Source: Halorarum halophilum
GTDB taxonomy: Archaea; Halobacteriota; Halobacteria; Halobacteriales; Haloferacaceae
Reading direction: 5' to 3'
DNA length: 64,000 nt
Assembly: GCF_013401515.1 (NCBI RefSeq)
Contig: NZ_CP058531.1
Coordinates: forward strand, 62,001 to 126,000
A program made the translations under genes and the position numbers. Positions 1 through 64,000 of the stretch are shown here, piece after piece. Under the pieces are notes generated by a model, which worked only from the letters and a program-made list of their open reading frames with translations, made no database searches and was not told the DNA's origin. Within the stretch, counting starts at the first letter, position 1. The number at the start of each line of letters is the position of its first letter.

Positions 1-4
1 TCGT

Positions 5-1006
5 ATGGCGGATATGACTGTGCTGGATAGAGATCCCTCTAGTTCGAGGGATCACGCTGCCGTTGAGCGAGCCCAGATGTTTCTTATCGGTGGTCTCGCG
101 TTAGCGCTCGTGCTTGTCGCTCTCGTCCTCGTTTTGAACTCGGCGATTTACACAGAAAACCTCGCGACGAGAGGCAGCGGCGGAGCGGGTGTTGATGCGA
201 CGCTTCAGGTGAGAGCCGATGTCCAGCAGGGGATGAGCGATATCGTCGAACAGTCGAACCGCGACCACGCGGCCTATATGGACCAACTCACCGCCATTCA
301 GGCGGGGATTCCCGCGCTCGAATCGTTGTTCATGCGGTACGATGCTTCGGATGGCCGGTGGATTCGCTTGCAATACGTGGCCGGGAGTGACGAGCCGGGG
401 ATGCGTATCCATCAGGACACGGTAGCCGACTTCCAGGCAGATGCCGATGGGGACTCAATCGACGATCCTACGTGGACACTGGTTGAGCAGACACCAGCCG
501 TCCGAAATTTCCAGGTCACGATTACGAACCGGACAGCGCTGGTGGGGACGGAGACTGACGCGTTTCGGATCGTCTTCGACCAGGACGCAACGACGACTGG
601 CGATGAATGGACACTCTTACTCTACAACGACAGCGGCGCCACCGTCGTTGCGGTCGATGGCCCTGAGGGGTCGCTTGGCGAGTGTCATGACACGACGGGG
701 ACCGGAACAACCGTAGACGTGACCGCTGCGACCGTCGATGGTGAGCGCTGCCCGGCATTGGAGTTTCTTGAAGACATACCGGCCGACTTCGATCTCCGGT
801 ATGAGCATGGCGGTAACGCAACGGGAACCTACGAAGTCACCGGAAAGGAGGGCGAGTCAACTTCCCGCCCGTCGAGTCCGTATCTGACCGGAAACCCTGT
901 TGCAAACGACTCAGTGTATGGTGTCACGGTCCACCTCTACACCCGGTCGTCAGACATCACATACGAAACTGACGTCCGGGTGGCACCGGGTGAGCAGGAT
1001 GCGTGA
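5..1006 (+). CDS. Pilin-like secreted/membrane protein (haloarchaeal, uncharacterised)
   Basis: This 333-residue protein has a charged N-terminus followed by one hydrophobic segment at about residues 25-46. The rest is a long polar, acidic, Thr-rich extracytoplasmic domain. The plan, one N-terminal hydrophobic helix and then a beta-rich exported domain, is that of the archaeal type IV pilin-like proteins found in haloarchaeal secretion or pilus clusters. I recognise the general family only and cannot assign a function. It overlaps the next gene by 8 bp, and that gene overlaps a third by 8 bp, so the three probably form one operon. The start lies four bases from the window edge, so upstream operon members may be missing. 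ATG at 14 is an alternative start. Confidence 0.75.
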   Translation: MADMTVLDRDPSSSRDHAAVERAQMFLIGGLALALVLVALVLVLNSAIYTENLATRGSGGAGVDATLQVRADVQQGMSDIVEQSNRDHAAYMDQLTAIQAGIPALESLFMRYDASDGRWIRLQYVAGSDEPGMRIHQDTVADFQADADGDSIDDPTWTLVEQTPAVRNFQVTITNRTALVGTETDAFRIVFDQDATTTGDEWTLLLYNDSGATVVAVDGPEGSLGECHDTTGTGTTVDVTAATVDGERCPALEFLEDIPADFDLRYEHGGNATGTYEVTGKEGESTSRPSSPYLTGNPVANDSVYGVTVHLYTRSSDITYETDVRVAPGEQDA

Positions 1007-1451
1007 TGAGCGCGCGGCAGCGACGACGCTTGGTTATGCGTTGAACCTGACCGTCGCCACGCTTCTCGTCAGTGGATTGCTCATCGCCGGCGGCGGGTTC
1101 GTCTCGAGCGAGCGCGAGCAGAGCGTTCGAACCGAATTGCATGTCGTCGGCCAACAGCTCTCCGGCGACATTGGTGCGGCAGATAGACTCGCACGTTCGA
1201 CGAGCGGATCGCCGGTTACCGTCGAACTGACCCGGCGCTTCCCCGAGGACATCGTTGGGGTACAGTACTACATTGCAGTTGACTGGAATGACGGCGACCC
1301 CTACCTCCAACTTGCAACGAACGATCCGGACGTGACCGTCCGCGTAGCAATCGCGAGCAGAACGACGCTGGCCACCAGCAGGGTGCAGGGCGGGAGCGTC
1401 CACGTTGTATACGACGCCACCAACGACCGTTTGGAGGTGACCGATGGTTGA
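999..1451 (+). CDS. Small pilin-like membrane protein (DUF7266-like)
   Basis: This is a 150-residue protein. The start at 999 (MRDERAAATTLGYALN) was chosen over upstream options because it places the N-terminus just before the hydrophobic segment at residues 13-33, which ends in a Gly/Ala-rich stretch. It also gives the tight 8-bp overlap with the preceding gene. The remainder is a short beta-rich exported domain. The type is a haloarchaeal pilin-like minor component coded beside larger pilin-like proteins. The family name is from memory and should be treated as tentative. Confidence 0.7.
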   Translation: MRDERAAATTLGYALNLTVATLLVSGLLIAGGGFVSSEREQSVRTELHVVGQQLSGDIGAADRLARSTSGSPVTVELTRRFPEDIVGVQYYIAVDWNDGDPYLQLATNDPDVTVRVAIASRTTLATSRVQGGSVHVVYDATNDRLEVTDG

Positions 1452-2241
1452 CCGGGCGGTGAGTGACACACTCAGCTTCGTGCTGGTCTTCACGCTGATC
1501 ATCTCCTCGGTCGGCGTCGCCACAGTCTACGGAATCGGGAGCCTGCAGGAGACCCGTGACTTCGAACGGGTGAATAACGCAGAGCGGGCATTTGAAATTC
1601 TCGCGGACAATCTGCATGAGATCCATGCACATGATGCTCCGAACCGTGCGACGGAACTCAAGTTGGCCGACGCCCAACTCAAGCGGGGCGAGACGACCAG
1701 AATGACTGTCGAGATTACAAACGCCCAGTCACCGAACCCCCGGTTCAGCGTAGACACTGATCCGATTGTCTACACCGCAGCGGGGACGGACACCTCGATC
1801 GTCTACTCAAACGGGGCGGTTATCCGTGAGGATCGCGACGGTGCCATACTGAAGCGCGAACCACGGTTGCTGTTTGGTACTTCCGGGGGTGAGACGACAG
1901 CGGTAATTCCGTTCATTGAGACACGAATCAGGAGCGGAGGGGTTGGTGGCTCATCGACGGTTCTGATTCGAGCCGAACGCGCGAGTTCGGACCTGATCAT
2001 CGGTGACGTCGAACCCGACGCCTCGGCCAATCCTAACGTCGGCGAAACATATGATGTGACAATGACTATCGAAACGACGACCAAACGTGGGCCGGTCTGG
2101 GACCGCTATCTCGATAACCAGCTTGAACCCATGACGGGGTCGATGAACAGCTGTTCCGAGTCCACCGGTATTGTGACGTGCTCGTTCTCGGTTCACGAAC
2201 TCTACGTCTCCGCAACGCGAATCGACGTGAAGATCGAGTGA
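1444..2241 (+). CDS. Pilin-like exported protein (DUF7289-like)
   Basis: This 265-residue protein begins MVDRAVSDTLSFVLVF. Its hydrophobic segment at residues 8-32 continues into a helix (SLQETRDFERVNNAERAFEI), as in archaeal pilins where the N-terminal helix packs into the filament. The remaining 200 residues are a polar Thr/Asp/Glu-rich beta domain. The C-terminal part has two Cys (NSCSESTGIVTCSF), which could form a disulfide outside the cell. It overlaps the upstream gene by 8 bp and is the last gene of the operon. Its function is probably surface structure or secretion. Confidence 0.7.
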   Translation: MVDRAVSDTLSFVLVFTLIISSVGVATVYGIGSLQETRDFERVNNAERAFEILADNLHEIHAHDAPNRATELKLADAQLKRGETTRMTVEITNAQSPNPRFSVDTDPIVYTAAGTDTSIVYSNGAVIREDRDGAILKREPRLLFGTSGGETTAVIPFIETRIRSGGVGGSSTVLIRAERASSDLIIGDVEPDASANPNVGETYDVTMTIETTTKRGPVWDRYLDNQLEPMTGSMNSCSESTGIVTCSFSVHELYVSATRIDVKIE

Positions 2242-2493
2242 TGGCGCTCGAGTGTCCTTGCCACCATCGTTTCAAACAGAAGCGGGAGATACCGTTTCGA
2301 CCAGTGCTCCGAGGTCGATGTGCCGCAGAAGGTGAGTAGTGGTAGCGCCGCTGGACGTGCAGGGAGATGAAGTCCACGTTGGTCCAGGAGTGGATTGAAC
2401 GCTGTCTACTTCTGGTGCGAAGATAAACGTCCTTCGAGCTACATCGACTGCATCAAGCGTCCAGACGGTCCTTGAGATGATTTCGTTCGGCCG

Positions 2494-3984
2494 CTATGTA
2501 TCGATCTCGACGCCGTTCTCTGTAATGTGGAGGAAGGTGACGTATTGGTCCGACCCTTGGTACTCGATCGTTCCCGTTGATGCGTCCTCGCTGACCGTGT
2601 TCGAGTTCTTATCGTCGACGGTGAGGTCGAAGTCCGGTGAAATCAGGCCAAAGTAGTGATTGAGGAGACGTCCGCTCGTCTCCGTATCTCCGCTTGTGTA
2701 GGTCTTCGGCTCCCACTCGACAGTGTCTTCGTGTTCGTCGAACGTCGGCGAATTCACGAGTTGGCCGTTTGGATTGAAATGGCCGAGTTGACTCTGACTG
2801 AGCGAGGTATACGTGAGTGTCGGCCCTGGATAGGTGGGATCGAGGAACGTTGTGTCGAGGAGGATATTGTTGTCGGAATCACAGGAGGCGGTGAAGGCAG
2901 TATCCTGGGCCCATCCCTGGTAGGTGGATCCGCCGTCGTCGGAGTAGTACACCGTCATCGAGGCGATTGCGGGATTACTACAGGTCTTCCCACCGCCGCT
3001 CCTTCGCAGGTGAACCTCGAACTGCTGTTTGCCGTTGGCTCCCTCGGCCCAGAGCGACCACTGGAGATTCGAAAAATCCGCGCTGTCGGTGTTGTCCGGC
3101 CGGAGCGTCATACCGAATTCGTCGAGACTGTGTCCGCCCTCCAACCCCCGCACGCTGAGAGAACTATCTTCAGCTGGTGTCTGGAAAGGTCCGGATTGCC
3201 CCGTCGTGGTAAGGGTGAGTTCGACCTCCTCATTGGCGTGGTCGTAGACAATGTTTCCGTCAGTTCGGTCCTCGAAGTGCGACCCCCATGCTTGATAGTA
3301 TCTACTCTGAACGGTAATGATGATTCTTCCCTCGTCAGTCGGATTGCGGTACTGTTTGCTGCTGCCCGTGTAGGTACTACTTGCGTCTGGGAACACCTTT
3401 TCAGAGGTTACATTCGGGTCCTTTTTCACCGTCGCCCTGACCGGCCCGCTATCGCTTTCACTCCCACCGGTGACACGGATGATCGGAAGCGTCAGAGTCG
3501 CGCCCCGGTAGTGAAACTCCGGCCGTGAGACCATCGTACTTTCGCTGCCCTGATGACGCCAGACGCCTCCTCCCTGATAGGCGATTTCCGTATCGCCATT
3601 CGCATAGACGAACGCGCCAAGCGGTTTCGAGAAGAGAACTTCGTCATTCGTCCCGTCCCAATTGACGTGAGTAACAGTGATTCGACCCGCTGACTTGTCG
3701 ACCGAAAATGTCCCCTGAGTGCCCCCCACGTCAAGAGACCGCACTTCTGAGTCGCCAAGCGCAACCGTGGCGGCACCTGCGTCAAGCACGGTCATCGCGT
3801 GTTCAGTTCGCTGATTCTGGGTGTGTTCTTGTCTCTCAGTGATAAGGTCGGAACCAAGCGCAACGACCGTTGTCGTCCCAATAATGGCGATGGCGAGGAT
3901 GAGAACAACACCGATGGTTTCAGACTGGCCGCGCCCATGTTGTTGACCCTCCCGCATTGCCGCCAATAAGCCGCTCTCGCGCAT
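2494..3984 (-). CDS. Large pilin-like protein with class III-type leader
   Basis: This protein has about 496 residues. It carries the motif GRGQSETIGVVLILAIAIIG, which resembles an archaeal prepilin leader: a basic-glycine region, then Q/E, then a hydrophobic helix. A Gln-rich helix (LITERQEHTQNQRTEHAM) follows, then a large beta-rich exported domain with a Cys pair near KTCSNPAIA and TASCDSDN. The start at 3984 fits a leaderless transcript with a T-rich promoter element 24-30 bp upstream. 3957 is the alternative and gives a shorter leader before the same motif. It is convergent with the pilin-like operon at 5-2241 and probably belongs to the same surface system. Confidence 0.72.
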   Translation of the reverse strand: MRESGLLAAMREGQQHGRGQSETIGVVLILAIAIIGTTTVVALGSDLITERQEHTQNQRTEHAMTVLDAGAATVALGDSEVRSLDVGGTQGTFSVDKSAGRITVTHVNWDGTNDEVLFSKPLGAFVYANGDTEIAYQGGGVWRHQGSESTMVSRPEFHYRGATLTLPIIRVTGGSESDSGPVRATVKKDPNVTSEKVFPDASSTYTGSSKQYRNPTDEGRIIITVQSRYYQAWGSHFEDRTDGNIVYDHANEEVELTLTTTGQSGPFQTPAEDSSLSVRGLEGGHSLDEFGMTLRPDNTDSADFSNLQWSLWAEGANGKQQFEVHLRRSGGGKTCSNPAIASMTVYYSDDGGSTYQGWAQDTAFTASCDSDNNILLDTTFLDPTYPGPTLTYTSLSQSQLGHFNPNGQLVNSPTFDEHEDTVEWEPKTYTSGDTETSGRLLNHYFGLISPDFDLTVDDKNSNTVSEDASTGTIEYQGSDQYVTFLHITENGVEIDT

Positions 3985-4244
3985 TATATCCAATACACAA
4001 CCAGTGTACAAAAACACCGTTTTTCAACTTGGTAAGGAGTAGTTCGCACGGCACCAGTGTCAAACTCGAATATGAAGAAAAGTCTATGGTACAGGATGCG
4101 TTGGCTTGGCCCCTCATCAAGAGGTATATCTGATGCGGCGTCTACAACGGTAACCCATCAACAAGTTCAAACGAGATCTCCACTATCAACGGGATTCGAC
4201 TTTAGTGGCAGGTTTGGAACCGTCAGTAGATTTCGAAATAAACT

Positions 4245-4262
4245 GAAACATTTATACTGCTT
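4245..4262 (+). promoter_or_regulatory. BRE/TATA-like promoter for the HalOD1 gene
   Basis: CTGAAACATTTATACTGC reads as a BRE-like purine run (GAAAC) followed by a TATA box (TTTATA). A transcript would start near 4280, some 20-33 nt before the candidate start codons of the next gene. Confidence 0.5.
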
Positions 4263-4312
4263 TTAGTTGAAACATGGTATTGGGATAGTTATTTTAGACA
4301 TGGCCAACTTGA

Positions 4313-4588
4313 GTGAGGGTAGTGGGATCTGACTATCGCAGTCAAACAGATGGTTTTGAAGACGGGAATGCTGTCCACCGAATTTTGGCCACGATTTCGG
4401 AGGCTGTAAATACGGATGTAGTTGAACTCAGGCCTTCACTTGCTAATAAGCTTGACACTGATGCTCTTGAACAACTACTGCATAGCGCTGACGAGACTGT
4501 TCGCGTGACATTCCAGTACCAGCAGAGGGTGGTGGAAATTCGTGGCGACGGTGTCATTGTCGTAACTGACCGTTCGGGAGAAGAGTAG
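4313..4588 (+). CDS. HalOD1-domain protein (possible 5' frameshift)
   Basis: This 91-residue protein matches the small haloarchaeal output domain HalOD1: 'ILATISEAVNTDVVEL', then a 'LANKLDTDALEQLL' turn, then two beta strands (RVTFQYQQRVVEI, DGVIVVTD). HalOD1 proteins are thought to be signalling output modules, but their partners are largely unknown. The frame can only start at GTG 4313. A better-looking start, ATG at 4300 (MANLSEGSG), lies in another frame and would join this frame if one base were removed near 4325. That suggests a recent frameshift or a sequencing error in a G-run. The next gene starts directly after the stop. Confidence 0.7.
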   Translation: MRVVGSDYRSQTDGFEDGNAVHRILATISEAVNTDVVELRPSLANKLDTDALEQLLHSADETVRVTFQYQQRVVEIRGDGVIVVTDRSGEE

Positions 4589-4870
4589 ATGTACTGTTGT
4601 CTCTGCCAGAACTGCGATGAGGGTACACTCATCGAGGAACTCGACCATGCCGAAGAGTACTTCGACGATCATGCAAATCGCGGCTGCGAGGTCGAAATCA
4701 TCAATGTGGAAGTAGCGATAGACTTGCTGCGTGGATCAACGGGACCATCTGTCTCACCACGTGATTTCCAGACAACTAACGAACAGAGCTCGGGCTATGA
4801 GACGGAGCCATCTGAGACTGAGATTATCGGGTTCTGCCGGCGGCTGAAGATTAAGTTCGGCTGGCCGTGA
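4589..4870 (+). CDS. Small Cys-rich haloarchaeal protein
   Basis: This 93-residue protein starts at the base following the stop of the HalOD1 gene, so the two are translationally linked. The N-terminus MYCCLCQNCDEG has a C-x2-C pair plus further Cys and His (DHAEEYFDDHANRGCEVEI), consistent with a small zinc-binding fold. Similar short proteins with a Cys cluster and an 'H...H.N.GC.VEI' segment are common beside HalOD1 genes in haloarchaea. The C-terminal third is polar and low in complexity. No catalytic motif is visible. Confidence 0.6.
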   Translation: MYCCLCQNCDEGTLIEELDHAEEYFDDHANRGCEVEIINVEVAIDLLRGSTGPSVSPRDFQTTNEQSSGYETEPSETEIIGFCRRLKIKFGWP

Positions 4871-5256
4871 CCAATGTGTTGTGACTTAACCCACTGTCCT
4901 CAGAAAGCCACCGTCAGTACCAGAATTAATCGAGTACGCCCGAAACGAACGGAAGCACACCTGACAACTGCTGCCGATAAAATACAGTCACCGTTGAGTT
5001 GGCAATCGAGTTTGCCCTTGGTAATCGGTGGTCACAATGTAGGGGAGCAATTTGAGAATACGACTGGAGTGGCGGCCACCACACTTAGATTTCAGAAGCT
5101 TGTTGATGAAATTAGGGGAAGAGACGGTACAGCCAAGTTGACCGCCGCTGATGACTGGTGCAGGACACCGGTGAATTGGCGGAGCTTGGTCGAGTTACGG
5201 TTGGGATTCAGACAGTGCATCATACCGTCCAAAAACGGGCTCAACTTCAGCACCAC

Positions 5257-5469
5257 GTGACTGACCCCAATACTGACTCACACATCGACTTTCCAATTGA
5301 AACGAAGCACCAACTGGAAGAAGCGCTTGATACGATCATTCAGTCGGCATATGAAAACGGCGTGAACGTAAACGATATGGGGTATGACCTCCGCCACGAC
5401 GATGTCGAGCGTATGGACTGGGAGGTACGAATCGTCCAATTAGCGAAAAAGAGTGACAACAACAAATAA
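5257..5469 (+). CDS. Small hypothetical acidic protein
   Basis: This is a 70-residue acidic protein. The start at GTG 5257 (MTDPNTDSHIDFPIETKHQL) was chosen because the upstream in-frame extension has the composition of noncoding DNA. It is predicted alpha/beta with a regular helix (KHQLEEALDTIIQSAYENG) and a final strand (WEVRIVQLA). This looks like a genuine small haloarchaeal protein of unknown function. The preceding stretch (4874-5256) has a long open frame but no protein-like pattern and is not called. Confidence 0.5.
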   Translation: MTDPNTDSHIDFPIETKHQLEEALDTIIQSAYENGVNVNDMGYDLRHDDVERMDWEVRIVQLAKKSDNNK

Positions 5470-5641
5470 AATAACATTATACCGGGCGGCCCGCATCCGG
5501 CGATTATGAGTACAGACCCTAAGACGATCCGCCAACCTCGTTAGAGACTCATCCCTCACTGAACGGACGACCCGTCGGTCGGCAATAAGCTCGCAAATAT
5601 TCGCGCCGAGGCCGTCGCTGAGAAACCAGCGTTCCAAGGCG

Positions 5642-5977
5642 TTTTACAAACCGGAGGCACCTGGTCCCTGTCTTTGTGTATTATGAGCAGAAGCAGCTGC
5701 CTGGTGGCAAGCGGCTTCCTTTACGACTGATTCTCTACGAGGAACTCCACCCAGTACCCGACATCGACCAAGCGATCGACGACATTGTCGGCTTCGTCGA
5801 CGTCAACACAACTCCGAAGTAACCGGACAGTGTCGCCCAGCCGAACATCGACCAGCGCGCGAGTACGTCGAGTGGAGCGAGTTCCCTCAAATCCTTGACG
5901 AGGCCCTGGAGGTAGCGGTCGAGACGGGCCGCCTGGGGCTCGTTGACGGTGACGAACCGCGGTATAGGGTCCCCTGA
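5642..5977 (+). pseudogene. Decayed coding remnant, family not recognised
   Basis: Two protein-like stretches lie in different frames. The first (to the stop at 5820) reads ...VYYEQKQLPGGKRLPLRLI... and ends FVDVNTTPK. The second reads REYVEWSEFPQILDEALEVA... and ends in RYRVP at 5977. Both have haloarchaeal amino-acid composition, lack a start codon and are separated by a frameshift. Together they look like the C-terminal half of one dead gene. I cannot name the family. Confidence 0.4.
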
Positions 5978-6743
5978 GCGGCCCGTCTTTCAGCCGATTC
6001 CGCTGTCTTGACTGTAAACAACGGATGTTCCTCGGCTGTTTTTGATCGATGAAGATAGGCAGTCCTTTGGGTGACTGAGTCTACGAGAGTCTCTTTAAGA
6101 GTCATCCATTCGCAATTGCATATTCTGTTTTATAGTGGGACTTAATACAACCACGAGACACAGAATAATTGGGTGCATCTGGTGCCCGTGCGCTCATAAC
6201 GGCTCGAAGTAGTCGAGGAGCACCTGCTGACGTGGACGAGCCGATTGCAGTTCAATGGGTCACCTGACGAACAGGGGGAAACACGAGGGCGTCGGTTCAT
6301 TGTCGTGCCAGAGGTCATCTGCACGGTGGTCGGACCGTTTCCACGACCCCCCGACGTCCTATTGTCACGCGCTATCCGCTGGAGCGCGTGCGATAAACCG
6401 AACCTTCGATCTGCGACACTATCTCCACTAACGAGGACCTGAACAAGAAGCTCAGGCCGGCTAGCGGGTTCTTATGATTCTCGCTTCTCGACATGAAACG
6501 AAGGGGTGTGAACCTTCCATTCCCGGAGTGTCTGACGCTCCCCCAGATGTCTCTCTAGCTCGGTGTCTGCCTAATAAGATGCGAGATCCTCCCCGCCCTC
6601 GTCGAGGTGCCTATCAGCTGGGTAAAGTCAATAATTCAATCCGAACAGTGATATCACGTACTTGCTCTGTTTTGAGCCACCCCGATTCACCTCTTGGTGA
6701 AGATTCTCCATCTAAGCTCGGGTATTGATATGGTTGATGGCGA
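5978..6743. other. Gene-free stretch, probably decayed DNA
   Basis: No open frame here has protein-like composition on either strand. The AT content rises around 6110-6150. A short open stretch near 6245-6440 is too weak to call. It may be worn mobile-element DNA, but I see no transposase motif or terminal repeats. Confidence 0.4.
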
Positions 6744-7787
6744 TTACCACCAGTGATCCCGATCATCGTCCTCGGGGTCGTCAAACGGAGGCGGGAGATC
6801 GTCGACCGTTTCGGCCCCGAAGAGATACCCAAACCAGTAGCCGACGTGCCATGCGACGTGGTCTTCACCAACATCTTTCACAGTAATTTCCCCACTCGTG
6901 TAATACTCCAGCGCCGGGTCGGTGTCAGTATCCACACCCCATCGTCTACCTGAAGAGTTGAACCCGCCACCCTCGTCTAGCCGAACTATGACATGTGCCG
7001 CCGACTCATTGTCGGTCAGGGTCAGAGATGTGTTCGGTTGGAGGTTTGAGTCCTTGTCAGTCTCGTAGTAGTCAATGGCATGTTGGACTTCCTCTCTGTA
7101 ATCCTCTCTGTTGTGGGGGCTCAGGTCGCCCTCATCGACGTATATGAACAGTTCGTTGACCAGCCACGGGCTGGGGCGGTCCAGAGCGTCCGGTTGGCTG
7201 ACGTACGTTGTAGATGTCTCGGCCTCCATGAAATCGAACTGATCGGTGTCCGAGTGGTCGTACCCGAGCGTGTGGCCGAATTCGTGTTTTAGAATCTTAA
7301 CAGTCGTCTTCCTCGTAAACCCTCGTTCAACCTCAACATAGGTGACGCCGTTGACCGTTGTTCCTGGCCGAATGTAATCAGCACAGCCCACGGTGTGTCC
7401 ATCCTCGTTCTCGCAGTATCCGATATCATCTACGAACCGCACCGTGATGTCTGAGTACGGGCCGTCGACAATTGTGTAATTGAGCTCTCTCCCCGTCGAT
7501 TGATTCTCCCAATATCGAACCGCCTCACGAACCATCCCTTCATGGTCAGCTCGAGAGTCTTCTGGTGCGAGGATTTCTACGCGGATGGGGTTGGCCTGCC
7601 ATGCATTATTTGGAGGTACGGGTGTCGGCGTAGGGCTTGCAGTGGGAGATGGCGATGGACTCTGTGTTGGGCTGTCGGTGGGCGAATCCGATACCGTTGA
7701 CGTCGGCTGCTCAGTTGGTGAAGCCGTGCCACCAGATGCACACCCTGAGATTACGAGGACAATGGCGATGATGACCGCCTTCTTCAT
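6744..7787 (-). CDS. Lipoprotein zinc metalloprotease (metzincin-like)
   Basis: This 347-residue protein is probably a membrane-anchored exported peptidase. It starts MKKAVIIAIVLVISGC, a signal peptide ending in a lipobox with Cys16 as lipid anchor. A Ser/Pro/Thr linker (about residues 20-58) follows, typical of haloarchaeal lipoproteins. The catalytic motif HEFGHTLGYDH (His168, His172, His178) is the extended HExxHxxGxxH metzincin zinc site, and Met187 in 'DFMEA' is a plausible Met-turn. The C-terminal half (about 200-347) repeats a predicted alpha/beta pattern of the N-terminal half but has no second zinc site. Cys125 and Cys135 may pair. Gene order offers no clue to the substrate. Confidence 0.85.
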   Translation of the reverse strand: MKKAVIIAIVLVISGCASGGTASPTEQPTSTVSDSPTDSPTQSPSPSPTASPTPTPVPPNNAWQANPIRVEILAPEDSRADHEGMVREAVRYWENQSTGRELNYTIVDGPYSDITVRFVDDIGYCENEDGHTVGCADYIRPGTTVNGVTYVEVERGFTRKTTVKILKHEFGHTLGYDHSDTDQFDFMEAETSTTYVSQPDALDRPSPWLVNELFIYVDEGDLSPHNREDYREEVQHAIDYYETDKDSNLQPNTSLTLTDNESAAHVIVRLDEGGGFNSSGRRWGVDTDTDPALEYYTSGEITVKDVGEDHVAWHVGYWFGYLFGAETVDDLPPPFDDPEDDDRDHWW

Positions 7788-7872
7788 ATTTCGTCACTGA
7801 CTACCCTCCTGATTAACATTTATCATCCTTCACATTCAGTGATAATTCCGACTGTATTCTTCAGTGATGGGA

Positions 7873-8013
7873 TTAGTCAAGCCCTCGAACGAGTAAGAGC
7901 AGTCCGGCGAGACAAAACAACAAGCCGATAATCGCAGGGAAGTCCCCAATAACGAGAATTGCCCCGCCGACGAAGAGGAATATCAGTCCACCTCCTACTT
8001 CTTCGATTGACAT
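7873..8013 (-). CDS. 46-residue two-helix membrane protein
   Basis: This small ORF encodes MSIEEVGGGLIFLFVGGAIL, a short VIGDFPAIIG turn, and a second hydrophobic segment ending LLLLVRGLD. That makes two transmembrane helices with a tight loop and a positive C-terminus. The composition is clearly selected (no charged residue inside the helices) and the ORF has a clean ATG and TAA. It sits upstream of the protease gene on the same strand, separated by an 85-bp gap. Small haloarchaeal membrane proteins of this size are common and uncharacterised. Confidence 0.6.
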   Translation of the reverse strand: MSIEEVGGGLIFLFVGGAILVIGDFPAIIGLLFCLAGLLLLVRGLD

Positions 8014-8378
8014 GCAATTGGGGAGAAGTCATAATGTCATAAATATACTCTTTTCCTGGGGCTATATGATGGACTCCAGCAGCGACCCGCTGGAGTGACT
8101 CAAGCTCCAGCCGGTCACCGATCCGCGGGACATCCCGCGGCCTATACAAATCCAGCTCTAAACAATCGGCACAAGTGCCTGCAAAAACACACCACTTTTA
8201 CGGAGTATCTAACGCTTTCCCCCGACATCGAGACCCGAATCAAACTCTCGAATGGCAATACGAGAATACCGGCCCCTGGGGAATGAGGCCAGCATTTGCG
8301 GGTCCGACAGTCAGGTAGTCAGCCCGCGCTGAGACAGGATAACGTCTCCTGATATAACAAAAACGGTCGTTGAGTGTC
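8014..8378. other. Intergenic region without recognised gene
   Basis: AT-rich near 8030-8070, which may hold the promoter of the 46-residue membrane protein. Otherwise I see no gene, repeat or RNA signature. Confidence 0.4.
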
Positions 8379-8873
8379 TTACCCCCAGACGTCCAACTTA
8401 GGCGCCTCGTACTGCCCGGGCGATTCGACTATCTCTTCCTCCTCGCCCAGAACACCAAGTAGCCGGACCCAGTAGGGGATCGTCGTCTGCATGACGCCGT
8501 CCACCCAGTATACCTCGGTCTCGAACTCCTCGCCCTCGTAGTGAATCCCCTGCGACGTTGCCGTCGCTTGCAACTCCCGGTCGGCGTACTCCCTGATGAT
8601 CTCCGTAAACTCATCAGCGGCAGCGGAGCAGGCCGTCACCAGCACGGGAACGGAGAGCGCCTGCGCCAGCTGGGCGAGCAGCGCGGTCGAGATCTCCAGG
8701 AGGCGCTTATCGATGAACGACGGCACCTCTGAGTCTCTATAGTGAAACGCCATGTTCGAGGCGACGATTAACTCCGGTCGTGATGACGCCCGTCCAAGGA
8801 CCGTCGCTGTTAACTCTACGAAATCTGGATTATCGTCGACAGAGAGAACGGCGAGTGACTGTGAAATGTCCAT
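8379..8873 (-). CDS. Uncharacterised protein with receiver-like N-terminus
   Basis: Residues 1-27 (SLAVLSVDDNPDFVELTATV) look like the first strand and helix of a response-regulator receiver, with the acidic pair Asp13-Asp14. The sequence then changes. None of the other receiver residues (phospho-Asp, Thr/Ser, Lys) can be found, and residues 28-164 resemble another alpha/beta domain (VPVLVTACSAAADEFTEII). The protein may be a natural chimera left by recombination, or an uncharacterised family that happens to begin this way. It is monocistronic, and its TATA region is probably around 8930. Confidence 0.5.
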   Translation of the reverse strand: MDISQSLAVLSVDDNPDFVELTATVLGRASSRPELIVASNMAFHYRDSEVPSFIDKRLLEISTALLAQLAQALSVPVLVTACSAAADEFTEIIREYADRELQATATSQGIHYEGEEFETEVYWVDGVMQTTIPYWVRLLGVLGEEEEIVESPGQYEAPKLDVWG

Positions 8874-9072
8874 TGATATTCACGTGGCTACGGGTGGAGT
8901 GGGGGGGGGATTCAGGACAAATGCACTAAATATCATATCCTAACACCTGTCCAGCATCACTTCGCACTATTTCCTAAAGCCGTGATACTGGTTATCTATG
9001 GCCTCATTCTGGACGAACAAGAAGAGCCTGCCATATCGTCCAAATCCTAAAGTTGGTAATCGGAGGAATGAA

Positions 9073-9084
9073 TATTTATATAAA
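9073..9084 (+). promoter_or_regulatory. TATA box of the signal-peptidase operon
   Basis: ATTTATATAAAC is centred about 27 bp before the expected transcription start. It places that start at or next to the ATG at 9106, the usual leaderless arrangement in haloarchaea. Confidence 0.65.
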
Positions 9085-9105
9085 CGAGTCTTTTTCTTGA
9101 ATGCA

Positions 9106-9660
9106 ATGTCAACAAACGTTAGGATCGGTTTGGTAGCTGTCATGCTTATCGTCGCATCAGGGGCGTTCGCAGCAAGTGCGTACACGAGCGGGAGTGTTGA
9201 ACGGTCGGCCAACGTCAACGTTGTGAACGACGATACGGGTCTCATCGCGCTTCAAGACGGAACCTCTGGTGACCTCGTGTTCCAGAACGCGACCGGTGCA
9301 CTGGCAATCGACTTCACGGCTGGGGGTGCAGGCGGTGCGAACACCGCGGCCCACTACGAGCTCGGTGACCCGGCCAACGCGAACACGTCGTACGCCTTCA
9401 ACCTGACCAACCTCGACGCTGAAAGTCACGACTTCACGGTCGCCTACAGTGGCTCTGACGGACAGGATACTGATGCGAACATCGAGTTCCAGGTCTACGA
9501 CAGCACTGGAACTCTCGTCGACACCGCTAACGAAGAAGGCACTTCGGCTAGCCTCTCGGGCGTCGCGTCCGGTGAGACGCTCTACGTCGTCATTGTCGTG
9601 GATACCCACGGCCTCGACAGTACGGCCGATCTCTCCGGGACCCTGACGATCTCGGCCTAA
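9106..9660 (+). CDS. Exported SipW-substrate-like protein (DUF1102/TasA-like)
   Basis: This is a 184-residue exported beta-rich protein. The start at 9106 (MSTNVRIGLVAVMLIVASGA) is fixed by a TATA box 27 bp upstream and by the signal peptide, which ends near Ala-Ser-Ala-Tyr. The mature part is Gly/Thr/Asp-rich with an immunoglobulin-like pattern. Proteins of this kind are coded directly upstream of SipW-type signal peptidases in haloarchaea and are their presumed substrates, as TasA is in Bacillus. It is the first gene of a four-gene operon (9106-12226) and is probably a surface or filament protein. Confidence 0.7.
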   Translation: MSTNVRIGLVAVMLIVASGAFAASAYTSGSVERSANVNVVNDDTGLIALQDGTSGDLVFQNATGALAIDFTAGGAGGANTAAHYELGDPANANTSYAFNLTNLDAESHDFTVAYSGSDGQDTDANIEFQVYDSTGTLVDTANEEGTSASLSGVASGETLYVVIVVDTHGLDSTADLSGTLTISA

Positions 9661-9684
9661 TCGGCACCACGAATTCGAAAAACC

Positions 9685-10695
9685 TTGCTTGGACGTATCG
9701 CGCTCATCATCGTCGTTTTTGCAGCCGTTGCAGTCACGACGCCGGCGTCTCCGGTCCAGGTCTCATACGTTTATTCGGATAGCATGGAACCCACGATCGG
9801 CCAGAACGACGGCTACCTCGTGGTTCCGGAAGGGAATATCGAACAGCGGGATATCATCGTGTTCTGGTCGTCCGAACGGGGAGAACCTGTCACTCACCGG
9901 GTCGTTGGTCGCTCGAGTGCTGGACTGCTAACGCAGGGCGACAACAATGACATTACGGACCAGGCTGCCGGCTATTCGTATGTCCAACGCGAGGAAATCG
10001 TTGGGACGGTCTTCACGATCCACGGTGAGCCGGTCACAATCCCTGGCCTGGGAATCCTCGTCTCGCTAATGGGCACACATCGTCTCGTCGTACTCGGTGC
10101 TGCTGGGCTCCTCATTGCTGGCAGCATGCTATACAACTCAGGAACTCACCACTCCCGCCCCGGTCGAGCAGTGGTAAGGGTGAACGATGTGATGCATCCG
10201 TTGTTTGCCGTAGCACTCCTCACAGGGATCGTGTTCTTGCTGATCGGGGCGAATGGCCACGAACTGACGTACGTGGCCGTGGACGGTACAGTGGGTGGGC
10301 CAAACACGCTCACGGTAGGTGAAGCTACGAACGAGACGGTTTTGATAACTGCTCCATCCATCCCATTCACGCATCGCATGGTGAGTACAGATGGGATGAC
10401 GATTACGAGCCAAAGCGAGAACGCTTCGACCGTGACGGCGCAGGTGTACATCCCCGGACCGACAGAGCGTGGAGCCTACACGACGAGCATCCGTGTCTGT
10501 CGGTATCCGGCCGTTCTTCCCGAACAGACCGTCCGGACTCTCCATGCTGTTCACCCCACGCTTGCAGCATGCATCACGATGGGGCTTCTGTTCGCCCCGT
10601 TTTTCGTACTGTATGTACTCGTTCTTGACGGCCAGCAACCACTCCGGACGTCGCGCTCGCGTTGGCGATCTCGCCTGGGGGGGAGGAATCAATGA
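9685..10695 (+). CDS. Signal peptidase I, archaeal/SipW (S26B) type
   Basis: This membrane serine protease should remove signal peptides outside the cytoplasmic membrane. An N-terminal hydrophobic anchor is followed by SDSMEPT with catalytic Ser33, and by VTHRVVG with His71. His in place of the bacterial Lys is typical of the ER/archaeal S26B class. A conserved QGDNND box follows. Two more hydrophobic segments (about 112-133 and 152-171) and a C-terminal anchor before an Arg-rich tail make it longer (336 residues) than minimal SipW. The only in-frame start is TTG at 9685, 24 bp after the upstream stop. It overlaps the next gene by ATGA, so coupling is likely. Confidence 0.85.
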   Translation: MLGRIALIIVVFAAVAVTTPASPVQVSYVYSDSMEPTIGQNDGYLVVPEGNIEQRDIIVFWSSERGEPVTHRVVGRSSAGLLTQGDNNDITDQAAGYSYVQREEIVGTVFTIHGEPVTIPGLGILVSLMGTHRLVVLGAAGLLIAGSMLYNSGTHHSRPGRAVVRVNDVMHPLFAVALLTGIVFLLIGANGHELTYVAVDGTVGGPNTLTVGEATNETVLITAPSIPFTHRMVSTDGMTITSQSENASTVTAQVYIPGPTERGAYTTSIRVCRYPAVLPEQTVRTLHAVHPTLAACITMGLLFAPFFVLYVLVLDGQQPLRTSRSRWRSRLGGRNQ

Positions 10696-11198
10696 GGCCA
10701 CGCCGATCACGCCGACGAGGCACGAAAGCCACGCTCCCGGCATTAGTTCTACTTTCGAGTGGGATACTCGTTGTCGCCGTCGTATTCGGGGCTGGAGGGA
10801 TGGCAACTGCCTCCTTCACCACGGCAGACGCAACACGGAACTCGGCGGTCGACGTAACCTCCGACGAGCTGAGTGCGCATTCCCTCGATGTCGCATCGTC
10901 AGTTTACATCAATTCGACGGGCCCTCTCGTGAACGTGACCAATCGGCTCGGTCAGGACGTGACGATCACGGTCGCCCTTCGCAGTGACTCACAGCACATC
11001 GGCGATCTTGTCGTAGACGGAACGGTAGTCGGAAATGCGACTTCGTTTACCCTCACGAAAGGCGCGACACGAACAGTGGATATTGAGATTCCTGATGATA
11101 GTTCCCTCTCCGACGAAACAGTGTACTTCTCTGTGGATGCGTCGGCACCGGGACTTGAAGTGACAGCGCCGGATAGGAGGGCTTCAGTAAACGAATGA
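10692..11198 (+). CDS. Second exported SipW-substrate-like protein
   Basis: This is a 168-residue protein whose ATG overlaps the stop of the signal peptidase gene (ATGA). An Arg-rich N-terminus (MRPRRSRRRG) precedes a hydrophobic signal of about 25 residues that ends in an Ala/Thr-rich site. A beta-sandwich-like domain with DUF1102/TasA-type features follows (YINSTGPLVNVTNRLGQDVTI). It lies between the peptidase and a DUF5305-type gene, and ATGA overlaps on both sides mark a tightly coupled operon. It is probably processed by the adjacent peptidase. Confidence 0.7.
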   Translation: MRPRRSRRRGTKATLPALVLLSSGILVVAVVFGAGGMATASFTTADATRNSAVDVTSDELSAHSLDVASSVYINSTGPLVNVTNRLGQDVTITVALRSDSQHIGDLVVDGTVVGNATSFTLTKGATRTVDIEIPDDSSLSDETVYFSVDASAPGLEVTAPDRRASVNE

Positions 11199-12226
11199 CC
11201 AGCTTTCCTGGAGTTGCACGGGCGAAGCTCTTCATTTCCGAGTACGGTCCTGTACTCGCGGTCTGTCTCGCCATTATTGGTGTCATCACCATTGGGTGGG
11301 CAGGTTGGATATACACACATCCGCCGACAACTACCGTCACAGACAACACGAACAAGCAAACCATTCAATCTACCCTCCAGACGAGCGCCGTCGTCACCGG
11401 GGATAGCGCCCTCTATCGACAGGGTGATCGGGTAGAAAACCAGCCCGTGTATTTCCTGAGTGCGACTCCGGACGTTGTACTCACTGTACAGACGAATGTC
11501 CCCGATGAGCAGACGGTTCAGGTAGACCAGCGGATCGAACTAGTGATGCAGGCCTCCCACAGTGGAGAGATTTTCTGGAACCGGTCTCGCGTTCTTGAAC
11601 AAGAAGTGTCGACGACATCGGATGGGACAGTAACAACGATGACTGAGCTCAATATCACGCAACTCAGGAGCCAAATCGCGCCAGTCCAAGCGGAGATTGG
11701 CTCGGCAGGTTCACTCACAATCCTCGTCAGCGTGACGGCATCGTATGAGACGAATCACTATTCGGGAACGCTAAATGACCAAACTCCGCTTAGGCTATCC
11801 GAGCGCACATACACGATTGACCAACTTACACTCGAAACGATAGAGAGTACACCAAAGACCCGGGAAATCGTCGTGCCATCGCGAGATGCATCTGCGTATA
11901 CCCTTCTCGCAGGGATTGGAGTGAGTGCTCTTCTCGGTGCGGGAACAATCGCTGGCCTCTACCGCCGCAGGGAGCAATGGGGGGCTGTCAGGGACCAGCT
12001 CCATCAGAACCGATATGCTGAGTGGATATCCGAAGGGCGGCTCTCGGCGGAACATGGTGATCACCATGTACCCGTAGAGTCCCTCGAAAATCTCGTCGAT
12101 ATAGGTATCGACCAGAGTAAACGTGTTATCTATGACAGCGAGAGGGAGGTATACGCTGTTCTTGATGGGACATTTGTCTATCACTATGGGGGAGAGAGCA
12201 TCTGGAATAGGAACGAAGAAGAATGA
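11195..12226 (+). CDS. DUF5305-type membrane protein
   Basis: This 343-residue protein has an N-terminal transmembrane segment (about 22-43, VCLAIIGVITIGWAGWIY) and a long extracellular beta-rich domain. A second transmembrane segment (about 240-260) and a cytoplasmic tail of about 80 residues follow. Phrases such as 'QPVYFLSATPDVVLTV' and its position after a SipW-type peptidase match the DUF5305 family, known only as a companion of such peptidases. Its role is unknown; it could be an anchor or assembly factor for the exported proteins. It is the last gene of the operon. Confidence 0.75.
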   Translation: MTSFPGVARAKLFISEYGPVLAVCLAIIGVITIGWAGWIYTHPPTTTVTDNTNKQTIQSTLQTSAVVTGDSALYRQGDRVENQPVYFLSATPDVVLTVQTNVPDEQTVQVDQRIELVMQASHSGEIFWNRSRVLEQEVSTTSDGTVTTMTELNITQLRSQIAPVQAEIGSAGSLTILVSVTASYETNHYSGTLNDQTPLRLSERTYTIDQLTLETIESTPKTREIVVPSRDASAYTLLAGIGVSALLGAGTIAGLYRRREQWGAVRDQLHQNRYAEWISEGRLSAEHGDHHVPVESLENLVDIGIDQSKRVIYDSEREVYAVLDGTFVYHYGGESIWNRNEEE

Positions 12227-12320
12227 GTCCCCACTGACAATCTACCTTTATCGTTAGGGCGCAATCGAGATTCATCTACTGGAATAAAGGCGGTAATATC
12301 TCTGGGTAATGCAAACAGTC

Positions 12321-12330
12321 ATTATACCGA
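12321..12330 (+). promoter_or_regulatory. Probable TATA box of the stressosome-like operon
   Basis: TCATTATACC sits about 33 bp before ATG 12359 but only 18 bp before ATG 12344. It therefore supports the downstream start with a very short leader. Confidence 0.45.
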
Positions 12331-12358
12331 GCTTGGTTTTCTTATGAACATACAACTC

Positions 12359-13159
12359 ATGGCGGATACTAACCCCCCCTACGCACGACTAGTTGAAAAT
12401 GCTCCAATTGGCGTCTTTCAGGTGATCGTCGACACTGAACACCTCGACGAGGTTTCTCGTGATCGAGAGCATTTGTACGTCAACGAGACCCTCGCGAATA
12501 TCCTCTCGTTCGACTCTCGTGATCACTTCCACTCGGAGGTGGACTCCATAGAGTATGAGGACCCTCGTGACAGGGAAACATTGCAAGCGCAGGTACAAGA
12601 GACGGGTGACGTGGAATCCTTCGAGACGACGCTCGTCGATAACGACGGTGAACCGGTAGATGTGCTTATCTCAGGGACACTTCAGGAGGAGGAATTTACG
12701 GGATACGTCACCGACATCTCCGAACGAAAGCAGCTCGAGCGGAAAGCCCAGAAACAGGCCGAGGCAATCCTCGAACAGTCGATGCCGATCGTCCAAATCT
12801 GGGAAGGAATTACCCTCGCCACCGTAGTGGGAACCCTAGACACTAACCGGGCCCAACAGCTCACGGAAGAGTTGCTCACTGAACTTACGGAAACACAGTC
12901 TGCTGTCGCATTGGTCGATATCACCGGCGTTCCGAACGTGGATACAGCAACAGCTCAGCACCTAATCGACACCGTCAAAGCAGTGTCGCTCCTGGGAAGC
13001 GAAGTCATCATCACAGGTATCAACCCGGACATCGCACAGACGTTGGTCCAGTTAGGAATTACCATGGACGAGATTCAAACCAAGTCGTCATTGAGTAAAG
13101 GGTTAGAGCGTGGATTACACATTATTCAGGACGACGTCCAGACGACTGGAGACTCCTAG
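12359..13159 (+). CDS. RsbR-like PAS-STAS stressosome sensor
   Basis: This protein has about 266 residues (start chosen from the TATA spacing; ATG 12344 adds five). Residues 5-125 form a PAS domain (ENAPIGVFQVIV ... GYVTDISERKQ). A short linker helix leads to a C-terminal STAS domain. The two STAS phosphosites of Bacillus RsbR are both present in matching context: Thr196 in NVDTATAQHL and Thr228 in GINPDIAQTLVQLGI. In Bacillus, RsbR and RsbS form the stressosome shell, which holds the kinase RsbT until stress. Here PAS replaces the globin-like sensor, so the input may be a small ligand, redox or light. It is the first gene of a six-gene operon. Confidence 0.88.
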   Translation: MADTNPPYARLVENAPIGVFQVIVDTEHLDEVSRDREHLYVNETLANILSFDSRDHFHSEVDSIEYEDPRDRETLQAQVQETGDVESFETTLVDNDGEPVDVLISGTLQEEEFTGYVTDISERKQLERKAQKQAEAILEQSMPIVQIWEGITLATVVGTLDTNRAQQLTEELLTELTETQSAVALVDITGVPNVDTATAQHLIDTVKAVSLLGSEVIITGINPDIAQTLVQLGITMDEIQTKSSLSKGLERGLHIIQDDVQTTGDS

Positions 13160-13170
13160 TGAGGGCCTCC

Positions 13171-13545
13171 ATGAACGATGATACACATCTCTCCCTTATG
13201 CGGGTTGGAGAGAATATGATTGCTTCGCTCCCACCTCATCCGTCAGATAGTACGATTGATGAGCTCCAAGAGCGTGTCCTCACCCGTCTCAACCAAACGG
13301 ACGCTGAGCGGATTAACGGGGTCATCCTCGATGTCGAATCCGTTCAAACGGTCGATTCATTCTTTGCTCGGACGATTGTCGAGACTGCGAAAATGGTTGA
13401 ACTGATGGGCGTCAGGCCGGTCCTTGTCGGCATCAGTCCGCCAATCGCCATCACGGCGACTGAACTTGGGTTTGACCTCGGGAATATTGACACGGCGCTC
13501 AACACGGATACCGCATTAGACATGCTCAGCGATGACATCCAGTGA
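13171..13545 (+). CDS. RsbS-like single-domain STAS protein
   Basis: This 124-residue protein consists of a STAS domain only. The start at ATG 13171 is preferred to GTG 13159. The phosphosite matches Bacillus RsbS: Ser63 in QTVDSFFARTI, as in RsbS 'VDSF'. The family role is the scaffold partner of RsbR that binds RsbT and is phosphorylated by it. It lies 11 bp after the RsbR-like gene and overlaps the RsbT-like gene by 14 bp, the same order (R-S-T) as in bacterial stressosome operons. Confidence 0.85.
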   Translation: MNDDTHLSLMRVGENMIASLPPHPSDSTIDELQERVLTRLNQTDAERINGVILDVESVQTVDSFFARTIVETAKMVELMGVRPVLVGISPPIAITATELGFDLGNIDTALNTDTALDMLSDDIQ

Positions 13546-13954
13546 CCCCATGACGACCGAGGAGGGAACACTCACCATCAGCACCGAGACTGACATCGTC
13601 ACTGCGCGGACGACGATTCGCGAGGTTGCCACCGACGTTGGATTCGGGCTAACTGACACCACTAGAATCGTGACAGCAGTATCCGAACTCGCACGGAATG
13701 TCTATCTCTATGCTGATTCCGGGACGATGCACTGGCGGACAGAAACCAACCGTAGTCGACAATTACTTGAAATAGTTTTCGACGATGACGGCCCTGGTAT
13801 CGCAGATGTCGAACGAGCACTTGAAGAGGGATATTCGACTGCAAACGGCATGGGGCACGGACTCTCCGGGACGCAGAAATTGATGGATGAGTTCGAGATA
13901 GAAACGAGTTCGGAGACCGGAACGACCGTGACAGTCCACAAGTACTTGTCATGA
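13532..13954 (+). CDS. RsbT-like serine/threonine kinase (switch protein)
   Basis: This is a GHKL ATPase-fold kinase of about 134-140 residues (ATG 13532 or 13550). The N box reads AVSELARNVYLYA. The G1/G2 region reads DDDGPGIADVERALEEGYST followed by NGMGHGLSGTQKLMDEFEI, almost the RsbT pattern of Bacillus. In the known system it phosphorylates RsbR and RsbS, leaves the stressosome, and then activates a partner. Here no sigma-factor phosphatase RsbU follows, so the downstream target must differ. Confidence 0.87.
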   Translation: MTSSDPMTTEEGTLTISTETDIVTARTTIREVATDVGFGLTDTTRIVTAVSELARNVYLYADSGTMHWRTETNRSRQLLEIVFDDDGPGIADVERALEEGYSTANGMGHGLSGTQKLMDEFEIETSSETGTTVTVHKYLS

Positions 13955-13964
13955 GGGCTCGCAG

Positions 13965-14987
13965 ATGACGCTGCAAGACGAAGAGACGATTGCGGTCGGC
14001 GGGGAAGCTGACATCATCCTCGCTGGGAGTCGGACAAAAGCCCTACTCTCGAAGCTTAAATTCGAGAACTCCGCCATCGAGGAGATCGTGCTTGTGGTCC
14101 ACGAACTGGCCTCCAATATCGTCAAACATGCGAATGAGGGCACAATCACCCTCATCCCCCAAAATTTAGATGAGCGGACCGGGATCGAGATCCGTGCATC
14201 TGATTCGGGGCCCGGAATCGACGATGTGGACAAAGCAGTCGTTGACGGCTATTCGACAGCCGACAGTCTTGGAGGTGGGCTAGGCGCAGTCCATCGGCTG
14301 ATGGATGACGTCGTCATCAACTCAAGGGAAGAGCAAAATACTGGAGTCCAGATCGTGGCGACGTGGTGGAATAGGGCGACTTCGCCCGATCAATCCACTC
14401 CTCCACTCGAAGTCGGTGCAGCGACTCGTGCCATGCCAGGGCACGAACTGAACGGTGACGCCTTCCTCATCGAGCATGAAACGACCCAAACACTGGTCGG
14501 GGTAATCGATGGCCTCGGCCACGGACAGTTAGCGCATCAGGCCTCACGTACGGCAAAACAATACGTTCGGGCGCATTCTACCCAATCATTGGCCGACTTA
14601 TTCGCCGGTGTCGAGCAGGCCTGTCACAAGTCGCGCGGCGTCGTGATGCTGCTCGCTCGTTTCGATTGGGATACCGATCAGGTCACGCTCGGGAGCGTCG
14701 GTAACATTTCTATCCGCGTCTGCAATTCATCAACTACCCCGTATCTCGTACCCAAGCGTGGTGTCCTCGGTGGCAACGCGCCAATGCCCACAATCCAAGA
14801 ATGGAACTGGGACCCAGCATCCGTTATAGTAGTGCATTCAGATGGGCTCAGATCGGATTGGCAATGTGAGGAATTCGAATTCGGTGACGATTGCTCGGTG
14901 ACCGACACCGCAGCAGAATTACTCCAGTCGCTCTCGACTCAGGACGATGACGCAACAGTGCTTGTTGTCTCGAGGGCCGATCGATGA
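13965..14987 (+). CDS. GHKL ATPase-PP2C phosphatase fusion (RsbX-like)
   Basis: This 340-residue two-domain protein combines two switch activities. Residues 1-130 are a second GHKL ATPase/kinase domain (VVHELASNIVKHANEG; SDSGPGIDDVDKAVVDGYST; LGGGLGAVHRLMDD), like RsbT/RsbW. Residues 155-338 are a PP2C/SpoIIE-type phosphatase (HELNGDAFLIEHE; GVIDGLGHGQLAHQASRTAK; LGSVGNISIRV; VVHSDGLRSDW), the RsbX family, which resets the stressosome by dephosphorylating RsbR and RsbS. The DGLGHG metal-binding Asp is intact. It starts 10 bp after the RsbT-like gene and overlaps the kinase gene downstream by ATGA. Confidence 0.87.
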   Translation: MTLQDEETIAVGGEADIILAGSRTKALLSKLKFENSAIEEIVLVVHELASNIVKHANEGTITLIPQNLDERTGIEIRASDSGPGIDDVDKAVVDGYSTADSLGGGLGAVHRLMDDVVINSREEQNTGVQIVATWWNRATSPDQSTPPLEVGAATRAMPGHELNGDAFLIEHETTQTLVGVIDGLGHGQLAHQASRTAKQYVRAHSTQSLADLFAGVEQACHKSRGVVMLLARFDWDTDQVTLGSVGNISIRVCNSSTTPYLVPKRGVLGGNAPMPTIQEWNWDPASVIVVHSDGLRSDWQCEEFEFGDDCSVTDTAAELLQSLSTQDDDATVLVVSRADR

Positions 14988-16177
14988 CTGGAACGCCCTC
15001 GGAAGACAAGGGGGTGACAAAGGAAGAGCTTCAGCAGGAACTCCGACGAGCACGGTCACAGATCCGGACCCTAGAGTCGGAACTGACGGAGACAAACGAA
15101 GGGATGGTTGCCCTGACGCTCGAACTTGAGCACGCAAAAGAACGGTACCAGACGATCTTTGAGGAGAGCACCGACGGTATCCTCTTGATCGACCCGGACC
15201 AGAATTCAATTCATGAGGCCAATCCGCAGGCATGTGACCTCCTCGGCTACGACCATGATACACTCGTGACCCTCTCGCCGGCGGAGATCTTCCCCGACGA
15301 GACCAACCGAACAGACACGTTTGCAGAAGTCGTCGTCCAAGGCTGGGCCGATGGATTCACCTGCCGGACGAAAAACGGCCGAAAAACGGATGTCGACATC
15401 TCGGCCTCTATCATCACACTGGACGACCGGTCGCTTCTGCTGGCGTCGTTACGTGACATCACGGAGCGTAAACGGCGCGAACAACGCCTCCAAGTTCTCT
15501 CGCGGATTTTCCGCCACAACCTCCGCAATGACGGTAACGTCATCCAGGGTCATGCGGACATCCTTTGCGACTCACTCTCTGATCAAAATTTGGAAGCAAG
15601 TGCGCTCCAGATCCGTGATACGATTGATGAGATATTGCAGCTGAGTAGTAAGGTTCGACGCGTTCAAGATATTCTCGATCGGAACCGTGTTCATCGGAGT
15701 CCCCTCAGCGAACTACTTACGTCTCACTACGAGTGGGTCGCGCAAACGCATCCGACGGCCACGCTGACGATTGATTTGCCCGAGCAGGATCTGTTCGTCG
15801 GTCGTCGGCTTAGCGTGGCCATTGCAGAAGCGGTCGAGAACGCGGCGAAACATGCGGAGTCGGAGCCAACTATCGAGATTACCGGGGAGGTTGACGGTGA
15901 CTCTGAACGGATTTGGATCGAAATCAGGGATGACGGCCCCGGCATCCCCGAACAGGAACTCCAAGTTATGCAGAGTGGGAGCGAAACACCACTTACTCAT
16001 GGAAGTGGGATTGGACTCTGGTTAATCTACTGGGTAATCGATAGTCTCGGGGGTGAGGTAACAGTTCAGAGCGATACGTCCGGCGGTACTCTCATTACAA
16101 TGATCGTCCCCTTAGAGACAGAACAGACGGACTCAGAACACGATAACCGCCCCTCCACACCCACAACAAATGACTAG
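14984..16177 (+). CDS. PAS-domain histidine kinase
   Basis: This 397-residue cytosolic sensor kinase has no transmembrane segment. A coiled coil (residues about 12-55, ELQQELRRARSQIRTLESEL) precedes a PAS domain (56-163). The H box is SRIFRHNLRND with phospho-acceptor His178. The HATPase domain has an N box (AIAEAVENAAKHA) and G boxes (IRDDGPGIPEQEL, HGSGIGLWLIYWV). The FRHNLRN box is typical of haloarchaeal kinases. Translational overlap with the phosphatase fusion upstream and the response regulator downstream puts it in the stressosome operon. It could take the place of the RsbU/sigma-B branch. Confidence 0.88.
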   Translation: MTGTPSEDKGVTKEELQQELRRARSQIRTLESELTETNEGMVALTLELEHAKERYQTIFEESTDGILLIDPDQNSIHEANPQACDLLGYDHDTLVTLSPAEIFPDETNRTDTFAEVVVQGWADGFTCRTKNGRKTDVDISASIITLDDRSLLLASLRDITERKRREQRLQVLSRIFRHNLRNDGNVIQGHADILCDSLSDQNLEASALQIRDTIDEILQLSSKVRRVQDILDRNRVHRSPLSELLTSHYEWVAQTHPTATLTIDLPEQDLFVGRRLSVAIAEAVENAAKHAESEPTIEITGEVDGDSERIWIEIRDDGPGIPEQELQVMQSGSETPLTHGSGIGLWLIYWVIDSLGGEVTVQSDTSGGTLITMIVPLETEQTDSEHDNRPSTPTTND

Positions 16178-16757
16178 CAACGACAGGTCCGCGACAGTCC
16201 TCATAGTTGAGGATGAGCAGTCAATCGCCGATTTGTACGCACTCTCCATCGTCTCCAACTGCACAGTTCTCACAGCATACGACGGAACAGAGGCACTGAA
16301 CAAGATGAATCCAAAAGTTGATGTTGTACTCCTTGATCGACGGATGCCTGGCCTTTCAGGTGAAGATGTACTTCAGTCCATCCGAGAGGAAGGATACAAC
16401 TGTCGCGTTGCGATGGTAACAGCCGTCACCCCCGATGTGGATATCCTTGAGATGGAGATCGATGACTATCTTACGAAACCCGTCGATAGGTCGGAGTTGA
16501 ACGAAACTGTCAGTCAACTATTTTCACTGAACGCCTACGATGAGCTCTTCCAGGAGTATTACCAACACTTCTCGAAGAAGGCGGCTTTGGAGGCGGAAAG
16601 ACCAATCATCGATATCGAAGAGGATGAGGAGTACACTCGACTCACGAACCGACTAACCGAGCTCGAGACCAAGCTCGAAGCAAAACAGAAGACAGCCTCA
16701 GGGTCGGGGTTCTGTAATCTTCTCGACCGGCGCCGGTCACGCGCCGATGGCGACTGA
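16170..16757 (+). CDS. Response regulator with HalX output domain
   Basis: This is a 195-residue protein. The receiver domain (8-118) has acidic pocket Glu14-Asp15, phospho-acceptor Asp56 in VVLLDRRMPG, switch Thr84 and Lys103. The remainder (about 125-185) is a helical HalX domain, found almost only in haloarchaea after receivers, ending in a coiled coil (LTNRLTELETKLEAKQ). No DNA-binding motif is visible, so the output may be protein-protein. Its ATG lies inside the kinase gene (8-bp overlap), which makes it the kinase's likely partner and the last gene of the operon. Confidence 0.88.
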   Translation: MTSNDRSATVLIVEDEQSIADLYALSIVSNCTVLTAYDGTEALNKMNPKVDVVLLDRRMPGLSGEDVLQSIREEGYNCRVAMVTAVTPDVDILEMEIDDYLTKPVDRSELNETVSQLFSLNAYDELFQEYYQHFSKKAALEAERPIIDIEEDEEYTRLTNRLTELETKLEAKQKTASGSGFCNLLDRRRSRADGD

Positions 16758-16876
16758 CGAATTCTGAGCAACGGATTGGTACTCGTTATCTGTTCTTCTC
16801 AGCTCCACCTGAAACACTTCAACTTGTCCAGTCCACCTTGAGATAGGAGTCTCCCTGACCCGACTCTCCAATAAGA

Positions 16877-17617
16877 TTACCGGCGTGCTACCCTGCGACT
16901 TGATGGATCTGGAACCTTCACAACACTGCCGCATCCAGTGCATTTCCAAACATAAGATCCCAAGTTGAGAAATCCAATCGTGTCGCCAACACTGAGGTCC
17001 CACCGCAGGTCACATCGTGGGCAAGCATCGGGCCGATGTTTGTTTGCTCCAACCTGTTCTAGGTCAAGATTGAGTCGTTGCTTCGCAATCTCGATTCGTC
17101 GTTTGAGTCTTGCGTACTCGTCACTCCCCTCCAGTTCAGGTGTTGACTTTTCATTCTCGATCGAGATCTTCCGCGAAATGAGCGCAAGGAGTTCCTGTTG
17201 AGTGATATCGGAGTCTGAACGAAGGAGCAGTTCCTCGACCAGTTCCAGTAAATCCTCCCGAGAAATCGGTTTTTCGAGGTACTCGTCAATAGCGAGGTCA
17301 GCAACATCGAAGTCTGGAGCAATCGCAGTCACTAATGCAACTTGGCAGTCGAGTTTTCGATCTTGAATTACACTCAGAAGTTGGTCGCCAGACCATGTTT
17401 CCAATCGTCGGTCAAGTAATGCGACGTCAACCGCTTCGTCAAGTAATTCCAGTGCCTCATCGCCGGTGTAGGCCGTTCTTACAGTATAGATATCTTCAAG
17501 AAATCTCGTATACAGTTCAGCGAGACCCCGTTCGTCTTCAACGAGAAGAACGACTGGCTGATTGGCCTCTTCCTTATGGGTGGTCTCCTCCTCGTTTCCA
17601 CCATTCCCTTTTGACAT
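16877..17617 (-). CDS. Response regulator-HalX-zinc ribbon protein
   Basis: This 246-residue protein is convergent with the stressosome operon. The receiver (about 22-135) has phospho-acceptor Asp69 in VALLDRRLETWSG, a VTAI switch Thr and a Lys in EYLEKPIS. A HalX-type helical region (135-190, DEYARLKRRIEIAKQRLN) follows. The C-terminus adds a zinc ribbon (CPRCDLRWD ... WKCTGCGSVV). The ribbon could bind nucleic acid or a transcription partner, giving this paralogue an output that the operon's own regulator lacks. An AT-rich element near 17650 may be its promoter. Confidence 0.85.
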   Translation of the reverse strand: MSKGNGGNEEETTHKEEANQPVVLLVEDERGLAELYTRFLEDIYTVRTAYTGDEALELLDEAVDVALLDRRLETWSGDQLLSVIQDRKLDCQVALVTAIAPDFDVADLAIDEYLEKPISREDLLELVEELLLRSDSDITQQELLALISRKISIENEKSTPELEGSDEYARLKRRIEIAKQRLNLDLEQVGANKHRPDACPRCDLRWDLSVGDTIGFLNLGSYVWKCTGCGSVVKVPDPSSRRVARR

Positions 17618-17959
17618 GATAGTTGGCTTGTTGACTGAGGCCTCAAAAGAATATATGCCTGTTGGAAACTCGGTATTCCACCCTCTGACACCTCAGCAGC
17701 GCAGATTGCTATCGTAAGGATGCCCAAGAAACGCCCATCGGAGTTAACCAACAATTCGTAGAATCCAACTTGTACGTTGGTTAAGGGTATTTTTCACTTC
17801 CATTCGTCGACTGCCGTGGACTTGACCCCGACGCTTCTAATAGAGACCTAACCAATGTCTGGCGGTTTGCGCTTCACTGTGAGTAGGGCGGCCCAGGGAA
17901 TCATAATAATTTCAGTTCCGCTGCCCGTCCATGACTGACGTACAAGCATCCCTCTGATG
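17618..17959. other. Intergenic stretch
   Basis: It contains the probable promoter of the leftward response regulator (AGAATATATGCC near 17649-17660). The rest shows no gene or repeat I can support. Confidence 0.4.
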
Positions 17960-19201
17960 GTAGTTCAGGTGTTTACGCCAGAAATCGCCGACATATCGAC
18001 CTGCCAACGCTCCAGCCCAGTACCACGCTCCTTGACGTCGACGGCGAGCTCGGCCGCAAGCCACTCACTACGCTTGTCGTCGACAGCGCGGCCAGCTCCC
18101 AACGCGTTTGCCTCGAATTCGAGACACTGGGATGCACCCCGAGTTCAACCGTGCAGATCAGCAGGCGATCGCTGTGAGCGAGGCCGATATCTAAGAGGGT
18201 CGCATCCACATGAGTGACGAAGTGAAGGCTAAGTACGGCCTCGACGAGTACGCTCGTAAGCCCATTGTCTCGAAGCTGGACGACTCCGTCGACGAGAAGA
18301 CCGCTGGACCTAGCACACGTAGCCGCAGACCACCTCGGCGAACCCCTGGACCGCGTCGTCGGCGACTGGCTCAAGGATGCGAGGCGGATCGTAGAGTTGA
18401 GCAACCGAGCCAATGTCCCGACGCCCTAGGGGACGACGATGCAGCTGTACCAGCGCGGCTTCACGCACATCAAGGACCTCCGCCTCGCGGACGTCCACGA
18501 GCTCGATTTCGTGAGCATGTATCCCAACATCATTCGGGAGAACAACGTCTCCCCCGAGACCGTCCGCTGCGGTTGCTGTGGTGAGGACAACGCACGCGAT
18601 ATCGTCCCGGAGTTTGGCTACACTATCTGCCAGGAGGAAGGCTACCTCGGGGATATCCTCGGCCCGCTGATCGACGACCGCGACGCCATGAAGTGGCCAT
18701 GCAGAGGACCGACGACCCGGCGGAACGAGCGAGGCTTGAGGCGCGCTCGTCGGCCATCAAGTGGATTCTCGTCTCGTGTTTCGACTACCAGGGCCACGGG
18801 ATCGTCGACTCCATCTGGGTCACGCCAGCCGCCGACGTCGCCGATAGAGACCGTCGGCCGCTTGTGGAGATCGCCGCCGAGGCCAGCAGCGTGTCTCGAA
18901 GCAAGTCGAGGAGTACCGACAGGAGACGCTCACGGTCTGCGCGCTCCGGCGGATGAAGCGCCAGGGGGCACCGCTTGCTCTTGGACAGACGATTGAGTAC
19001 ACCGTTGTCGACGTCGACGCCCATGGGACCGAGCGCGTTCGTCTCAGCCACGAGCATGCCGACGAGTACGACGTCGACTGGTATCGTGACCAGTGCATCC
19101 GAGCTGCGGTGGGCGTGCTCTCGCCCGCCGGGTACCACGAGTCGGCGATCAAGAACTCCCCCAGGGAAGGCTCAACGCCGTCGATTCAGTCGTATGAATG
19201 A
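17960..19201 (+). pseudogene. DNA polymerase B (family B) pseudogene with deletions
   Basis: Pieces of one archaeal family B polymerase appear in order but in different frames. A front part near 18015-18300 (LLDVDGELGRKPLTTLVVD; YGLDEYARKPIVSKLDD) is followed by motif A (DVHELDFVSMYPNIIRENNV, about 18490-18545) with the zinc cysteines VRCGCC. The frame runs to SCFDYQGH and then jumps straight to HGIVDSIWVTP, the motif C region, so motif B is deleted. A C-terminal piece (YDVDWYRDQCIRAAVGVLSP) ends near 19140. There are several frameshifts and an early stop, so it cannot be functional. It is probably a relic of a plasmid or virus replication module. Confidence 0.8.
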
Positions 19202-19436
19202 GCCATCTCTCCTAGTAATTTCTCCCTTGAGGCGAGTATGCTATACAGTGATGAACCCCAGGGGTGCCCTTTCGGCTGTTCGGCCTTGTTGACATCTTCA
19301 TCATATGATCGGTTTTCGATGTCGTGCTAAGTACAGGTGGAGAACAAATCGATTGGTCGGGTTGAGATTGAATCGGATCTCTTACTGTACTCATAATAAC
19401 AATACCTCCATCCGTCTTCGGCACTAACTCATTTGT

Positions 19437-19736
19437 ATGACCCACAACCTCGCGCAATTGGGAGGAGTTCAACGCCAGTACGACTGGTCGAACGTCTCAC
19501 CAACTGTGGCTATCATCGAAACGGTGGCTATCTTCGAAAACGGCGAACTAACAGGGGCGGCAGACGTGCTTGAAACACCTCTTGACGAGCACGTCAGTAC
19601 TGACGCGCTTAACAAGCTTGTCAGGAACGATTCGCTCACAGCCGTTTCGCTCAAGATTGCTAACTATCATGTCCGAATCAGCGGGAATTCCGTAGGTGTC
19701 GCTCCTGCAGAAACCATCTCCGACATAACTTGGTAA
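19437..19736 (+). CDS. HalOD1-domain protein
   Basis: This is a 99-residue protein. After a short leader (QRQYDWSNVSPTVAIIETVA) the HalOD1 pattern appears: LETPLDEHVSTDALNKLV, then SLTAVSLKIANYHVRISGN. It is the second intact HalOD1 gene of the window; the one at 4313 is a distant paralogue. It stands alone, with no kinase or regulator beside it. Confidence 0.7.
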   Translation: MTHNLAQLGGVQRQYDWSNVSPTVAIIETVAIFENGELTGAADVLETPLDEHVSTDALNKLVRNDSLTAVSLKIANYHVRISGNSVGVAPAETISDITW

Positions 19737-19770
19737 TCAGTTTGCTGGCCCACTGAGCGTCCAGTCACCT

Positions 19771-19956
19771 CTAAGGGAGGCACTCAGGACCAAGAATCTC
19801 AGTATGTCTGAAGAGTTCGAAATCTGTATTACCACATTTGCAGGAACCACATGTCCCGATTGGTCGCAGACGATTCTCTGTACTTTGCTGAACCGGATAC
19901 ACGCTCTTACATTCCGTACACCTCCCAAGACCACTTGGCTCACCGCCGGAATGCAT
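19771..19956 (-). CDS. Small zinc-ribbon protein
   Basis: This protein has about 61 residues. It contains RCTECKSVYPVQ and GTCGSCKCGNTDF, two Cys pairs that make a zinc ribbon, followed by a short tail. Start codon 19956 (MHSGGEPSG) is preferred; 19971 adds five residues. Haloarchaeal genomes hold many such one-ribbon proteins, most of them uncharacterised. It is convergent with the HalOD1 gene at 19437. Confidence 0.6.
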   Translation of the reverse strand: MHSGGEPSGLGRCTECKSVYPVQQSTENRLRPIGTCGSCKCGNTDFELFRHTEILGPECLP

Positions 19957-19971
19957 GTCATTGACTACCAT

Positions 19972-20537
19972 GCGTTAGTCGGTATGAATACCACCCGCTT
20001 ATAGATATCTAGTAGTTTGAGTGAGACTTAGTTTGGCAGAGATTCACCAGTTCTCGGACATCCAGCGGTCCCCAGTCAGGTGAGGAAAGGACGCTACATA
20101 CAGTTGCCCGAATTCGCAATTTGAATCCGGGGAGTCTGAGGTATTTTGCTCTGCGGGCGCACGTTAAGACGATCATCCTGAGGGGATTATACACAGTGAA
20201 ACAGAGAAATATACTCGCATGGAGCGCGGTCCAGATGGACGATTTCACTCCCCAGGATACGCCCCAGGTTGTTATTACCGGCGTCTGGTGGACTGATGTC
20301 GGTTGTGTTTCGTAAGAACCGGAATTCGAAGACTCCTTCGTCGGTAGCTACGCAGACCTACTTAGCGGGCGTTCCGTCGCAGACGGACTGAAGCGAACGA
20401 CGACCGTCTGCTGAATACTCCTCTGTATTCCGCACGCACCATCTGTCAGTGATGGAGCGGTCCAACAGAGCTGACCGCTCACCTCATACGATTCATCGTG
20501 GTCACGACCTGGCGTGAGCCCCGTCACGATTACCCGC
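19972..20537. other. Intergenic stretch
   Basis: No convincing gene on either strand. Composition is less GC-rich than the flanking genes. I see no transposon ends or RNA gene. Confidence 0.4.
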
Positions 20538-21737
20538 TTATGGGTTTGTCACGCCACAGTCGGGACAGAATTCGTACCATCGCCCTTCTTCGTGACTCCG
20601 ATTCTGACACTGATTTGGGTCCGCCTCGAGCGATAGGAGGTCCCACGTTGGATTTGGCTTTTCGCTCAAGAAGAGGTCAGTCCGTTCGTCTGGATACCCC
20701 CGCCGATCGGTGAGTAAGTGGACCGGACAGTGCTGGCAGGCGCGAAGTTCCACCTTGGCAGCCCCTCCCCAGAGAGATTCCGGAGACCTCCATTCGTGGA
20801 ACCCTTTTGGTCCAGGGCACGGGTCAATTTCAGGCCTGTCGGCGAGTGCTTTCTCTAGCACTGCTTCCTCATAGGATTGAACCAGCGGCTTCTCGAAATC
20901 ACCTGCCAGAGACACTCCGACAAGCGTGTTCTTCAGAACGCGGATCGGCAAGTCGGGGGTTGTAATCGACTCGGGATTGTAGACGTACTCGGAAGCTTCC
21001 TCGTCGTATTGGCGGCGAAGGGTACAGGGCCGGCTGGTACAGATTTCGTAGTCTTCCTCACAGGTGAGGACGTACCCTGGTACGGTTCCCCAGCTGTGTT
21101 CGCCGCCATAGTTGTAGCTCTCACAATTCAACAACAGATTCGGAGACTGGTTCCGTACGCTGTAACCGCCCCCACCTCCCGAGGTGAAGGCCTCGTCGAT
21201 GACCGTGTAGTCTAACTGCTCCTCTCCGAAATCCTCGGATGAGAGCCAGACGACTGAATACCCCAGCGATAGATAGTCGTGAGTCGTCGTTCGCACATCC
21301 TTCTCGTGGTGCTTGTGCTGTACCTCGACGACGAGTCCGTTGCCGAAGAATGGGTTCTCAGCAGCGAACTCCACCAGCACGTCAGCCCGGCGGGTGCGGT
21401 TCCCACTTCCACTTTCCGAGACGTCGATTTCGACCTCCGCGGCACATCGATCGGTTTGCGAGCCGAACGCCTCCTGGAGTGCTGCGACGACGAGCGCGAC
21501 ACACCGGGCGTGAGTCGCTGATTCGCCAGGCGAGGTCGAGGGACACCCCTTCCCAGCGCTCGTGTTCACGTGGTAGAAGTGTCGAGCGCGGGTTGCCCCG
21601 CCGCGAGCGTACATCGTGTCGCCGCACTCGTGGCACGTAACCGGCTCTTGATTCGGGACCGTGGCTGGGACGATGATTTCCCCGTCCCGCAGGGCCCGAA
21701 ACGGCATAGTTGCCCTCACATGACGCCCAGATTTCAT
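20538..21737 (-). CDS. CoiA-like nuclease family protein
   Basis: This protein has about 399 residues. The N-terminal zinc-binding segment (VTCHECGDTMYARGG ... RHFYHV) and the nuclease-like core (RRADVLVEFAAENPFF; VVEVQHKHHEKDVRTTTHDY; VVWL) match the CoiA family, a restriction-endonuclease-like fold with D...E.Q residues. CoiA is known from bacterial competence. In archaea the family is common on mobile elements with unknown function, probably nucleic-acid processing. The C-terminal half has further Cys pairs (PCPGPKGFHEW, RACQHCPVH, YEFCPDCGVTNP) that may form a second zinc site. Its position beside an integrase and a dead polymerase fits mobile DNA. Confidence 0.7.
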   Translation of the reverse strand: MKSGRHVRATMPFRALRDGEIIVPATVPNQEPVTCHECGDTMYARGGATRARHFYHVNTSAGKGCPSTSPGESATHARCVALVVAALQEAFGSQTDRCAAEVEIDVSESGSGNRTRRADVLVEFAAENPFFGNGLVVEVQHKHHEKDVRTTTHDYLSLGYSVVWLSSEDFGEEQLDYTVIDEAFTSGGGGGYSVRNQSPNLLLNCESYNYGGEHSWGTVPGYVLTCEEDYEICTSRPCTLRRQYDEEASEYVYNPESITTPDLPIRVLKNTLVGVSLAGDFEKPLVQSYEEAVLEKALADRPEIDPCPGPKGFHEWRSPESLWGGAAKVELRACQHCPVHLLTDRRGYPDERTDLFLSEKPNPTWDLLSLEADPNQCQNRSHEEGRWYEFCPDCGVTNP

Positions 21738-21875
21738 GTACCTGCCGGTCAAACCAGTACGTCACCGAGGACCTCAGTAGACATCCGGCCCCTCACCTGC
21801 GCGGGTAGCTCCAGGAGCACCAGCCTCGATACCCCCAGGACGGGGCAGCGGTTCAAGCTCCGCCCGAGGCGGGTG

Positions 21876-22190
21876 ATGAGCTTGAAACGCTTCATCGGAA
21901 ACCTGAGAACAGACACCGACCGCGCCGACATCCCGCTGGACCCGGACGACGTCTATCGCATCCTTAGCCGTGAGCGCCGGCGTCAGCTTGTGGTTGCTTT
22001 CGCCCGCGCTGGCGACGAGTAAGTCTCGTTGGCGGAGCTGGCGCGGGGGATCGCCGCAGCAGAGACCGGCGCCCCGCCCCTGGAGGTCCCACCAAACGCG
22101 TACGAAACTGCGTATGTGAGTGTCTATCAGAGCCACATGCCGGTCCTCGACGCCTCTCCCGCCGATATCGTCTATTCGGCGAATCCGTTG
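21876..22190 (+). pseudogene. DUF7344-type HTH protein pseudogene
   Basis: The reading frame starts MSLKRFIGNLRTD and shows the haloarchaeal winged-helix pattern DDVYRILSRERRRQLVVAFA. It is broken by an in-frame TAA at 22020-22022, and the same frame goes on with SLAELARGIAAAETGAPPLEV ... AYVSVYQSHMPVLDAS, the second half of that domain. A later frameshift destroys the end. One stop codon thus splits an otherwise recognisable gene. The DUF number is from memory. Confidence 0.65.
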
Positions 22191-22372
22191 CCCGAACGGC
22201 GCCGTTTCGGCGGTCGTTCCGACGTGCGAACGACGAGTTTCAAGACGCATCCCCGATTACGAGTGTCTTGTAGTCTATCTGGTTATTTGTAGAAGACTAA
22301 ACTCCGGTTCTCTGGTGTTTGAGGCGGCGCCAAAATATATCGCAGCATGAAGTTTATATCGAGTGGCCGTCC

Positions 22373-23602
22373 CTATCCCTCGACGAAGAGTGTCGAGAGC
22401 GTGGAGTCCATAGCAGCTCGCCGGTGTGAGCGTCGTTCAGCTTCCGAGAGATAGTTCGAGAGGACGACATCGGCGCTCGTACTGCCCTGATCGGCCGCAA
22501 TGGGCTCGAACTGCTCAGCAAGGTCGCGGACAACCTCCCCGTAGAGCGAATACCAGAAGCGGCGACAGAGCTTCGGTGTGGGGGCACTACCCGCGACTGT
22601 GACGTCAGCCCGGACAGCGATATCAGCGAACCAGCGCCGAAGCGTCCCGGTCGTGAGATGCCCAGCGGTGGCAGTCGAGGATGGAAACAGGTAGCCGTTC
22701 CACTCGCTGTCGTCGGCAAGTGCATCGATCCGGGCCTTGAGGTTGTCGAGCCCAGCGAGGAGACTGACCGTCCCTGGTCCGTTCTTCCGTTCTCCATCCG
22801 TGAATCGGATGTACGGGTGATCGTCATCAACAGGCGCCAGAACGAGCTGGCGGGTGTGGAGTGCGCACAGCTCCGAGGGGCGAATTCCCCACCCAGCTAA
22901 CCCAACGACGATGAACCGTTCTTCAGGCGTTTCGGCGGCCGCGTAGAGTGCCTGGATTTGGTCGCGTGTGAGGGCCGGGTTGTCCCACTCCGGCCGATCC
23001 CAGCCGAATCGCTTCTCCATCTCGGCTAGCGGGTTGTAGAGCGCGTGTCCGGACCGTATGAGGTGCTTGTAGAAGCGGCGCGTGTCCTCGAGGTACTTGA
23101 ATTTCGAGGCAGGAGTCCCGAGCACTTCGTTGAGGATATCGAAGACGGCCAGGGCACGATCGATTTCGGCTGGCCGCTCGGCCTCGTCGCGGAGCGGGGC
23201 AACGAAATCAGCGGTCTCGTTGACCTCAGCGTACACCTGAACGTACTTCTTTAGGCGCGACCGGAGGGGGTAGACCGTCGTTTCAGGGTGGCCACGCCGG
23301 TTGAGTAGCTCATCAATGTAGCTGGAAAGGAGATTACGGACGAGGTCGTGCTCAATCCCCCAGTACTCGTCCTCCGCCTCGGTGGTTCCGACGTCTATCC
23401 GGTCGTAGAACTCGGTAGGCGTGAGTCCGTGATCTCGCCGGAGTGCCTTGATGAAGCCGGAGAAGCCGTGCTCGACCATCCATGTGTACGTAGGGCGTTC
23501 TGTAGCGGAATCGAGCCCGTCGGCCTGCAATGCAGGCTCAACCTCGGTGTAGTAGAACTGCTCGAGATCGTCGAGGTTCTTCGTCGTCCAGCGGTAACTC
23601 AT
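22373..23602 (-). CDS. Tyrosine recombinase/integrase-like protein
   Basis: This 409-residue protein starts at 23602 (MSYRWTTKNLDDLEQFY). The extra upstream codons lack coding character. The N-terminal half is a helical core-binding domain. The catalytic half has the first Arg in GWGIRPSELCALHTRQL, a KNGP strand, TPKLCRRFWYSLYG in the place of box II (HxxR, with Cys for His), and SNYLSEAERRSHRR with the likely nucleophile Tyr near the end. Related haloarchaeal integrases are found on plasmids and proviruses. The altered His may lower activity. It lies next to the partition region and may act in site-specific integration or dimer resolution. Confidence 0.75.
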   Translation of the reverse strand: MSYRWTTKNLDDLEQFYYTEVEPALQADGLDSATERPTYTWMVEHGFSGFIKALRRDHGLTPTEFYDRIDVGTTEAEDEYWGIEHDLVRNLLSSYIDELLNRRGHPETTVYPLRSRLKKYVQVYAEVNETADFVAPLRDEAERPAEIDRALAVFDILNEVLGTPASKFKYLEDTRRFYKHLIRSGHALYNPLAEMEKRFGWDRPEWDNPALTRDQIQALYAAAETPEERFIVVGLAGWGIRPSELCALHTRQLVLAPVDDDHPYIRFTDGERKNGPGTVSLLAGLDNLKARIDALADDSEWNGYLFPSSTATAGHLTTGTLRRWFADIAVRADVTVAGSAPTPKLCRRFWYSLYGEVVRDLAEQFEPIAADQGSTSADVVLSNYLSEAERRSHRRAAMDSTLSTLFVEG

Positions 23603-24177
23603 ACTGGTCGTGGCCGCTGTAACCCCCGTGAGGTGCCTGATCGGTCGATAACGGGCGGGAGAAATCCAATAGCTCCGTCTGAACCTAATTCTAAGACGGT
23701 CATTTTCAGTGGATAGCCGTGTTCTTCCAATTGCCATAAACGTTGGCTTGTGGATTTGTCCAACGTAGACAAACTGACAAGCCCGCTATAGCCCCCACAT
23801 ATACCCATCGCGCATGAACCGAATGCTGCTATACAAAATTTCAGTTGAGAATGAATACTCGCCAATTCGGCTGAGAGGGCAGATTCCGGCAGCTACAACG
23901 CTGACAGTCGACTATTGAAGCGCCTCATGCAGGGACCGTTCGCTAACGAAAGAGAGTTGGCGATCTCCGGGCCCTAGTGAAAAGCGGACTGTCGGGAGAA
24001 CTAGGACGGAGGTGCGCCATGGTCATCCCAGTTTAGCAACTCGATCGAACTGTTCCGTCGCCTTCTACGAGAGCTACAGGGAGAGCCTTTTTCGCTCGCC
24101 GTGCACGCGAAGCCCAACCACTGCGCGCATCGGTCATGTGATATGTGAATGAAGCCTCACCGCAGGCGTAGGCGTCC

Positions 24178-24195
24178 CTCGAACCAGGGTTCGAG
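24178..24195. repeat. Perfect 8-bp inverted repeat
   Basis: CTCGAACC-AG-GGTTCGAG forms a hairpin with a 2-base loop. It could be a recombinase core site, a protein-binding site or the relic of a tRNA T-arm. Nothing else nearby looks like a tRNA. Confidence 0.5.
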
Positions 24196-24340
24196 TCGGT
24201 TGGCCATAGTTAGTGAGTATAGGTGAAGAGCATAGGTAGAGCCGACAGGTGACAGCTATAGGTCGCCCCTCGTTGAAGCCGGATCACGAGTTGTCGGCGG
24301 GACTAGCACCGACAAACGACAGCCAAAACATGCAGTTGGA

Positions 24341-24511
24341 GAGTATAGCTATAGAGTATAGTTGGATGGTATGGCTACACCCAGTAGCCGAACAGAATAG
24401 TCATATATCCCACCTATACAATGCACGTACTGTACCTGCCGTAATGGAATAGTTAATAGCAACCCATAGCCACAGAGTATAGCTGGCTGGTATAGCTACA
24501 GACTATAGCTA
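24341..24511. repeat. Iteron-like repeats before parA (putative centromere/operator)
   Basis: A 27-bp unit occurs at 24353-24379 and 24474-24500 with three mismatches. Both copies begin AGAGTATAG and end GGCTACA or AGCTACA. The shorter core TATAGCTA appears at 24344-24351, 24491-24498 and 24504-24511, with looser copies (CTATAGG, CATAGGTAG, CATAGCCAC) scattered from 24210. The cluster ends 60 bp before the ParA gene. That is the usual place for a partition-protein binding site that also represses the operon. Confidence 0.6.
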
Positions 24512-24537
24512 TAGAGCACAGCGATAACGTCTGACTT

Positions 24538-24547
24538 AGATTTATGC
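24538..24547 (+). promoter_or_regulatory. TATA-like element of the parA operon
   Basis: AGATTTATGC lies 26-34 bp before ATG 24572, the correct spacing for a leaderless haloarchaeal transcript. The repeats immediately upstream would overlap the promoter face. Confidence 0.45.
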
Positions 24548-24571
24548 CCATGGTCTACGGCTACCATCCAT

Positions 24572-25429
24572 ATGCTAACCTACACGCCGGTTTCGGAAGC
24601 TGGTGGCGTCGGGAAGACGACGACAGCTGCGACGCTCGCAGCGAGTCACGCGCGCGCGGGACAAAACGTCTTGATCATCGATATGGACACGCAGAACGGG
24701 AGCCTCACGTACTTCTTCGGGCCGGAGTACGATCGGGGCGACCCCAATGTCGACAATCTCGTTCGCCACCTCGTAGGCCGGCCGAAAGGGGAGTTCCACG
24801 ACCTCGCTCACACTGTCGAGGACGGCATCGACCTCATACCGTCGCACAACATGCTGGAGGACGTCCACGAGTTCCTCCTCAACGAGAAAACACAGGCGGA
24901 GAAACTGGGTGAGTCATACAGTATGTACCACCAGCTCCACCGCGTGCTGAAAGACGCGAACGTACGAGACCAATACGACGTCCTCATCGTGGATTCTGCC
25001 GGGAAAGCAGGGCCAATTCTATACAACGCGCTCGTCGCAGTCCGCAACGTTGTTATTCCGTTCGAAGCAACTGCGAAAGGGCAAGAGTCGATCGAGGGGC
25101 TCGACGACCTCGTCGACGGGCTCGAGGGTAGCATCGGTGTCGATGTCGGTGTCCTCGCCGTCGTTCCGATCGGCTTCAAGAATACACGCGACCAGCGGGA
25201 GATCCTGGCTGAGCTTCGCGAGAGTGGGTTCCCCGTTCCAGTCGTGATCGGAGAGCGCGGCTCGCTGATGGAGGGCTGTTGGAAGCAGCAATGTAGCCCA
25301 TATCGCTATATCGACGAGCACCGCGAGCGCAAACGTGACTACGAGCTCGATACGCTCGAACAGTTCGATACGCTCGCTCGCCATCTCGAGCAGGAAGCAG
25401 GGCTAAAAATCCCCGAGGTGACGGCCTGA
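24572..25429 (+). CDS. ParA/MinD-type partition ATPase
   Basis: This 285-residue Walker ATPase should distribute the replicon to daughter cells. It has a P-loop AGGVGKTTTAATLA with catalytic Lys15, but Glu-Ala replaces the usual first Lys of the deviant Walker motif. Switch I/A' is NVLIIDMDTQNGSLTYFF and Walker B is YDVLIVDSAGK, then VVIPFEATAKGQES. It is standard length and has no N-terminal DNA-binding domain, so an external partner should provide DNA contact. It overlaps the next gene by one base (TGATG), and the repeats at 24341-24511 lie upstream. Confidence 0.88.
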   Translation: MLTYTPVSEAGGVGKTTTAATLAASHARAGQNVLIIDMDTQNGSLTYFFGPEYDRGDPNVDNLVRHLVGRPKGEFHDLAHTVEDGIDLIPSHNMLEDVHEFLLNEKTQAEKLGESYSMYHQLHRVLKDANVRDQYDVLIVDSAGKAGPILYNALVAVRNVVIPFEATAKGQESIEGLDDLVDGLEGSIGVDVGVLAVVPIGFKNTRDQREILAELRESGFPVPVVIGERGSLMEGCWKQQCSPYRYIDEHRERKRDYELDTLEQFDTLARHLEQEAGLKIPEVTA

Positions 25430-25911
25430 TGGGACTCAAATCAGGATCGCGGGACGCAGGGCTCGATGAAAACGACGAGACGGACAACCAGTCGACCGAC
25501 GAAGAGACGTTCGAGGCTGACGAGAACGCACGCTCCGAGAGAACCACCGAGACCGCCGCTGAAGAGGTAGAGCCCGAACCTTCGACCTCCGAGGCAACCG
25601 CCACGGCACAACCAATCCAAGAGAGCGAGACGACCGAGTCTGTGGCCACATCACAGCGGCCAGCGATGAACGCGATCCCCTACAAGTTGCGGCGGGAGAA
25701 GGTGAACGAGGGGCGCGAACAGGTTCCCTACTTCCTCCGGGAGGACGTCATCGAGGCAGAAGACGAACTGCAGGACACGCTTGAAACCATTCTCGGTGAA
25801 GACGTGTACAAATCGGACTACCGGGAGGCTGCGATGGTCGTCGCACAACGCAACCCCGAACTAATTGCCGAAGTCCTCCGCGAGTGGGGCTACGATCTCG
25901 ACGAGAGGTGA
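25429..25911 (+). CDS. ParA partner (ParB-analogue, centromere-binding candidate)
   Basis: This 160-residue protein is translationally coupled to ParA. Residues 1-80 are acidic and disordered (Glu/Thr/Ser). The folded part is short and conserved-looking (IPYKLRREKVNEGREQVPYF; EDVYKSDYREAAMVVAQRNP). It has no ParB nuclease-like or HTH motif that I recognise. Haloarchaeal plasmids often encode such small non-ParB partners directly after ParA. It is the best candidate to bind the TATAGCTA repeats. Confidence 0.65.
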   Translation: MGLKSGSRDAGLDENDETDNQSTDEETFEADENARSERTTETAAEEVEPEPSTSEATATAQPIQESETTESVATSQRPAMNAIPYKLRREKVNEGREQVPYFLREDVIEAEDELQDTLETILGEDVYKSDYREAAMVVAQRNPELIAEVLREWGYDLDER

Positions 25912-25980
25912 CGAGAGGCAGCGCACTCGTCACCAGCGACGACTCGATAGTGAATTCCGCAGGGGTGTCGTTCTCAGTCA

Positions 25981-26313
25981 CTACTCACCAGAGTCAACTG
26001 GCCCCTTGTACTTCGATTTCACCTTGTCTCCATCCCTCCACTGGTAGTAGTAGTAGCGGTTGTCGTTGATGTTCTTCACGACGATACTCGCTTTTCCAGG
26101 GACGCCCTTCGGACGATCACTGTCCTCAGTGGTCTCCTCACGGACTGCATCATCCTCCTCCGGCGTATCTTCAGCGTGAGCGTCCTTCCACGACGCAAGC
26201 TCTTCAGCATGCTTGGCGATGACCCGGAGCGTCCGGGGGTCCTGGCGATTCAACGCGTCCACGACGTACTGTGGGAGGTCATCTGGAACGTCAGGTGCCG
26301 AGTCCGTTTCCAT
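25981..26313 (-). CDS. Conserved haloarchaeal hypothetical protein
   Basis: This is a 110-residue protein starting METDSAPDVPDDLPQYVVDA. ATG 26313 is chosen because a TTTAT element lies about 30 bp upstream (a start at 26325 would be too close). A helical N-terminus is followed by an acidic linker. The C-terminal block is ASIVVKNINDNRYYYYQWRD and then KVKSKYKGPV, which reads like a small beta domain. Similar proteins are frequent on haloarchaeal plasmids, and no function is known to me. It is convergent with the partition operon. Confidence 0.6.
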   Translation of the reverse strand: METDSAPDVPDDLPQYVVDALNRQDPRTLRVIAKHAEELASWKDAHAEDTPEEDDAVREETTEDSDRPKGVPGKASIVVKNINDNRYYYYQWRDGDKVKSKYKGPVDSGE

Positions 26314-26867
26314 CTTAACCAACACATAGAACCCCTACACGATAAATGTAGGTTAAGATAACGGAGGGGCATGCACTGTGCACTGCGCTGAACGCAGGGG
26401 ATTCCTAGCTCGGTGTGACGGTCCCGGTGGAGAATACACGACGAACTCGATCTGACCCTCTCCTTCCAGACGACGCCGTTCGCGTCAGCAAGTCCACAAA
26501 GATCGTTGGACTGCTCGCCGACGACGATTTCTCCTCGAAGACCGAGAGTGAACTATAGAACGGGACGCAAAGCTGGTACTGTTAGTAGTTTCCCGAGAGC
26601 CCGACCGGCCTCTCGTTGATTCAGTATTCGAACCTCAGGAGATTTTGGGAGAACTGTGTTACGACCGCAGCGCGAGGGGCTCAGTCGCTGTCGCTTCGAA
26701 GGCGTTTTAGAAGCGGCGGTAGATGGCATGCGTCCTGCCCGGCGTCCGGTCCGCTGTGGTGAGCGAGACGATCGATCACAGCGCACTTTCGCTGAATTTC
26801 CCACAATTCACCGCGCCACATCTCCCGCGGACCAAACGTACGCGCAACGGCACCACGTGACTCCTGC
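26314..26867. other. Intergenic with a short decayed coding piece
   Basis: Around 26468-26558 the + strand reads VRVSKSTKIVGLLADDDFSS and then a stop, the look of a dead HTH or toxin-antitoxin gene end. The remainder has no supported feature. Confidence 0.35.
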
Positions 26868-27371
26868 TCAGTCCCCGCTTCCCGTTGCTTGGGGCGCCCA
26901 CTCCCGAACCGTGGCCGTCGGGTCGTCGAGTTCGAAGTCGATAGTCGGGCCGCTGCGCCCCTCCAACTCCTGAATCACGTCCTCGATGCGGTGGCGGAAC
27001 GCCCGGAGCGTCTGCCGGCCGGAGGCTCTGGCGCTCACGTACTTCGATTTGCTCGACACAGCGTCGACCTCGATGTACGACTTCTCCTCGAGCGGCTCGA
27101 TGATGTGCTGGCGGAGCTTGCCGTACCGCGCCTTCCCGTCGGCGCTGTCCCGGAAGCAGTCGAACCCGAGTTCCACGCCCATGTCGATGATGGTCCGGTA
27201 CTTCGTCCGCCGCGTCTCCGTGTTGCAAGCGTCGATGACGGCGAGGGCAGCGAGCTGGTCGCGCGTCGGCGAGTCGATCGGGTAGATCTCTAGTTCCTCG
27301 GCGGTTCCCAGCGCCTCTCCCGCCGGCAGTTCGGTGTCGACGATCGTCGCGGAGTTGGAGGCGGCGCGCAT
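26868..27371 (-). pseudogene. 5'-truncated DUF6293/HFX_2341-type regulator (left half of a head-to-head pair)
   Basis: The frame encodes the C-terminal wHTH half of this haloarchaeal regulator family: AEELEIYPIDSPTRDQLAAL, RYGKLRQHIIEPLEEKSYIE, SGRQTLRAFRHRIEDVI. About the first 150 residues (the CARF-like N-terminal domain) are missing. Coding similarity stops at about 27345, where the opposite-strand paralogue starts. An ATG at 27371 could still start a 167-residue product, but its first residues would be antisense to the neighbour. Confidence 0.65.
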
Positions 27372-28005
27372 CGACGTGACGACCGTCGCCGTAGACCTGT
27401 TCGACATGTACGGCGTGCTCGGCGAAGTGACGACCATCGCGGCCCAACACGCCGAGGATCTCGTCCACGTCAACGTCTCGACGGGGACGAAGCTGTCGGC
27501 GATCGGTGCTGCAATCGCCTGTATGGAACTCTCGACCAACGCGACTGCGTACTACGTCCACCCAGAGGAGTACGCTCACGGCGATATCGACGAACCGCTC
27601 ACGTCGGAGTACGCTGACGACGAAGCGCTTCCAGGGTACCCGATCGATTCGCCGACGGCCGAACAGGTGGCGGTCATGGACTACGTACATCGGAAGGATA
27701 CTACCGTCTACACGCCGAAGAAGAAGGACCTCATCGAGTTCGGGAAGCAGGCGGCTCTCCCATTCTATGCAAATTCGACCGCGAAATCCGACAAGGCAGC
27801 GTTCGGCCGCCTGAAGAGTCGGATTCTGGACCCACTCACCGAGCGCAAGTACGTCACCGTCGAGCACGTCGGTCGGCGCAAGCAGGTGTCCCTCACGGAA
27901 CTCGGCGAGGATACGCTGCGAGCGTTTCGGCACAAGTTGTCGGAGTCACCGGAGTGCGGCGTCGTGACTTCTCCCCGAAATCGTCCGGGAAATGACGACG
28001 ACTAG
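27334..28005 (+). CDS. N-terminally truncated DUF6293/HFX_2341-type regulator
   Basis: This 223-residue product has a partial N-terminal domain (VTTVAVDLFDMYGVLGEVTT; VHVNVSTGTKLSAIGAAIAC, the nucleotide-binding-like loop). A linker (ALPGYPIDSPTAEQ) leads to a complete winged-helix C-terminus (FGRLKSRILDPLTERKYVTV; TELGEDTLRAFRHKL). Compared with the family it lacks about the first 55 residues, strand 1 included. The frame starts at GTG 27334, exactly where the inverted paralogue begins. It may be a degraded gene rather than a working regulator. Confidence 0.6.
   Translation: MSTIVAELEAARIDVTTVAVDLFDMYGVLGEVTTIAAQHAEDLVHVNVSTGTKLSAIGAAIACMELSTNATAYYVHPEEYAHGDIDEPLTSEYADDEALPGYPIDSPTAEQVAVMDYVHRKDTTVYTPKKKDLIEFGKQAALPFYANSTAKSDKAAFGRLKSRILDPLTERKYVTVEHVGRRKQVSLTELGEDTLRAFRHKLSESPECGVVTSPRNRPGNDDD
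27338..27349. repeat. Perfect 12-bp palindrome at the head-to-head junction
   Basis: CGACGATCGTCG is its own reverse complement. It sits exactly where the two truncated paralogues, coding outward in opposite directions, meet. Confidence 0.6.
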
Positions 28006-28308
28006 TCCAGGAACCAGCGGCCAGTCGTAGAGTAAGTTCTAGCGGAGTCCTCGTCCAATGCGACACCGTTACACAGTAAACGCCTAGGGAACGGTGCCAG
28101 ACTTGGCGCGCCCGCGACGGTGTTACCCCCCATCCCTGGCCGTGATGATGGGAACGGGTGCCGAGTGGACGGTCTGTTCTGCGACGCTGTTCGGGAGAAT
28201 CCGATCAGTACCGCGCTACCCCGTCGTCCCTTCGTTACAGCCCAAGGAGGTCTACCTGCGAACGCGGAGAGTTCATTGCGAGGACAATACCTGCCGTATC
28301 GATCGGAA
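28006..28308. other. Intergenic between regulator and origin region
   Basis: No gene or repeat can be supported here. It leads into the first origin-type repeat at 28309. Confidence 0.4.
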
Positions 28309-28331
28309 GACACCCCTCTATCGATGTGTTC
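28309..28331 (+). repeat. Origin-recognition-like repeat, copy 1
   Basis: Full-length copy in forward orientation, with GACAC before the core. Identical over 23 bp to the copies at 30583 and 31294. Confidence 0.75.
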
Positions 28332-28436
28332 ATGCGAGCGATTGGCACTCGATTTTGTGGAGCCCCATGAAGTCGCCATCACGTCAGCACACGATACACA
28401 GAGTGAACTCATAATTCAGTCGGACTGGGACGGACA

Positions 28437-28457
28437 CACCCCTCTATCGATGTGTTC
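28437..28457 (+). repeat. Origin-recognition-like repeat, copy 2
   Basis: Forward orientation. Identical to copy 1 over the 21-bp core, while the 5' flank differs. Confidence 0.75.
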
Positions 28458-28643
28458 GATCTGTCTTGAGGATGGACGGATACGGCGGCTACACGGTCGT
28501 GGCTGTGGTTCTTTACTCGAAGTCAACACGGAGAGGCAATGAGATCGCCATTTCGTGAATCGGGAACCCGTCTTTGTCCGGCCGAGGATACACCGAATCA
28601 CGGTGCTCCGGTACCACCAGGAACTCGGTCAGGAGGATCACAT

Positions 28644-28664
28644 CGAACACTTCGATAGGGGTGT
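28644..28664 (-). repeat. Origin-recognition-like repeat, copy 3
   Basis: Inverted copy (GAACACTTCGATAGGGGTGT on the + strand). Three mismatches to copy 1, and the AAGTGT variant of the right half. Confidence 0.7.
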
Positions 28665-28837
28665 GTGTGTATGTTTGTACTAGAAAGCTAGAAGAAGAAG
28701 AGGCTAAACGCAGCTATTCCACTCCAACCGCCGGTCCGCAATTGGACGGAGACGTTCTCAGACGCCTCAAATAGGCTTGTAGTGGTGGTCTCCACATCGT
28801 GAACATACGAAGGGACCCCCCGTCCGGAGGAGACATC

Positions 28838-28860
28838 GAACACATCGATAGGAGGGTGTC
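28838..28860 (-). repeat. Origin-recognition-like repeat, copy 4
   Basis: Inverted copy (GAACACATCGATAGGAGGGT on the + strand). The C-run is broken by one T. Confidence 0.7.
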
Positions 28861-28982
28861 TGTCTCACCACCGTCCTCGAGCGAACGTCCACAATACACT
28901 TCGTCAGCCGTCAGGCGATTACAGATAACTCACCGTACAAAACCCACAAATACCCCGAATCAGCGCTCTTCTCCGCGAATTA

Positions 28983-28999
28983 CACATCGATAGGGGTGG
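28983..28999 (-). repeat. Origin-recognition-like repeat, copy 5 (at the orc promoter)
   Basis: A shortened inverted copy (CACATCGATAGGGGTGG). It ends 37 bp before the orc1/cdc6 start and abuts its promoter, so initiator binding here could repress its own gene. Confidence 0.7.
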
Positions 29000-29035
29000 G
29001 CAACACTTTTGACCCCGGCCTGTCTGCACTGTCCT

Positions 29036-30535
29036 ATGGGTACTGACGACTCCGATGACCACCGTAATTTGATGGAGTCATCGGAGGACGAGTCGCCGGC
29101 CCAGGGTGACCCCGAACACGCCTCCTCCGAGCATGGGCCAGCGATGGACCCCACCGGAGCCTCGGATACGGATTCGGTCCTCCCTACCGAGCGTGATCAA
29201 CATTCGGCTGAGGCGTCCGCCAACTCGACAGTCCCCGGCGATTCGCAGTCGATCGAGGACATGCTCCTCGAATTTGACGAGCAGGAGGGGCTGATCCGTG
29301 ATCGGTCACTTCTCGACCCGAATCATGTCGTGGAGGAGGATCGGATCGTTGGTCGCGACGAGCAGCTCCAGGAAGTCACGAAGATGCTCCGGGTTGCCCT
29401 CGGGGACAACCGGCCACCGAACCTCTTCCTGTACGGTCCGTCGGGGACGGGCAAATCACTCATCACCAAAGCCGTCTGCAAGAACATCAGCCGGATCTGC
29501 GAGAGTCGGAACATTCGCTTCGGGACGGTCGAGGTCAACTGCCAAGATCTCGATACGCTCGGCGTCGCGATCTACGAACTCGCGCAGCGTGCAGCAGACG
29601 AAGCCGGCGTCGAGGTCGAGGTACCGAAACATGGTGTCGCGACGAAGGACAAGTGGGACGAACTCTACCGGATCGTCAACGAGAACTTCGATTCGGTCGT
29701 GTTTGTGCTCGACGAACTAGACATGCTCGTCGGCCGGCGTGACAAACAGGAGCCGGCGTTCTCCCGGCTTCTGTATCAGCTCTCGCGCGCGGGGGTCAAC
29801 GACGACCTGACGGCGTACATCTCCGTCGTCGCCATCTCAAACGACACGAAGATGATGGAATCGGTGGGCAGCCGGGCCCAGAGTTCCTTTACGCCGGAGG
29901 ACGTCCACTTCGACGACTACGACGCTCAGCAACTCCAGGCAATCCTCCGCCGACGCGAAGACGCGTTCCATGCCGGTGTCCTCGATGACGATGTCATCCC
30001 GTTGGCGGCGGCGTTCGCCGCCCAGACGAACGGTGACGCCCGCAAGGCGATCGATCTCATGCGTGTCGCCGGCGAACTCGTCGAGCGGGAGGGCGATGAT
30101 CGCGTGCGTGAGGAGCACGTTCGCGACGCCCAGGATAAAGTCGAGAAGAATCGCGTCCTCGAGGTCGTGCGCGGTATCAGCACCCAGAAGAAGCTCTGTC
30201 TATATGCAACCGCGGCCGTGGCGGCAGAATCCGACGGCGGCTCCGCGCGGAGCACGACTGGCTATCGCGTGTACCAGTTCCTCACTGAGTCGATCAGCGC
30301 CGACCAGTACCACCAGGAGACCTACGTGAACAAGATGAAGGAACTGACGACGTACTCGCTCGTCGATTTCGAACGCCGGAGTCACGGCCCGAGTTCGGGG
30401 ATGTTTCTCGAGTTCCAGTTCGGCGAACGCCCGAAGACGATTCTCGAGACGCTCCGCGAGGACTCCCGAATCGAGAAAGTCGAACCCGAGGAGGTACAGA
30501 CGGTCGCCAAAGCACAGGTGCAAAACGAAACGTAG
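29036..30535 (+). CDS. orc1/cdc6: Orc1/Cdc6 replication initiator
   Basis: This 499-residue AAA+ protein should bind the flanking repeats and start replication of this replicon. The start ATG 29036 (MGTDDSDDHRN) is preferred to TTG 29009. An acidic disordered N-terminus (about 1-75) is followed by the AAA+ module. Walker A is LYGPSGTGKSLITKAV (Lys140), Walker B is VVFVLDELDML, and sensor 1 is VVAISNDTKMM. The initiator-specific region and lid helices follow (RRREDAFHAGVLDDDVIPL; NGDARKAIDLMRVAGE). The C-terminal winged helix (TTGYRVYQFLTESISADQYH; KMKELTTYSLVDFERRSHGP) is complete. All catalytic boxes are intact. Confidence 0.93.
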   Translation: MGTDDSDDHRNLMESSEDESPAQGDPEHASSEHGPAMDPTGASDTDSVLPTERDQHSAEASANSTVPGDSQSIEDMLLEFDEQEGLIRDRSLLDPNHVVEEDRIVGRDEQLQEVTKMLRVALGDNRPPNLFLYGPSGTGKSLITKAVCKNISRICESRNIRFGTVEVNCQDLDTLGVAIYELAQRAADEAGVEVEVPKHGVATKDKWDELYRIVNENFDSVVFVLDELDMLVGRRDKQEPAFSRLLYQLSRAGVNDDLTAYISVVAISNDTKMMESVGSRAQSSFTPEDVHFDDYDAQQLQAILRRREDAFHAGVLDDDVIPLAAAFAAQTNGDARKAIDLMRVAGELVEREGDDRVREEHVRDAQDKVEKNRVLEVVRGISTQKKLCLYATAAVAAESDGGSARSTTGYRVYQFLTESISADQYHQETYVNKMKELTTYSLVDFERRSHGPSSGMFLEFQFGERPKTILETLREDSRIEKVEPEEVQTVAKAQVQNET

Positions 30536-30582
30536 TCCCGGGAGTCGCACGCGACACCTATCTCCCCATCCAGTCCCGGCAA

Positions 30583-30605
30583 GACACCCCTCTATCGATG
30601 TGTTC
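30583..30605 (+). repeat. Origin-recognition-like repeat, copy 6
   Basis: Perfect forward copy 48 bp after the orc1/cdc6 stop. Confidence 0.75.
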
Positions 30606-30696
30606 GGAACCGAGTGTACTTAGCAGGTAACATTGTTGCTAACGGTGCTCACAACGGTGGATTCAACGTTTTCCTTCGTGTAACCTCATGGCCGAG

Positions 30697-30721
30697 GACA
30701 CGCCTCTATCGAAGTGTATTC
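30697..30721 (+). repeat. Origin-recognition-like repeat, copy 7
   Basis: Forward copy of the AAGTGT variant (CGCCTCTATCGAAGTGTATT), with one change in the C-run and the TATT ending shared with copy 9. Confidence 0.7.
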
Positions 30722-31293
30722 CTCCACGAGAACCGTTGAACTCCGCCGCTTATGGAACAGATTGGGGTTATTGAGATGTTGTTGCTTGGATTGTAGTTCC
30801 ATCCTGAGAGTGTCGCCAAAACGCTCTCACAACGTCCCTCCGAGCGAATAGTTACCCCGTCTGTGTGACTCGATGATTGCATCGCCGGTGAGTTCGGTCA
30901 CTTCGGCGACGACGTACGTGGTGCCGATTCTCCCGACATCGTGTGCATCCGACGGTTACGTTGGATTCAACCCGAGGTCATCCACGCACTCGGTCAACGT
31001 TGGATATTCGTTCAGTGCCACACCGTCTTCGGTGACCTCGATCAGCTCCGCTCCAATGCGCTCACTCAGCTATCGGATATCCTCGGGTTCTGGAGTTGCT
31101 ATCTACGATTCCGCTGAGAACATGCTTTATGTCCCCTACCGCTCCACGAATACGGACTAGCAAGAGCGCTATCAATTCAAGAATGATCCGCTGGTGAGTA
31201 CAGCCAATACGGCGATTGCCGTAGGGACGAGGGCTTCGCTGAAGGAGGGTTTGTGCAGCATCACTCACTCGCAGCCGCCTGGATCCATATAAC
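30722..31293. other. Gap between origin repeats with a decayed coding remnant
   Basis: The - strand of about 30890-31180 contains protein-like phrases (IRGAVGDIKHVLSGIVDSNS; LIEVTEDGVALNEYPTLTEC) broken by stops and frame changes, a dead gene I cannot name. Everything else appears noncoding. Confidence 0.4.
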
Positions 31294-31316
31294 GACACCC
31301 CTCTATCGATGTGTTC
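31294..31316 (+). repeat. Origin-recognition-like repeat, copy 8
   Basis: Perfect forward copy, 43 bp before copy 9. Confidence 0.75.
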
Positions 31317-31336
31317 TCATCGCCATTCCCGAGTTG

Positions 31337-31360
31337 AACACCCCTCTATCGAAGTGTATC
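31337..31360 (+). repeat. Origin-recognition-like repeat, copy 9
   Basis: Forward copy of the AAGTGTAT variant. Copies 8 and 9 form a close tandem pair in the same orientation as copies 6 and 7. Confidence 0.75.
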
Positions 31361-31738
31361 AGAGGGCAACCACGTGCGGGTTGAGGTCGATGATTGGCAA
31401 TCAACGTCCGCTGTGGCCGTACTCCCAGTTTTGCCCTAGGCCTGTCCGCAGTCCCGCTCATGTCTGTAAGCCACCCCCGAATATGTCCGCAATTACGGTC
31501 GAGGGAGAACCCGCATTGAGCTGGAGGGGGGCGTGGGGGGAACGTCCCCGAGCGAAGGCCAGGCTCACCGTCGAAGGTCGTCAGAACTGTCACGGCGCGA
31601 TTGTGGCTGAGGACGGCAGGACTGTCCGCCTTCCTTCAACCGAATTCCAGGCACGAGATACGAGGATTCTACGTCGGTTCAGAGCCGGTCCCGAAATCAG
31701 CACACCTTATTACGAATCGTCTCCCCTCTGTTCACCAA
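31361..31738. other. Intergenic upstream of the PadR gene
   Basis: No supported gene. CACCTTATTACG at 31702-31713 is a likely TATA region, with correct spacing (about 28 bp) to ATG 31739. Confidence 0.4.
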
Positions 31739-32014
31739 ATGTACGACCTCACTGGCTTTCAGCGCGATCTGCTCTACTGTGCTGCAGGGTTCGAGGAACC
31801 GCATGGCCTCGCTATTAGAGACCAACTGGAGGACTACTACGGGAGCGAGGTTCACGCTGGCAAACTCTATCCGAATCTCGACACGCTTGTGGAGAAAGGC
31901 CTCATCAAGAAGGGTGAGCTGGATAAGCGGACGAACTTCTATACGGTCACTCAGCGTGGCCAGCGCGAACTCGAGGCACGCCGGGTTTGGGAGACCCAGT
32001 ACGTCGACGGCTAG
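31739..32014 (+). CDS. PadR-family transcriptional regulator
   Basis: This is a 91-residue winged-helix protein. LTGFQRDLLYCAAGFEEPHG, IRDQLEDYYGSEVHAGKLYP and NLDTLVEKGLIKKGELDKRT form the typical PadR HTH and wing, and FYTVTQRGQRELEARRVWE is the last helix. The start at ATG 31739 follows a TATA element 28 bp upstream. Such small haloarchaeal PadR proteins usually repress a neighbouring gene or their own. Its stop overlaps the stop of the opposite-strand zinc protein in a shared CTAG. Confidence 0.85.
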   Translation: MYDLTGFQRDLLYCAAGFEEPHGLAIRDQLEDYYGSEVHAGKLYPNLDTLVEKGLIKKGELDKRTNFYTVTQRGQRELEARRVWETQYVDG

Positions 32015-32157
32015 AGGTCGAAGCGACTGATCTCGTCCCGATCACACTGCGGGCACGTCGTCCGCTTACACTCCATGCTTGTTCCACAATAGCGGCATTC
32101 ACAGACGGTGTCCGGATCGTTCGCCCGGCCGAGCAATTGGCTGAGGATGGGGGTCAT
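32011..32157 (-). CDS. 48-residue zinc-finger micro-protein
   Basis: The small ORF starts MTPILSQLLGRANDPDTV and continues with CECRYC and later CKRTTCPQCDRDEI. These Cys groups end in a CPxC knuckle, a pattern known from haloarchaeal small zinc-finger proteins. The stop codon shares CTAG (32011-32014) with the PadR gene, so the two genes converge with overlapping ends. No partner is known. It may be a regulator or a redox/zinc binder. Confidence 0.7.
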   Translation of the reverse strand: MTPILSQLLGRANDPDTVCECRYCGTSMECKRTTCPQCDRDEISRFDL

Positions 32158-32166
32158 GGGTTCATG

Positions 32167-32316
32167 TTACTGAGGATGCACCACTTCCGAGCAGTGCGGG
32201 CAGTCGGCCCAGATGCCCGTCTCGTTATCTTCACGATACTCGATGAGGACATCTCGGGCGTGAATGTCGGTCTCACAGTGCGGGCAGACACCAAGTTGTC
32301 TATCTGAGGATGCCAT
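32167..32316 (-). CDS. 49-residue double-CPHC zinc micro-protein
   Basis: It begins MASSDRQLGVCPHCETDIHA and ends GIWADCPHCSEVVHPQ. The two CPHC knuckles, 28 residues apart, form one zinc ribbon. It lies 9 bp upstream of the 48-residue zinc protein on the same strand, so the two form a pair and are probably co-transcribed. The composition (all four Cys, no stops, strong acidic linker) supports a real gene. Confidence 0.7.
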   Translation of the reverse strand: MASSDRQLGVCPHCETDIHARDVLIEYREDNETGIWADCPHCSEVVHPQ

Positions 32317-32458
32317 TATCTGGTGTAGATCTCCGAACTGCTGTCTTGGACTCTCGACGGGGTGTATTTGGCTATTCACTTGGGACACTCTTAACTCCGG
32401 AGGGCAGTGTGAAAGTGAACCCCCGCGACGAGCCACTGACACTGTATTTGACAGTCGA

Positions 32459-32749
32459 TTATCTGGTGGTAGGGCGGGGCGCGTTCTCGTACTTAACCAT
32501 CTTCGCGGGTTTGTCGGCGATCGTCTCGTAGATCCGCTGTAGCGTCTCCTCAGCCGCCAATAGGTTGTGCTCTTCGAGGAACGCACGCCCTTCATCGGTC
32601 AGCCCGTAGAACTTCCAGGGGTAGCCCTGCCGACGCTCGCCGTCGGGGAGGATGACCTCCTCCACGATGCCGGCGTCGATGAGCTTCTGGATGTGTTTGT
32701 ACACGGTGGCCTCACTGACGCTCGGTTTGAGCTGTTCGAGCTCGTACAT
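32459..32749 (-). CDS. HTH regulator, 5' end lost into a TFB fragment
   Basis: This 96-residue frame is the body of a haloarchaeal winged-helix regulator: SVSEATVYKHIQKLIDAGIV, RRQGYPWKFYGLTDEGRAFL, AAEETLQRIYETIADKPAKM. The expected first 10-20 residues are missing. Upstream of about 32785 the DNA belongs to a transcription factor B gene in another frame, so a recombination joined the two. ATG 32749 could still start a nearly complete wing domain, so function is possible. Confidence 0.65.
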   Translation of the reverse strand: MYELEQLKPSVSEATVYKHIQKLIDAGIVEEVILPDGERRQGYPWKFYGLTDEGRAFLEEHNLLAAEETLQRIYETIADKPAKMVKYENAPRPTTR

Positions 32750-32769
32750 CGAGGGCGACAGCTGAGACG

Positions 32770-33456
32770 AGGAACGAAGTCGCGGGGGCGACGTGGCCCC
32801 GCGTCGAGTTCGAGTTCCACGTTCAGCACCCGATAGCTGAGCTTTACCTTCGACTCATCACACCGGGCGACCTCGGCAACCTCACCGAGCGTTCGCGTGT
32901 ACCCGTCACATCGACACGCCGCGTAGAGGCTTCCTGCCGCGATCATCTCGACTGACCGGCCTCGAATCAGGTTCTCCGCCATCGCCTCATGATAGATCGC
33001 AGCGCCGCGTTCCGCCACCGATCCGGGAAGCTCGAGCGAGCTCGTCATCCGGTAGAGTTCTGCACAGGCGTGGCCGGGGTTCTGCTCGGCTGTCGACCAG
33101 AATTGACTTCGGTCATGTTCGGGCCGAAGTCGCCCGAGCTGTACGCGTTTGGATCCGGACGGGGCTAACTTAGTTCCGTCTCGTGTCCAGCCAATCTCGG
33201 TCGAAAGGCCACGATCGTGTCGTGCCTCCGTGAGTGGCGTGCCAACCCGGCTGTGACTATCATCGTCATCGTCGAACGAGCGCCACTCCGGTCCGCGGTG
33301 GAGCCGCTGTGCAGTGATGACGAGCCCACAGTCGGCATACCGCCGCTCACCTGCATCCGCAATGCCGGTGCTACTATACTCGAGACAGGTCGCGGTAAGA
33401 TCCTTGTCGGCCTGTTCGTCAAATCGAATTTCACAGATATATCTACATAACAACAT
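32770..33456 (-). pseudogene. tfb: Transcription factor B (TFB) pseudogene, C-terminus replaced
   Basis: The N-terminal zinc ribbon is damaged: CLEY for CxxC and RYADC for CxxC, so two of four ligands are lost. The B-finger/linker (RGPEWRSFDDDDDSHSRVG; TEARHDRGLSTEIG) and the first cyclin repeat (GAAIYHEAMAENLIRGRSVE; LYAACRCDGYTRTLGEVAEV) remain readable. It breaks off after PRRPRDFVPRL, where the HTH fragment starts in another frame. The second cyclin repeat, needed for promoter binding, is gone. The closest relative visible is the intact TFB at 63515. Confidence 0.8.
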
Positions 33457-34006
33457 TATTCACGCAGGGGTAATCAAGGTTGCCCTGCATCATTCGGGGG
33501 GTAGACAAAATCTGCTAAGAGGCGATCACTTAATGGATTACTGACGTTAGATGGGTACCTATACGAACTCGTTGACAGTAATCACAGTAATACCGAATTG
33601 CCTAGTTCGATCACGCTTGCTAACGGTGAGTCAGCGGGGGACAACGTCTACCTTGTGACGTTGCCTCGTTCCTCCTCAGTCCGTCAGGGAGTTCCGATGA
33701 TCACTCCGGATACCACGTGTACCTTTAGATTCAATCCGTTTCCGGAGGATTGCTGACCTATTAGTTGCAGTTCCAGGCCCGCAATTTGTTGAATTGGCCG
33801 CAGTGTTCCAAGCGGTATACTCGTCCATGAGCCACATTCCCAATTCATTAGTCGTGGGGTGTCAGAGACTCGAGCGAGAACGATCCGAGAGGACCAGCGA
33901 GTAACCCCTTAGAAGGGACTCGTTCAGTGGCCACCTCTGCAACGAGTGGTTCGATAGAGCATCGAACCATCAGTCGACCGTACGACGATCACTACCGAGA
34001 ACGAGA
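33457..34006. other. Intergenic stretch
   Basis: Mixed composition with no supported gene. TTGCTAACGGTG at about 33616 recurs near 30635, which suggests shared noncoding DNA between the two intervals. Confidence 0.35.
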
Positions 34007-34276
34007 TTATGCGGTATCAGTTGACTCTTGACGTAGCTCGACTGTAATGGATTCGTGGTCGTCGACGGAAACGAGGCAATTGCTGTACTCAAATGAGACG
34101 TGACCCGACCGGCATGCAGTGCTCTCACTCCAGAATTCGAAAAGCATGTCCAGTGCATCCGGGGCAAGGGTCTCGTTCAGTGGCGGCAATGACTATGGAG
34201 AACAGTGTTCGGTCGAACTCACCGCATCGACGATGGCCATACTGATGGACTGCTCTGGACCGATCTCGAATACCAC
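34007..34276 (-). pseudogene. HalOD1-domain gene with in-frame TAG
   Basis: The - strand frame reads VVFEIGPEQSISMAIVDAVS, then an in-frame TAG (34193-34195 on the + strand), then SLPPLNETLAPDALDMLFEF and GHVSFEYSNCLVSVDD. The two parts together make one full HalOD1 domain, so a single stop codon interrupts it. TTG immediately after the stop could restart a 60-residue product. Confidence 0.65.
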
Positions 34277-35308
34277 ACCTAAAGTCGGTGTCAAAGTCGA
34301 ATAAAGACTTGGGTTTTTCGCGTCCCGGCGGCGACGACTTGATACGGGGAGGTAACTCAAGAGGATTACTACTATACTAGCTTATGCGTTCAGCGGTGAT
34401 GGATTGAACGAAGGGCGTTATCACTGCGAAATCAACCAGGTAAACTGACTTATCGAATCGTCCATGTGTACTTTAATTCAAGTGCCATCCTCGGAGTGAG
34501 TCGCGTCCGATCACCCCGTTAGAGAAGATAGCAACTGATCTCTTCAGACAAGATAGGCCTTGGGGATGTCAATTCGATATGACGCCTACTTTGGAGGGAG
34601 ATGAGCGTGGTCATCCGGGCATTTCCGTCTAATTGGATCGGTAATTACCTATCGTTCTCCGACTCCGATGATCAGACATCCACCATCGTGCTACGACATA
34701 TGCACCTTGAGCGAGGGGGGACGCGGTGGAACCGATGGTCGTCGAATACGATACCGTTGAGAAGGAGCGACGCCAGAACCGTCGACCACGTGGATACTGA
34801 ATACAGAGTATGCCCGAAAGCAGTTCCCAGGCACTTTTATCAGACCCGGCGAACGGTGAGTACAGGTGAGCCACTTACCGTCCTCGATTCCTACCTGGAG
34901 CAGCCGCCGGCCAACGAGACCGAATCGTAAACCGATAGCGGTCCAGAGCGGGTCACCGCTTCCGATACAACTTTAGACGTGAAACGGAGCAGGTAACACT
35001 TCAAAACATAGGTTCTTGTCAGCGGCTGCTTCAGTATTCACTCGACGAAAATATCGCCGGTACGATGCTGAAAACACCCTTTGTAGTTAGCAGCCGGATT
35101 GTGACAAGGACAGGGTAGTTCGAAAACGGACCTACAAAATACAGGGCGCATATTCACCGTACCTCCACGTTAGTTGCTCTCAGTTCATATTTTAGTCGCC
35201 CGAAACCCAGCTCCTCGGATATAGTGAGAATTCAGCGGTGTATCTACCAGGCCATCGTCGACACGTTCATATCACAACGCCCGTTTTACACATAGGAGAA
35301 CTGATACC
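34277..35308. other. Long intergenic region before the MFS gene
   Basis: It contains an open frame at 34601-34930 (109 codons) with no recognisable family and Arg/Ser-rich shadow-like composition, which I do not call. No repeats or RNA genes were found. Confidence 0.4.
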
Positions 35309-36565
35309 GTGGCACCTTCTTTCACCTCCCGGATATTTTCTGTCTCGAATCCCCGCAAACTGTGGCTCGTTACAGGTGCCCACGCGGTCAACGAGTTCTA
35401 CAGCATCGCACTCCCACCGATTCTGCCATTGTTGGTGAACGACTTCGCAATTTCCTATGGCGAAGCGGGTGTGCTACTCACGGTCTTTTTCGTCACGTAC
35501 TCAATCTTTCAGTTACCCGCAGGCGTTCTCGCTGACCGGATCGGCCAACGATGGCTCCTTGCCGCAGGGATGGTCACGCTGTCGACGGGTATTTTCATTG
35601 CCGCGGGGGCACAGGGCTACGGGACGCTCGTCTTCGCTGAGGCGCTCGCTGGCATTGGCGGAAGCACGTACCATCCGACCGGAATGTCACTCATCAGCGA
35701 CCTGGAGACTGGCGACACCGAGGGAAAGGCCATGGGAATCCATGGTCTCGGTGGAGTCGTTGGAACCGCTCTCGCGCCAGCGCTCATCGGCAGTCTGGCT
35801 GCGCTTTTCGACTGGCGACTTGCTCTCACGGTCAGCGCGATCGTGGGGATCGCCTATACGGCCACGTTCCTCGTCCTTTTCCGTGATACCGATACTACCG
35901 ACAACGCGGCGCCAACCGAACCCGATGGAGGGGATAGCCCGAAGGTGGAAACCAAGACGACCACGGAGGGTCCCGAACGTCGGTGGTCCCAGCTCGCTTC
36001 GCTCCTCCCGGTTCCACTCGAACGTTGGGTCGCGGTGCTGTTTCTTGCTAATCTCGCCATAGCTACCGAGATTGGTGCGGTCCGCACGTTCGTCACCTCC
36101 TACCTCGTCGAGCATGCGGGAATGACCACCGTCGTCGCCAATGGGATTTTCTTCGTCATGCTCGTCGGAGCTGCTATTTCCTCAGTCGGTGGGGGTACCC
36201 TCGCAGATACCGTCGACCGGCGGTCACTCGGCTTCGTGACGATGGTGGTTTCGACGGTCATCTTGGGCGCGACCGCGCTCATCCCCCTCGTTCCAGTAGC
36301 GCTATTTGCGTGGTTCTTCCTCCTTGGGATCGTGCTCTGGGCGGCCATCCCGGCGATGAATGCGATCACCTCGCAGTACTCCGAACAGGAGTTCAGCGGG
36401 AGCCTCTTCGGTGTGATGCTCACCGCAGGATCGCTCGGCGGGGCAGGGGGACCCTTGCTGTTCGGTGTTGCCGCCGAGCGGTTCGGCCTGGGCGCGGCAT
36501 TCCCCTTTGTGGCCAGTGTGAGTATAGTCGGTGCCGTCTCCTTTCTTGCAATGCGTCGGTTCTGA
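35309..36565 (+). CDS. MFS transporter (Fsr-like)
   Basis: This 418-residue membrane protein has about 12 hydrophobic segments. The opening AHAVNEFYSIALPPILPLL resembles fosmidomycin-resistance-like (Fsr) carriers. The loop 2-3 motif A is GVLADRIGQRWLL. Later landmarks are GGVVGTALAPALIGSLAALF and a central acidic loop. Substrate is unknown; drug or small organic acid export is most likely for this clade. The only supported start is GTG 35309. It is monocistronic. Confidence 0.82.
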   Translation: MAPSFTSRIFSVSNPRKLWLVTGAHAVNEFYSIALPPILPLLVNDFAISYGEAGVLLTVFFVTYSIFQLPAGVLADRIGQRWLLAAGMVTLSTGIFIAAGAQGYGTLVFAEALAGIGGSTYHPTGMSLISDLETGDTEGKAMGIHGLGGVVGTALAPALIGSLAALFDWRLALTVSAIVGIAYTATFLVLFRDTDTTDNAAPTEPDGGDSPKVETKTTTEGPERRWSQLASLLPVPLERWVAVLFLANLAIATEIGAVRTFVTSYLVEHAGMTTVVANGIFFVMLVGAAISSVGGGTLADTVDRRSLGFVTMVVSTVILGATALIPLVPVALFAWFFLLGIVLWAAIPAMNAITSQYSEQEFSGSLFGVMLTAGSLGGAGGPLLFGVAAERFGLGAAFPFVASVSIVGAVSFLAMRRF

Positions 36566-36830
36566 AGGATCAGTGCTTTTCCATAAGGCAAAAGCACCGG
36601 TTACGATACTGCCGTTTCTTCGCCTGGTTGTGGCGGACGCCTCTGAAGCCGTGCTTGCTCGGGATAAATACGCTCTGGACCCTGCACGTCGCTTCTACCG
36701 GCATCTGAGTAAGTTTCAGCGATTGTGCTGTATAGAAGGCGCGTATTCAGCTACCGAACTACGTAAGACTCAAGAGAACACCTGGCACAACATAGCCCAC
36801 ATGACTACATCTACTCAGCTTAGGCCATCA

Positions 36831-37060
36831 TGAGTTCCTCCGTGGATGATATCGCCTTTCTCGTGAATTCGGAAAACTGTGTGGCCGTCCTCCGCAGCCT
36901 TCTCGATGGCCCCCACTCACGGCAGTAGCGGAGAAAACAGGCGTCTCACGGGTGATTCTCGGTCGAACCCCCGACCAACTCGAAGACTGTCAGTGGATTA
37001 CCCAAGGGGGCTATGTTTGCGACATCACACCGCTTGTAGCGGAATGGGTGGCCGTCCATC
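36831..37060 (+). pseudogene. HTH regulator pseudogene
   Basis: The frame begins MSSSVDDIAFLVNSENCVAV and reads LRSLLDGPHSRQ before a stop. Another frame goes on with EKTGVSRVILGRTPDQLEDC and QWITQGGYVCDITPLVAEWV, i.e. a haloarchaeal winged-helix regulator broken by a frameshift. Its end overlaps the 3' end of the opposite-strand ORF below. Confidence 0.65.
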
Positions 37061-37339
37061 GACTATCTCCGTCCCGATCTGTGACTGTGGCTTGAGAACG
37101 ACCTGTATGGCGTTGTCGAAGTCGTCAGCGGGCTGGTGTTCTTGCACGGATTGGATTCTGAATGGATCGAAGAACGCAATCCAAGCGTCGAGGTAGAATT
37201 CGCGGATTGCGATGACCAACGGATAGCCCTCTGTGTCGCGAGCGATCTGAGAGCCACCGTGGGTCCAGACGCAGACCGCATCGATGGCGGTGAATGGGTG
37301 GCGGGAGTTGCTCGAGCGCCCGACGGTGTTGTCGGTCAT
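37025..37339 (-). CDS. Hypothetical protein, possibly a gene fragment
   Basis: This 104-residue frame starts MTDNTVGRSSNSRHPFTAID. The protein-like core reads CVWTHGGSQIARDTEGYPLV and DAWIAFFDPFRIQSVQ and ends in a regular tail. Codon use favours this strand over the overlapping + frame, but no family is recognised. The frame stays open far upstream, opposite an amidohydrolase gene, so it may be the stump of a longer gene. Confidence 0.4.
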   Translation of the reverse strand: MTDNTVGRSSNSRHPFTAIDAVCVWTHGGSQIARDTEGYPLVIAIREFYLDAWIAFFDPFRIQSVQEHQPADDFDNAIQVVLKPQSQIGTEIVDGRPPIPLQAV

Positions 37340-37441
37340 CTGAGCGACGCCTGGCGACCGCTGGACGGCCTCGCGGCTGACAAGCACGTGGCCGAAAAAT
37401 TCCGGGGAAACAGTTAGTATCTGCGATTGAGAAGCTGTACC

Positions 37442-38536
37442 GTGGCAGTAGATACGACATCCGAGTCGCCGGTCGAGGATATGCTGGTGGTCGACTGTGA
37501 CGTTCACCAGGACTGGGCGACGGACGCGGAGTTCACGAAGTACCTCCCGAAGCACTACTGGGACCGCGGCGTCACGACCCCGGGGCAACCCGGGTGGAAC
37601 AATCCGGTCGCCGAGAGCGGGATTTCTCGGAACGATTCCCTCCCGGAGGACGGGGGCCCGGCCGGGTCGGACCGCGACCTGCTCGGCGAGCACCTGTTCG
37701 AAGATTTCGGCGTGAACTACGCGGTGCTGACCGGACCGGGCGCGAACAACGCGTTCGGCTGGCACCCGAACCTCCACTACGGGACCGCGGGCGTCGAGGC
37801 GTACAACGACTGGCTCATCGAGGAGTGGCTCGACCGCGACGAGCGGTTCCTCGGGTCGCTCAGCGTGGTCCCGGCCGACCCAGAGCACGCGGTCGAGGAG
37901 ATCGAGCGCGTCGGCGACCACGACCAGATGGTCCAAGTCATCCTCCCGGGGTCGTACGAGAATCCATACGGGCACAAGCGCTACTGGCCGATCTACGAGG
38001 CGGCCGAGAACGCAGGCCTCCCGATCGCGACCCACGTCTCCTCGTCCAGCAGGGGGACGTCGTGGGCCCCAGCGACCGGCGCCGGCATCCCATTGTCGTA
38101 CATCGAGAAACACGCCGTCGTTCCGATGCCGCTGGTCGGCAACCTGGCCAGCGTCGTTCTGGAGGGTGTGTTCGTGGAGTTCCCGGACCTCCAGTGGCTC
38201 TTCGTCGAGGGACGGTTCACCTGGCTCCCCGACATGATGTGGCAACTGGACAAGAACTGGAAGGGACTGGGGAACCAGGTACCCTGGCTCGAGCGCCAGC
38301 CGAGCGAGTACATCCGCGAGAACTGCTGGTTCAGCACGCAGCCTGTCCCAGAACCGGAGAACCCCGAGCACCTCACCCAGATGCTGGATATGGTCCACGC
38401 CGAAGAGACGCTCGTGTATGCCAGCGACTACCCCCACTGGGACAACGACAACCCGAAGGCCATGCTGAACGGCGTTGACGAGGACGTCCGTCGGAAGATA
38501 TTCGGCGAGAACGCCCGCGAGATCTACGGCCTCTAA
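37442..38536 (+). CDS. Amidohydrolase_2 family metal hydrolase/decarboxylase
   Basis: This 364-residue TIM-barrel enzyme of the amidohydrolase superfamily (PF04909 type) starts at GTG 37442. Metal motif 1 is LVVDCDVHQDW, with a DxH in place of HxH. Conserved elsewhere are THVSSSS, VVLEGVFVEFPDLQWLFVEG and the late SDYPHWDND (catalytic Asp). This branch includes aromatic-acid decarboxylases and hydratases such as ACMSD and gamma-resorcylate decarboxylase, but the substrate cannot be read from the sequence. It is followed by an MFS gene on the same strand. Confidence 0.82.
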   Translation: MAVDTTSESPVEDMLVVDCDVHQDWATDAEFTKYLPKHYWDRGVTTPGQPGWNNPVAESGISRNDSLPEDGGPAGSDRDLLGEHLFEDFGVNYAVLTGPGANNAFGWHPNLHYGTAGVEAYNDWLIEEWLDRDERFLGSLSVVPADPEHAVEEIERVGDHDQMVQVILPGSYENPYGHKRYWPIYEAAENAGLPIATHVSSSSRGTSWAPATGAGIPLSYIEKHAVVPMPLVGNLASVVLEGVFVEFPDLQWLFVEGRFTWLPDMMWQLDKNWKGLGNQVPWLERQPSEYIRENCWFSTQPVPEPENPEHLTQMLDMVHAEETLVYASDYPHWDNDNPKAMLNGVDEDVRRKIFGENAREIYGL

Positions 38537-38715
38537 CTTTTCTCGCTGACTCCTCCTATCGGTCGGACACGCAAGCGTGCGGTCTCGTCAATCACCCGCG
38601 TCGTGACCGGCCATCCCGACGGACCGTCGAACTATCGTCCGCCCGGACCGCCGGCCCGTCGTTCGCTCGTAACTCAACATTGATGATAGCTCGAGCCGTC
38701 GGATAGCACCTATCG

Positions 38716-39933
38716 ATGGAATCCAGTGTCCCGTCGGAGGATCGCCAGCGGGCCGCCCCCTCCGACAACCCGCGGGTCGCCTACCGACACCAGATGCTCG
38801 GCCTCTGCACCGCCGGGTCGTCCTTCTACCTCGCGGGGCGGATCGTCATTCCTCCGCTCGCGGTCCCGATCAAAGACGGCTTCGGAATCGGGAACGCTGA
38901 GTTTGGCCTGGCGCTTTCGATCCTCTGGGCGGCGTACGCGCTCATGCAGTTTCCCGGAGGCGTGACGAGCGACGCCACCGGGCACAAGGCGGTGCTCGTC
39001 GGGAGCATGCTCATCTCGGGCGTCGGGTTCGCCTTGCTGGCGACCGGTGGAACGTACGAGGCGTTCCTGGTCGCCGCCCTGGTCACCGGCGTCGGCGGCG
39101 GACTGTTCATGATCGTCCAATTCCGATTTCTCTCGGTGCTCTACGGCGACAACAAGGGGCGTGCGTTCGGACTGAGTGGCGGCATCACCGGCATCGCGGG
39201 CGTCGTCGCGCCGATCGCAGCAACGTCAATCGTCGGCGTCGCCTCGTGGCGGCACCCGTTCGCGGCGATGGTCGTCATCGTCATCGCCGTGGCGCTGGTT
39301 CTCCACGTCCGGGTGCGCGAGCGGTACGTCTTCGAGCGGCCGGCGCTGTCGGCGGCCGTCTCTCGGTCGATCGACCAGATATCCTCGGCGAAGATCCTGC
39401 TGCTCATGGCGATCACGGCCATCTTCTCGGTCGCCGTGCAGGCGGTCACGACGTTCATCCCGCTGTTCATGTACGAGGTGAAGGGACTTTCGCTCTCAAT
39501 GTCGGGGACGATGCTGTCGGTCTACTTCCTCGTCGCGGTCGTGGCCAGGCCGATCAGCGGGACGCTGAGTGACGTCGTCGGCCGACGAACCGTGGCCGGG
39601 AGTGCGCTCGTCTTCTCGGGCGTCCTCCTCGCGTACGTGGTCCTGGTCGCCAAGCCCTTCTACGCGCTGCTCGTCTCGTTCGCCCTGTTCTCGTGGGCGA
39701 TCGTCTCGTTCTCTCCAGCGATGGACGCCTACTACATGGACCTGTTCGCCGACGACAGCATGGGCGGCGCGTTCGGCCTCGCGCGAACGTTCATCCTGTT
39801 CGTCGGGAGCACCGGGCCGTACCTCATCGGTGTCGGCGCGGAGACCAGCGGCTTCGCTAACTCTTTCGCGATCATCTCGGGGTGCTTGGTGCTCGCAGGG
39901 GCGATGCTCCTCGCGACGACGAGAGCGTTCTAA
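38716..39933 (+). CDS. MFS transporter
   Basis: This 405-residue, 12-helix carrier starts at ATG 38716. Motif A-like GVTSDATGHKAVL and RPISGTLSDVVGRR mark the two repeats. It follows the amidohydrolase (180 bp) and probably imports that enzyme's substrate. The stop codon lies in a triple 20-bp tandem repeat, and each unit contains the same 'AGAGCGTTCTAA' ending. Confidence 0.82.
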   Translation: MESSVPSEDRQRAAPSDNPRVAYRHQMLGLCTAGSSFYLAGRIVIPPLAVPIKDGFGIGNAEFGLALSILWAAYALMQFPGGVTSDATGHKAVLVGSMLISGVGFALLATGGTYEAFLVAALVTGVGGGLFMIVQFRFLSVLYGDNKGRAFGLSGGITGIAGVVAPIAATSIVGVASWRHPFAAMVVIVIAVALVLHVRVRERYVFERPALSAAVSRSIDQISSAKILLLMAITAIFSVAVQAVTTFIPLFMYEVKGLSLSMSGTMLSVYFLVAVVARPISGTLSDVVGRRTVAGSALVFSGVLLAYVVLVAKPFYALLVSFALFSWAIVSFSPAMDAYYMDLFADDSMGGAFGLARTFILFVGSTGPYLIGVGAETSGFANSFAIISGCLVLAGAMLLATTRAF

Positions 39934-39974
39934 CTTCGACGAGAGCGTTCTAACTTCGACGAGAGCGTTCTAAC
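39921..39974. repeat. Tandem 20-bp repeat covering a stop codon
   Basis: GAGAGCGTTCTAACTTCGAC occurs at 39921-39940 and 39941-39960, with a partial third unit at 39961-39974. Each unit repeats the last three codons of the MFS gene and its TAA. This looks like replication slippage that duplicated the terminus without changing the protein. Confidence 0.9.
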
Positions 39975-40291
39975 GGCGATGAAGGCGACCAACGCCGACG
40001 ATCAGCGCGGACGTGAACCGCCCGACGAAACGCGCGTTTGACTCGCAGCGCGGCGCCAGACGAAACGAGGGGCCCGACCGGCAACGGACGGGTCCGGGGG
40101 GTGTCACTTCTCTGATCGTTAGGCCAGGGATGAGCGGTAGATTCCGACAATACGAGCCGATATTGTGAAGGCGTGTGGGTGGCTCGTTGACGCAATCCCT
40201 GTCAATGAGTACCGCGCGAAGAGATGTGATGTAGCTGTCGAAAATCGTTCGTTGGCGCTGAATTCAAGTGCGAACCGACTGATCCTGGCGG
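39975..40291. other. Intergenic stretch between convergent genes
   Basis: No gene or obvious terminator hairpin could be supported here. Confidence 0.4.
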
Positions 40292-41305
40292 TCAGACCAG
40301 CGACGCCGTCTTCGCCTCGTCGAGTCGAGCGAACTGGTCGTCGGTCAGCGAAACGTCGTCGGCGTCGAGGTTCTCCTCGAGCTGCTCAACGGTGCTCGCG
40401 CCCACGATCGGCGCGGTGACGTCCGGGTGGTGAAGCTGCCACGCGAGCGCGACGTGGGCGACCTTCGCGCCGACTTCCTCGGCGATGGCGGTGGTGACCT
40501 CGAGTACGTCGAAGTTCTCCTCGGTCAAGTAGTGCGACTTGAATCGGGCGTCCGCGGCGGCGGTCGAGTCGTCCGGGAAGTCGCGATCGCGCGAGTACTT
40601 GCCGGTGAGGAACCCCCACGCGAGCGGACTCCAGGGGACGATCCCGAGTCCGTAGTCCCGGCACATGTCCATGTAGTTGGCTTCGATCTCCCGGTCGACG
40701 AGGTTGTACCTGGGCTGGGTGACCGTGAAGGGCTCGTACCCGCGCCGGCGCGCGATCTCGTTCGCCTTGACGATCTTCCACTCGTCGGGCGAACCCGACG
40801 AGATACCAAGGTAGTTGACCTTCCCTTCACTGACGAGGCCGTCGAGCGTGCGCATGAACTCCTCGGCCGGCGTTCGGTCGTCCCACCGGTGACAGTAGAG
40901 CAAGTCGACGTAGTCGGTCCCCAGGCGGTCGAGGGAGATGTCGATCTGTCGGCGGAGATGCTTGCGGTTGAGCCCCTCGCCGTTCGGGTCGCCGGGGCGT
41001 CGGGGGCGGTGGATCTTCGTCGCGATGATGAAATCTTCGCGGTCGCGGTCGGCCAGCCAGTTTCCGATCCACTCCTCGCTCTTCCCGTCGCCGTACTTGT
41101 CCGCGGTGTCGATGAAGTTCCCGCCCCGCTCGGCGTACGCGTCGAGTAGATCGGCCGCCCGCTCCTCGTTCGTCTCGACGATACCGTCGTCGGAGTCGTA
41201 CCGCTCCTCGCCGTCGATAAGCCGCCGGCCGAACCGCCACGTTCCCATGGCCAGTCGGCTGACTTCGAGACCCGTTCCACCGAGCGAAACCGTTTCGAGC
41301 GTCAT
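40292..41305 (-). CDS. Aldo/keto reductase
   Basis: This 337-residue NADPH-dependent (alpha/beta)8 enzyme starts at ATG 41305 (MTLETVSLGGTGLEVSRLAM). The catalytic tetrad sits in the usual order: Asp/Tyr in NFIDTADKYGDGKSE, Lys in FIIATKIHRP, and His in DLLYCHRWDDRTP. The C-terminal cofactor loop reads APIVGASTVEQLEENLD. It should reduce an aldehyde or ketone to an alcohol, or the reverse. It lies beside an amidohydrolase and a Rieske gene, so its substrate is probably a ring or sugar intermediate of that pathway. Confidence 0.85.
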   Translation of the reverse strand: MTLETVSLGGTGLEVSRLAMGTWRFGRRLIDGEERYDSDDGIVETNEERAADLLDAYAERGGNFIDTADKYGDGKSEEWIGNWLADRDREDFIIATKIHRPRRPGDPNGEGLNRKHLRRQIDISLDRLGTDYVDLLYCHRWDDRTPAEEFMRTLDGLVSEGKVNYLGISSGSPDEWKIVKANEIARRRGYEPFTVTQPRYNLVDREIEANYMDMCRDYGLGIVPWSPLAWGFLTGKYSRDRDFPDDSTAAADARFKSHYLTEENFDVLEVTTAIAEEVGAKVAHVALAWQLHHPDVTAPIVGASTVEQLEENLDADDVSLTDDQFARLDEAKTASLV

Positions 41306-41379
41306 CTCCGAGAAGGGGTGCTCTTCCGTAATAATTGGAACTGATGCACGAATGATAATTTGACAAACTGGACGCGTCT

Positions 41380-42507
41380 TCAGACCAGGCCGAACAGGTC
41401 GATCGCGGTTCCGCCCATGATCCCTTCCACGTCGTCCCGGTCGACACCGCCATTGACCGCGGAAAACACCTCGTTCGGAGTGTCGAAGTCCGGGTGCGGG
41501 TGGTCGGTCGAAAAGAGCAACGTGTCCGCGCCGCCGGCCATCTCCACCATCCATGCGACGTGTTGGTAGTTCTCGGTGTGGCCGAGGGGCTGGGTCGTGA
41601 GGTAGAACTGATCGCGGATGTACTCGCTTGGCATTTTGGTGAGCGACGGGAGGTCCTCGGAGTTCTGGAGGTAGTGGTCGTCGAGGCGCCACATCATCCA
41701 GGGGAGCCACTCGAATCCGGGCTCCTGGAGGACAAACTCGAGGTCGGGGAACCGCTCGGGAACGCCGTTGAACACCAGAGAGATGAGATGCCACATGAAC
41801 TCGGCGGGGAACGTGAACGCGTGGCTCTCGGTGAACGTCTCCGCCCACCTGCGCTGAACCGGGAACGTGACCGCCGCTTGGATGTCGTGGCTGTGCATTA
41901 CTATCGGAAGGCCCCGTTCCTGTGCGGCCTGGTAGATAGCGTCGTACTGCCAGTGGCCCGCGGGCGGAACCATCCCCGCCCCGGGCATCTGTACGCCGAC
42001 GACGTCCTTCTCGTCGCCGATCCGGTCGATCTCCTCGGCGGCGCGGTCGGGAACCTGGTTCGCGACGGCCATGGTCGCGAATAGTCGGTCGTCTACGTCG
42101 AGGAACCGGTCGACGAGCAGGTCGTTGTACGCGCTCGCGAGCGCGACGGCCGTCGGGTCGTGGTTGACGGTCCCGAGCATGATGTTCGGGGAGAAGACGC
42201 TGTAGTCGATGTCGAACTCCTCCATAAACTGGATCTTCCCCTCGGGCGTGTCGGCCCCGGAGCGCGCGGGGTTGGTGCCGCTCTCGTCGTAGCCGAGGTG
42301 ATCGTTGGGAAACGCGGGCGTCGCCCTCGTGTTGGTGAAGATGTCGGATCCGACGTTGTCGGCCTTCGCGATCATCTGTTTCGCCGCACTGTCGCTCGGT
42401 AGGTAGGACGCGAGCACGTCGTAGTCGGTTATCAGGTGCGAGTCGGTGTCGACGACGGTCACCGACTCGATCGAGAGCGGTTCAGTCGTCTGTTGTTGTG
42501 GTGACAT
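41380..42507 (-). CDS. Amidohydrolase_2 family enzyme
   Basis: This protein has about 375 residues. Start codon 42507 (MSPQQQTTEPLSI) was chosen because the TATA element (TTATTTATAG) then lies 23-32 bp upstream; 42525 would put it only 10 bp away. Key segments are VTVVDTDSHL (metal motif), MHSHDIQAAV, VLQEPGFEWLPWMMWRLDDH and STDHPHPDFDTP. It differs from the 37442 and 57853 enzymes (VDTDSH and STDHPHPDF rather than VDCDVH and SDYPHWD) and is close to the pseudogene at 45760. It is divergent from a Rieske gene with a shared promoter region. Confidence 0.85.
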   Translation of the reverse strand: MSPQQQTTEPLSIESVTVVDTDSHLITDYDVLASYLPSDSAAKQMIAKADNVGSDIFTNTRATPAFPNDHLGYDESGTNPARSGADTPEGKIQFMEEFDIDYSVFSPNIMLGTVNHDPTAVALASAYNDLLVDRFLDVDDRLFATMAVANQVPDRAAEEIDRIGDEKDVVGVQMPGAGMVPPAGHWQYDAIYQAAQERGLPIVMHSHDIQAAVTFPVQRRWAETFTESHAFTFPAEFMWHLISLVFNGVPERFPDLEFVLQEPGFEWLPWMMWRLDDHYLQNSEDLPSLTKMPSEYIRDQFYLTTQPLGHTENYQHVAWMVEMAGGADTLLFSTDHPHPDFDTPNEVFSAVNGGVDRDDVEGIMGGTAIDLFGLV

Positions 42508-42519
42508 AGGTTGAACTTC

Positions 42520-42685
42520 GGCCATTATCTATAAATAATGCACTGCTCGCTTGCGGAAGAGGGCCGCCTCGACCCACACCCGCGGGCAACGGGGCGGAGT
42601 CACGCTCCGCAGCGGCGGACGCGCGCGTTTGCTCGTGTTGCCGAACGCGTCGAGAGACTCGACCGCACAATTGATATATGCGGCC
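42520..42685. promoter_or_regulatory. Divergent promoter pair
   Basis: One TATA box (TTATTTATAG on the - strand, about 42530-42539) serves the amidohydrolase. The other (ATTGATATATGCGG, about 42671-42684) serves the Rieske gene, with ATG 42705 about 25 bp downstream. The 197 bp between the starts is the only place for shared control. Confidence 0.55.
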
Positions 42686-42704
42686 GAAATGAACCAACCT
42701 ACGG

Positions 42705-43064
42705 ATGGCCACCCGACAGAAGATAGCAAACGCGGACGAGCTGCCGAACAACGGCGACCGAATTATCGCCGAGGTCCAGGGGATAGAGATCGCTGTGTTC
42801 CGGTTCGACGGCGAGTATTACGCGCTGGCGAACTACTGCGTTCACCAAGGGGGGCCGCTCTGCGAGGGGGCGTTGAGCGGGCGGACAGTGGCGGGTGACG
42901 ACGGATGGGAATGGGCGTACGACACCGACGAGAAGTACGTTCGATGCCCCTGGCACGGGTGGATCTTCGATATCACGGACGGTCGCAATGTCGATTCCGA
43001 CCGATACGTGACGCCGACCTACGACATCGAGGTCGAAGACGGAGAAATCTTCGTCCACCGATAG
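42705..43064 (+). CDS. Rieske [2Fe-2S] ferredoxin
   Basis: This is a 119-residue stand-alone Rieske protein with no membrane helix. Cluster ligands are Cys45-x-His47 (NYCVHQGGPLCEG) and Cys81-x2-His84 (VRCPWHGWIFDI). This is the ferredoxin type that carries electrons to Rieske oxygenases or other enzymes, not the bc1 type. No oxygenase alpha subunit is visible nearby. The divergent amidohydrolase at 41380 shares its promoter region, and the electron donor could be the flavoprotein/ferredoxin genes at 44139 and 45450. Confidence 0.85.
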   Translation: MATRQKIANADELPNNGDRIIAEVQGIEIAVFRFDGEYYALANYCVHQGGPLCEGALSGRTVAGDDGWEWAYDTDEKYVRCPWHGWIFDITDGRNVDSDRYVTPTYDIEVEDGEIFVHR

Positions 43065-43566
43065 GGAGACGACTGCGACGAGTTCGGTATGTCCAGCGTC
43101 GGCCGGAACGCGCCCGACGATGACGCGGACGGTCCGTACTGTCGAATGCCCACGCATGGATGGACCCCCCCGGAACGGGAGTGCAACGGCTGAAGGCACC
43201 GATCGCGGCGGTCGTCACGGCGAGCGAATCCGTTGAAATCATTCGCTAAATACCGACTCATCAACGAGTGGATTACAATCATATCGGAGTAAAGCGATGA
43301 TAGGTATCACCATGCATGACCCCTGATACCCCCTCGCAATCCAGGGAGATGCCCGCACGATTCGGTTATCGCGGCGAGGCCGAACGCTCCGTCGGAGGAG
43401 GAAACCGGCGCAGTCAAGTCCTCCGTGCACCGCAATTCCCCGGCGTTCGACCGTAATCGCTCGAGGAAGGAACCTTGTGAAGACCTAGTTTGCCGTCGGA
43501 CCGCGAAGGAGTCGATCGCCGGTCCCTGTGAGACTCAGGAAGGGGCGACGTGGCCCGACGACTGTA
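43065..43566. other. Intergenic stretch
   Basis: No credible gene. It leads into the decayed universal stress protein gene on the - strand. Confidence 0.4.
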
Positions 43567-44065
43567 TCAGTTATCTCCCATGACTGGGATGACGAGGCGG
43601 TCGGATCCGAGGAGCATTGCCTGAGTGATGCTCCCGGACAGCGCCCTCCCGACCGGGGAGCGCTTCCGACCACCGCCGACGAGAATCGCGCGTCGGATTC
43701 GTCGACGGCGGCGAGTATCTCCTCGGTCGGGTCTCCTACGCGACCTGCCGATCGGACGTCGGCGCTCCGCTCGAGCGTTCGCGACGCAACGTCAGCCGCG
43801 ATATCCGCGGCGTCGTCTACCGCCAGTCGACATAATACCCGTTTTCGTCGGCGATGCCGCCGTACTCGAAGATTGGCAACCCCGATTGATCCGAACTGAC
43901 CTACGAGCGGTCCTCGGTCAACTACTCGAGGAGCGCGTCGTAGTACTCCTGGCGCAGCACGTGAAGTACGACGAGTTCGTCGTCGAACGCGCTCGCGAGG
44001 TTGTTGCCGACGGTCACCGCATCGTCGCTCTCATGCTCTCCGCCCGTCACGACTGGCATCGCCAT
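43567..44065 (-). pseudogene. Universal stress protein (UspA) pseudogene
   Basis: The 5' part reads MAMPVVTGGEHESDDAVTVG and NNLASAFDDELVVLHVLRQE before an early stop. Further on, other frames give RTLERSADVRSAGRVGDPTE, EILAAVDESDARF and SDRLVIPVMGDN. The order matches a UspA domain, with the ATP-loop GGRKRSPVGRALSG region in a shifted frame. At least two frameshifts and one stop make it non-functional. Confidence 0.65.
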
Positions 44066-44138
44066 GCGCGGTACTCCACCTCGCCCGTCATATACGTTCG
44101 CCCATCACCGGGGGCAGTGGGCGAACTGGGATCCCCGG

Positions 44139-45236
44139 TCAGCGCCGTTCGATGACGACGTGCGTCTCGGTGAGGTCGACCACTTCGCCGTCGATCGACG
44201 CGTGTTGGGCGTTGCTTAACCCCTCCGGGTCAGGCGCGGCGATGACGTCCCCGACCAACACCCGCTGGCCGGTCTCGACCGTCGGCTGACTCGGGCGAAC
44301 GAACCCCTCGTAGGCGGCGTTCGTCAACAACGGAATTCGGACCATGTCGGGGTGGATCGCCGTCGGTTCTGTCTCGTGCCCGCCGCCCTCCCAGTCGTAC
44401 GCGTCGAGGACGTCGATGTAGCCGCCGTCCTGCACCCCGTCGGTGGCAATGTCCCGATCCAAGACCAATACGGCGTTGGTCCGCTTGCGGACGCCGAACG
44501 CCGCCGGCCGTTCGTGTATCTCGTAGCACCAGCCCGGCCCGCCGTCGGCGAGAACGCGGTCGTCGCCGACTTCGCCGCTGTCCAAACCGGCGGCCTCAAG
44601 GAGAACTGTGGCGGGCGTCCCTATGGGGACGTCGAGACAGCGGTGTCGGGGAAGTTCTCCGTCGACGTGGACGAACTTCCGGGTGACCGGTGTCTCCCGT
44701 CTGATAGCCTGCAAGGCGTTGTAGAGCGACTCTGTGTTGTGGACAATCCAGCCGTGGTCGGTCGGAAGATCGTCGCCGATCTGCACCCCGGCGCACACCA
44801 TGAGCAGCACCGACTCCTCGCTGTAGGTGTAGACGTTCGGCGTGTAGACGAGGACCACGCCGCGCTCAGTCGTCGCGTCCACCGGCAAGTCGGCCGCCTC
44901 GTAGACGGTCGGTTCGAGCGCCGACTCGAGTTCGTCGGTCCAGACGCCGCGGTAGCGCTCTTTCGTGCCGACCACGATGACGTCGAACACGTCGTTGAGG
45001 AGGGCCTCGAAGAACGACGCGAACTCCGCCGCGCGGTTTCGGGCGAGCCACTTGTCGGCGTAGTAGTTGGGTTCGCTCTCCTGGTGGTTCACCAGAAGGT
45101 ATGAGACGTCCTCGGGGGACTGCCACTTCACGTAGGACGGGAATCCCGCGCCACCCGCGCCTGCGACGCCCGCCGACTGGAGCGCGTCGGCAATGGTCGC
45201 CGGATCTATCTCTCCGAAGGCTACCGTATCGTCCAT
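44139..45236 (-). CDS. RnfC/PduS/NuoF-like flavoprotein lacking Fe-S domain
   Basis: This is a 365-residue protein. After the start (MDDTVAFGEIDPATIADALQ) comes the complex I 51-kDa-like FMN/NADH motif GVAGAGGAGFPSYVKW and NHQESEPNYYADKW. A middle domain follows, then a C-terminal SLBB/RnfC-like barrel (QPTVETGQRVLVGDVIAAPD). PduS and RnfC normally end in cysteine clusters for 4Fe-4S centres, but no CxxCxxC array is present here. A separate small ferredoxin (45450) is coded upstream on the same strand and could supply the cluster. It should pass electrons from NAD(P)H, perhaps to the Rieske proteins. Confidence 0.75.
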   Translation of the reverse strand: MDDTVAFGEIDPATIADALQSAGVAGAGGAGFPSYVKWQSPEDVSYLLVNHQESEPNYYADKWLARNRAAEFASFFEALLNDVFDVIVVGTKERYRGVWTDELESALEPTVYEAADLPVDATTERGVVLVYTPNVYTYSEESVLLMVCAGVQIGDDLPTDHGWIVHNTESLYNALQAIRRETPVTRKFVHVDGELPRHRCLDVPIGTPATVLLEAAGLDSGEVGDDRVLADGGPGWCYEIHERPAAFGVRKRTNAVLVLDRDIATDGVQDGGYIDVLDAYDWEGGGHETEPTAIHPDMVRIPLLTNAAYEGFVRPSQPTVETGQRVLVGDVIAAPDPEGLSNAQHASIDGEVVDLTETHVVIERR

Positions 45237-45449
45237 GGTCAACCCTACCGCGCCCCCGGACCTAATAAGTGATCGGCTCGACGCCTGCCGGGACGGTGAG
45301 GACTCCGCAGAGGGCCGTCGTCCGTCCACCACGTTCGGACGGACGATCCGCCGCAGACGAGCGTCTCGAGCGCGCTCGGACGGTGGTTTCGGTCCGGACG
45401 GGAGTGCCGACGGTGCTCGGTGTATCGCGCACCGGTCATCGGCGAGAAC

Positions 45450-45692
45450 TCACGGGACGATTTGTTCCCCGTCGTCGTAGATTACGATCGCGTCTGCCGG
45501 GCAGGATTCGGCGGCCGCTATGGCCTCCTCGACGGCGTCCGACGGGATCTCGCGGACGAACACGTCGTCGTCCCGCTGGTCGCTGTTCGCGAGGTCCGCT
45601 TTCCCCTCGGGGAGGTTCATCGTGAACTCGTCCCATTTCTGGACGCACTGAAACCAGCCTCCGCAGGCCATGTAGTCGTACTCCATGCGCAT
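45450..45692 (-). CDS. Small single-cluster ferredoxin
   Basis: This is an 80-residue protein. Cys ligands appear as MACGGWFQCVQKW and later AAESCPADAIVIYDDGEQIV, the C-x5-C ... CP pattern of one-cluster (3Fe-4S or 4Fe-4S) ferredoxins that serve P450s and oxygenases. Start 45692 (MRMEYDYMACGG) places the TATA element (AACTATAATACG, - strand, about 45716-45727) 25-33 bp upstream. It lies upstream of the RnfC-like gene (213 bp) on the same strand. Confidence 0.7.
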   Translation of the reverse strand: MRMEYDYMACGGWFQCVQKWDEFTMNLPEGKADLANSDQRDDDVFVREIPSDAVEEAIAAAESCPADAIVIYDDGEQIVP

Positions 45693-45759
45693 ACGAGAGG
45701 CGAATCGCATCACGGACGTATTATAGTTGGCGGTGCCCGCGCGTGACCCGCCCGTCGGC

Positions 45760-46857
45760 TCACGCGAATCCGGACATCGCCTCCACGGATTCGCCCATGA
45801 TCGACCTGACCTCGTCGTCGTCGAACATGGCCGTTCGCGGTCAGCGGGTGGAAGAGTTCCGCGGGCGTGTCGAAGTCGGGGTGCGGGTGGTCGGTCGCGA
45901 ACAGGACCGTGTCCGACCCGCCGGCCATTTCGAAGGCGGCGGCGTGGTGACGGAGGTTCTCCGTGTGTCCGAGCGGCTGGATCGTGAAGTAGAACGACTC
46001 CCGAACGTACTCGCTATACAACCTGGTCAGGCCGGGGACGTTCTGCGAGTTCTGGAGGAGTGGTCGTCAAGGCGCCACATCATCCAGACCACCCACTCTA
46101 CACCCGTCTCTTGGAGCACGAATGTGACGTCGGGGAACCGCTCCGGTACCCCCTGGACCACTTGAGTTCAGATACCATATCCCTTCGACGGGGAACATGA
46201 ACAGGTGTCCGCAATGAACGTCTCGCTCCACTGCCGCTGGACTGGAAAGACGGACGTTGACGAACTGGTCCCGATGTGCATGAGCACGGGGAGTGTCCGG
46301 TCTTCGGCCACCTCGTAGATGGGGTCATATCAGTGGTGACCCGCGGGCGGAATGAGCACGGAGGGGGGGAACTGCACCGCGGCGGCCGCGTCCTCTCATC
46401 GATCTCCTCGACCGCCCTGGTGTGCGACGAGAACAACCGCCTTGAGCCGGTCGCTCGCGTCGTAGAAGGTGTCCGCCATCAACTCGTTGTACGCGCTCGT
46501 GAGCGCGACCGCCGTCTGGTCGTGATTGACGCTCGCCAGACCCAGGTTGATGCCGGGCGTGAGGACGGAGTAGTCGATGTCGAACTCGTTCTTGTACTCG
46601 AGTTTCACCGCCGGACCGTCGGGGCGCGAGTGGACGTTGTCGCTGCTCTCGATGCGCTCGCTTGCCATGATCTGTGCGAATCCTGGAGTGATCCACGTCG
46701 ACGAGAAGATCGTTGTGGCGACGGCCGCCTTGCTATCCAGGTCGGCGATCACCGGGCGGACTCCCTCGTTGCGCACGTACGGGAGGAGGTCATCGATGAC
46801 CCGCTCTCCAACGTGTAAATCCATATCGACGAGGGTGCAGTCGGCGTGCGAGAGCAC
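45760..46857 (-). pseudogene. Amidohydrolase_2 pseudogene
   Basis: The start region reads TLVDMDLHVGERVIDDLLPY, then LEYKNEFDIDYSVLTPGINL and NHDQTAVALTSAYNELMADT. Frameshifts lie between about 46025 and 46400. The end reads FTIQPLGHTENLRHHAAAFE, FATDHPHPDFDTPAELFH and then, shifted, MFDDDEVRSIMGES. The pieces are collinear with the intact gene at 41380-42507, so this is a decayed paralogue. Confidence 0.8.
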
Positions 46858-47079
46858 CTGTTCAATGGCCTGCGTTCATACATGCGTCAGCGATTACCAT
46901 TGTTCTTCTTAAAAGCGAGATCGGCGCGTTCGTCTCGCGTGCAGCGGCCGCCACCTTACGTGCGCGCCAACAGTCCGGGGATGCGTCGAGCAGGCGGATC
47001 GGTGCGTCGATACCGAAATTGGGGTGCGAACCCGTGCCAGGTGCGTAACAGTGATTTTCGAAGCCGCTGGAGTGACGGT

Positions 47080-47481
47080 ATGGACGGCTTGAATCCGCAG
47101 CGTCGGGCGAACCTTCCGCCGGGATACGACGAGGAGGACCCGTACGAGGACCAGGATCTCGAATCGTACCCGGCGTGGTGGCGCCGGAACGTCGCCGAGT
47201 TTCGAGCCTACGGGCTCCGCCCGTATCGGCCAGCACGTTTCGAGGACGGAGCGTTCACGGCGGCAGTGGTCGGCGAACTCGAAGCCGAACTGGGCATCGA
47301 GGTCCGGCTACGCACGGTCGACCCTGGGGTCGATCGTGCGTGGGAGGTCTGGGTCAACGGTGCGTTCCTCGAACGCATAGACAAACGCCGAGACGGCGGG
47401 GGATACTCGGAGTTCGGGATGGAGAGCGAGGCGTTTCGCGAACTCGTCCGGTCGAGCGTGGACGTCGACGGGTCGCGGTGA
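47080..47481 (+). CDS. Conserved haloarchaeal hypothetical protein
   Basis: This 133-residue acidic protein was given start ATG 47080 because the extension upstream is Arg-rich and noncoding-like. The N-terminus is NLPPGYDEEDPYEDQDLESY followed by PAWWRRNVAEFRAYGLRPYR. The second half reads VDRAWEVWVNGAFLERIDKR, a small alpha/beta domain. I do not recognise a function. It lies between a dead amidohydrolase and a convergent ABC ATPase gene. Confidence 0.6.
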   Translation: MDGLNPQRRANLPPGYDEEDPYEDQDLESYPAWWRRNVAEFRAYGLRPYRPARFEDGAFTAAVVGELEAELGIEVRLRTVDPGVDRAWEVWVNGAFLERIDKRRDGGGYSEFGMESEAFRELVRSSVDVDGSR

Positions 47482-47559
47482 CCGTCGGCGGCGCGGCGTC
47501 GCGAGAAGTCGGCGTGAGGACGAAGATGCGTTGCCCGGACGGGGCGAGCGAGCGTCGGA

Positions 47560-48717
47560 CTACTCGATCGCCTCGTAACCGACCGCGTCGCCGGTCCCGG
47601 CGTCGAAGAAGTAGAGTCGGTCGCGGTTGAGTTCCATCCCGACGATTTCGCCCTCCTCCAGGTCGTGGTCGGCGGAAACCGTGGCCCGGATCTCGCCGTC
47701 GTGCGTGGGGCCGTCGACGGTGGAGAGGATCCGATCCCCGATGCGCTCGACCAGCTGGAGGCGACCGGAGAAGTCACCCTGCCCATCCGGGAGCAAGCTT
47801 ACCGCTTCAGGCCGAACGCCGACGACGACGTCGTCGGATCCCGGTTCCCGATCGAGATTCACGCTCAATCGGACTCGCTCGTCCCCCGCCGCCATGTCGA
47901 CGGTATGTGTCGAACTGTCGTACTCGGCGTCGAGGAAGTTCATGCTCGGATTCCCGATGAACTGCGCGACGAACATGTTCTTCGGCTTGCTGTACATCTC
48001 CTCTGGGGTCCCGATCTGCTCGATCCGCCCGTCGTTCATCACCGCGATGCGGTCGCTCATCGTCATCGCCTCCTCCTGGTCGTGGGTGACGTATAGGGTC
48101 GGATTCTTCACGCGTTTGTGGACGCGCTGGATCTCCTTTCGAACTTCGACCTTGAGCTTGGCGTCTAGGTCTGACAGCGGCTCATCCATGAGGAACGCCG
48201 ACGGATCCTGGACGATGGTCCTGGCCAGGGCGGCGCGCTGGCGCTGGCCGCCGCTTAGTTCCCCGGGGTACTTCTCGAGCATGTCCGGAATCTGCATGAT
48301 CTCCGCTGCCTTCTTCGCTTCGTCGTACCGCTCCGCCTTGACGACTCCCCTGACCTTGAGCGGGTAAGCGATGTTGTCCTTGATCGTCATGTGGGGGTAC
48401 AGGGCGATGTTCTGGAACATCATCGCTAGGTTCCGTTTGTTGGCCGGAACGTCGCTCACGTCCCGATTCCCGAAGAGGATGCGCCCACTCGTGGGCGTCT
48501 CGAGCCCAGCGACACACCGAAGGGTGGTGGTCTTCCCGCAACCGGAGGGGCCGACGAGCGAGACGAACTCGTTTTCCCCGATCTCGAAGTTGATGTCGTC
48601 GACCGCAACTTCGACACCCCCGATCACCTTGAACTCCTTTCGTAGGTTGTCGATGGTTACCGTCCACGAACCGCCGACGGAATCCTCGGCTGACGGTGAG
48701 CTACTTGTTGACGCCAT
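47560..48717 (-). CDS. Carbohydrate-type ABC transporter ATP-binding protein (MalK/UgpC-like)
   Basis: This is a 385-residue ATPase. Landmarks are Walker A (LVGPSGCGKTTTLRCVAGLE), signature (YPGELSGGQRQRAALARTIV), Walker B (SAFLMDEPLSDLDAKLKVEV) and H-loop (TLYVTHDQEEAMTM). A C-terminal TOBE domain (VVGVRPEAVSLLP) marks the sugar/polyol importer class. The permeases (50650, 51552) and binding protein (54393) lie 2-6 kb away, separated by other genes and a fragment, so the operon has been broken up but all parts are present. Confidence 0.9.
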   Translation of the reverse strand: MASTSSSPSAEDSVGGSWTVTIDNLRKEFKVIGGVEVAVDDINFEIGENEFVSLVGPSGCGKTTTLRCVAGLETPTSGRILFGNRDVSDVPANKRNLAMMFQNIALYPHMTIKDNIAYPLKVRGVVKAERYDEAKKAAEIMQIPDMLEKYPGELSGGQRQRAALARTIVQDPSAFLMDEPLSDLDAKLKVEVRKEIQRVHKRVKNPTLYVTHDQEEAMTMSDRIAVMNDGRIEQIGTPEEMYSKPKNMFVAQFIGNPSMNFLDAEYDSSTHTVDMAAGDERVRLSVNLDREPGSDDVVVGVRPEAVSLLPDGQGDFSGRLQLVERIGDRILSTVDGPTHDGEIRATVSADHDLEEGEIVGMELNRDRLYFFDAGTGDAVGYEAIE

Positions 48718-48918
48718 ACAGGGTCGAAGACAGGTTTACTAATAATTGTTCTGGTCGTTCAGCCCCCTCACGAACGCCAGAACGCCCGATCCGGACGCCT
48801 AGGAGGAACCCCGTCCACGTCGACACCGCTCGGGGATCAGGTCCACCGAGAACGCGTTCGCCGACGGTCAACCCCGACTACCGCTACAGTTAACCGGGCG
48901 AGCGTCGAGGCGGGTGCC

Positions 48919-49229
48919 ATGCGGATCACCGAGATAGACGTCTTCGTCACCAACCAAGCACGAACTACGTTCTCGTCAAGCTCACAATGGCGGACGGCCT
49001 CGTCGGCTGGGGCGATGCAAGTCTCGGTCGGCGGTCCAAGGCGGTCGAAGCCGCGCTCGAACACCACGTGCTGCCGGAACTCGAGGGGTGCGACACGTCG
49101 AGAATCGAAGACATTTGGCAGTCGCTGTTTCGCCACACCTACTGGCGGGGTGGACCGGTGTCGTCGCTGAGTGGTTTCACGCCCGTCTCTACACGGATGG
49201 GTTCGACGCTAGTAACGTTCATCGGTTGA
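48919..49229 (+). pseudogene. Enolase-superfamily dehydratase fragment
   Basis: MRITEIDVFVTNQART is followed, after a frameshift near 48965, by YVLVKLTMADGLVGWGDASL, SLGRRSKAVEAALEHHVLPE and FRHTYWRGGPVSSLS. This is the N-terminal capping domain of a mandelate racemase/galactonate dehydratase-type enzyme, and the catalytic barrel is missing altogether. It is not a copy of the intact gene at 52870, to which it is only distantly similar. Confidence 0.7.
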
Positions 49230-49260
49230 CGTCGTCGGGACCCGGCAAACACCTGTATGC

Positions 49261-49404
49261 TCAGACGGACCGCGCATCACTGACCACGCGAGGCGGGTGC
49301 GTTTCCATGTCGAGGTAGGTGAAATCGAACCGATCATCGTCGCCGATGTGGTCGGCGATTGCGGTGCCGACCCGTCCGTGGGCGCCGATTATCAATACGT
49401 TCAT
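49261..49404 (-). pseudogene. NAD-dependent epimerase/dehydrogenase fragment
   Basis: The frame starts MNVLIIGAHGRVGTAIADHI, a Rossmann dinucleotide motif, and goes on with FDFTYLDMETHPPRV before it stops after 47 residues. It is the first strand-helix-strand of an SDR-type epimerase (uronate dehydrogenase type), truncated close to the enolase fragment. The two fragments may mark one deletion. Confidence 0.65.
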
Positions 49405-49495
49405 GGCGCCCAAGCGCGTGGACCGCTTAGCTGTTCCGTCGGTGACCGCGCCGGGGCGTCGCTCGCAAGACAACCGACGAGTGCAACCGACGGAC

Positions 49496-50473
49496 TCACT
49501 CGTGGCCCGTTATCTCGAGAGGCCGGTATGGTTCTTCGAGGTAGTCGATTTCGCTCGCGGCGAGCGATACTTCGACGGCCTCGACGGCCTCCTCGACGTG
49601 GCTGATGTCAGTTGCCCCGACGATGGGCGCGTCGACCCAGTCCTTGTGGAGAAGCCAGGCAAGCGCGATCTGCGCCATCGACGCACCCTTGTCGTCGGCG
49701 ATCTCCTCGACGCGGGCGTTAATCTCCTTGCCGCCGCCCGAGAGGTAGAGCTCGGCCCGTTCCTTGTACAGGGGTTCCGTCCGCGCGCGCTTCGTAGCGT
49801 TCATCCGGGAGAGCGGACGGGTGAGAAATCCCTTGGCGAAGGGACTCCACGGGACGACGCCGATGCCCTCGTTTCGACAGAGCGGGAGCATCTCGCGTTC
49901 CTCCTCGCGGTAGGCCAGGTTGTAGTGGTTCTGCATCGTCGCGAACCGTTCGAGACCCAGCACATCGCTCGCATGCAGCGCGTCGGCGAACTGGTGGGCC
50001 CACATCGAACTGGCGCCGACGTACCGGACCCGCCCTCGCCGGACGCAGTCGTTGAGGGTCCGGAGCGTCTCCTCGATCGGCGTGTCGTAGTCCCACCGAT
50101 GGATCTGGTAGAGGTCAACCGACTCAAGCCCCAACCGGTCGAGGCTGTTCGCCAGTTCCTGCTCGATCGCCTTGCGCGAGAGCCCCGAGGAGTTCTGGTT
50201 CCCGGGTTTCATCTCCCCGTTGACCTTGGTGGCGACGACGACGCGCTCGCGGTCGTACTCATCGAGAGCCATTCCGAGGATGGACTCGCTCTCGCCGGTC
50301 GAGTACACGTTCGCCGTGTCGAAGAACGTGATACCGAGGTCTATCGCCCGTTCGAGGATCTCGACACTCCCTGATGTGTCGACGCCCCACTCTCGTCCGC
50401 TTCCGAAGTTCGAACACCCGAGGCAGAGGCGACTCACTGTCATGCCGGTATTTCCAAGCGTCGTGTATTCCAT
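49496..50473 (-). CDS. Aldo/keto reductase
   Basis: This 325-residue protein starts at ATG 50473 (MEYTTLGNTGMTVSRLCLGC). The catalytic residues are Asp/Tyr in TFFDTANVYSTGESE, Lys in VVVATKVNGEM and His in YQIHRWDYDTP. The cofactor loop reads APIVGATDISHVEEAVE. It is a paralogue of the reductase at 40292. It lies downstream of the ABC permease genes on the same strand and may act on the sugar they import. Confidence 0.85.
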   Translation of the reverse strand: MEYTTLGNTGMTVSRLCLGCSNFGSGREWGVDTSGSVEILERAIDLGITFFDTANVYSTGESESILGMALDEYDRERVVVATKVNGEMKPGNQNSSGLSRKAIEQELANSLDRLGLESVDLYQIHRWDYDTPIEETLRTLNDCVRRGRVRYVGASSMWAHQFADALHASDVLGLERFATMQNHYNLAYREEEREMLPLCRNEGIGVVPWSPFAKGFLTRPLSRMNATKRARTEPLYKERAELYLSGGGKEINARVEEIADDKGASMAQIALAWLLHKDWVDAPIVGATDISHVEEAVEAVEVSLAASEIDYLEEPYRPLEITGHE

Positions 50474-50649
50474 GCGTTTGACCGCTCGCACCTGGGATAT
50501 ATCAATATGCAAGTAGACGGTCGGGTGATCAGTGACCTAAATGAGGGATGGGCGATCAGAAGCTGCTCCGGCGGAAGTTCGAGGGGCGTGTCGGTCGGCT
50601 CCAGACAGACCAAGTCCGAAAGCGGGCCGGTGAGCCGGGAGATGGCGGG

Positions 50650-51555
50650 TTATCCGACGCCGCCGGCGCGGAATCCGCGGAGGAGGTACTTCTGGAGGAA
50701 GTATACGAACAAGAACGACGGGATGACCGCCAGCGCGCTCGCGGCCATCAACTGCCCCCAGAGGACACGGTTCTGAACGATGAAGCTGAACATCCCGATG
50801 CTCAGAACCCAGTTCTCGTTGGAGGTCAGAAGAACCTGCGGGATCGTGAACGAGTTCCAGGCGACGGCGTACGAGAAGACCGCGATCGCTATCATCCCCG
50901 GCTTGGCCATCGGTAGCGCAATCTCGTAGAACGCCTGGAATCGAGACGCGCCGGCCATCTGCGCGGACTCCTCTAGAGAGATTGGTACCGTTTGGAAGAA
51001 CTTCCACATCATCCAGATGGAGAAGGGGAGCGCAGTCGCCGTCTGCGCTAGGATCAGCCCGCCCAGGCTATTGACCCACCCCAGCTGGCGCCAGAAGATG
51101 AACATGGGAATCGCGAGTAGGATCGCCGGGAACATGTACCCGAACAGGATGACTCGGGCGAACAGCTGCTTTCGCGGGATATTGATCCGGGTGAGCCCGT
51201 ACCCGGCGAGCGTCGCCGTGAACGTCGTGAGCAGCACGACGCCGCCCGCGAAGATTAGGGTATTGACGTACCAACGGACGTAGCCGGTTTCGAATAGGAT
51301 ATTCTCCATGTGCTCGAAGCTGATTGGGTTCGGCAGGAGCGGGGAGGGGAGCGCGAACACCTGGGCGTTCGTCCGGAACGCGGTGCTGAACATCCAAGCT
51401 AGTGGGGCCAGGATGATGAACATGGTGAGCGCGGTGAAGAAGGTATACAGGCCCTCGACGATGCGCTTTCGCATCGGGTAAGAGAGCCGCCCCCAGCCCG
51501 GAATGTTGTCCCCGTCGAGTCGGACGTGTAGCTGTTTCGACTTCCGGTTGCTCAT
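50650..51555 (-). CDS. ABC transporter permease (MalG/UgpE-like)
   Basis: This 301-residue inner-membrane permease has six transmembrane segments. The EAA loop reads ESAQMAGASRFQAFYEIALP, the contact site for the ATPase. It overlaps the upstream permease gene by 4 bp (ATGA), so the pair is translationally coupled. Carbohydrate-uptake family 1. Confidence 0.9.
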   Translation of the reverse strand: MSNRKSKQLHVRLDGDNIPGWGRLSYPMRKRIVEGLYTFFTALTMFIILAPLAWMFSTAFRTNAQVFALPSPLLPNPISFEHMENILFETGYVRWYVNTLIFAGGVVLLTTFTATLAGYGLTRINIPRKQLFARVILFGYMFPAILLAIPMFIFWRQLGWVNSLGGLILAQTATALPFSIWMMWKFFQTVPISLEESAQMAGASRFQAFYEIALPMAKPGMIAIAVFSYAVAWNSFTIPQVLLTSNENWVLSIGMFSFIVQNRVLWGQLMAASALAVIPSFLFVYFLQKYLLRGFRAGGVG

Positions 51556-52535
51556 TCGACGCGCACCTCCTTCGAGGGTTCGAAGGCGTAGAAGTAGATC
51601 ATCGCAGCGACGATGAGCATGACAAACAGCAGCGTCGATATCGCGGCCGCCTTCCCAAGTTTCAGGCTCGTGAAGGCCGTCTCGTACGCCCAGATGGGAA
51701 CGGTTGTCGTCTTGTTGAGTGGCCCGCCCTGGGTTAGGATGTAGATGATGTCGAACTTGTTAAACATCCAGACGCTCCGGAGCAACAGCACGATGAAGAT
51801 GACTCCCTTCAGGTTGGGGAGCGTAATGTCGCGGAACTTCTCATAGGGAGTCGCACCCATCACTTCAGCTGCCTCGTAGAAACCGTCCGGGATGCTCTGT
51901 AGTCGAGCGAGCACCATGATCGTCACGAATATCGACAGCTTCCAACTGTCGGTAACGATCACTGCGAGCATCGCATAGTCGGGGCTTCCGTAGAACGGGA
52001 TGAACTTGTCGACGAGACCGAGGCTGACGAGAACTTGGTTAATTATCCCGAACTGGCTGTTCGCCATCCACAGGGAGATGAACCCTAGCACCGCGGTCGG
52101 GATGAGGTAAGGAAGCATCGCGACGGCGCGGACGACCTTTTCGAACCGGAACGTGCGGTTCAGGAGGAACGCGAGCGCTATCCCGTAAGATAGTTGGAGC
52201 GCGACCGACCCGCCGGCGAACACGACCGACCGCCAGAGGACGACATAGAACTCGGGGTCGGTGAGGATGTCGACGTAGTTCGCAATTCCGATGAACGTCC
52301 AGTCGGGCGAGAACGCCGAAATGGCGAAGAATGACCCCGAGACGGCCCAGAGGATCGGGAGGACGTTGATGAGCGTGAACAGGATCAATGCCGGGAGGAT
52401 CGTCAGGAGGGCCAGGTTCCGCTCCTTCGAGAGTATCTCGAAGAGCCAGTCTCGGTACCGTCGGATGGCCGTCTGCTTGCGGTCTTGTCCGAAGGGGAAC
52501 TCGTCGTCCCCAGAGATGGGGTTATCTGTCGCCAT
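51552..52535 (-). CDS. ABC transporter permease (MalF/UgpA-like)
   Basis: This 327-residue permease has six transmembrane segments after a charged N-terminus. The EAA motif reads EAAEVMGATPYEKFRDITLP. It pairs with the permease above to form the transport channel. It is transcribed away from the dehydratase gene at 52870, so the 334-bp gap between them should hold both promoters. Confidence 0.9.
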   Translation of the reverse strand: MATDNPISGDDEFPFGQDRKQTAIRRYRDWLFEILSKERNLALLTILPALILFTLINVLPILWAVSGSFFAISAFSPDWTFIGIANYVDILTDPEFYVVLWRSVVFAGGSVALQLSYGIALAFLLNRTFRFEKVVRAVAMLPYLIPTAVLGFISLWMANSQFGIINQVLVSLGLVDKFIPFYGSPDYAMLAVIVTDSWKLSIFVTIMVLARLQSIPDGFYEAAEVMGATPYEKFRDITLPNLKGVIFIVLLLRSVWMFNKFDIIYILTQGGPLNKTTTVPIWAYETAFTSLKLGKAAAISTLLFVMLIVAAMIYFYAFEPSKEVRVE

Positions 52536-52869
52536 GCAACCCTTTCATCCGCTCTGTCTCGGGAGCGATGTCCGACGCTTGTGGACTCATCCTGGGCGAG
52601 GGACGGTAACCTGTTCCGGCCACGCCATGTGTCTTCGACATATGATAACGAACCTCAGTACTGGTATCAGAATATGGGGTGTTAAAGGTTTCTCAAGCAA
52701 CCGTAGCCTCGGCGGCGGCAGGCGGCCATGAGTCGAGGCACCATCGTCGGGATGACCGTCGACGACGACGTGCCGGCTCGTGTGCGGACCTCTCTGACCA
52801 GTTCGCGCACTGTCGTCCCCGTCCGGTTCGCGAGAGGGTTTATGACCTCCGAGAGGAATCACTCCAGCG
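52536..52869. other. Divergent control region between permeases and dehydratase
   Basis: AT-rich bits near 52636-52690 could hold promoters. No gene is supported. Confidence 0.4.
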
Positions 52870-54048
52870 ATGACACCGTCGATTACGGCCATCGAGTGCG
52901 TCAAGTTCAGCTACCCGATCGAGAACATGCGGTCGATTGGGAGCAGCGGCGGAGCGGTTTACGACCCTGGACACGTCACAGAGCGACCGGTGTTCGCCAT
53001 CCGGATCGAATCCGACCTCGGTGTGACCGGCGAGTACATCGCCTCGAACACGCCGCCGGACCACCTCCTCGCCCAGGTCGGGATGGTGGCGGGCGACCTC
53101 CTTGGAGAGAACCCGCTACGGATCGAGCGAATATGGGGAACGTTGAACCAATCGCTCAGGAAGTACGACAAGATGGGCCACGGGCCAATTGACATCGCGC
53201 TGTGGGACCTCGCCGGCAAGTACCGCGACGCGCCCGTCCACGAGCTGCTCGGGTCCTACCGGACCAGACTTCCCACATACGCCTCGACGCACCACGGTGA
53301 CACCAACGGTGGCCTCGATTCTCCGGAGGCGTATGCCGACTTCGCCGAGGAGTGTCTGGACATGGGCTATCCGGCGTTCAAGATCCACGGCTGGTCGGGC
53401 GACGACGTGGACATCGATCGCGAGATCGAGACCGTCCTCACGGTGGACAAGCGCGTGGGCGATGAGATGGACTTGATGCTCGACCCCGGATGTTCCTACC
53501 GGACGTTCGCAGACGCGATCAAGGTCGGACGTGCGTGCGATAAGGCGGAGTTCTTCTGGTATGAAGACCCCTACAGCGACGGTGGACTCTCCCAGCACTC
53601 CCACCACAAGCTCCGCGAATTGATCGACACGCCGCTGTTGCAGTGTGAGCACGTGCGCGGATTGCAGATACACACGGACTTCATCGCGAACGGGGCGACC
53701 GACTTCGTTCGCGCGGACCCCGAGTACGACGGCGGCATCACGGGCGCAATGAAAATCGCGCGGATCGCCGAGGGATTCGGGCTTGACGTTGAGTACCACG
53801 CGCCCTGTCCGGCGCGGCGCCACTGCATGGCCGCCACCAGGAACACGAATTACTATGAGATGGCACTGGTGCACCCGGACACGCCGTGCACCCGTCACGT
53901 CCCGGCGTACAAGGGAGATTACGCCGACCTCCTCGACTCCATCGACAACGACGGGACGGTCCCCGTTCCCGACGGTCCCGGCCTCGGCGTCGAGATCGAC
54001 TGGTCGTACGTCGAATCGAACGAGGTCGACCGGTGGGTTTACCGGTGA
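52870..54048 (+). CDS. Enolase-superfamily (mandelate racemase/MLE) dehydratase
   Basis: This 392-residue enzyme has an N-terminal capping domain (ITAIECVKFSYPIENM; RPVFAIRIESDLGVTGEYIA) and a TIM barrel. Active-site residues can be placed: Lys171-x-His173 in YPAFKIHGW, and metal ligands Asp205 (MLDPGCSYR), Glu232 (WYEDPYSD) and Glu260 (LQCEHVRG). A late His lies in VEYHAPCPARRH. The enzyme should abstract the alpha-proton of a carboxylate, probably a sugar acid or related hydroxy acid. The ABC importer and reductases nearby agree with that. Confidence 0.85.
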   Translation: MTPSITAIECVKFSYPIENMRSIGSSGGAVYDPGHVTERPVFAIRIESDLGVTGEYIASNTPPDHLLAQVGMVAGDLLGENPLRIERIWGTLNQSLRKYDKMGHGPIDIALWDLAGKYRDAPVHELLGSYRTRLPTYASTHHGDTNGGLDSPEAYADFAEECLDMGYPAFKIHGWSGDDVDIDREIETVLTVDKRVGDEMDLMLDPGCSYRTFADAIKVGRACDKAEFFWYEDPYSDGGLSQHSHHKLRELIDTPLLQCEHVRGLQIHTDFIANGATDFVRADPEYDGGITGAMKIARIAEGFGLDVEYHAPCPARRHCMAATRNTNYYEMALVHPDTPCTRHVPAYKGDYADLLDSIDNDGTVPVPDGPGLGVEIDWSYVESNEVDRWVYR

Positions 54049-54358
54049 TATACCCGCGCCCGCTTCTCGTCTCGTAGGGGGACAACGCGTCGAAATCGAC
54101 ATCCGGGAGGGTTGACGGATCCGGACTGTCAGGGTGGCGGCCTCGAGCCAACTGCGTGTAGCGCCCCGACGAGACGGCCTCGGAGCGACCGTTTTAAGTC
54201 CGGATGTGCGCGCGAACATCCCAACCCATGCGTTGGGAGTCCTCAGCAGTTTGCCGTTTGCCGGCGACCCGACTGGGGCGGCGTCACGTTGCAGGGTGCC
54301 CCAGGCCGGTTCTCCTCCGGGGGGAACAGTCAGGTTGGAATCAGGTAACCAAAAATAC
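54049..54358. other. Intergenic stretch before the binding-protein gene
   Basis: No gene is supported. The last 40 bases before 54393 are AT-rich and hold the promoter. Confidence 0.4.
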
Positions 54359-54371
54359 AAAACTATAAATA
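54359..54371 (+). promoter_or_regulatory. TATA box of the binding-protein gene
   Basis: AAACTATAAATAT lies 22-34 bp before ATG 54393 and supports that start over TTG 54378. Confidence 0.6.
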
Positions 54372-54392
54372 TGTACATTGAGAGCATTTGGC

Positions 54393-55814
54393 ATGGTTCG
54401 AGAGAGTCGTAACCATTCCACTAGGAGAGGTATGATTAAGGTCGTCGGAGCGGGTTCATTTGTTGGACTCGCCGGGTGTACGAGTAGCAGAGCCGGAGAC
54501 GGCGGCTCCGGCGGAACGGTGGGCGGCGGCGGCGACAGCAAGTGGGGCGACTTCAGCGGGGAGACGCTCCACTTCGTCACCGGCGAGTCCGACGACGCCT
54601 CCCAGGAGTTCTGGGACAGGGTGACCCAGGACTTCGCGGCGGAAACGGGCGCCGACATCAAGGTGGAGTACACGGGATTTGGCTCCGCCCAGATCCAGCG
54701 CATCGCGCAGCTGGTCCAAGCCGGTGAGGCGCCTACCGTCAACCAAACCGCCTTCCATCAGGTGGCGACGTTCGTCGAAAACGACATCCTCGTTCCGCTG
54801 ACGGACGTGATGGACGACCAGGTCGCCCCGGCGATCGGCAATCCGAACGACGCGAGCCGGTTCGAGTTTGAGGGGGACCTGTACCAGATTCCGTTCTGGA
54901 ACAACGTCGGGGATTTCTTCTACCGGGAAGACCTGGCCGATGAGGTCGGGATGGGCGCGCCCGACACGTGGGACAAGGTGCTCGAGTACGCAGAGAAGGT
55001 CGACGGGATTCGGCCGGGGCTCAACGGCTCGTACGTCGCCGCCGGGCAAGGTGCCCACGCCGTGGCCCAGCTCGCGAGTTGGCTGTACAACAACGATGGT
55101 CGGATCGTCGAGCGCGATTCGAGCGGAGACCTCAGGATCGCCATCCAGGACGGGAAAATGCGCGACCGCTTCGTAGAGACCCTCGAGTTCCAGCGCGACC
55201 TGCATGAGTTCTCGCCGGAGGCGAGCGACTCCACTTGGGACACGCTCGCCAGTTCCATGGCGCAGAATACCGCGGCATGCCAGTGGTACGTCGGGTTCCG
55301 CCCGCCGGTCCGGTCGTTCCGGGCCGAACAGGACTTCGCGGAGCACGTGCGGTGCCTACAGCATCCGACGTCGCCGGCGGGCTCGAGAACTGGGCGCGGC
55401 GGCGCCGACGGGCTCTCCGTGTTCAGAAACTCCAACGAGGAGATGGGCAAGCAGTTCATAGCGTTCATGATGCGGCCGAAGTACTTGCTCGACCTGTACA
55501 TGTCCATCGCACCGGTGCACAACATCCCGGCGTACCCCGACTTCCAGCAAAGCGACGACTATCAGGAGGCGCTCAAGGATCTGCCATACAACCAGGAGGA
55601 CATCGCCGAGTACCAAGAGCGGGTCGCGAACGATTGGATATCGTACCCCGCGGAGACGGAACCGCCGAACCCCTACATCGGGGCGGTCTTCGAACGCTCT
55701 CCCCTGTGGGACATGCAGACCGAGGTGCTCGTCAACGACACCGACATCGACGTGGCCATCGACCAGTACGCCCCGAAGATGCAGGCAAACCTGGACGAGA
55801 CCGCCGGCCAGTAA
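54393..55814 (+). CDS. ABC transporter substrate-binding lipoprotein (Tat type)
   Basis: This 473-residue extracellular binding protein has a twin-arginine signal (HSTRRGMIKVVGAGSFVG) with lipobox LAGC, as expected for haloarchaeal Tat lipoproteins. A Gly/Ser-rich spacer follows (GDGGSGGTVGGGG). The mature domain has the family 1 sugar-binding pattern (WDRVTQDFAAETGADIKVEY; QTAFHQVATFVENDILVPL; QIPFWNNVGDFFYREDLADE). The two permeases and the ATPase at 47560-52535 should be its partners. Confidence 0.88.
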   Translation: MVRESRNHSTRRGMIKVVGAGSFVGLAGCTSSRAGDGGSGGTVGGGGDSKWGDFSGETLHFVTGESDDASQEFWDRVTQDFAAETGADIKVEYTGFGSAQIQRIAQLVQAGEAPTVNQTAFHQVATFVENDILVPLTDVMDDQVAPAIGNPNDASRFEFEGDLYQIPFWNNVGDFFYREDLADEVGMGAPDTWDKVLEYAEKVDGIRPGLNGSYVAAGQGAHAVAQLASWLYNNDGRIVERDSSGDLRIAIQDGKMRDRFVETLEFQRDLHEFSPEASDSTWDTLASSMAQNTAACQWYVGFRPPVRSFRAEQDFAEHVRCLQHPTSPAGSRTGRGGADGLSVFRNSNEEMGKQFIAFMMRPKYLLDLYMSIAPVHNIPAYPDFQQSDDYQEALKDLPYNQEDIAEYQERVANDWISYPAETEPPNPYIGAVFERSPLWDMQTEVLVNDTDIDVAIDQYAPKMQANLDETAGQ

Positions 55815-55835
55815 TTCGGCGAGCGCTTCCCCCTT

Positions 55836-57077
55836 TTACGACGGTCGCCGGGTTCCCTGCGAGTCGGCAGGGAGTAACACGTAACAGCCAGTTGCGACGA
55901 CGATGACGACCGCCAGGAAGACGAAGGCAGCGTCGAAGTAGTCCGCATCGGCGAACGCGCCGACGACGACGGACCCCGTCGCGCTTACCGCCATAATGAT
56001 GCTCCGCAATAGCCCGTAGCCGGCCCCCTGGATGTCGTCCGGAAGGCTACCCACGAGGAACGCATTGTTAACGGGGCCGGCACCGGCCCGGGTGCCCAGG
56101 ACAATCACGAGAACCGCGAGCCACTCGACCGTGTTAACGAACGGGAGCGCGGTGAGGGCCAGCACGTGGACGGTTGTGAGCGCGACGAGGAGCCCGCGCT
56201 CGCCGAACGAGTCGGAGAGGTACCCGGCGAACGGTTGCACGACCGCTCCCGTCGCGAAAAACGCCCCGAACAACAACGCTGCGGTCGGCGGATCGAGACC
56301 TTTTATCGATACTAGATAAAGCGGAAAGAACGCCGTGAACCCTTGGTAGGTGAACGCCATCAACGCGCTCGCGAGACTGAGCAGCGCGATCGTCCGGTCG
56401 CGCAGTATTCGGGCGAGTCGCGAGGCGGTTTGACGCGGCGATAGACCGATCGCGGCTGTCGACGCCGCGGAGGCATGCGGGACCGTTCGCCAGATCGCAT
56501 AGCACACGAGGAGGAACATGGGCAGGACGAACGAGACGCCGGAGCGCCAGCCGAACCGGACGGCGAGGATCCCGGCAACGAACGGGAGGACAGCGGCCCC
56601 GACGTTCCCCGCGGCGAAGGTGATCCCCATCACCGTACCGTCTTTGGTCGGGAAGGTCCTGGAGATGATCGTCACGCGTGGCGGAGCGAACAGCCCGGTG
56701 CCAAGGCCGAACGCGGCGCATGCGACGAAGAAGGCCGTTAGCGTCGGCGCGACCGCGAAGAGAGCGACGCCGACCGCGGCGATTCCCATACTCGCGAGGA
56801 GGATTCGTCGCTCGCCCGCCCGGTCGACCAGCACACCGGCCGGAAACTGCATGCCTGCGTACGTGAGCCACATTATCGTGACGGCGGCGCCGGCCGTGGT
56901 GTTCGAAATATCAAATTCGGCGGTGATCTGTGGCAGGAGGGTCGGGATCACGAGCCGCGTGCCGAGCGCGACCATCCACCCGGCGGCGACCGTGACGGCG
57001 ATCCATGCGCGACCGTCCGCCGAGACGAAGGGCACAGCGACGGCGTCCCGCCAGGCGAGGGGTCGTGGTCGTGACAT
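55836..57077 (-). CDS. MFS transporter
   Basis: This 413-residue carrier has about 12 membrane segments. Motifs are FPAGVLVDRAGERRILLAS (motif A, first half) and YLSDSFGERGLLVAL (second half). ATG 57077 is preferred to the preceding TTG. It is the last gene of a leftward set that begins with amidohydrolase and Rieske genes (57315-58947), although a 237-bp gap separates them. It may import the substrate of that enzyme pair. Confidence 0.82.
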   Translation of the reverse strand: MSRPRPLAWRDAVAVPFVSADGRAWIAVTVAAGWMVALGTRLVIPTLLPQITAEFDISNTTAGAAVTIMWLTYAGMQFPAGVLVDRAGERRILLASMGIAAVGVALFAVAPTLTAFFVACAAFGLGTGLFAPPRVTIISRTFPTKDGTVMGITFAAGNVGAAVLPFVAGILAVRFGWRSGVSFVLPMFLLVCYAIWRTVPHASAASTAAIGLSPRQTASRLARILRDRTIALLSLASALMAFTYQGFTAFFPLYLVSIKGLDPPTAALLFGAFFATGAVVQPFAGYLSDSFGERGLLVALTTVHVLALTALPFVNTVEWLAVLVIVLGTRAGAGPVNNAFLVGSLPDDIQGAGYGLLRSIIMAVSATGSVVVGAFADADYFDAAFVFLAVVIVVATGCYVLLPADSQGTRRPS

Positions 57078-57314
57078 CAATGGGAGGATGGTACGCGTCG
57101 GTGGTGAATGCTCGATAGTGCGTCGGGGCGGAGGACATCGTACCCGTCCCGGCCGGTGGGAACGACGACCGCGAGTCGAACTTCCGGCCGGCGGTCGGCA
57201 GTCCCATGGTCCCCGGATCGGTCGGCCGAGGTCGACGGTGGCGGGGCGCGACGGTCAGCGGAGCGCTGTCGGTCGCCGACGGGCGTGCGCACCCAGGTCT
57301 GCCCGCTCGTACGC

Positions 57315-57848
57315 CTACACGTAGAGAACGACGACCTCCGCTTCGACTTCGACCTCGTACGTGTCGATGGGCGGTTGGTCGCCCATGAGTTCCGTCCCGT
57401 ACTCGGCCTGCTGATCCGAGCCCTCCACGTCGGTCCCATCTTCATTGGCGGTCTCGTCCTCGCCGTCGTCGTCCGTCGGGGGCGTCTCGACTGCCACGTC
57501 GAACGTCGGCGTGGAGAGTTTATGTGGGTTGAAGACGGAATTTCCGGTCGCGATGTCGAACTTCCAGCCGTGCCACGGGCACTGGATGATCTCGCCTTCG
57601 CGGATGAGCTCGTACTCGCCGACCTCCGGCGCAATCGTTTCACAGGTGACTCGACCCTCGCACAGCGGCGCGAGTTGGTGCGGACACACGTTCGCGAGCG
57701 CGTAGAACTCGCCCTTGACGTTGAAGACGCCGATGGTGAGGTTCCCGACCTGGACGATCTTCTTCTTCCCCGGCGGGAGCTCCGACACCGGACACACCTC
57801 GTGTCGCGTCTTCCCCCCCGATCCAGCCGAATTGGTGTTCGTCGTCAT
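57315..57848 (-). CDS. Rieske [2Fe-2S] ferredoxin with acidic insert
   Basis: This 177-residue Rieske protein has ligands Cys55-x-His57 (NVCPHQLAPLCEG) and Cys90-x2-His93 (IQCPWHGWKFDI). About 50 residues of Asp/Glu-rich sequence (positions 124-160, PPTDDDGEDETANEDG) are inserted before the last beta strand (IDTYEVEVEAEVVVLYV). The insert is unusual for the family. It starts 4 bp after the stop of the amidohydrolase gene, so the two are one transcription unit. Confidence 0.85.
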   Translation of the reverse strand: MTTNTNSAGSGGKTRHEVCPVSELPPGKKKIVQVGNLTIGVFNVKGEFYALANVCPHQLAPLCEGRVTCETIAPEVGEYELIREGEIIQCPWHGWKFDIATGNSVFNPHKLSTPTFDVAVETPPTDDDGEDETANEDGTDVEGSDQQAEYGTELMGDQPPIDTYEVEVEAEVVVLYV

Positions 57849-57852
57849 GTGA

Positions 57853-58947
57853 TTACAGCCCGTACAATTCCTGGGCGTTCTCGTGGTAGATGGCGTTCGA
57901 GAGACCCTCCGGAAGGGGCGGGAGACCGTGCGCGGGCGAGTCCCCGTCCCAGTGGGGGTAGTCGCTCGCGAACATCACCGTCTCCTCCGCGTGCATCATT
58001 TCGAAGATCTGGAGCAGGTGTTCGGACTTCTCCGGTTCCTCGATGGGCTGGGTCGTGAACCGGACGTTCCGCCGGACGTACTCACTCGGCGGGCGCTCGA
58101 GCCAGGGAGCTTGCTCCTTCAGCCCCTTCCAGTTCTTGTCCATGCGCCACAGGACGTGCGGCACCCAGCCGAACCCGCCCTCAATCATCACGAAGTTGAG
58201 ATCTGGGAACTCGACGAAGACGCCCTCCAGAACCATGCTCACAAGCTGGCCCATGAAGTTGGCCGGGAGGACGGTGTGGCGCTCGAAGTATGAGTTCGGA
58301 TACCCGGCACCAGACGGCGGGTTCGTGAACGCGCGCCCCTCCGGGCCGACGTGGATGGCGAAGGGGAGCCCCTCCTCCTCGGCGGCCTCGTAGATGGGCC
58401 AGTAGTTTCGCTGACCGAGCGGGATCCGGGTGGCACTGCCGGCGATGACCTGGGCCATCTGCGGGTGGTCGGCGAGGCGGTGGATCTCCTTGGCGGAGTG
58501 CTCGGGGTTCTGGGTGGCCACGGATATGGACCCGAGGAATCGGTCGTCGGCCGACAGCCAGTCGTCGATGAGCCAGTCGTTGTAGGCGCTCGTCAGTGCG
58601 CCGGCGTAGTACGTGTTCGGCAGGGTGGATGCGGCGAGGCTTGGGCCGCCGCCGGTGAGGATGGCGTAATCAATGTCGAACGGATCGAGCAACTGGTCCG
58701 CAACCTTCGCCGGATCTGAGCCCGGAGGGCCGCCGTCGTCCGGGTGGGCATCCTCCCGTGGGACGCCGATCGGACTCGACCAGTATCCCTTCGGGTAGAA
58801 GACGCCCTGGGACTGGAAGTTCTTCGGCAGGTACGGAATCAGGTCGTCTTCGTCGCGCAGGTATGGGTGAACGTCACAGTCGACGAGAGAAAGATTTCCA
58901 TCGTCAGGATCCCTGGCTCGAGACCCAGATCGTGGTTGCTGGGACAT
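57853..58947 (-). CDS. Amidohydrolase_2 family enzyme
   Basis: This 364-residue protein starts at ATG 58947 with a TATA region (ACTTATAACC, - strand, about 58969-58978) 22-32 bp upstream. Motifs are LSLVDCDVHPYL, FAIHVGPEG, VMIEGGFGWVPHVLWRMDKN and ASDYPHWDGDSP. It is clearly related to the enzyme at 37442 (same VDCDVH and SDYPHWD). The adjacent Rieske gene is 4 bp downstream. Confidence 0.88.
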   Translation of the reverse strand: MSQQPRSGSRARDPDDGNLSLVDCDVHPYLRDEDDLIPYLPKNFQSQGVFYPKGYWSSPIGVPREDAHPDDGGPPGSDPAKVADQLLDPFDIDYAILTGGGPSLAASTLPNTYYAGALTSAYNDWLIDDWLSADDRFLGSISVATQNPEHSAKEIHRLADHPQMAQVIAGSATRIPLGQRNYWPIYEAAEEEGLPFAIHVGPEGRAFTNPPSGAGYPNSYFERHTVLPANFMGQLVSMVLEGVFVEFPDLNFVMIEGGFGWVPHVLWRMDKNWKGLKEQAPWLERPPSEYVRRNVRFTTQPIEEPEKSEHLLQIFEMMHAEETVMFASDYPHWDGDSPAHGLPPLPEGLSNAIYHENAQELYGL

Positions 58948-59079
58948 CAACGAGAAGTCGGACGGTAGCGGTTATAAGTGTTTCCTGTGTCGCGATAGTT
59001 CACGTTCGTCGATATGATCGCCGAGCGTACCGGTGTGTTCGAGAGGGCGTCCAACGGTCCGAACCGCACCGCACGCCCG

Positions 59080-59886
59080 CTAGAGAACGCTCGAGTTCCC
59101 CATGTCTGTTCTCGAATCCCCCATGTCGGTTATCGACATCTCGATCTCGTTGACGGTGCGGAGCAATTGCTCCGAGAGCGTCGATTCGATCCGTTCGTCG
59201 GACATGGCGTGCTTCGAACCGGTCAGGGTCGCGGCCGCCACGACTCGGTCATTGACGATGATCGAGCGCCCGATCGACCGGACGCCGCTGACCGACTCGC
59301 CGTCGTTCAGCGAGTAGCCGTTCTCTCGAACCCGCTTCAACTCCGCGAAGAACTCCTCCCGATCGGTGATCGTGTTCTCAGTCAGCTTCGGAAGCCCGTG
59401 TCGGTCGAGAATCGCCGCAACCCGGTCGTCCGAGTACGACGCGACGATGGCCTTGCCGGCCGCCGAACAGTGCACCGGGAGTACCCGTCCGAGAACGTCG
59501 TTCCTCGACGGCGCACCTTCCCCCACGACGCGGCAGAGGACGATGGCGCGACCATTTTCCTCGGCCAGGAGCTGCACCATCGTCGAGGTCTCGCGAGCCA
59601 GGTGGGCGATGGCCTGCTCCCCCGGTCGGACGATAGCGTATCGGTTCCGCGCGGCCATCCCCAACTTGAGGAAAAGGAGGCCGACGTGGTACTCTGCGCC
59701 CTCCTGAACGACGTATCCGCGCCATCGGAGCGTCGCCAGGTGGTCGTGGACCGTACTCGGGGCGATGTCGAGTTGCGCCGCCACTTCGGCCACGGTCGCC
59801 CCGTCGAGACGGGTTAGCACCTCAAGGATGTTGAACGCCGTATCGGTAGTCTTTATCCGCCTTTTGGGGACGTCGTAGTTTGTCAT
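59080..59886 (-). CDS. IclR-family transcriptional regulator
   Basis: This is a 268-residue protein. An N-terminal winged helix (FNILEVLTRLDGATVAEVAA; LDIAPSTVHDHLATLRWRGY) is joined to the IclR effector domain (AHLARETSTMVQLLAEENGR; VLPVHCSAAGKAIVASY; NDGESVSGVRSIGRSIIVND). IclR proteins bind aromatic or sugar-acid effectors and control catabolic operons. It lies upstream of the amidohydrolase/Rieske operon on the same strand and is the likely regulator of the island. Confidence 0.9.
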   Translation of the reverse strand: MTNYDVPKRRIKTTDTAFNILEVLTRLDGATVAEVAAQLDIAPSTVHDHLATLRWRGYVVQEGAEYHVGLLFLKLGMAARNRYAIVRPGEQAIAHLARETSTMVQLLAEENGRAIVLCRVVGEGAPSRNDVLGRVLPVHCSAAGKAIVASYSDDRVAAILDRHGLPKLTENTITDREEFFAELKRVRENGYSLNDGESVSGVRSIGRSIIVNDRVVAAATLTGSKHAMSDERIESTLSEQLLRTVNEIEMSITDMGDSRTDMGNSSVL

Positions 59887-60243
59887 GAAGAAACCTCTGA
59901 GGTGAACAATAATACGTGTTTCTATCTTATCAGTTGATACTTATTCAATGGTTTATTCTTTGGGATAAGCGAAGTCGAAATTTTCACCCGCATCTGAACA
60001 AATTTCTGCCAAGTCCTTCACGGGGTATCAGTTCAGCGGCGGCCACACCGCAGGTTCCGCCGACATCTCCAAATATTTCTCGGTAATGAATTCGGTATTA
60101 ACGAATCCAAGGGCCGTTCAATCCGCCGCCCGGACGAGACGCGGACGCGTTCAGCCGCGGTTTACATTCCTACTCTTGTAATGAAAACGGGGATCATCTC
60201 CGGGTCGGTGGTCGTGTCCTCTGAGTCGCTTATCCGTCATCCT
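59887..60243. other. Promoter region of the IclR gene
   Basis: An AT-rich segment (about 59905-59965) contains CTTATC and, 40 bp later, GATAAG, an imperfect inverted pair that might be an IclR operator. No gene is supported. Confidence 0.4.
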
Positions 60244-60650
60244 TCATGCATCGAAAATATGCCCGAACTCGTCGTGCTCCGCTTGCCGATCCGAGTGAAA
60301 GACGACCATGGAGATCGGCTTCTGGTTGATCGCCGGCCCCGTGATAGTCGTCCCCGGCAAGATGGCGCCCCGGTCGTACAGATCGAACTTGCGGCATTCG
60401 CCGGCTGCGAAATAGAACGCTTTGTAGGTTCCCACATGGGCCGCAGGGTTGCCGTCGCGCCGACTCTCGATCGCCGGTTTGTCCGTCTCGCCAATCGCGC
60501 GAACCTAGAGGAGGACGATTTCGGTTGGATCCTCCATCCGGTGCCCGTACCGTGATCGGTGGCCACGCGGCAACGTTAGGTCTATGACAGCATCGCCGAC
60601 CGCTCGTGTGGTGGCCGTGACGTGTGCGCTGTTGTCGTTCATTCAATAAA
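60244..60650 (-). pseudogene. Hydantoinase A/5-oxoprolinase-type C-terminal remnant
   Basis: The frame reads RYGHRMEDPTEIVLL, an in-frame TAG, then VRAIGETDKPAIESRRDG, FDLYDRGAILPGTTITGPAI and ends HDEFGHIFDA. The order is that of the last domain of HyuA-type ATP-dependent hydantoinases. All preceding domains are missing. A dead hydantoin or acetophenone-type carboxylase gene is the best reading. Confidence 0.65.
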
Positions 60651-60892
60651 ATTCAGACGCTGAAATACGAGTTCATCGATTCCATAATTCGTGGGTGGGC
60701 GGTCGGCTGAACGTCCGCCACTGGCTTGCGCTGTTAGTCCATCAATCTAACGTCCAACGACCGTATCAAGCGCTCGATGGACGAACACCTGCTCAGGAGC
60801 ATAAATAGATAGTACTCATATCAGACATGTCTTGAGCCGCTGTATATAGCGTTTACCATGACGTCCGTGTGGTTGTAATGCCCCCAGTGCCG

Positions 60893-61120
60893 TTACGAAT
60901 AGAGCATCTCAAGCCGAATCTCACTCGTAACGCTCATCACCTGCTGCGGGAGCTCTTCATGAAAGAACTTCCAGCGCAGACGGTGAGCGGGACCGTCAAC
61001 ACTGATTGCACCGAATACTTCGCCATCGACGACATTCGCTGAACTTACTGATCGTGTGCCATTCAGTTGCTCTTCGTCGTTCTGCGCGTATCCTTGATTA
61101 CGAATCTGCTCCGTAGCTCG
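60893..61120 (-). pseudogene. IclR-family C-terminal fragment
   Basis: The sequence RATEQIRNQGYAQNDEEQLN continues as GTRSVSSANVVDGEVFGAIS and ends near LRLEML-type helices, matching the last third of an IclR effector domain. The remainder is absent. The fragment meets a truncated amidohydrolase on the opposite strand at about 61120. Confidence 0.7.
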
Positions 61121-61648
61121 CTCGCATACTGGCCACAGCACTCCCACATCGGCGATGAGATGATGACGTGGACCGAAGTCCTTGGCTTCGATTGGCCCAT
61201 CCATGCCATGGTGAACGTAGGCAATATGATCATGCGAGGCGTGTTCGACAAGTGCCCTGACCTGAACGTCGTCCTTCAGGAGGCGGGCCACTGGTGGGTC
61301 CCGTTCATTCGGTATCGGATGGAGGAGTTCTACGAGATGCATCCTGATGATATCAAAATCACACCTCGAAAACACGGGACCAATGAGGACTACCTACAGC
61401 GGTCGCCCAGCGAGTCCCTTCGGGACAACGTCTACTTGTGTATACAACCCCTGTCGCTGCCACGTAACTCGGGTGAAGCGAGGAACATGCTCGAGATGAG
61501 CCTTGCCGACGAGATGTTCATCTACTCCAGCGACTGGCCGCATCAGACGCTAGACCCGCCCACGTGGTTCTACACGTCACGTGCATTCGACGACGAACTG
61601 CGTCAGTCGATCCTGTCGAAAAATGCCGAAGAAATCCTGCGTCTCTAA
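61121..61648 (+). pseudogene. Amidohydrolase_2 C-terminal fragment
   Basis: The frame continues from YWPQHSHIGDEMMTWTEVLG through VVLQEAGHWWVPFIRYRMEE and IYSSDWPHQTLDPP to EEILRL. The N-terminal half, including the first metal motif, is missing. An ATG at 61067 would give a product of 193 residues, but its first 18 residues are antisense to the IclR fragment. A Rieske gene follows 9 bp later, so this was once the third amidohydrolase/Rieske pair. Confidence 0.7.
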
Positions 61649-61657
61649 GGACCACAG

Positions 61658-62035
61658 ATGAGCACAGAACACGAAATAGGAGACGACTACACGAAGGTCG
61701 CATCTTTCACAGATATCCCGCGTGGAAGCGGTATCGGCGTGAACGTGAACGGCATCGAGATTGCGGTCTTCAACGCGGACGGGGAGCTCCTTGCCATCTC
61801 GAACCGCTGTCCCCATCAGAATGCTCCGCTGTACAAGGCTGGGGACGAGAAAATCAACGCCGAACACACCTGGACGGACACTCGCGGAGGGGTGAACGAG
61901 GAGGAAGCCACCGTAAGTTGCCCGTGGCATCTCTGGGAAATGGACCTCGAAACAGGGAAACATGAAGTATCCGGGAAGTGCATTGGAACGTTCGATGTTG
62001 AAATCTCGGATGGCGATGTGTACGTCCAAGTCTGA
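61658..62035 (+). CDS. Rieske [2Fe-2S] ferredoxin
   Basis: This is a 125-residue protein. Ligands are Cys51-x-His53 (NRCPHQNAPLYKA) and Cys88-x2-His91 (VSCPWHLWEMDL). It starts 9 bp after the amidohydrolase fragment (61121-61648) and was probably translationally coupled to it. The gene itself is intact, so it may have outlived its partner. Confidence 0.85.
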   Translation: MSTEHEIGDDYTKVASFTDIPRGSGIGVNVNGIEIAVFNADGELLAISNRCPHQNAPLYKAGDEKINAEHTWTDTRGGVNEEEATVSCPWHLWEMDLETGKHEVSGKCIGTFDVEISDGDVYVQV

Positions 62036-62320
62036 CCCTCTGAACGACCCCCGTCGTTCAACTCCCTGTTCGCGATGGGTACCCGGCGACTGATCTCAGC
62101 CTCCGGTTTACCATCAACGTGACCGTCGAGCCTGAGCTCGGGGACGTGTCCATGGGAAACGGAGTACTGGCGCATCTCGTAAAGACATAGCTGAAAAGTA
62201 CAACCGGTGAACAATTATATATGACTAATCTATGGCTTTTATGCTCCACCATCGAGTATTTGATATTTAGAATCTCGGAAACACAGTCGTGTTTCTCCAG
62301 GCGGACTAGGGCGAATACGG

Positions 62321-63297
62321 CTACTTCATTGCGACTGGTGCCCCGCGGTCAGCACTCTCAGAGAGGGCGTCGATCACGCGCATGTTCGCGATCGCCTCGG
62401 CAATGTCCGTCCGTGGGGGATCACCTGTTTCGATACAACGGGTGAAGTGGTCTAGCTCCAGGCGGTAGTGGTCGACCAGATCGAATGTCTCCACCTTGTG
62501 TCGGCCGTTTAGCTGATACTCGAGCTCTGTCAGTTCGTCGACTGGCGTATCGAACGCGTCGGCGACCTCAAGCCACCCGTTCGAGCCTTCGACGCGATAG
62601 CGCTGGACCAGTGGCGTGTCGAATCTCGATTCGATCGTCGCCGTCGCTCCGTCGTCGTACTCGAGGATACCGGTGAATGCCGTGTCGACGCTAGTATCCA
62701 GTGGATCAGACATATGTGTCTAGACGCGATCCGGCTCGCCGAGGAACTGCCGTGCAGCCGAGACGGAGTAACACCCCACGTCCATCAGGCTTCCCCGGCG
62801 AGATCCGGATTAAGGCGGACGTTCTCCGGGTCGTCGTAGAGCGGGAACTTGAACGATGCAGTGACCGACCGAACGTCGTCGAGCGCCTCCTGTGCGAGTT
62901 CGATCGCGCGCTCGGTTCGAGGGTGGTACCGATACATGAACGCCTCCATGAGGGTGACGTCCCACTCCTCACAGTACGCGGCAACCTCGCGGGCATCGTC
63001 GGTATCGACCGCGAGCGGCTTCTCGCAGAGGACATCCAGTCCGGCGTCGGCCGCCTTCTTCGTCCATTCGGCGTGGAGTGCGTTTGGAACGGGGATGTGC
63101 ACCACGTCGATCCCAGAGTCCGCTAGGAGAGCCTCGTAGTCCCCGTAGCTCCGGGGAACGGAGAACTCCTCGGCCAGCGCCGATGCCCGGTCCGCGTCAC
63201 GCGAGGCGATCGCACCGAGTCGGTGCTCGCTCGCGCGACTCGCGGGCATCACCGACTTCCGGGCGATTCCTGCCGTCCCGAGAATGCCGAACTTCAG
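62321..63297 (-). pseudogene. Gfo/Idh/MocA-family oxidoreductase pseudogene
   Basis: The N-terminal Rossmann part (KFGILGTAGIARKSVMPASR) and VLCEKPLAVDTDDAREVAAY, with the EKP motif, are followed by VTLMEAFMYRYHPRTERAIE. After NPDLAGEA a frameshift occurs; the true continuation (SLMDVGCYSVSAARQFLGEP) is in another frame and ends in a TAG. The C-terminal part (GILEYDDGATATIESRF) starts again in the frame at 62713. The start codon also appears lost (CTG for ATG). It would have been a sugar dehydrogenase. Confidence 0.8.
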
Positions 63298-63514
63298 ACT
63301 GGCGAGAGATGCGCACGCCCATAGAAGGGCCAGCGATTCCGCCTGGTGGGACACTCGACTCGCCGCTGCCGTCCTCTCGTTCTCGACCCTCTTTACCTTC
63401 TCATTTTCCTCCGTCGTGACTCCGTCCGCCTCCGATTTCGCTTCGGCCGGATGCGCGACGGTCGTCACTGGGTCTGGAGACTACGTAGGCGTCGACACCG
63501 AGAACACGGAATGG

Positions 63515-64000
63515 TCAGTCCACGAGTTCTCGATAGCGCTTTCGAATCGTGAGCGGCGTCACGTCAGCCACGTCAGCGAGTTCGGTCTGCGTAATCTGTT
63601 CACCGACTTCCTGCCCGGCCAAGTACACACAGGCCGCTGCGACCCCCTTCGGATTCCGCCCGTTCATAAGCCCCTCAGCGTCCGCACACTGGAGTAGGTC
63701 TCGGGCCCGACGTTCGATGTCGTCGGAGGCATCGACGGCGGACGTGAGTCGTGGAACGAACTCACGAGGACGACGTGGCCCTGCTTCAAGGCCAAGTTCC
63801 TGGTTCAGCACTCGATAGCCGAGCTTCACCTTCGACTCGTCGCACCGTGCCACCTCGGCAACCTCGCCGAGTGTTCGCGTGTAGCCATCACATCGACACG
63901 CCGCGTACAAGCATCCAGCAGCGATCGTTTCGATCGCCCGGCCACGGATCAGGTTCTCCTTCATCGCCTCCCGGTAGATTGCCGCGCTGCGTTCCGCCAC
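63515..64000 (-). CDS. tfb: Transcription factor B (TFB), C-terminal part, cut by window edge
   Basis: The frame runs off the right edge without a start codon. Both cyclin repeats are intact: LIRGRAIETIAAGCLYAACR and TLGEVAEVARCDESKVKLGY in the first, NPKGVAAACVYLAGQEVGEQ and ELADVADVTPLTIRKRYREL in the second. TFB recruits RNA polymerase to TATA-TBP. Haloarchaea have many TFB paralogues, and this one is the closest relative of the wrecked copy at 32770. Confidence 0.88.
   Translation of the reverse strand: MAERSAAIYREAMKENLIRGRAIETIAAGCLYAACRCDGYTRTLGEVAEVARCDESKVKLGYRVLNQELGLEAGPRRPREFVPRLTSAVDASDDIERRARDLLQCADAEGLMNGRNPKGVAAACVYLAGQEVGEQITQTELADVADVTPLTIRKRYRELVD

Follow-up and report, generated by a model that had tools for sequence, protein, structure and literature searches.

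A predicted stressosome module with a GHKL-fused phosphatase in Halorarum halophilum, and a coiled coil as candidate input adapter of its histidine kinase

The window, that is, the whole stretch of 64,000 nucleotides of Halorarum halophilum DNA analysed here, sits on a 187 kb contig of a genome of 4.28 Mb and holds a run of six co-directional open reading frames, whose junctions are overlaps or short gaps, facing a convergent seventh gene. All these reading frames and their domains, listed below, are confirmed, in agreement with the original prediction of six overlapping or closely spaced genes and a convergent HalX regulator.

12344..13159 (alternative ATG start 12359), + strand: R, RsbR-like PAS-STAS protein (Pfam STAS with a weak PAS)
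13159..13545, + strand: S, RsbS-like single-STAS protein (Pfam STAS)
13532..13954, + strand: T, RsbT-like GHKL kinase (Pfam HATPase_c_2)
13965..14987, + strand: TX, GHKL-PP2C fusion (Pfam HATPase_c_2 and SpoIIE)
14984..16177, + strand: HK, PAS histidine kinase (Pfam PAS and HATPase_c)
15044..15163, + strand: coiled coil, candidate input adapter, kinase residues about 21-60, core ELTETNEGMVALTLELE
16170..16757, + strand: RR, response regulator, end of the co-directional run (Pfam REC-HalX)
16877..17617, - strand: RR2, convergent response regulator with a zinc ribbon (Pfam REC-HalX-HalOD2)

A truncated fragment of a family-B polymerase gene is found nearby, at 18439-18996, and an Rfam search of positions 8000-22000 returned no matches.

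The closest PDB relatives of R and S are the Listeria proteins RsbR (E 5e-29) and RsbS (E 6e-17), and that of TX by sequence is Bacillus subtilis RsbX (E 4e-13); at the sequence level, these E-values rule out chance for the resemblance of the three proteins to RsbR, RsbS and RsbX. The phospho-acceptor residues named in the original prediction, Thr196 and Thr228 of R and Ser63 of S, are correct for the ATG starts (at 12359 for R, internal for S), and become Thr201 and Thr233 when R is counted from 12344, and Ser67 when S is counted from its GTG; the Thr sites align with VDT and IAQT of RsbR and the Ser site with DSF of RsbS, and these sites are kept in all 14 of the haloarchaeal modules checked. 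The RsbT and PP2C motifs had been described as intact, and the N, G1 and G2 boxes of T (SELARN, DDGPGI and GHGLSG), which match those of T proteins in complete modules, as well as the conserved metal-binding Asp residues of the TX PP2C domain, are indeed present. The sole matches of T in a sequence search of the PDB are SpoIIAB chains, so its identity as an RsbT rests on gene order and relatives. In TX, an RsbT-like GHKL domain (residues ~5-132) precedes an RsbX-type PP2C domain (~146-338); in an AlphaFold2 model with a mean pLDDT of 74 and a poorly resolved GHKL lid, the C-terminal PP2C half gives target-normalised TM values of 0.91 with the Moorella stressosome phosphatase MtX (3zt9) and 0.85 with RsbX (3w40), and these two structures are the best matches of TX both by sequence and by fold.

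R resembles YtvA and the RsbR paralogues in joining a PAS-type sensor to a STAS domain with two conserved Thr residues; unlike YtvA, its PAS domain has, by eye, no LOV flavin-binding cysteine motif, so that identity as a LOV photoreceptor is rejected and YtvA-like sensing of blue light is unlikely. The match of R to the YtvA family is far under the cut-off and spans residues 115-251, and hence mainly reflects the STAS part. Genome-wide there are only two STAS domains, both encoded in this operon; there is therefore no RsbV and, as the original prediction had held, no sigma-B branch. Judged from its sequence, the locus is a complete stressosome RSTX module of the fused-TX type, a type common to bacteria and archaea.

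The occurrence of such a module in an archaeon had been put forward as a novelty, a claim that has to be withdrawn, since rsbRSTX is known from some archaeal species, with kinase and receiver outputs described in bacteria (Heinz 2022, PMC9237108), and stressosome genes have been found in both bacteria and archaea (PMC8942246); the mere presence of the module is thus not new. With TX as the query, the module was found in 11 of 391 Halobacteria genomes, at 12 loci, in all of which R, S and T adjoin TX, and the contiguous R-S-T-X order is conserved across genomes; one module is carried by a Halanaeroarchaeum plasmid, pHSR-CO (35 kb). In the window's phylum as a whole, 28 of 393 genomes were positive in the module search; 23 of these, probably methanogens, do not belong to Halobacteria. 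In Asgard archaea a strong TX match was found in six of 195 genomes, with the full R-S-T-TX in four; viral contigs scanned with TX yielded no relatives. In a phylogeny built from R, S, T and X, all Halobacterial modules group in a single clade with UFBoot 100, surrounded by modules of bacteria and Asgard archaea, the latter occupying three places, which suggests repeated transfer. The order R-S-T-fused phosphatase is also found on the megaplasmid MP1 of D. radiodurans, on Phaeobacter and Sphingomonas plasmids, and in acidobacterial, verrucomicrobial, methylococcal, chloroflexal and clostridial genomes, and the fused phosphatase is present on Paraburkholderia plasmids, in a stretch where R and S carry no annotation. 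Because the GHKL-PP2C fusion is common in bacteria, as is the R-S-T-TX-kinase order, neither is an archaeal invention, and to regard them as archaeal specialities would be too strong.

All reading frames and all catalytic and phospho-acceptor residues of the window module are intact, and dN/dS is about 0.02-0.18 among the modules of three other haloarchaea (G278, G251 and G175); for the window against genome G070, the unsaturated estimates are 0.07-0.2. These values point to purifying selection on related modules. Both observations argue against a horizontally acquired, decaying island without function in its host, an explanation to which the patchy distribution, with no module detected by TX in the sampled congener (G026), the location on the 187 kb contig and the truncated polymerase fragment at 18439-18996 would lend themselves, and which we consider very improbable.

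The gene 3′ of TX encodes a histidine kinase in nine of the 12 haloarchaeal loci (five, the window included, called by Pfam and the rest by BLAST to the window kinase), and in G278, G251 and G175 a protein with three GAF domains, BAT and HTH_10 (Pfam run on G278), by its domains a Bat-type transcription factor. The window kinase consists of the N-terminal coil, a PAS domain and the kinase core, in that order, and its H box, read from the sequence as RHNLRN, is of the haloarchaeal type; RsbU_N (PF08673) was absent from it in a Pfam scan. The original prediction had the stressosome feeding a kinase-HalX pair, and of its R-S-T-X-kinase-HalX order the first part, R-S-T-(T)X, recurs in the 12 loci, whereas a kinase directly followed by a HalX regulator is found in the window (G000) and G070 only, that is, in one haloarchaeal locus out of the 11 besides the window, G070 being the one other genome where the RR orthologue adjoins the module. 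Coupling to the neighbouring kinase is supported, and the HalX pair as a conserved output finds no support in this comparison of neighbours. The convergent RR2, also counted as part of the system, is of doubtful membership: it adjoins the module nowhere else among the haloarchaeal loci, is not syntenic, and is not kept beside the module in G070. We know of no proven DNA-binding activity of HalX.

The proteins encoded 3′ of TX have one short N-terminal segment in common although the remainder differs, with the consensus ELxETNxGxxALxxE, and this segment reads LESELTETNEGMVALTLELE in the window kinase, LQAELRETNEGLLALTLERE in the Bat-type factor and LNQELQDTNRGVVALYAELE in the D. radiodurans kinase. 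It follows a coiled-coil heptad, with hydrophobic residues at 74% of a/d positions vs 28% elsewhere; its core holds a polar Thr beside an Asn, and an additional hydrophobic face is made of V, A and L/M. The T, N, G, A, L and E of the segment were set by the search pattern and are invariant by construction, whereas the pattern put no constraint on positions +5 and +9 or on the Ile/Leu of positions -10 and -7. The coil precedes PAS and GAF kinases, a GGDEF-EAL protein (locus L073) and the Bat-type HTH_10 factor, and in other Halobacteriota it also heads small proteins without a Pfam match; in four loci (L082, L084, L089 and the first kinase of L078) it is joined to HisKA and HATPase with no further Pfam domain.

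A DNA pattern for TNEGxxALxxE gave 12 matches in the 391 Halobacteria, one per genome, seven of which fall in the gene that immediately follows TX; Phe replaces Leu in four of the other five, and the last (G375), read as antisense to another gene, falls in an unrelated locus with no stressosome gene. The reversed pattern, used as a control on the same 391 genomes, gave no matches. With a longer pattern, 30 RSTX-bearing genomes or records gave 14 matches, at most one each, 13 directly after TX and one (G412) close to a contig start, a position expected from a broken assembly; in 151 Terriglobia, six of six matches come after TX. These searches reject the coil as a common feature of haloarchaeal kinases. 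In a second explanation, the kinase-HalX pair is a mere neighbour of a stressosome whose target is unlinked, the kinase sensing through its own PAS domain. Such a domain is present in the window kinase, the gene after TX varies among haloarchaea, and HalX adjoins the kinase in one other genome only; against this, the coil is common to the differing outputs, in some coil-bearing outputs Pfam detects no further sensor domain, and with two STAS proteins in the genome there is no downstream RsbV to serve as a partner-switch target. Mere adjacency is an improbable reading. Overlap and gene fusion, on which the original prediction based the coupling, lend it weaker support in the case of overlap, and the conserved N-terminal coil supports it better.

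The coil is specifically associated with fused-TX modules. Ninety-three loci were scanned with a coil HMM and an RsbU_N HMM, the latter seeded from Pfam-matched examples; among fused-TX loci, 47 have the coil, none has RsbU_N and 10 have neither (one of these truncated), and among loci with an unfused X, RsbU_N is adjacent in 25 and elsewhere in the locus in one, nine have neither (one truncated) and one has the coil. This last locus (L098) carries a frameshift that splits a formerly fused gene, and in another (L080) the fused gene has an internal stop. Fused loci negative for the coil include three of Halonotius, where the fusion is kept and the coil is missing, and six further ones, among them L072, in which a variant coil can be seen by eye. 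Loci of other Halobacteriota, collected once the coil HMM existed, agreed with the prediction: the coil was detected in six of six fused and none of eight unfused loci, and Pfam RsbU_N in four unfused outputs, one of them slightly below the cut-off. A tree of 76 modules has three changes of fusion state and seven of coil state, so that the contrast of 47 with 25 is mostly one old split and the counts are not independent. The independent points are few: in the Halanaeroarchaeum/G001 lineage, the GHKL fusion has been lost inside a fused clade and the kinase coil has degenerated to TTKGTLQL, and in Halonotius the coil has been lost and the fusion kept.

Most of the outputs considered by Heinz et al. 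are devoid of RsbU_N, and transient phosphorylation was suggested for them (PMC9237108). The coil might accordingly be a mere dimerisation linker, the kinase being phosphorylated by RsbT or by the GHKL half of TX, for which the invariant Thr of the coil, in a core-like position, would offer a possible phosphosite. A plain linker, however, is not expected to be conserved across kinases, a GGDEF-EAL protein and an HTH_10 factor, nor to be restricted to genes after TX, nor to exclude RsbU_N, and the degenerate coil of the Halobacterial lineage without the GHKL fusion also speaks against it; this enzymatic alternative is considered unlikely, if less so than the two above.

The reading that we prefer, with a probability of about 0.6, is a complete fused-TX stressosome whose signal would reach the kinase through docking of a GHKL protein on the kinase coil and pass on to the HalX regulator by phosphorylation, with TX returning the module to rest through its PP2C half. 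The PAS domain of R would sense a cytoplasmic signal, R and S are predicted to assemble as a scaffold, and T would phosphorylate R at Thr196/228 and S at Ser63; a GHKL protein (T, or TX by its GHKL half) would then leave the STAS scaffold, dock on the coil at the N-terminus of the kinase and stabilise or zip it, altering kinase output; phosphate would pass from the kinase to the HalX regulator, and R and S would be dephosphorylated and reset by the PP2C domain of TX. Sensing by PAS, phosphorylation by T, reset by PP2C and kinase-to-HalX transfer are predicted here from established stressosome and two-component biology. For the docking step, the model is the activation of RsbU, in which RsbT makes the flexible linkers of RsbU form a coiled coil, polar core residues keeping the resting state loose (PMC12143880); by analogy, the polar core Thr of the coil, which occupies the position of RsbU_N, may be the same kind of flaw. 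As in the RsbT-RsbU pair and other RsbU_N outputs (PMC12143880; Moorella MtG), an N-terminal adapter would work through a coiled-coil linker, and adapters of the RsbU_N type are, as here, found on interchangeable output domains (phosphatase, kinase, GGDEF); unlike in those outputs, the adapter of the window is a short coil with no RsbU_N, and the partner phosphatase is GHKL-fused. The N-terminal coil is likely the entry site of the stress signal into the kinase, and because coil and TX fusion go together, the GHKL half of TX is favoured as the docking partner, T being also a candidate.

More tentatively, and with somewhat less than even confidence, two wiring schemes may be distinguished: a lone RsbX would go with RsbU_N outputs, and a GHKL-fused RsbX with a polar-cored coil that docks a GHKL protein, probably TX. 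The coil scheme would then be common to bacteria and to archaea (haloarchaea, other Halobacteriota and the Asgard group), and would plug into kinases, cyclic-di-GMP enzymes and an archaeal DNA-binding factor. No paper was found on the coil, its association with a GHKL-fused RsbX or a Bat-type output in a literature search covering few subscription journals; the coil of the output proteins, its tie to the fused TX and the coil wiring scheme are proposed as new. For outputs without RsbU_N, the coil, present in two domains of life, is a candidate docking site that is specific and open to mutation. Archaeal modules, with no sigma-B branch, are a clean system in which to test it; on the Bat-type HTH_10 factor of three haloarchaea, it would link the stressosome directly to archaeal transcription.

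Among known systems, the Gram-negative rsbRSTX operons, such as that of Vibrio vulnificus, likewise comprise R, S, T and X, have no sigma-B branch and are followed by signalling proteins, kinase and receiver included (PMC9237108); unlike in the window, R is a globin sensor in V. vulnificus instead of a PAS protein, and the Gram-negative RsbX is a single-domain PP2C, whereas here it is GHKL-fused and goes with a coil-bearing kinase. The operons of D. radiodurans MP1, Phaeobacter and Sphingomonas are identical in type in gene order and fused phosphatase, and the D. radiodurans and Sphingomonas kinases have the coil of the window kinase, with none detectable in that of Phaeobacter. These bacterial kinases differ from that of the window in an extra N-terminal GHKL domain, which in D. 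radiodurans (by Pfam) and Sphingomonas lies ahead of the coil in one protein, an arrangement that, from the sequences, is a natural fusion linking both parts.

The short N-terminal coiled-coil (ELxETNxGxxALxxE) that is a candidate input adapter in outputs encoded after TX, the RsbT-like GHKL–RsbX-type phosphatase fusion, recurs in the following compared stressosome loci (L-numbers), one of which also has a neighboring ATPase gene:

L034:7718-10060 (also L035, L036), haloarchaea: GAF-GAF-GAF-BAT-HTH_10 transcription factor with coil, gene 3' of the stressosome
L078:7387-9923, Helarchaeota (Asgard) MAG: two histidine kinases, coil in both, 3' of a complete module
L073:7390-8850, KSB1 bacterium: coil ahead of GGDEF-EAL
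L173:5731-6234 and L175:6138-6572, non-haloarchaeal Halobacteriota: small coil-bearing protein, 144-167 aa
L173:6282-6842: DUF7504/KaiC-like ATPase gene, next after the small coil protein gene

In the three haloarchaeal loci, the coil forms the N-terminus of a transcription factor encoded beside the stressosome, so a DNA-binding protein may be the immediate target of the stressosome. Given the position of the coil in the KSB1 protein, the same candidate adapter also serves cyclic-di-GMP outputs. The small proteins of L173 and L175 have no match in Pfam; judged by eye, they look like a histidine-kinase dimerisation helix bundle.

The GHKL half of the phosphatase has been lost in Halanaeroarchaeum and genome G001 (L041-L043), and the coil of the giant PAS kinases encoded downstream is degenerate, reading TTKGTLQL. 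In two acidobacterial MAG copies, TX is broken by an in-frame stop (L080) or a frameshift (L098), interruptions that could be assembly errors or decay.

Two regions adjoin the operon in the window:

8998-12226, upstream: genes for a weak TafE-like protein, an archaeal-type signal peptidase I that starts at TTG, and a DUF5305 protein
18439-18996: ORF of 185 aa, a fragment with a weak match to the family-B DNA polymerase domain

The upstream genes resemble a surface-protein export cassette. The polymerase fragment at 18439-18996, which has no full-length gene to go with it, suggests a decayed element beside the operon.
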